Shown here one piece after another: positions 1 through 17,139 of a stretch of DNA of 17,139 nucleotides (the stretch's first letter is position 1; each line of letters starts with the position of its first letter). The position numbers and the translations under genes are program-made. This DNA comes from Ruminococcaceae bacterium UBA5391. GTDB lineage: Bacteria; Bacillota; Clostridia; Oscillospirales; Acutalibacteraceae. The stretch lies in assembly GCA_002410755.1 (NCBI GenBank), contig DHOL01000078.1, positions 1-17,139 of the forward strand, in the 5' to 3' direction. Under the pieces are notes generated by a model. It saw only the letters and a program-made list of their open reading frames with translations, ran no database searches and was not told the origin of the DNA.

Positions 1-268
1 GCTTGCGGTAAAGGATATAGCATTTGGCCACATCCGCATAGCCTGCACGGCTCAGCGCGGATTCTACGCTGTCCTGAATTGACTCGACGCCAATCAGGCC
101 GTCTTTGATTTTTGGCTCATAATCAGAGGTTACTTTCAGAGCAAGCAAGTCGATGATATCGCGGGTATACTGCTTGTTCAGTGCATCAAATGCCTTGTTG
201 ATTGCGGCACTGATTTTTGAAAGGTCAAAAGCCACCACTGTCCCATCGCGCTTTACCACCTGATACAT
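1..268 (-). CDS. nrdD: Anaerobic ribonucleoside-triphosphate reductase NrdD, N-terminal part (cut by window start)
   Basis: The reverse strand from the ATG at 268-266 stays open to the window edge (89 codons) and starts MYQVVKRDGTVVAFDLSKI, a typical ATP-cone (allosteric nucleotide-binding) opening. The rest of the cone follows, ending in a segment reading SRAGYADVAKCYILYR. NrdD is the oxygen-sensitive glycyl-radical enzyme that reduces NTPs to dNTPs. The catalytic cysteines and the glycyl radical loop lie outside the window. A GAGGA ribosome site lies just upstream. The gene begins 28 bp after the stop of nrdG on the same strand, so the two are almost certainly one operon. An aerobic NrdA or NrdJ also carries an ATP cone, but the adjacent activase argues for NrdD. 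Confidence 0.88.
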   Translation of the reverse strand, partial: MYQVVKRDGTVVAFDLSKISAAINKAFDALNKQYTRDIIDLLALKVTSDYEPKIKDGLIGVESIQDSVESALSRAGYADVAKCYILYRK

Positions 269-296
269 ATTCTTTTCCTCTCTTCCGGATTTTGTT

Positions 297-998
297 TTAT
301 ATGGATACGCCGCGCAATGCGGCGCTCTTTACATAAGGGGAGACAACTTCCAGAAATTTCTGCATCTCCTCGTCGGAGAATGCAGACAGCCCGCCCCCGC
401 TGACTAAATCGCCGGAGTCCACAAATTTCTGGAGGAAATAGCGCTTGGCCCCCCGGATGGATTCCGCCGTCTCACGGAGGATTTCCGCACTGTGCAGCCC
501 TTTGACGACGGTTGTGCGGAATTCGTAATCCACGCGGCCCTCCAGCAGAAAATCCATACTCTGCCGGACTGCGGAGCCAGAAAACCCTGAAATCCCAACA
601 GCTTCTGCATAATGCTCCGGGGAACTTTTGACATCCATTGCCACATAATCAGTAAGGCCAAGGCGGACTATATTTTTCAGCCGGTCTGGAAAGCATCCGT
701 TTGTATCCAGCTTGATGCAGTAACCAAGTGCCCGCAGGCGCCCCAGAAAATCGGGGAGATCCGACTGAAGCAGCGGTTCCCCGCCGGTGACGCAGACACC
801 ATCCAGGAGGCCGCGCCGCTTTTTCAGGTAGGAAAACAGCTCGTCAGCAGAGAACTCCACGGCATCTTCCGCCCTTGTGACAAGCGAGGCATTATGACAG
901 AAAGGGCACCGGAGATTGCACCCGCCGGTAAAAACCGTACAGGCGACTTTCTCCGGATAATCCAGCAGTGTAAGCTTCTGCAGCCCGTAAACTTTCAT
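297..998 (-). CDS. nrdG: Anaerobic ribonucleoside-triphosphate reductase activating protein (radical SAM)
   Basis: A 233-residue radical SAM protein. The cluster motif CNLRCPFC (C27, C31, C34, a CxxxCxxC spacing) binds the 4Fe-4S cluster, and GGEP at residues 72-75 is the usual SAM-contact motif. In this family the enzyme reductively cleaves S-adenosylmethionine and installs the glycyl radical on NrdD. The length fits the longer clostridial NrdG2-type activase rather than the ~155-residue E. coli type. The ATG at 998 is preceded by AAAGGAGG at about 1006-1013. It is the first gene of its operon with nrdD downstream, the reverse of the more common nrdD-nrdG order. Regulation is probably by NrdR (boxes at 1036-1083). 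Confidence 0.92.
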   Translation of the reverse strand: MKVYGLQKLTLLDYPEKVACTVFTGGCNLRCPFCHNASLVTRAEDAVEFSADELFSYLKKRRGLLDGVCVTGGEPLLQSDLPDFLGRLRALGYCIKLDTNGCFPDRLKNIVRLGLTDYVAMDVKSSPEHYAEAVGISGFSGSAVRQSMDFLLEGRVDYEFRTTVVKGLHSAEILRETAESIRGAKRYFLQKFVDSGDLVSGGGLSAFSDEEMQKFLEVVSPYVKSAALRGVSI

Positions 999-1035
999 GC
1001 TCGGCAGCCTCCTTTTATATAGATTGAAGCATAAG

Positions 1036-1083
1036 ACACTACATAACGCATTTATTATACTCTCATACCCCTATATCTTGCAA
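1036..1083 (-). promoter_or_regulatory. Tandem NrdR-like boxes over the nrdGD promoter
   Basis: The core of the family consensus is CwAtATaTwG. The window holds CTATATCTTG at 1071-1080 (9 of 10 match) and CTACATAACG at 1039-1048 (7 of 10). Their cores start exactly 32 bp apart, which is the three-turn spacing typical of paired NrdR boxes. One overlaps the -35 and spacer, the other the predicted start site. NrdR is the ATP/dATP-sensing repressor of ribonucleotide reductase operons. The flanking bases match poorly, so confidence is moderate. Confidence 0.5.
1054..1083 (-). promoter_or_regulatory. Sigma-A promoter of nrdG-nrdD
   Basis: On the minus strand, TTGCAA (1083-1078) and a perfect TATAAT (1059-1054) are separated by 18 bp. 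This places transcription start near 1047, about 50 nt upstream of the nrdG ATG. It is the only good promoter seen between the two divergent operons on this strand. Confidence 0.65.
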
Positions 1084-1239
1084 TAGCTTTTTATAATTAT
1101 TTTAAATAACAATATGAGTTGCCCGATAAAATAGGAAGAGCATGGTGCATCAGAATCAATGTTTTTTCTATATAGAATTTATGGCCCGTTTAAAATAACA
1201 TTTAACAATAGTATCTTCCTTAAGCCAGCCGGACCGGTG

Positions 1240-1268
1240 TTGACAAATCTTGTCCTGTGAGATATTCT
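1240..1268 (+). promoter_or_regulatory. Promoter of the thiM operon
   Basis: TTGACA (1240-1245), a 17-bp spacer and TATTCT (1263-1268) give a start near 1275, immediately before the TPP aptamer core. Confidence 0.55.
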
Positions 1269-1276
1269 GAAAAATA

Positions 1277-1364
1277 AAGGGGAAGCTTACTCCAAACAGG
1301 CTGAGAATAAGTTGCATTGCTAAGGCCATTCGCCTGATTTGGTTAATGCCAATGTAAGGAACAT
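1277..1364 (+). ncRNA. TPP riboswitch (THI element)
   Basis: The conserved parts appear in the correct order: GGGG followed by the P3 strand AGCTT (1280-1288), P3 closing as AGGCT directly into the invariant CTGAGA (1301-1306), then CCTGAT, the P5 arm TTGG-TTAAT-GCCAA (about 1339-1352) and GTAAGGAA (1354-1361). This is the thiamin pyrophosphate aptamer of the thi-box family and it sits upstream of thiM, as expected. P1 pairing is not obvious: the only clear closing helix is CTGTGA (1255-1260) with TCACAG (1364-1369), which would overlap the predicted promoter. The downstream terminator suggests control by transcription termination. Confidence 0.87.
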
Positions 1365-1376
1365 CACAGCCTTGGG

Positions 1377-1404
1377 AAGCAGTGCCTTGCATGCACTGCT
1401 TTTT
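1377..1404 (+). terminator. Riboswitch expression platform: intrinsic terminator
   Basis: AAGCAGTGC (1377-1385) pairs with GCACTGCTT (1393-1401), 9 bp around a 7-nt loop, and runs into a TTTTTC tract. It lies between the TPP aptamer and thiM, so TPP binding would be expected to favour this hairpin. A possible antiterminator is AAGGC (1322-1326) with GCCTT (1369-1373). Confidence 0.78.
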
Positions 1405-1455
1405 CTTTACACTTTATGTTCCTTCCCACTCTGCAGAGAAAGGAATGAAACAGTC

Positions 1456-2280
1456 ATGAGCATAACAATGGCGGCCATGCTGGATCATGTTAGAAAAAAG
1501 GCACCGCTGATTCACAGCATTACGAACTATGTCACTATAAATGGTGTGGCCAATATCATCCTTGCGTGCGGCGGTTCCCCGATTATGTCGGACAATGAAG
1601 CCGAAGTGGAAGAAATTACCGCGCGCTGCAGCGGGCTGGACCTCAATATTGGGACGCTCAGCCAGCGTATTATTCATTCAATGATCCTTGCGGGAAGGAA
1701 AGCCAACGCGCTTTGCCACCCTGTACTGCTGGACCCGGTGGGAGCCGGAGCCAGCAGCCTGCGTACAGAGACGGCGGAGTACCTGATGCGGGAAGTCCAC
1801 TTTGAAGCGATTCGCGGCAGCATTTCCGAAATTAAGGCGCTGGCTTCCGCCAGAGGATGCACCGGGGGTATGGAAGCGGTGGATGCCGTGACGGATAATA
1901 GCCTGAATACGGCCGTTCAGTTTGTCAAGGCATTTTCCGCAGAGACCGGCAGCATCATTGCCATAACGGGGGCGGTTGACCTTGTCGGCAGCGCAGAAGA
2001 GTGTTACATGATCCGCAATGGACGGCCGGAAATGGGGCGGATTACCGGAACCGGCTGCCAACTTTCCGGCATGATGACCACATTCCTGGCTGCAAATCCG
2101 GAAGACAGGCTTGAGGCGGCAGCGGCGGCGGCCTGTGCGATGGGGCTTGCCGGGGAAATTGGCTGGCGCAGAATGCAGCCGGGCGACGGCAATGCAGCTT
2201 ATTGCAGCCGGATTATTGATGCTGTCTGCAATATGACGAGTGAGCAGCTTGAAGAGGGGGCAAATTATGAAGTCCGATAA
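1456..2280 (+). CDS. thiM: Hydroxyethylthiazole kinase
   Basis: A 274-residue ribokinase-like enzyme that phosphorylates 4-methyl-5-(2-hydroxyethyl)thiazole for thiamine salvage. The N-terminal family motif HSITNYVTINGVANIILA spans residues 20-37, followed by GGSPIMSD. A DPVGAGAS segment is at 93-100, and ITGTGC ends at the catalytic-loop cysteine C201. A conserved RGNxSEI motif reads RGSISEI. The ATG at 1456 was chosen because the homologous sequence starts there and AAAGGA lies about 11 bp upstream; extension upstream would run through the riboswitch terminator. The last codons overlap the start of the thiE remnant. It is controlled by the upstream TPP riboswitch. Confidence 0.93.
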   Translation: MSITMAAMLDHVRKKAPLIHSITNYVTINGVANIILACGGSPIMSDNEAEVEEITARCSGLDLNIGTLSQRIIHSMILAGRKANALCHPVLLDPVGAGASSLRTETAEYLMREVHFEAIRGSISEIKALASARGCTGGMEAVDAVTDNSLNTAVQFVKAFSAETGSIIAITGAVDLVGSAEECYMIRNGRPEMGRITGTGCQLSGMMTTFLAANPEDRLEAAAAAACAMGLAGEIGWRRMQPGDGNAAYCSRIIDAVCNMTSEQLEEGANYEVR

Positions 2281-2470
2281 AAAAGACCTGCAGCTCTATA
2301 AGGTAAAGGGCAGCGGGAAACGGTGCACAAAGGCTGAGAAAGCCCTCTGCGGCGGTTCGGATTTTCTGTGGGGAAAGGGACGGGATGGAACGGGTTTCCG
2401 CAGTCAGTTCCATTTTTGTCCAGCCGGATATCAGAAATGCGAAAAGAGAGAGGGGGCAGCAGGCCTGTGA
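2267..2470 (+). pseudogene. thiE: Collapsed remnant of thiamine-phosphate synthase thiE
   Basis: An ORF of 67 codons starts ATGA-style inside the end of thiM, with GAGGGGG 6-7 nt upstream. It begins MKSDKKDLQLY, which resembles the opening of clostridial ThiE, and continues EKALCGGSDFLWGKGRDG, which resembles the family's EALxGGxTxxQLREK region. A second reading frame from 2385 gives VSAVSSIFVQPDIRNAK, closely like the ThiE C-terminal VVSAIFAxxDI segment. The family is about 210 residues long, so roughly 400 bp of the middle, including the pyrophosphate- and substrate-binding loops, is missing and the frames no longer join. The ORF's TGA (2468-2470) overlaps the GTG start of the next gene, so it may still be translated as a coupling leader. 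Assignment rests on remembered family motifs. Confidence 0.6.
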
Positions 2471-3126
2471 TCCGCGGAGCAATTTTCGATTTGGACGGTA
2501 CGCTGCTGGATTCCATGCCGATGTGGAACCATGCCGGGGAAGTTTATCTTGCAGGACTTGGTGTCCGGGCGAAGCCGGGGCTTGCAAAAGTCATGTTTCC
2601 CATGACGATTCAGCAAAGTGCAGTTTACCTTAGGCGGGAGTATGCCCTGCCTTTGACGGAAGAGGAGATTATTGCGGGCGTCAACCGCACCATAGAAGGA
2701 TTCTACCGGTATCAAGCGCCTTTTAAAAAAGGCGTGCCGGAGTTTCTAAACGGCCTGAAGTCTGCCGGGATTGTGATGGCAGTGGCAACGGTGACCGACC
2801 GACCGTATGTGGAGGCTGCCCTGCACCATTTGAATGCCCGGCCATATTTTCGCGCCGTGCTGACGGCTACGGAAGTCGGGGCCGGGAAAGACCGTCCCGA
2901 TATTTATCTGAAAACGGCGGCAGTGCTGGGGACGGCGACGGGGGAGACACTGGTCTTTGAGGATGCGCTCCATGCTGCCAGGACAGCCAAAGCTGCCGGT
3001 TTCCAAACGGTTGGAGTCTATGACGCATCCAGTAAAGACCGCCAGGTTGCACTGCGGGAAGAATGCGACTATTACCTTACGGATTTCCACGATTTTCCTT
3101 CTTTCGCAGCAGAAGCCCTGACATAA
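2467..3126 (+). CDS. HAD-superfamily phosphatase (beta-phosphoglucomutase-like)
   Basis: Taken from the GTG at 2467 this is a 219-residue HAD-IA hydrolase. Motif I is FDLDGT with nucleophile D8 and acid/base D10; a helical cap occupies about residues 15-85; motif II is the T108 of VATVTD; the motif III lysine is K141; motif IV is VFEDA with E165 and D166. The GTG is chosen because the HAD fold starts there, AGGGGG lies 10 bp upstream, and GTGA overlaps the upstream stop. An in-frame ATG at 2437 would add a tail derived from thiE DNA. Substrate is unknown; its place in a TPP-controlled operon suggests a phosphorylated thiamine intermediate, which is inference. Confidence 0.85.
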   Translation: MIRGAIFDLDGTLLDSMPMWNHAGEVYLAGLGVRAKPGLAKVMFPMTIQQSAVYLRREYALPLTEEEIIAGVNRTIEGFYRYQAPFKKGVPEFLNGLKSAGIVMAVATVTDRPYVEAALHHLNARPYFRAVLTATEVGAGKDRPDIYLKTAAVLGTATGETLVFEDALHAARTAKAAGFQTVGVYDASSKDRQVALREECDYYLTDFHDFPSFAAEALT

Positions 3127-3162
3127 AGCTTTTGCCGCTGTAGGCTGTGGGCAGCTTTTCCC
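3125..3162 (+). terminator. Possible terminator after the thiM operon
   Basis: AAAGCT (3125-3130) can pair with AGCTTT (3153-3158), with an inner GCC/GGC helix and a TTT bulge, followed by TTTCCCTTATTT. The stem overlaps the stop codon and is imperfect. Confidence 0.35.
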
Positions 3163-3217
3163 TTATTTGGAGGCCATAAAATTTTACGCTGCCACGGTGG
3201 CTTTTCGTTTTTAAATA

Positions 3218-3226
3218 TGATATAAT
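3218..3226 (+). promoter_or_regulatory. Extended -10 promoter of the ABC transporter operon
   Basis: TGATATAAT contains the TG extension (3218-3219) and a perfect TATAAT (3221-3226). No good -35 is seen at 16-18 bp, which is acceptable for an extended -10 promoter. Start would be near 3233. Confidence 0.55.
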
Positions 3227-3276
3227 CTGTCGGTGAAGCTGGCACCGGCCGGAATAGCAGGAAGAAAGGCACTTTT

Positions 3277-3443
3277 ATAACGGCCTGCCGGTGTCCAAAG
3301 TGCGGCAGGGCCTTTATACCCCCAAAGCACAGCTGACGGTTCGCTCCTTTGGAAAGTTCCTGCTGAGATGCCCTTCTTGCGGACAGCAGAGCGTGATGGG
3401 TCCGGCAGGGAAAAATAAAGTATATGGGAAAAGGAGAAGCTGA
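3277..3443 (+). pseudogene. Frameshifted small zinc-ribbon protein
   Basis: Two CxxC motifs lie in order on the plus strand but in different frames. CRCPKCGRAFIPPKHS reads from about 3286 and stops with TGA at 3334-3336. LTVRSFGKFLLRCPSCG reads one frame away and ends at TGA 3441-3443. Joined, they give a 50-55 residue protein with two zinc knuckles about 25 residues apart, as in small clostridial zinc-ribbon proteins. The first frame lacks an ATG; the codon before TACRCPKC-like sequence is ATA (3277), which could be a mutated start behind AGGAAG. Its end is 5 bp before the ABC ATPase start. It could also be chance or one real short ORF, hence moderate confidence. Confidence 0.45.
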
Positions 3444-3448
3444 CAATT

Positions 3449-4174
3449 ATGATTGAATTTTCGGATGTGAGCAAAAGTTTCGGGCCGTCGAAGATTGCGG
3501 TTGACCACCTTTCGCTGACAGTAAATGACGGGGAGATTTTCGGTTTCCTTGGGCCGAATGGCGCAGGTAAGACGACTTCCATCAAAATGATGACCGGCAT
3601 TCTGAAGCCGGATTCCGGCCGGATTAAAATTAACGGGATTGATATTGCCGAGAATCCCATTGAGGCAAAAAAGCAGTTTGGTTATGTTCCGGACAGCCCG
3701 GATCAGTTCCTACGCCTCAAGGGGATTGAATATCTGGACTTTATGGCGGATATGTATGATGTTCCTTTGGAGCTGCGGGAAGAGCGCATAAAAAAATTTT
3801 CGGATGAATTTGAAATGAGCACGGCGCTTGGCAATACAATCCAAAGCTATTCCCACGGGATGCGCCAGAAAATTGTCATTATCGGTGCGCTGCTCCACGA
3901 CCCTGCGGTCTGGATTCTGGATGAGCCGCTGACCGGCCTTGACCCGAAGTCTGCTTATACCCTCAAGCAGCGGATGCGGCAGCACGCGGATGCTCATAAG
4001 ACGGTCTTTTTCTCCACCCATGTGCTGGAGGTTGTAGAAAACCTGTGCGACCATGTCGCTATTATTGACCACGGGCATATCCTGTTTGCAGGCAGCCTGG
4101 AGGAGCTGAAAGAACAGCATAAGGGCGATGAGTCGCTTGAAAAGATTTTCCTGGAGATGACCGACCATGAATAA
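3449..4174 (+). CDS. ABC transporter ATP-binding protein
   Basis: A 241-residue ATPase of the ABC-2 export type. Walker A is GPNGAGKT (residues 35-42), the signature is the variant YSHGMRQK (134-141) in place of LSGGQ, Walker B plus catalytic glutamate is WILDEP (155-160), then the D-loop TGLD and the switch histidine in STHVLE near 191. This divergent signature is common in EcsA/YthP-like and bacitracin-type exporters. AAAAGGAG lies 12 bp upstream of the ATG. Its last codons overlap the ATG of the permease by 8 nt, so the two are translationally coupled and form one exporter. Substrate is not determinable from sequence. Confidence 0.93.
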   Translation: MIEFSDVSKSFGPSKIAVDHLSLTVNDGEIFGFLGPNGAGKTTSIKMMTGILKPDSGRIKINGIDIAENPIEAKKQFGYVPDSPDQFLRLKGIEYLDFMADMYDVPLELREERIKKFSDEFEMSTALGNTIQSYSHGMRQKIVIIGALLHDPAVWILDEPLTGLDPKSAYTLKQRMRQHADAHKTVFFSTHVLEVVENLCDHVAIIDHGHILFAGSLEELKEQHKGDESLEKIFLEMTDHE

Positions 4175-6209
4175 ATACCTGACACTGGCACGCGTTTTAA
4201 TCCGGAATGGTGCTATGCCCGGTCGGTCGGAGAACAGACGGGAAAAGACAGTTGTGCTGGTTGTCATTCTTGCCTTCCTGCCTGTCCTCTGTATGGAAGC
4301 GGCTTCCCTCTGGAATGCTTACGGCACCATTGCTGCCAGCCATCTGACAGGTGCTGTCCTCGCAGGGCAGATGGCGGCTTGCTGTATCGCTATGATTTTG
4401 CTTGGTATCCTGTATGTTATCAGCACTTACTATTTTTCCGATGACACCTTGTCGCTTCTGACCATGCCGATTCCTTCCCACCGCATCCTTGCCGCAAAAT
4501 TTACTGTGGTTTTACTGTTCCAGTATTGGCTTGAGGCTTTGATTGTACTGCCTGCTTTTCTTGTCTTTGGAATTCGGGGCGGAGGCTTTTTTTACTGGAT
4601 CAGTGCCATCCTTGTCATGGTGGCGCTTCCCTTGATTCCAACGGCAATATGCTCGATTGTCAGCGTCCTTATTATGGCTTTCAGCCATTTTTTCCGGAAT
4701 AAAGACCGGGTTAAATTCTTTGCCGGCCTGATTGCAATCCTTGTTGCCGTTGGGATTACCATACCACTGGAAAAGCTCAGCGACCACTCTGGCTCTGCTG
4801 CCCAGGCGCTTTCGAGCAGTGGCAGTGCGATGAAGAAAGCAGCTATGCTGTTTCCGTCAGACTACCTTGCGGTTAAGGCAGTCTTTGGCGGCACAGCGGT
4901 ATCTCTGCTCTGGCTGGCAGCTTTTTTACTTCTCAGTGCAGCCGCAGTTGCAGTTTTTCTGTTCCTTGGCAACAAGCTCTATCTGAGAGGTGTTATAGGG
5001 CTGTCCCAAAGCAATGTGAAAGCAAAGAGCAGGGGCGGACATTTTCAACTGAAGAAGCGCCGTCCGGCTTTTGCTGTTGCCCGCAAGGACTGGCGCCTGA
5101 TTTGCCGGACACCTGCCTATTCCCTAAACTGCCTGTTGGGCGCTTTCCTTGTGCCGGTGATTTTAATTGTGGTTCTTGCATTTACACTGCACGGCGGCGT
5201 GACAATTCCGCGGGGCAATATAATGGTTATCTCCCTGAGCGTTTTGTTCCTGGCGCTCATTTCCACGACAAACGTTGTTTCCCCGACGGCTATTTCGCGC
5301 GATGGGCGGGATGCCACCCTTGCCTGCATGTTTCCGGTACGTCCGGCAGACCAGATTTTTGGAAAGCTGCTTCCCGGCCTCGGGCTGAGTTTTGCCAGCC
5401 TGCTTATCATGGTGATCCCCCTGTGCATCCTGCTGAGGCCGGATTCTTTTACGGCTGTCTCGGTTTGCATTCTCAGCGCTGTGGCAGTTGTAACTTTTAA
5501 CATGTTTGGCCTTTTCCTGGACCTTGTTTCCCCCAAACTGGACTGGGACGATGAAACGATTGCCGTCAAGCAGAACTTTAATATTGCCATTGCAATGTTT
5601 GTTATGATTGTTGCCCTCGGCCTGCCTGCATTTCTGGTCTACAAACTTCAGCTGGACCTGTGGGGCGGCGTCATTTTTCTCCTGATTTACAACCTTGTCC
5701 TTCTGGCTGTTGCTGCATGGCTTCTGTCCTGGAAAGGTTCCATGGTATACGGCAGCGCCGGCCTTGCAAAAAAGCAAGTGGAAAAAACTGCTGACCGGCA
5801 GAAAACCATCCGTATCGTGATAAGTGTTGTCGTAGTGGCCGCCATTTTTGGGATGATCGGCTGGGAGATGTTGTTTGTTCACACGGATGTAAAGATTACC
5901 GCTTCGGAAGTTTCTGTTTCCGCAGGGATTGGGGAATCTTCATCCTTTGAGCTTTCCCAAATTCATTCCGTCTACCTGAAAGACTCCCTGCCGCAGGTCG
6001 ACCAGAAAATCGTCGGGTTTGCATCAGGGGCGAAGATGCGCGGAAGCTTCAGCGTTAAGGGCTTGGGGCGCGGCCATCTGTATACGCAGAATGTGAAAGG
6101 GCCGTTCCTCTATATTATCCTGAAAGACGGTAGCTTTACTGTTTTTAACTTTGATGACAGCGGGAAAACGGAAAACCTTTATAAAACGCTTAAGCAATAC
6201 GCAAAATAA
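4167..6209 (+). CDS. ABC-2 type permease with a C-terminal bacterial PH-like domain
   Basis: A 680-residue integral membrane protein with about 13 hydrophobic segments (roughly 28-47, 62-88, 112-135, 143-172, 184-200, 243-268, 320-340, 351-372, 401-424, 428-452, 470-492, 499-521, 547-570). A basic loop at 283-310 splits it into two halves, consistent with a duplicated or fused permease. After the last segment, residues 574-676 form a soluble beta-rich domain with LSQIHSVYL, a lone-glycine MRGSFSVKGLG turn, GPFLYIILKDG and a final helix KTENLYKTL. This pattern resembles the bPH_5/SunI-like bacterial PH domains. It pairs with the upstream ATPase. The PH-like part probably faces one membrane side as a sensor or partner-binding module; that role is inference. 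Confidence 0.88.
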   Translation: MNKYLTLARVLIRNGAMPGRSENRREKTVVLVVILAFLPVLCMEAASLWNAYGTIAASHLTGAVLAGQMAACCIAMILLGILYVISTYYFSDDTLSLLTMPIPSHRILAAKFTVVLLFQYWLEALIVLPAFLVFGIRGGGFFYWISAILVMVALPLIPTAICSIVSVLIMAFSHFFRNKDRVKFFAGLIAILVAVGITIPLEKLSDHSGSAAQALSSSGSAMKKAAMLFPSDYLAVKAVFGGTAVSLLWLAAFLLLSAAAVAVFLFLGNKLYLRGVIGLSQSNVKAKSRGGHFQLKKRRPAFAVARKDWRLICRTPAYSLNCLLGAFLVPVILIVVLAFTLHGGVTIPRGNIMVISLSVLFLALISTTNVVSPTAISRDGRDATLACMFPVRPADQIFGKLLPGLGLSFASLLIMVIPLCILLRPDSFTAVSVCILSAVAVVTFNMFGLFLDLVSPKLDWDDETIAVKQNFNIAIAMFVMIVALGLPAFLVYKLQLDLWGGVIFLLIYNLVLLAVAAWLLSWKGSMVYGSAGLAKKQVEKTADRQKTIRIVISVVVVAAIFGMIGWEMLFVHTDVKITASEVSVSAGIGESSSFELSQIHSVYLKDSLPQVDQKIVGFASGAKMRGSFSVKGLGRGHLYTQNVKGPFLYIILKDGSFTVFNFDDSGKTENLYKTLKQYAK

Positions 6210-6215
6210 AATGCC

Positions 6216-6261
6216 AAATGGACTGGCCCGCTGCGGTTAGAAGCAGCGGGCCAGTCCATTT
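6216..6261. terminator. Bidirectional terminator between convergent operons
   Basis: A perfect 19-bp inverted repeat (6216-6234 with 6243-6261) encloses an 8-nt loop. The plus strand continues TTTT as the arm ends; the minus strand continues into GGCATTTTATTTTG. It lies just after the permease stop and 67 bp beyond the EamA stop, so it can serve both. Confidence 0.85.
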
Positions 6262-6327
6262 TAAAAAGACGGAGCAGGGAGCCTGCATGGGCTTTGCCCC
6301 AAACTGCTTCTCCCCTTCGGGAAGGTG

Positions 6328-7218
6328 TTATCCTGCGCCGAGAATGACAATGCCGATTACTGCTATGAAAATAGCGGCGTACTGTTTTACTGTAAGCTTT
6401 TCCTTTAAAATCAGCCTTGCCCACAGAACAGAAAAAATACAGTAAGAGGAAATCAGCGGGGCTGCAACGATTGCATTGTCGCCCAGCGCGTAAATATATG
6501 CGAACTGCCCTGCGGTCTCACAAAGGCCTGCCACAATTTTGGGCTTCTCTTTGGAAAGCCTGATCTTCTGTTTCCTGACAACAACAAGATACAGGTAAGA
6601 CAGGACTGCCAGGAACAGGAAGGTCAGCTCATATGCAATGTTTGCGGTCCCTTCCTGTATGTATTGATTCAGCACGAGGGCGTCCCCAAAAGTCCCGAGG
6701 CCATCAATGAGGCAATATAGGATGGGGAAAAGTATGGCGATTAAGCTGTTAGTATATTTCTTTTCGGGCACGTTCCCTTCCTGGAGCCGCTTTGCGTCGT
6801 CCTGCTCCTTTTCAAAGAAAGACAGCGCAAAAATCCCGGCTGTAATTAAGGCAACAGCGGTCAGTTGCAGCCAGCTCATCCTTTGGTTCAGAAAGAAAAA
6901 GCAGAGCAGGGCGGCAACCGCTCCGGACGAATTGCAGACAGGTGTCGAAACGGAAAGGGTTACGTACCGGAGGCCCGCATACCCCAGCACCATGGCGGAG
7001 ATATAGAGCAGGGACACCGGCAAATAGAGGATAAGGTCCTCTATTTTGAATGGGACGCCTTGGAGAAGCTCAATTCCGGCGTGGATGCCCATAATCAGCC
7101 CGACTGCTATGACCATTTTCCAGTGGCTGTATTTGTCGTCGGGCTTTGAGCCGATTTTCGAGAAGAGATCAGAGCCGCTCCAGAAAAGGATTGCAATGAG
7201 CGAGAGCCAAAACCACAT
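6328..7218 (-). CDS. EamA/DMT-family transporter
   Basis: Taken from the ATG at 7218 this is a 296-residue protein with ten predicted membrane helices arranged as two EamA repeats, starting MWFWLSLIAILFWSGSDLFSK and ending in a family-like GIVILGAG. A charged cytoplasmic linker with EKEQDDAKR separates the halves near residue 135. The start is set by GTGAGGAAG about 8 bp upstream and by the usual 290-300 residue family length. The open frame continues 86 codons further upstream but that extension is not membrane-like and has no ribosome site. DMT members export small metabolites or amino acids; the substrate is unknown. It converges on the ABC operon and is likely monocistronic. Confidence 0.88.
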   Translation of the reverse strand: MWFWLSLIAILFWSGSDLFSKIGSKPDDKYSHWKMVIAVGLIMGIHAGIELLQGVPFKIEDLILYLPVSLLYISAMVLGYAGLRYVTLSVSTPVCNSSGAVAALLCFFFLNQRMSWLQLTAVALITAGIFALSFFEKEQDDAKRLQEGNVPEKKYTNSLIAILFPILYCLIDGLGTFGDALVLNQYIQEGTANIAYELTFLFLAVLSYLYLVVVRKQKIRLSKEKPKIVAGLCETAGQFAYIYALGDNAIVAAPLISSYCIFSVLWARLILKEKLTVKQYAAIFIAVIGIVILGAG

Positions 7219-7380
7219 ATTCTTCTTCCTCACGTTAAAAATAATAGCCGGCCCGAGCTTCAGGAGGAAATTCTCTGTGCCGGTGCAAAGAATCCATGGC
7301 GCTTGGGTATCCCTTGGTTTTAGGCCCGGCTTGGCTTTGAAACCGGATGCAAGTTTATTTTGGCACAGTCCGCTTTTTCC

Positions 7381-7408
7381 TTGACTATCCTGTAAAAAGA
7401 GGTATAAT
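7381..7408 (+). promoter_or_regulatory. Strong sigma-A promoter in a gene-free region
   Basis: TTGACT (7381-7386), a 16-bp spacer and a perfect TATAAT (7403-7408) predict a start near 7415. No recognisable gene follows; hairpins and an intrinsic terminator do. Confidence 0.7.
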
Positions 7409-7414
7409 TTACCT

Positions 7415-7631
7415 GTAAGGCATAAAATAAAAGATGCAATGCAGAAGCAGGTGTGAAGAGCGCCTGCCTTCTGCATATGGAGCCACTACCTCCATATGCA
7501 ACCGATTCATCGGCACATTGCAGCTCTTATTATACCTCCTGTTTCTGTTTTTGTACAGGGGATAGTTTTAAGTTCTACAGGTGTGTTGGGCGTTGGATAT
7601 GGACAGGGAGTTCATACTCAGCGCTTTTTTT
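7415..7631 (+). ncRNA. Candidate structured non-coding RNA, about 215 nt
   Basis: Bounded by a strong promoter (7381-7408) and an intrinsic terminator (7590-7631). The 5' half folds into a junction: closing helix TGCAAT/ATTGCA (7435-7440 with 7517-7522); a 13-bp hairpin GCAGAAG-CAGGTG / CGCCTG-C-CTTCTGC (7441-7474, one bulged C); an 11-bp perfect inverted repeat TGCATATGGAG/CTCCATATGCA (7472-7482 with 7490-7500); and a small hairpin CCGA-TTCA-TCGG (7502-7513). A further helix CTCCTGT/ACAGGGG lies at 7536-7561. The second and third stems share TGC at 7472-7474, so they may be alternatives. It matches no RNA family I recognise. A 43-codon ORF with a hydrophobic tail lies inside, so a peptide-coding transcript is an alternative. 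Confidence 0.5.
7590..7631 (+). terminator. Intrinsic terminator of the candidate ncRNA
   Basis: GCGTTG (7590-7595) pairs with CAGCGC (7619-7624) and, after one G-U and one A-C position, TATGGAC pairs with GTTCATA around a 5-nt loop. Seven T residues follow directly (7625-7631). Confidence 0.8.
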
Positions 7632-7662
7632 GTGTCTTGCATAATCGGGGGACCGGCAGGGT

Positions 7663-7691
7663 TTGACAAAATCCCCTTAGCCCCTTATTTT
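7663..7691 (+). promoter_or_regulatory. Candidate promoter upstream of the enoate reductase
   Basis: TTGACA (7663-7668), 17-bp spacer, TATTTT (7686-7691). Start would be near 7698, giving a ~300-nt leader to the reductase or a separate small RNA carrying the hairpin at 7722-7798. Confidence 0.4.
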
Positions 7692-7721
7692 GTTTGTGAA
7701 AAAAGTTTACGATAGAAAAAT

Positions 7722-7798
7722 GAAGGCAGCACCAGCCGGACTGGAGCAGGGGATTTTTGCACCGCCTGCGCCGAGGCCTTCCGACTGATGCTGCCTCC
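7722..7798 (-). terminator. Long hairpin, best paired on the minus strand
   Basis: The arms 7725-7740 and 7780-7795 differ from perfect complementarity at two positions that are C-A on the plus strand but G-U on the minus strand. With flanking bases the minus-strand stem reaches about 19 bp and is followed by ATTTTTCTATC, so it has the form of a minus-strand intrinsic terminator. An inner helix GGaGCAGG/CCTGCgCC (7743-7750 with 7765-7772) adds to the structure. No minus-strand transcript that would need it is evident, so its role is open. Confidence 0.4.
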
Positions 7799-7813
7799 TC
7801 CTTTATTTCATTA

Positions 7814-7842
7814 TTGACATTTTTATTTTACGGTGATACAGT
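7814..7842 (+). promoter_or_regulatory. Promoter of the 2-enoate reductase gene
   Basis: TTGACA (7814-7819), 17-bp spacer, TACAGT (7837-7842) with a TG extension at 7834-7835. Start near 7849 leaves a ~150-nt leader. Confidence 0.55.
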
Positions 7843-7864
7843 TTATTATGGATGAAAGAAAAAA

Positions 7865-7929
7865 GGAAAAGTCGGCTGAAAAAATGACGGCGCCGAAGAG
7901 TTTTTCCTTAATTCACAATCGACTTTTCC
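7865..7929 (+). other. Hairpin in the reductase leader
   Basis: GGAAAAGTCG (7865-7874) pairs perfectly with CGACTTTTCC (7920-7929). Inside, GAAAAA pairs with TTTTTC around a CGGCGCCG palindrome. The plus strand has no T tract after it; the minus strand has TTTTTTC, so it would also work as a minus-strand terminator. It lies between promoter and start codon and may act as a leader structure. Confidence 0.45.
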
Positions 7930-8001
7930 CGGTGCCCCTCTGAGGTGCTGCCCCCTTGCCAACAGGTATTCCTGCTGCACTTTTGAAAGGAAGAATTGTG
8001 G

Positions 8002-9999
8002 ATGGAAAAGTATGCAAATCTTTTTGACACGGTGTCAATCGGAAAGTGCAAACTCAAAAACCGTTTTGCAATGGCCCCAATGGGCCCGCTGGGCTTAGGG
8101 GATTCCGAGGGCGGGTTTAACCAGAGGGGCATTGACTATTATGTGGAACGGGCAAAGGGCGGAACCGGCCTGATTATTACCGGTGTTACCTTTGTGGACA
8201 ACACAGTCGAAAAGCATGACATGCCCAACACGCCCTGCTCGACATACAATCCGGTGCATTTTACACGCACGGCAAGAGAAATGACGGAAAGAATCCATGC
8301 GTATGATGCGAAGGTTTTTCTTCAGCTTTCAGGGGGTTTCGGCCGTGTTACCATCCCTACCAACCTCGGTGAGCACCCGCCTGTAGCCCCTTCAGCAATT
8401 CCCCACCGCTGGCTGGACAAGACTTGCCGGCCGCTGAAAAAAGATGAGATAAGGGAAATTGAAAAGCAGTTTGGGGAAGGCGCCTATCATGCAAAACGTG
8501 CCGGATTCGACGGGATAGAAGTCCACGCCGTCCATGAGGGGTACTTGATTGATCAGTTCGCAATTTCGTTTTTTAATCACCGGACGGATGAGTATGGCGG
8601 AAGCCTTGAAAACAGGCTCCGCTTTGCAAAGGAAATCCTCGAGGAAATCAAGGGTAAATGCGGCAGCGATTATCCTGTAGCAATGCGGTTCAGCGTTAAG
8701 AGCTTTATTAAAGACTGGCGTGTTGGCGGCCTGCCGGGCGAAAAGTTCCAGGAGAAGGGCCGCGATGTTGAAGAAGGGCTGGAAGCCGCTAAGCTGCTCG
8801 TACAGTACGGCTACGATGCCCTGGATGTTGATGTGGGCTGCTATGATGCCTGGTGGTGGAACCATCCGCCAATGTATCAGAAAAAGGGGCTGTATATCCC
8901 GTACTGCAAAATGGTGCGCGATGTGGTTCATGTCCCCATTCTCTGTGCCGGCAGAATGGACAACCCCGATTTGTCGTCAAAGGCGGTAAGCGATGGGGCC
9001 TGTGACATTGTTTCCCTTGGCCGGCCGCTGCTGGCTGACCCGGATTATGTCAATAAGCTTGCGGCTGGTGAAGAAAAATATATTCGGCCCTGCCTGTCCT
9101 GCCAGGAAGGCTGCATGGGCCGTATAGCGTCATATTCTGCAATTAACTGTGCCGTCAACCCTCAGGCCGCAAGGGAACGTGTGGAGCGCCTTACGCCGGC
9201 TCTCAGCCCGAAAAAAGTGGCGGTTATTGGCGGCGGTGTGGCAGGCTGCGAAGCGGCGCGCGTCCTTGCCCTGCGTGGGCATAAGCCTGTCATTTTCGAG
9301 AAATCCGGAAAACTGGGCGGCAACCTGATTGCCGGCGGTATGCCATCATTTAAGGAAGATGACCATGCCCTGATCCGCTATTATGAAAATCAGCTTGAAA
9401 GGCTCAGGGTGCCTGTTTATTTTAACCGGCAGATGACCGCACAGCAGGTCATTGATGAAAAAGCAGACGAAGTGATTGTTGCAACCGGCTCCAATCCAAA
9501 GCTTTTCAGGCTTGGCAGTTCCCCCGTGTTCCCGGCTGCCGATGTGCTCCTCGGCAAAGTGAAAGCCGGCCCGAAAGTAGCCATTATCGGCGGCGGCCTT
9601 GTCGGCTGCGAGACAGCTTTGCATCTGCGTGAGCAGGGCAGGGAAGTCACCATTGTTGAGGCCTTGCCGAAGCTCCTGTCCGTCAATGCGCCTCTCTGCA
9701 GTGCCAACAAAGACATGCTGCTGGCGCTGATTCCATTTAAGGGGATTAAGAGCATAACCGGCGCAAAAGCCACGGGCTACAGTGCAGGCCGCTTGACGGT
9801 CGAGAAGAACCAGGGCGGGACTGATACCATTGATGCGGATACGGTAATCCTTGCGGTTGGCTATTCTTCGGAGAACACACTTTACAGCGAGATTCAGCGT
9901 AAACTTCCGCGTGTGCATTTAATTGGTGATGCGCGTTCGGTCGCAAATATCATGTATGCGATTTGGGATGCCTATGAAGTAGCCAGAACGCTTGAATAA
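8002..9999 (+). CDS. Old yellow enzyme-type Fe-S flavoprotein (2-enoate reductase / 2,4-dienoyl-CoA reductase family)
   Basis: A 665-residue enzyme with the family's three parts. Residues 1-350 form the FMN-binding TIM barrel, with HAVHEGYLIDQF (the tyrosine near 181 is the expected proton donor) and NHRTDEYGGS. Cysteines at 364, 367, 371 and 383 (CxxCxxxCx11C) bind a 4Fe-4S cluster. The C-terminal half has two dinucleotide-binding folds, VAVIGGGVAG near 410 and VAIIGGGLVG, for FAD and NAD(P)H. Relatives include clostridial 2-enoate reductase (FldZ), BaiCD/BaiH and NADH oxidases, which reduce activated C=C bonds by electron flow FAD to Fe-S to FMN. The ATG at 8002 lies 8 bp after AAGGAAG; a TTG six bases upstream is too close to it. 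It is monocistronic. Substrate cannot be fixed from sequence. Confidence 0.9.
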   Translation: MEKYANLFDTVSIGKCKLKNRFAMAPMGPLGLGDSEGGFNQRGIDYYVERAKGGTGLIITGVTFVDNTVEKHDMPNTPCSTYNPVHFTRTAREMTERIHAYDAKVFLQLSGGFGRVTIPTNLGEHPPVAPSAIPHRWLDKTCRPLKKDEIREIEKQFGEGAYHAKRAGFDGIEVHAVHEGYLIDQFAISFFNHRTDEYGGSLENRLRFAKEILEEIKGKCGSDYPVAMRFSVKSFIKDWRVGGLPGEKFQEKGRDVEEGLEAAKLLVQYGYDALDVDVGCYDAWWWNHPPMYQKKGLYIPYCKMVRDVVHVPILCAGRMDNPDLSSKAVSDGACDIVSLGRPLLADPDYVNKLAAGEEKYIRPCLSCQEGCMGRIASYSAINCAVNPQAARERVERLTPALSPKKVAVIGGGVAGCEAARVLALRGHKPVIFEKSGKLGGNLIAGGMPSFKEDDHALIRYYENQLERLRVPVYFNRQMTAQQVIDEKADEVIVATGSNPKLFRLGSSPVFPAADVLLGKVKAGPKVAIIGGGLVGCETALHLREQGREVTIVEALPKLLSVNAPLCSANKDMLLALIPFKGIKSITGAKATGYSAGRLTVEKNQGGTDTIDADTVILAVGYSSENTLYSEIQRKLPRVHLIGDARSVANIMYAIWDAYEVARTLE

Positions 10000-10019
10000 A
10001 AATCTTTTTTCGCAGGATG

Positions 10020-10072
10020 CCTTCTGCTGAAAGGAGCAGGTTTACTCTTCAGCAGGAGGTTGTTTCCTTTTC
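10020..10072 (+). terminator. Terminator after the reductase
   Basis: Twelve consecutive pairs (10020-10031 with 10048-10059, one U-G), extended inside by GAG/CTC, followed by TTGTTTCCTTTTC. Confidence 0.78.
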
Positions 10073-10075
10073 TAT

Positions 10076-10129
10076 AGATGTGGTGAAAATGAACTGAAAC
10101 GGCTTCATTTTCTCCGCATCTTTGTTTTA
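10076..10129. terminator. Second, tandem terminator
   Basis: An 18-position stem with a single T-T mismatch and one G-U pair (10076-10093 with 10104-10121), 10-nt loop, then TTGTTTTAT. The stem is equally good on the minus strand. Confidence 0.7.
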
Positions 10130-10543
10130 TGCTTAGCCAGAGCTGCGATTTACCCGAAAACCCAGTTGCAGCGGTAAGCCCAAACATCAGCCGAAAGTCA
10201 AAAGCAGTTTTCCCTCAGGAAGGGCTTGAAATTTTCAGGCAATATTCTGCGGTGCCGGAGCTTGGAACTTTGGAAAACATTTTACTTTTCTGTCATTATC
10301 GAATCTAAATGCAGTCATAAAATGATAAAAAAGTTTATGCCATATATATAATAGATAAATGCTGGAAATGCTTGGGCATGTCATAGAACATTCCCGGCAT
10401 ACTTATTGGCAATTTGGGATAAGCAGGGAGCAAAGGGTAAAAAGCAGTCGCTTTTGGCAACGGGCTGTGTCAGCAGCCGCGCTGAGGCTAGAAAAGCCTC
10501 CCGCACAGAGACGTTCCAAATGCGAGAATGGAGTGGTTAAAAA
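10130..10543 (+). other. Leader region of the GH2 gene, no protein gene seen
   Basis: About 400 bp without a supported gene. An imperfect hairpin spans 10131-10179 (GCTTA...TAAGC with an inner CTGCGA/TTGCAG). A TATAAT lies at 10347-10352 in an AT-rich run without a convincing -35. Nearer the gene, CTGTG (10465-10469) and CACAG (10504-10508) enclose two small hairpins, TCAGC/GCTGA (10470-10485) and GGCT/AGCC (10486-10498), forming a possible three-way junction. GGAG at 10530-10533 is the ribosome site. Confidence 0.4.
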
Positions 10544-12262
10544 ATGGCTCAAAGCATCCCCAGACAGGACTATCCACGGCCTCAGTTCGTCCGGAATGAA
10601 TGGCTTAACTTAAATGGAATGTGGGAATTTGAGATTGACAACAGCAAAAGCGGCAGGGAGCGCGGACTGTCCCAGGCCCCTCATCTGTCGGGAAAGATAT
10701 TGGTTCCGTTTTGCCCCGAAAGCTCATTATCCGGTGTTAAAAATACCGATTTTATGGACGCTGTTTGGTATAAACGCCGTTTCCTTGTGCCGGGAAAATG
10801 GGGAGCGGATAAGCGCCGTATCTTTTTGCATATTGGTGCCTGTGATTACATGACGGAAGTATGGGTAAACGGCAAACCGGCAGGCCGGCATGAAGGCGGC
10901 TACTCGCCTATTTCACTTGAAATAACGGATCTGGTCATGCAGGGTGAAGAGAATGTGGTGACCATCTGTGCTTCAGATGACCTCCGCTCGCAGAACCAGC
11001 CGTCCGGCAAACAGAGCTATGGCTATCTTTCAGGCGGTTGCATGTACACCCGTACAACCGGAATATGGCAGACGGTTTGGCTGGAAAGCGTGCCGTTTAC
11101 TTATATTGCCGGAGTTCAGTGCACGCCTTGCCTGGAAAGGCAGAGCGTTGTGGTCGAGGCTGACTGCCGGGAAGCAGACGGCGAAGTCCTTACGGTTTTA
11201 GCCGGGTTTGCCGGGAAGCCGGTTGGCCGCGCAACCTGTCGGGTTGCCGGTAAGGCAGTCCGGTTGGAGCTGCCTTTAAAAGAGCTGCATCTGTGGGAGC
11301 CCGGTTCGCCGAAGCTGTATGATTTAACCCTGACGCTTGGTGATGATGAGGTCAAAAGCTATTTTGGTATGCGGGAGATTACATGGGTTGACGGAAAGAT
11401 GTTCTTAAACCGGAAACCGGTGTTCCTGCGTCTGGTCCTTGACCAGGGCTATTATCCGGATGGCATCTACACAGCCCCGTCTGATAAGGACCTGAAGGCC
11501 GATATTGAGCGGTCTATGGCAATGGGCTTTAACGGTGCACGGCTACACCAGAAAGTGTTTGAACCGAGATTCTTGTATTACTGCGATATCCTGGGATATC
11601 TGGTATGGGGGGAATATCCAAATTGGGGGCTTGACATATCGCGGGCAGATGCGTGGCAGGGCTACCTGCCGGAATGGCTGGAAATCCTGAAGCGGGACTA
11701 TAGTCATCCATCCATTATTGGCTGGTGCCCGCTCAATGAAACACAGGACGACCAAAACCCGCAGTTTGTAAAGATGCTGGTAGACATGACTCATGCCTTT
11801 GACAGAACCCGTCCTGTAATTGATGCTTCCGGCTGGAAACATGTCCAGGGCCTTACAGATATTATGGATGTGCATGACTATGAACAGGACAGCCGGGTTT
11901 TCCGGAAACGGTATGACCGTCTGAAAAAGGGTTCTCCGGTACCAATCCGTTTGCTTGGAGAGGGATACCCGTCATTTGTGAGTGAATTCGGTGGAATTTG
12001 GTGGAGCGAAACTGACAACAGCGGATGGGGCTATGGAAGCCACCCTGCCAGCAGAGAAGAAGCAGTTGAACGTTTCCGGGGACTGGTGGATGCCCTTTTG
12101 GATAATCCGCAAATCTGTGCGTTTTGCTACACTCAGTTAACGGATGTGGAACAGGAGCAAAATGGGCTGTACACTTATAAGCGCATCCCGAAATATGATC
12201 CGGCAGTAATTTCGGCCATTGTTTCGCGTAAAGCTGCCTTTGAACAAAATATTCCTGGTTGA
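10544..12262 (+). CDS. Glycoside hydrolase family 2 protein
   Basis: A 572-residue intracellular GH2 enzyme without a signal peptide. Residues 1-180 form the sugar-binding jelly-roll (with WLNLNGMWEFE and the family-like VWVNGKPAGRHEGGYSP), about 185-275 the immunoglobulin-like sandwich, and 278-565 the TIM barrel. The acid/base is E399 in CPLNET and the nucleophile E481 in SEFGG, both retained. It ends after the barrel, lacking the extra C-terminal domains of long beta-galactosidases. Activity could be beta-galactosidase, beta-glucuronidase or a related exo-glycosidase; I cannot decide which. ATG 10544 follows GGAG by 10 bp. It stands alone between terminators, without an obvious transporter partner. 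Confidence 0.88.
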   Translation: MAQSIPRQDYPRPQFVRNEWLNLNGMWEFEIDNSKSGRERGLSQAPHLSGKILVPFCPESSLSGVKNTDFMDAVWYKRRFLVPGKWGADKRRIFLHIGACDYMTEVWVNGKPAGRHEGGYSPISLEITDLVMQGEENVVTICASDDLRSQNQPSGKQSYGYLSGGCMYTRTTGIWQTVWLESVPFTYIAGVQCTPCLERQSVVVEADCREADGEVLTVLAGFAGKPVGRATCRVAGKAVRLELPLKELHLWEPGSPKLYDLTLTLGDDEVKSYFGMREITWVDGKMFLNRKPVFLRLVLDQGYYPDGIYTAPSDKDLKADIERSMAMGFNGARLHQKVFEPRFLYYCDILGYLVWGEYPNWGLDISRADAWQGYLPEWLEILKRDYSHPSIIGWCPLNETQDDQNPQFVKMLVDMTHAFDRTRPVIDASGWKHVQGLTDIMDVHDYEQDSRVFRKRYDRLKKGSPVPIRLLGEGYPSFVSEFGGIWWSETDNSGWGYGSHPASREEAVERFRGLVDALLDNPQICAFCYTQLTDVEQEQNGLYTYKRIPKYDPAVISAIVSRKAAFEQNIPG

Positions 12263-12357
12263 ATTCCATAAAGAGCAATCCGGTTTTGGCGGTATCCATG
12301 AAAGGCAACTGCTGTCTGTCCCTTCTCACCTACCGGGGCAGGATAAATAATTTTATG

Positions 12358-12383
12358 AATCATGGTAAAGAATCATGGTAAAA
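12358..12383 (+). repeat. 13-bp tandem direct repeat
   Basis: AATCATGGTAAAG at 12358-12370 is followed immediately by AATCATGGTAAAA at 12371-12383, twelve of thirteen bases identical. Confidence 0.75.
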
Positions 12384-12406
12384 CAATAAGGATGAGAGAC
12401 TGTTGA

Positions 12407-12429
12407 GCCGGTTATCTATGATAACCGGC
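12407..12429 (+). terminator. Palindrome after GH2, possible terminator or operator
   Basis: GCCGGTTATC and GATAACCGGC form a perfect 10-bp stem around a TAT loop, followed by CCTTTCCG and later TTTTC. The U tract is weak, so a protein-binding site is an alternative. Confidence 0.45.
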
Positions 12430-12794
12430 CCTTTCCGTGCTATTTTCTTGCCCCTTTTCATCCTGAGCAAGTGCAGGAAAAGAAATTTATTGAATAAAAC
12501 TCAAATCAGAAAGAATGTGCAGAAAATATTTAAAGCAATGCCGCATGATGACATAAAAAATCCACACGGACTGGCAAAACTTGTAGGCCTCTTGATTTAC
12601 CGGAAAGTTTCCAGGTGTACTAAGAAGGAAAGGTGGGAGACACTCTTAATAAACCGTGAACCCTGAAAGAATTTAAAATGAAACAGATTCGTAACTTTTT
12701 AAGTCAAAACCATATTATTGATACCGCATTGCAGCATCCTGTCGTGAATATACATAGTGCCGGAATGCCGTTCCGTGAAGCCGGGAAGGGACGC
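12430..12794. other. Stretch without a supported gene
   Basis: Between the palindrome and the yitT stop I see only weak open frames on the plus strand: one of 87 codons from a TTG at 12403 that runs through the palindrome, and one of 69 codons at 12678 that overlaps the yitT 3' end. Neither has a ribosome site or recognisable motif. No repeat or mobile-element remnant is visible. Confidence 0.45.
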
Positions 12795-13649
12795 TTATTC
12801 ATTATGGAATCCTTTACCGATAATTTCACTTGTGTTGGTAATCAGGATAAAAGCGTCAGGCTCTTCCTGGCGGATGAACCGGCGTAACTGGAGCGCCTGA
12901 ACACGTTTCATCGCTGTGAGCACAACAAATTTTTTAGAATGGGAGTAGGCGCCTTTTGCCTCGCAGACTGTAGCGCTGCGGTCCAGCCTCTTTGTGATAA
13001 ATTCACAGACCGGCACGGGATCATTGCAGATTACGCTGATATATTTCCGGAGATTGATGTTCTCAATCGCGCTGTCAATGACGACCGTTTTCATCATGAG
13101 GCCAAGGCAGGAAAAAAGGGCTGTTTTCACGCTGAAAACCAGGAACGCAGAGAGGGTAATCAGCACGTCGGAAATAAACAGCGCCCGGCCAACGTCAGTA
13201 CCCGTATGCTTCTGCACAATCATTGCAATGATGTCCGTCCCACCTGAAGAAGCCCCCATATTGAACAGGATGGCAGAGCCGAACGAAGGAAGGACGACTG
13301 CGAAAATCAAGTCCAGCATTGGCTCGTCGGTAACCGGATGGCTCATCGGGAAGAATTTTTCCAGAGCGGAGACAAAAACAGAAAGTGCTACACTGGCGTA
13401 GACAGTTTTTACAGCGAAGCTACGCCCAAGAAACAGAAAGCCCAGCACAACAAGGGCAATGTTCAAAATAAAATTTGCGGTAGCCGGTGTAATAGGTGTG
13501 ACTTTTCCAAGCACGACAGAGAGACCCGAAACACCGCCAAATGTAAAATTATTAGGGAATCTGAAAAAATAAATACCAACGGCAATCAATAATATGCTTG
13601 CCGTGATGATAATGTAATCACGTAGGACACCGAGAAATTTTTTTCTCAT
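12795..13649 (-). CDS. YitT family membrane protein
   Basis: A 284-residue protein with the YitT architecture: five hydrophobic segments in residues 1-190, including the family-typical FGGVSGLSVVLG and MGASSGGTDIIAMIV loops, then a soluble C-terminal domain of the DUF2179 type (about 205-284) with VVLTAMKR and EEPDAFILITNTSEIIGKGF. Function of the family is not established; a transport role is often assumed. The ATG at 13649 has only a weak ribosome site (AGAAAGAG). It is divergent from perR, and a minus-strand TATAAT lies at 13715-13710 with no clear -35. Confidence 0.92.
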   Translation of the reverse strand: MRKKFLGVLRDYIIITASILLIAVGIYFFRFPNNFTFGGVSGLSVVLGKVTPITPATANFILNIALVVLGFLFLGRSFAVKTVYASVALSVFVSALEKFFPMSHPVTDEPMLDLIFAVVLPSFGSAILFNMGASSGGTDIIAMIVQKHTGTDVGRALFISDVLITLSAFLVFSVKTALFSCLGLMMKTVVIDSAIENINLRKYISVICNDPVPVCEFITKRLDRSATVCEAKGAYSHSKKFVVLTAMKRVQALQLRRFIRQEEPDAFILITNTSEIIGKGFHNE

Positions 13650-13709
13650 ACAGCTCTTTCTGCCCTTTAGGGACGGCCGCCGATTTACCGGACAGGCTGA
13701 ATCGTTTAG

Positions 13710-13715
13710 ATTATA
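13710..13715 (-). promoter_or_regulatory. Probable -10 of yitT
   Basis: A perfect TATAAT on the minus strand, about 60 bp upstream of the start codon; the -35 region (TTTTAT at 17 bp) is poor. Confidence 0.4.
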
Positions 13716-13823
13716 GTATTTTCATATAAGAAATAAAAAGATTTTAAATAAATCATAAAATACCGTAGAAAAATCAGCCATACTTTAAATTTCCCCTGAA
13801 ACTATAGAAAATATAGAAAAACC

Positions 13824-13852
13824 TTTACAAAAAAAGAAAGTGGTGGTATGAT
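13824..13852 (+). promoter_or_regulatory. Promoter of perR
   Basis: TTTACA (13824-13829), 17-bp spacer, TATGAT (13847-13852), start near 13859. Confidence 0.65.
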
Positions 13853-13869
13853 AAAAATAAAATAAAGAA

Positions 13870-13884
13870 GGATTATCATTATTG
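13870..13884 (+). promoter_or_regulatory. PerR/Fur-like box in the perR leader
   Basis: GGATTATCATTATTG matches 9 of 14 symmetric positions of the PerR consensus TTATAATnATTATAA, with both inner half-sites nearly intact. It lies just after the predicted start site, suited to autorepression. Confidence 0.45.
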
Positions 13885-13906
13885 GTTTTATGACAGGCGG
13901 TGCAGT

Positions 13907-14314
13907 ATGGAAACGACAGAAAAGAAACACAACTACAGCAGAAAGCGCGAGGCAATCCTGAGAGCTGTCCGCTCTACAACATGCCACCCGACTGCCGAAT
14001 GGGTTTACCGGACTTTGAAGCCGGAATACCCGGATCTTTCTTTTGGAACGGTGTACCGCAACCTGCTACAGTTTAAGACAGAGGGGACTATTGTCAGTGT
14101 AGGGACAGTAAACGGCCAGGAACGCTACGACGGCAACATAAAGCCACATACACACTTTATCTGCTCGCGCTGCGGGGCCGTCTTGGATGTACCAGGCGAT
14201 TTCCTCAACAGCCGCGCAGCGGGGGAAACTGCTGCAAAAATGGGACTTACAGTTACTTCGTGTGAAGTTTTTCTCCGCGGGATCTGCGACAAATGCTGCC
14301 AGAAGGACGGCTGA
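13907..14314 (+). CDS. perR: Peroxide-responsive repressor PerR (Fur family)
   Basis: A 135-residue Fur-family regulator with an N-terminal winged helix (TVYRNL recognition region, residues 48-53) and a C-terminal dimerisation domain. The structural zinc cysteines are C86, C89, C127 and C130. All five regulatory-metal ligands of B. subtilis PerR (H37, D85, H91, H93, D104) have counterparts exactly ten positions earlier: H27, D75, H81, H83, D94, including the diagnostic aspartate in YDGN. This supports PerR rather than Fur or Zur. PerR with iron senses H2O2 by histidine oxidation and derepresses oxidative-defence genes. AGGCGG precedes the ATG by 6 bp. Confidence 0.87.
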   Translation: METTEKKHNYSRKREAILRAVRSTTCHPTAEWVYRTLKPEYPDLSFGTVYRNLLQFKTEGTIVSVGTVNGQERYDGNIKPHTHFICSRCGAVLDVPGDFLNSRAAGETAAKMGLTVTSCEVFLRGICDKCCQKDG

Positions 14315-14613
14315 GCAGGTTCTAAAAGCACAACAGGGGCGGATATTGCCTTAATATCCCATAAATTAAAAATGAAGCCTGCCATGGGAAGGGCCTTGGG
14401 AAGCTTACTCAAGAAATATTTTGGGGAATAATCCTCCGAAAGGAAGGTGCCTGGACCACAGCAGAGGCTGCGGCCTTTTATGGGATACTGAGAAAAAAAT
14501 AAAAATGCTTTTGAGTAGGACATGTTTCGTAATACTGTACGGAATTTGGAATAGCCTCCGGCACTTATTTGGAGAAAAAATAAAATATTTTTCAAATAAT
14601 CCAAAAATTTTGC
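14315..14613. other. Intergenic stretch after perR
   Basis: No gene supported. A hairpin GGATATT/AATATCC (14341-14359) lacks a U tract. Another, CCACAGC/GCTGCGG (14456-14473, one mismatch), is followed by CCTTTT and may terminate perR transcription. Confidence 0.35.
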
Positions 14614-14640
14614 TTGACAAAACGGCTGATTTGATATAAG
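14614..14640 (+). promoter_or_regulatory. Promoter of the tRNA-like / zinc-ribbon unit
   Basis: TTGACA (14614-14619) and TATAAG (14635-14640) with a TG extension at 14632-14633. The 15-bp spacer is short; the extended -10 compensates. Start near 14647. Confidence 0.6.
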
Positions 14641-14666
14641 CTATGGGCGTGTTCATTTTCCTGTAT

Positions 14667-14736
14667 GCCCCAGTAGCTTAACGAAAGAGCATTTGGGTTA
14701 CTCCAAAGGTTGTCGGTTCAACTCCGTCCCAGGGCA
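14667..14736 (+). tRNA. Degenerate tRNA-like element
   Basis: All four arms are recognisable: T8-A9 and a D stem GCTT/GAGC (14676-14690), an anticodon stem TTTGG/CCAAA (14692-14707), and a T arm GTCGG-TTCAACT-CCGTC (14712-14728) with a correct T loop. It departs from a working tRNA in several ways: the acceptor (14667-14673 with 14729-14735) has two mismatches (C-A, A-C), the D loop lacks the GG pair, the anticodon loop has six bases (GTTACT), the variable loop has four, the T stem has a T-T mismatch, and no CCA is encoded. No isotype can be assigned. With no terminator after it, it would be the 5' leader of the next gene. Confidence 0.45.
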
Positions 14737-14768
14737 AAAAATATTCACACAGAGTGAGGTATAAAATT

Positions 14769-15050
14769 ATGTATGAAGACAAAACGTTAGTCTGCCAGGA
14801 ATGCGGGAAGGAGTTCATTTGGACTGCCGGCGAGCAGGAATTCTATGCTGCAAAGGGCTTTACCAATGAACCAAAGAGATGCCCTGACTGCCGCAAAAAG
14901 CGCAGGATGAGCCAGAAGCCACAGCGCGAAATGTATGACGCTGTCTGTGCAAACTGCGGTGCTCCCTGTAAAGTTCCGTTCCAGCCAACAGAAGGCCGTC
15001 CGGTCTATTGCAGTGAGTGCTTTGCAAAGATGAAGGGCCAGCAGGGCTAA
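14769..15050 (+). CDS. Small zinc-ribbon domain protein
   Basis: A 93-residue protein, MYEDKTLVCQECGKEF onward, with two zinc-binding units: CxxC (CQEC) paired with CPDC before KKRR, and CANC paired with CSEC near the C-terminus. The middle WTAGEQEFYAAKGF is characteristic of a small clostridial zinc-ribbon family of unknown function; nucleic-acid binding is likely by analogy only. The ATG at 14769 follows GAGGT by 9 bp and matches the usual family start; an in-frame GTG at 14754 is less likely because it would include the ribosome site. Strong terminator downstream makes it monocistronic with its tRNA-like leader. Confidence 0.85.
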   Translation: MYEDKTLVCQECGKEFIWTAGEQEFYAAKGFTNEPKRCPDCRKKRRMSQKPQREMYDAVCANCGAPCKVPFQPTEGRPVYCSECFAKMKGQQG

Positions 15051-15077
15051 TCTTTTAACGTTAACCGTGATTCCCTG

Positions 15078-15120
15078 TACGCCGGGTGCAGTTTATGCGC
15101 CCGGCGTATTTTTTTCTTTT
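15078..15120 (+). terminator. Terminator of the zinc-ribbon gene
   Basis: TACGCCGGGTGC (15078-15089) pairs with GCGCCCGGCGTA (15097-15108), 12 bp with one T-G, 7-nt loop, then TTTTTTTCTTTT. Confidence 0.92.
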
Positions 15121-15144
15121 GACTTGTAAAAATATAAAGCAGGC

Positions 15145-15173
15145 TTGACAGCCGGGCAGGATGGGAATATACT
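15145..15173 (+). promoter_or_regulatory. Promoter of copA
   Basis: TTGACA (15145-15150), 17-bp spacer, TATACT (15168-15173), start near 15180. Confidence 0.8.
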
Positions 15174-15175
15174 AG

Positions 15176-15193
15176 ATACCCCACCCGGGGTAT
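15176..15193 (+). promoter_or_regulatory. CsoR-type copper operator
   Basis: ATACCCC (15176-15182) and GGGGTAT (15187-15193) form a perfect 7-4-7 inverted repeat, matching the TACCC-GGGTA form of CsoR operators. It covers the predicted start site of copA, so CsoR bound without copper would block transcription. No csoR gene is in the window. Confidence 0.72.
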
Positions 15194-15205
15194 GGAGATG
15201 ATCGC

Positions 15206-17139
15206 TTGAAGCAGAAGTTTAATGTTACGGGGATGTCCTGCGCTGCCTGCTCGGCGGCAGTTGAGCGCAGCGTGAAAAAGGTTGCGGGCGTCCAATCCGC
15301 AGAAGTAAGCCTGCTTACCAACAGCATGGTAGTGGACTGCGACGGGACATCTGCCAAAGATGCGGAGATTATCAGAGCAGTGGAAGACGCAGGCTATGGC
15401 GCCTCCGTTTCCGGCGGCAGGGTTTCTGCACCCGGGAAAAATCCGGCGGAAGAACGACGGAAATCTGTAAAAGCCAGACTAACTGTTTCGTTCCTTTTCT
15501 GGATTCCGCTGATGTACCTTGCAATGCACCAGATGCTCCAGAAGACAATCGGGCTGCCTGTGCCTCCGCTTTTCGTGAGCGCTTTTCATGGGCCGGAAAA
15601 CGGGGTTGTATTTGCCTTTACACAGTTCCTTCTCCTTTTGCCGATTTTGTATGTCAACCGTGAATATTACCGCGTTGGCTTCCGGGCGCTCTGGAAACGT
15701 GCGCCCAATATGGATTCCCTGATTGCTGTCGGCTCATCTGCCGCAGTGGCCTACGGCGTATATGCAATCTTCCGCATTGGATATGCCCTTGGGCATGGTG
15801 ATGCGGCAACAGCGCAGCACTTTGTTTCCAATCTTTATTTTGAATCCGCAGGGACAATCCTGACCTTAATTACGCTCGGAAAATATCTGGAAGCAAAATC
15901 AAAAGGCCGGACAACAGATGCCATCAGGAAACTGATGGACCTTGCGCCGAGAACGGCGACAGTGGAACGGGACGGGCGTGAGGTGGAAATCCCTGCAGAA
16001 GAGGTTGCCGTTGGGGAAACGGTTCTCGTCCGTCCGGGACAGAGAATTCCGGTTGACGGGACGGTAACGGAAGGCTCATCCTCCGTAGACCAGTCTGCAA
16101 TTACCGGCGAGAGCATCCCGGCGGAGAAAAATCCGGGCGATTATGTGACCGCTGCGACCATTAACAAGAATGGCTTTTTTAAATTCCGTGCGGAAAAAGT
16201 CGGGAATGATACGACTCTGGCACAGATTATCCGGCTGGTGGAGGAAGCCGGTTCCTCAAAAGCACCGATCGCCCGCCTTGCAGACCGCGTCAGCGGCGTT
16301 TTCGTCCCGGTTGTTATTGCCATAGCGGTTATTTCGGCGGTTGTGTGGCTGCTGGCGGGACAGACCTTTGAATTTGCACTGAACATCGGAATTTCCGTGC
16401 TTGTGATTTCCTGCCCGTGTGCGCTGGGCCTGGCAACACCGGTTGCCATCATGGTTGGGACTGGCCGCGGCGCTGCGGAAGGGATTCTGATTAAATCCGG
16501 TGAAGCGCTGGAGACCGCACAGGCTGTGCAGACGGTTGTGCTTGACAAGACCGGTACCATTACAGAAGGGACTCCCCGTGTGACAGATGTGCTTCCTTCG
16601 GAGGGCGTGAGCCGGGAAGAACTCCTCCGCACGGCGGCAGCGCTGGAAAAGCCCTCTGAACACCCGCTTGCTGAAGCCGTCCTTGCTGAAGCCGGGGAAG
16701 AGAAAATTACCCCGCCGGAAGCAGAGTCATTCCAAGCTGTCTCCGGCCGCGGCGTAACAGCAGTGGTTGAAGGCAGGAAATGCCTTGCCGGAAACCTTGC
16801 ATTTCTGCGGGAACAAAATGTTGCCCCCGGGAAAATGGAACAGGCCGCCGGGGAACTGGCGGAGGCTGGGAAAACACCGCTTTTCTTCGCAGAAGGGAAA
16901 CGCTTACTTGGCGTGATTGCTGCGGCGGATGTCGTAAAACCGACAAGCCGTGAAGCAGTCAGGCGCTTCCGGGGAATGGGCCTGGATGTTGTGATGCTGA
17001 CAGGCGATAACCGGAAAACAGCGGAAGCAATCCGCAGGGAGCTCGGCATCAGCAGAGCGGTTGCGGAAGTGCTGCCGCAGGATAAGGAGCATGAAGTCCG
17101 GCGTATCCAGGAAAGTGGGCGCCGGGTTGCCATGATTGG
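15206..17139 (+). CDS. copA: Copper-translocating P1B-type ATPase CopA (cut by window end)
   Basis: Open from a TTG at 15206 to the window end (644 codons). Residues 1-70 are one heavy-metal-binding domain with GMSCAAC (C12, C15). Membrane helices follow, then the actuator TGES (from T300), the ion-channel motif CPC (C403, C405) in SCPCALGLATP, the phosphorylated D447 in DKTGT, and the nucleotide-domain SEHPLA and GRG motifs. The sequence stops just before the expected GDGxNDAPAL hinge. CPC indicates Cu(I) export (P1B-1). The TTG start is set by GGAG 8 bp upstream and by the metal-binding domain beginning at once; no in-frame ATG lies upstream. Only one metal-binding domain is present. Copper control is through the CsoR operator. 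Confidence 0.93.
   Translation, partial: MKQKFNVTGMSCAACSAAVERSVKKVAGVQSAEVSLLTNSMVVDCDGTSAKDAEIIRAVEDAGYGASVSGGRVSAPGKNPAEERRKSVKARLTVSFLFWIPLMYLAMHQMLQKTIGLPVPPLFVSAFHGPENGVVFAFTQFLLLLPILYVNREYYRVGFRALWKRAPNMDSLIAVGSSAAVAYGVYAIFRIGYALGHGDAATAQHFVSNLYFESAGTILTLITLGKYLEAKSKGRTTDAIRKLMDLAPRTATVERDGREVEIPAEEVAVGETVLVRPGQRIPVDGTVTEGSSSVDQSAITGESIPAEKNPGDYVTAATINKNGFFKFRAEKVGNDTTLAQIIRLVEEAGSSKAPIARLADRVSGVFVPVVIAIAVISAVVWLLAGQTFEFALNIGISVLVISCPCALGLATPVAIMVGTGRGAAEGILIKSGEALETAQAVQTVVLDKTGTITEGTPRVTDVLPSEGVSREELLRTAAALEKPSEHPLAEAVLAEAGEEKITPPEAESFQAVSGRGVTAVVEGRKCLAGNLAFLREQNVAPGKMEQAAGELAEAGKTPLFFAEGKRLLGVIAAADVVKPTSREAVRRFRGMGLDVVMLTGDNRKTAEAIRRELGISRAVAEVLPQDKEHEVRRIQESGRRVAMI

Follow-up and report, generated by a model that had tools for sequence, protein, structure and literature searches.

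A dispersed RNA element of some Clostridia with separately covarying folds on its two strands, a possible antisense pair with copy-specific loops

Introduction

The plasmid ColE1 encodes RNAII, which primes plasmid replication, and RNAI, a three-hairpin antisense RNA of ~100 nt that lies inside the complement of the longer RNAII and whose specificity is defined by its loops. The hok mRNA pairs its 5' end with its own 3' end, with an antisense RNA inside. Sib/Ibs loci are multicopy, and Han et al. in 2010 reportedly found that the Sib loops discriminate between paralogs. The consulted part of one account describes Sib/Ibs of E. coli as a type I toxin-antitoxin system, in which the antitoxin RNA carries the target recognition domains TRD1 and TRD2 and the toxin IbsC has 19 amino acids (PMC8309996). 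Among the Firmicutes, LhrC of Listeria (PMC4132741) and the csRNAs of streptococci (PMC4438229) each comprise five similar copies according to the excerpts used, and LhrC is said in the former to act via a repeated UCCC motif. As presented in two further reports, MRSC-65-2 is a single long stem from diverse phyla and a candidate mobile or repeat sequence (PMC11109978), and TwoAYGGAY (RF01731) comes from Clostridiales (PMC2864571).

Here we consider positions 7381-7631 of the window, by which we mean the whole 17,139-nucleotide stretch of DNA that was analysed. This segment is one copy of a dispersed multicopy RNA element of some Clostridia. RNA2 (minus strand, ~100 nt) would sit inside the complement of RNA1 (plus strand, ~215 nt or more). 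As in Sib/Ibs, the RNAs lie on opposite strands, but the element has no conserved reading frame. By analogy with ColE1, a ~100-nt antisense RNA would be nested in the complement of a longer one and have variable loops in conserved hairpins, and those loops might likewise set specificity. In contrast to ColE1, however, the element is chromosomal and no replicon was seen; phage and plasmid collections held no match, and a plasmid or phage origin was rejected. The fold-back of RNA1 by its end helix P0, together with an inner antisense RNA, recalls hok, although no toxin ORF was found in the element. LhrC and the csRNAs are also small multicopy sRNA families, but their descriptions, in the excerpts used, include no overlapping opposite-strand partner, and the repeated UCCC motif given there for LhrC differs from the copy-specific loops seen here. 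Motifs described, in the portion consulted, as mobile or repeat candidates likewise covary and occur in many copies per genome, whereas this element comprises two RNAs and falls mostly in one family. The likeness to TwoAYGGAY is one of name, through UAUGGA motifs, and the tested copies have no Rfam match. On the best reading of the sequences, the layout would resemble Sib/Ibs or RNAI/RNAII, but without a conserved ORF or replicon.

We tentatively suggest, with somewhat less than even confidence, that this is a dispersed and apparently long-lived element encoding two overlapping opposite-strand structured RNAs, an antisense pair with copy-specific loops. It would add a family absent from Rfam to the RNAs of Acutalibacteraceae such as Caproiciproducens, and in it the two strands of a single short element each have covarying structures of their own. 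Because origin clustering, apparently stable neighbourhoods and fast-changing loops are combined in it, the orthogonality of paralogous antisense RNAs and the gathering of RNA genes at the origin become testable.

The locus and the strand of its junction

An earlier note had proposed, from this sequence, a plus-strand structured RNA between a near-consensus promoter and a U7 terminator. Both of these boundaries are present (Table 1), the hairpin and its T7 run by inspection and folding; a simple terminator scan reported no site in the 7000-8100 region, the hairpin-U7 included. The same region holds 6 promoter-like sites, compared with 1.6 ± 1.5 in shuffles. On the plus strand, 7381-7631 has an MFE of -89.1, compared with -64.6 ± 4.6 in 200 shuffles (z -5.33), and the multi-stem fold that had been described is found there, comprising three hairpins, two of them long and one small, and a helix (7435-7441/7516-7522) that closes the junction. 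The note had also recognised no gene, and this holds: the listed ORFs that cross the element, one of 63 aa on the plus strand and one of 382 aa on the minus strand running into eamA, have frames that are not conserved among copies. Nor did Rfam covariance models match within the element, in keeping with its view that no known family is represented. Among the homologous regions both strands covary, and 0 of 500 shuffles equals either fold.

The first search returned copies in mixed orientations because the core is quasi-palindromic, and copies were re-oriented by their own promoter and terminator. On the minus strand, G.U pairs are kept in 38, 34, 34 and 31 of 39 copies at four positions; read on the plus strand, the conserved G.U columns (46-64, 43-67, 22-39 and 71-101) would become A.C mismatches. 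RNAalifold gives -31.2 kcal for the minus strand of one 42-copy alignment versus -14.6 kcal for the plus strand, and a covariance model that was itself derived from minus-strand copies gives the window 99.6 bits on the minus and 39.8 on the plus strand. We assigned the junction to the minus strand because of these conserved G.U pairs, energies and model scores. Thus the earlier proposal stands as regards a folded, conserved and covarying RNA outside Rfam, but the strand of the conserved junction is minus and not plus. The antisense promoter, the end-pairing by P0, the copy number, the clustering at oriC and the hypervariable loops described below go beyond that note. A single-sequence fold can place a junction on the wrong strand, and the window copy is an example, since it lacks the tell-tale P3 G.U pair kept in 38 of 39 copies.

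Table 1. Features of the window copy of the element
Feature	Position	Strand	Basis
RNA1 promoter TTGACT-16-TATAAT	7381..7408	+	11/12 match; spacing 16 or 17 across copies
RNA1 predicted transcript	7415..7631	+	predicted start 7 nt past -10; end at U-run
P0 5' arm GTAAGGCATAAAA	7415..7427	+	13-bp closing helix in window MFE
P0 3' arm, part of U-run plus GTGTCTTGC	7628..7640	+	window MFE, alignment A2 and permutation test
H5 terminator-like hairpin, conserved UAUGGA...UCCGUA	7590..7624	+	13 pairs, 96.4% of cells paired
U7 run after H5	7625..7631	+	sequence; T-run of at least 4 in the 39 copies tabulated
RNA2, ~100-nt cloverleaf RNA	7424..7522	-	31-pair alignment structure; putative start and end
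RNA2 promoter-like TGTACA-17-TATAAT	7529..7557	-	promoter scan and spacing across copies
RNA2 P1 5' arm	7516..7522	-	helix 1, 99.1% of cells paired
RNA2 P1 3' arm	7435..7441	-	helix 1; U-rich run next in most copies
RNA2 P4 hairpin, 12 nt	7502..7513	-	helix 2, 99.0% paired, both-side changes in 3 pairs
RNA2 P3 hairpin, UAUGGAG/CUCCGUA, hypervariable loop 7483-7489	7472..7500	-	helix 3, 99.8% paired
RNA2 P2 hairpin, hypervariable apical loop	7442..7471	-	helix 4, both-side changes in 5/9 pairs

The minus-strand cloverleaf, RNA2

Over 39 copies the minus strand forms a cloverleaf in the helix order P1, P4, P3, P2, with 31 pairs, 98.4% of 1209 cells paired and both-side changes in 10 pairs. Its covariation is 0.270 versus 0.157 ± 0.006 in shuffles, and 0 of 500 reach any of five measures, in controls that ignore the relatedness of the copies and are inflated by it. 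When the partners are slid by 1-3 columns, pairing drops to 33-54%. The window copy (7424-7528, minus strand) folds with a z of -4.69. The alignments used for the minus- and plus-strand pair tests, A1 and A2, each hold 39 of 45 unique copies, leaving out L011 (identical to L005), L022, L024, L032 and L040 (truncated or with N) and L064 (right half disrupted); the covariance model R1 was built from the same copies later scored with it.

The spacing of the promoter-like site is exactly 17 in 55 of 58 copies, with an altered TGTACA in the remaining 3, and the spacer has a mean column identity of 0.70 (58 copies). At the other end, the U-rich run that follows the 3' arm of P1 would provide the intrinsic end of RNA2.

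The predicted plus-strand RNA, RNA1

The plus-strand RNA of the earlier proposal is also supported, by end-pairing in P0 and by the covarying, terminator-like hairpin H5, which would respectively close RNA1 and end it. In a search that allowed spacings of 15-19, the best -35 of every one of the 58 parsed copies had a spacing of 16 or 17, in the variants TTGAAT, TTGACT and TTGCAT. Folded from 7415 to 7641, RNA1 has a z of -5.99, with P0 in the MFE structure. Seven pairs of P0 were counted on A2, with 92.3% of cells paired and both-side changes in 5; examples of arms that match within their own copy are AAAAGG/CCUUUU in L035 and UGUGAG/CUCACA in L014. Each copy's own arms pair at a mean of -17.5 kcal compared with -14.7 for permuted partners, and 0 of 20000 permutations are as low (58 of 65 copies, a wrong T-run having been taken as the 3' arm in L042, L047, G183_912527 and G414_3353590). 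By strand, P0 pairs better on plus in 47 and on minus in 10 of the 58 copies, and the arm differences among 57 copies fall into 58 plus-wobble, 16 minus-wobble and 60 that are neither, many of them at one column. H5 has both-side changes in 5 pairs, and at four pairs U.G on the plus strand is commonest. Taken together, P0 and H5 are paired in 95.0% of 779 plus-strand cells, with both-side changes in 10 of 20 pairs, a result reached by 0 of 500 shuffles; here too, and in the permutation of P0 partners, the controls are inflated by the relatedness of the copies.

For P0 to form, RNA1 would need to read through the U-run of H5, and it is then predicted to be longer, to about 7640 or beyond. A further long hairpin 3' of P0, H6, folds better on plus in 34 and on minus in 15 of 55 copies; judged by its sequence, the window copy seems to lack the 3' arm of H6, which would form in other copies. 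Across 7640-7720 the likeness of the window to other copies goes on beyond P0 (GGCAGGG..., TTTTGTTTGTGAAAAAAG), and the U-runs of both strands precede, by eye, a G(U)GCCUUGC-like tail. In most of the copies aligned in A1 and A2, P3 of RNA2 and H5 of RNA1 have UAUGGA...UCCGUA in common, including a conserved U.G pair, as if one factor might bind both RNAs.

Hypervariable loops

The loop tests used 61 parsed copies of 67. Among nine close paralogs of the closed genome G308, the mean distance is 0.41 for the apical nine of P2, 0.42 for the P3 loop and 0.26 for the P2 arms, and 0.00 for the P4 hairpin, 0.04 for the RNA2 promoter region and 0.11 for the RNA1 promoter region. Compared pair by pair with the RNA2 promoter region, the loop distance is larger in 36 of 36 pairs for P2 and in 34 of 36 for P3. 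Counted by position, the P2 hairpin and P3 loop of these copies differ at 504 of 1212 and the other core at 639 of 6026; the downstream columns differ at 1761 of 4021, a high figure because the copies carry different downstream sequences. In the pair 69337/109016, 20 of 36 P2/P3 positions differ, 10 of 169 in the other core and 0 of 103 downstream. Some pairs show no loop excess, among them 12030/3302173 (4/33 in P2/P3 versus 19/169 elsewhere) and 12030/37220 (5/33 versus 17/167).

In G264, G009, G000 and YR-4, and weakly in three ortholog pairs, the mean loop distance is likewise above that of the RNA2 promoter region. The contrast is smaller in G000 (loops 0.39-0.49, P4 0.20, promoter regions 0.17-0.29). 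For the orthologs L006/L014 the P4 hairpin, at 0.20, exceeds both loops (0.11 and 0.17), and the close orthologs L055/G264_60826 have a P2 apical distance of 0.56. Of 195 within-genome pairs, 6 share a P3 loop, 1 shares a P2 hairpin and none shares both. P3 loops are distinct in 51 cases out of 61, and their content of A, only 6% on the RNA2 strand, hints at a constrained or directed diversification process.

We infer from these features that RNA1 and RNA2 would both be made and would pair in the cell, and that this pairing would be cognate. RNA2 would be the antisense partner of RNA1, the two would meet by kissing of complementary P2 and P3 loops, and the loops would diversify so that each copy's RNA2 recognises its own RNA1 only. 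It may simply be that the loops are under the least constraint, yet the P4 loop and the promoter spacers are nearly fixed in the same paralogs. Copy-specific targets in trans could also explain loop uniqueness: RNA2, RNA1 or both would then constitute a trans-acting sRNA family, with the P2/P3 loops as copy-specific mRNA seeds and the opposite-strand RNA as a sponge. This we consider rather unlikely, if deserving of serious weight. It agrees with the lack of a common neighbour gene, with the own promoter and end, the multicopy state and the gene dosage near the origin, and with loop-acting multicopy sRNAs such as LhrC, as described in the consulted part of PMC4132741; but the loops differ even between near-identical paralogs and close orthologs, which would break conserved targets.

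Distribution and copy number

In the element's own genome, 71% complete, a DNA search gave 7 matches, two partial, at contig ends; the two partial matches are possibly halves of one copy. The same search, made over 60 relatives, found the element in 9 genomes, 8 of these among the 10 genus genomes examined, and no copy in the near-complete genus members G001 and G008, where the enoate reductase orthologs, considered as empty sites, have different neighbours. A pattern scan of a species genome collection yielded 33 loci, in Caproiciproducens (which is placed in Acutalibacteraceae), Caproicibacter, Faecalispora, Clostridium sporosphaeroides, Ruminococcaceae/Oscillospiraceae and other MAGs, one of the hosts being a MAG labelled Pelotomaculum. 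With the covariance model the core was found in 22 of 398 genomes of the family, in 9 of 135 genera, and in 3 of 391 genomes of the class, the own genome included; because these searches filtered more strictly and scored 9-10 candidates in each genome, their copy numbers are minima. The closed genome G308 has 18 copies (19 rows, one being the opposite strand of another). Its type A copies (within L151-L169) are surrounded by mosaic intergenic repeats with units like GAAATTTTGGGTTAAGAGGC. A weaker copy lies at 6756-6922 of L032, an IMG/VR putative viral contig, and 1530 bp are identical between G006:C23 and G007:C13 (L005, L011) of two genus genomes, perhaps through MAG cross-binning.

Position relative to the origin, and neighbours

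Copies cluster near oriC in several of the 10 genomes in which dnaA was located by PF00308. Pooled over four one-contig genomes, 20 of 26 copies are no more than 150 kb away from dnaA versus 2.4 expected, at distance cut-offs that were set after the positions had been seen and with G308 copies that are partly recent duplicates. Within 120 kb there are 12 of 18 copies in G308 (1.3 expected, P 2.6e-10; four others lie at 429-1332 kb), 4 of 4 in G414 (P 2e-5) and 1 of 3 in G183 (P 0.21; 3 of 3 within 145 kb), and the single copy of G277 is 29 kb from dnaA. In the six drafts, the dnaA contig carries 5 of 5 copies in G264 (P 1e-5), 5 of 11 in G243 (P 0.001) and 2 of 8 in G374 (P 0.04). That of G083 carries 2 of 4, at a distance of about 340-430 kb (P 0.24), and the copies of G201 (0/4) and G034 (0/1) are on other contigs. 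Five genomes show no clear bias of RNA2 relative to replication, 20 of their 31 copies being co-directional with it.

At two sites, both flanks correspond between G183 and G414. Between genera, three neighbourhoods match: that of the copies at 60.8 kb in G264, 29.0 kb in G277 and 12.0 kb in G308; that at 3219 kb in G308 and 253.7 kb in G264; and that at 3353.6 kb in G414 and 49.9 kb in G308. The homologous genes there are 0.3-3.7 kb away from the copy and in some cases flank it on a single side. Element positions thus appear partly stable, the match between genera being one of neighbourhood, short of exact positional orthology.

The flanking ORFs of 45 unique copies, up to three on each side, include no common gene; a leader of a shared gene was therefore rejected, as the earlier note had anticipated in doubting a cis leader. 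Once orthologous loci and spurious ORFs within the element are set aside, the commonest relation is between ABC-type ATPases of different kinds beside 6 of the 45 (a label read from the sequences). Six of the 20 flanking proteins tested had no Pfam match; the others include peptidyl-tRNA hydrolase, PNPase, a PP-loop ATPase, SpoIIE, a HemN-type radical SAM protein, a CAT-family acetyltransferase and two HTH_38/rve proteins.

Under a different explanation, the element would be a selfish, dispersed, MITE-like repeat spreading mainly near oriC, with the P0 arms as terminal inverted repeats and folds that serve its own spread. Its many copies in both orientations fit this, as do the three own-genome matches at contig ends, the resemblance of the P0 arms to inverted repeats, the mosaic repeats around the G308 type A copies, the 2 of 20 neighbour proteins with HTH_38 and a near-threshold integrase core, read as IS30-like, and the classing of multicopy motifs as mobile or repeat candidates by Narunsky et al. 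(PMC11109978, in the portion consulted). The inverted repeat, however, begins 7 nt after the conserved -10, which places the promoter outside the repeat, and homology among copies begins about 35-110 bp ahead of the left arm and continues past the right arm for 25 bp, in some pairs for more than 250 bp. A MITE was rejected, since the P0 arms lie inside the conserved unit and homology runs beyond both, so that they are not terminal. The two syntenic occupied/empty sites compared show no target duplication or clean empty site, their flanks being too rearranged for a junction, and the conserved G.U pairs point to RNA. With, in addition, both flanks of two sites conserved between two species and three neighbourhoods between genera, we regard a selfish repeat as quite unlikely.

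Returning to the antisense pair, a bolder form of it, which we think unlikely, is that these are non-coding pairs clustered at oriC, with loops under diversifying selection or targeted diversification that give each locus a private RNA-RNA address, and that the pair may serve as a readout of, or play a part in, replication or gene dosage near the origin. By eye, no DnaA-box or parS was seen in the element. In L062, and there only, a parS-like palindrome, TGTTTCATGTGAAACA, lies ~190 bp downstream of the U-run side of the P3 anchor.

Coding potential and known families

A coding element was rejected, the frames being conserved on neither strand: 1-nt indels between paralogs break the minus-strand frame, and the longest plus-strand ORFs of 61 copies measure 28-101 aa and have scattered starts. 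An overlapping opposite-strand structured RNA with its own promoter, as expected of a type I toxin-antitoxin locus, is present as a set of sequence features, and a conserved small hydrophobic ORF was found on neither strand. If the element were such a locus, one RNA would carry a tiny ORF, for example from the AUG in P3 of RNA2 that is preceded by GGAG. GGAG and AUG show little or no variation in P3, hydrophobic stretches follow the AUG in more than one frame, and the layout resembles antisense-regulated loci. We nevertheless judge this highly improbable: the AUG, present in 58 of 61 copies, opens peptides of anything from 3 to 90 aa, the 1-nt indels in P2 shift the frame between paralogs, the U-run of RNA2 would end the message within about 15 codons, and the plus-strand ORFs have no common start. 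The same finding of no conserved ORF also weighs against the antisense reading.

In the window, Rfam 15 gave nothing over the gathering threshold save a tRNA elsewhere, and up to an E of 5 just four sub-threshold eukaryotic families. When 20 further loci were added (67,464 bases in all), a tRNA and a 5S rRNA exceeded the threshold, both outside the element, and sub-threshold T-box and NsiR1 matches also fell outside it. One of the side matches, at 3157-3248 of L010 (minus strand), is T-box-like and ends at the locus edge, at 34.2 of 93 bits, below the gathering score. The TwoAYGGAY model (RF01731) matched 0 of 7 genomes, and 14 control genomes were likewise without a match. Nothing recognised as the element came up in the open-access literature searched, subscription papers being mostly outside its scope.

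Two other segments of the window may be mentioned. Between the element and the enoate reductase, 7690-7960 has inverted repeats (7711-7740/7780-7809 and 7858-7870/7902-7914) and a promoter-like site, with a fold z of only -1.8. At 14666-14737, Rfam finds a tRNA (38.1 bits) and ARAGORN one without a full anticodon; this tRNA may be unusual or degenerate.
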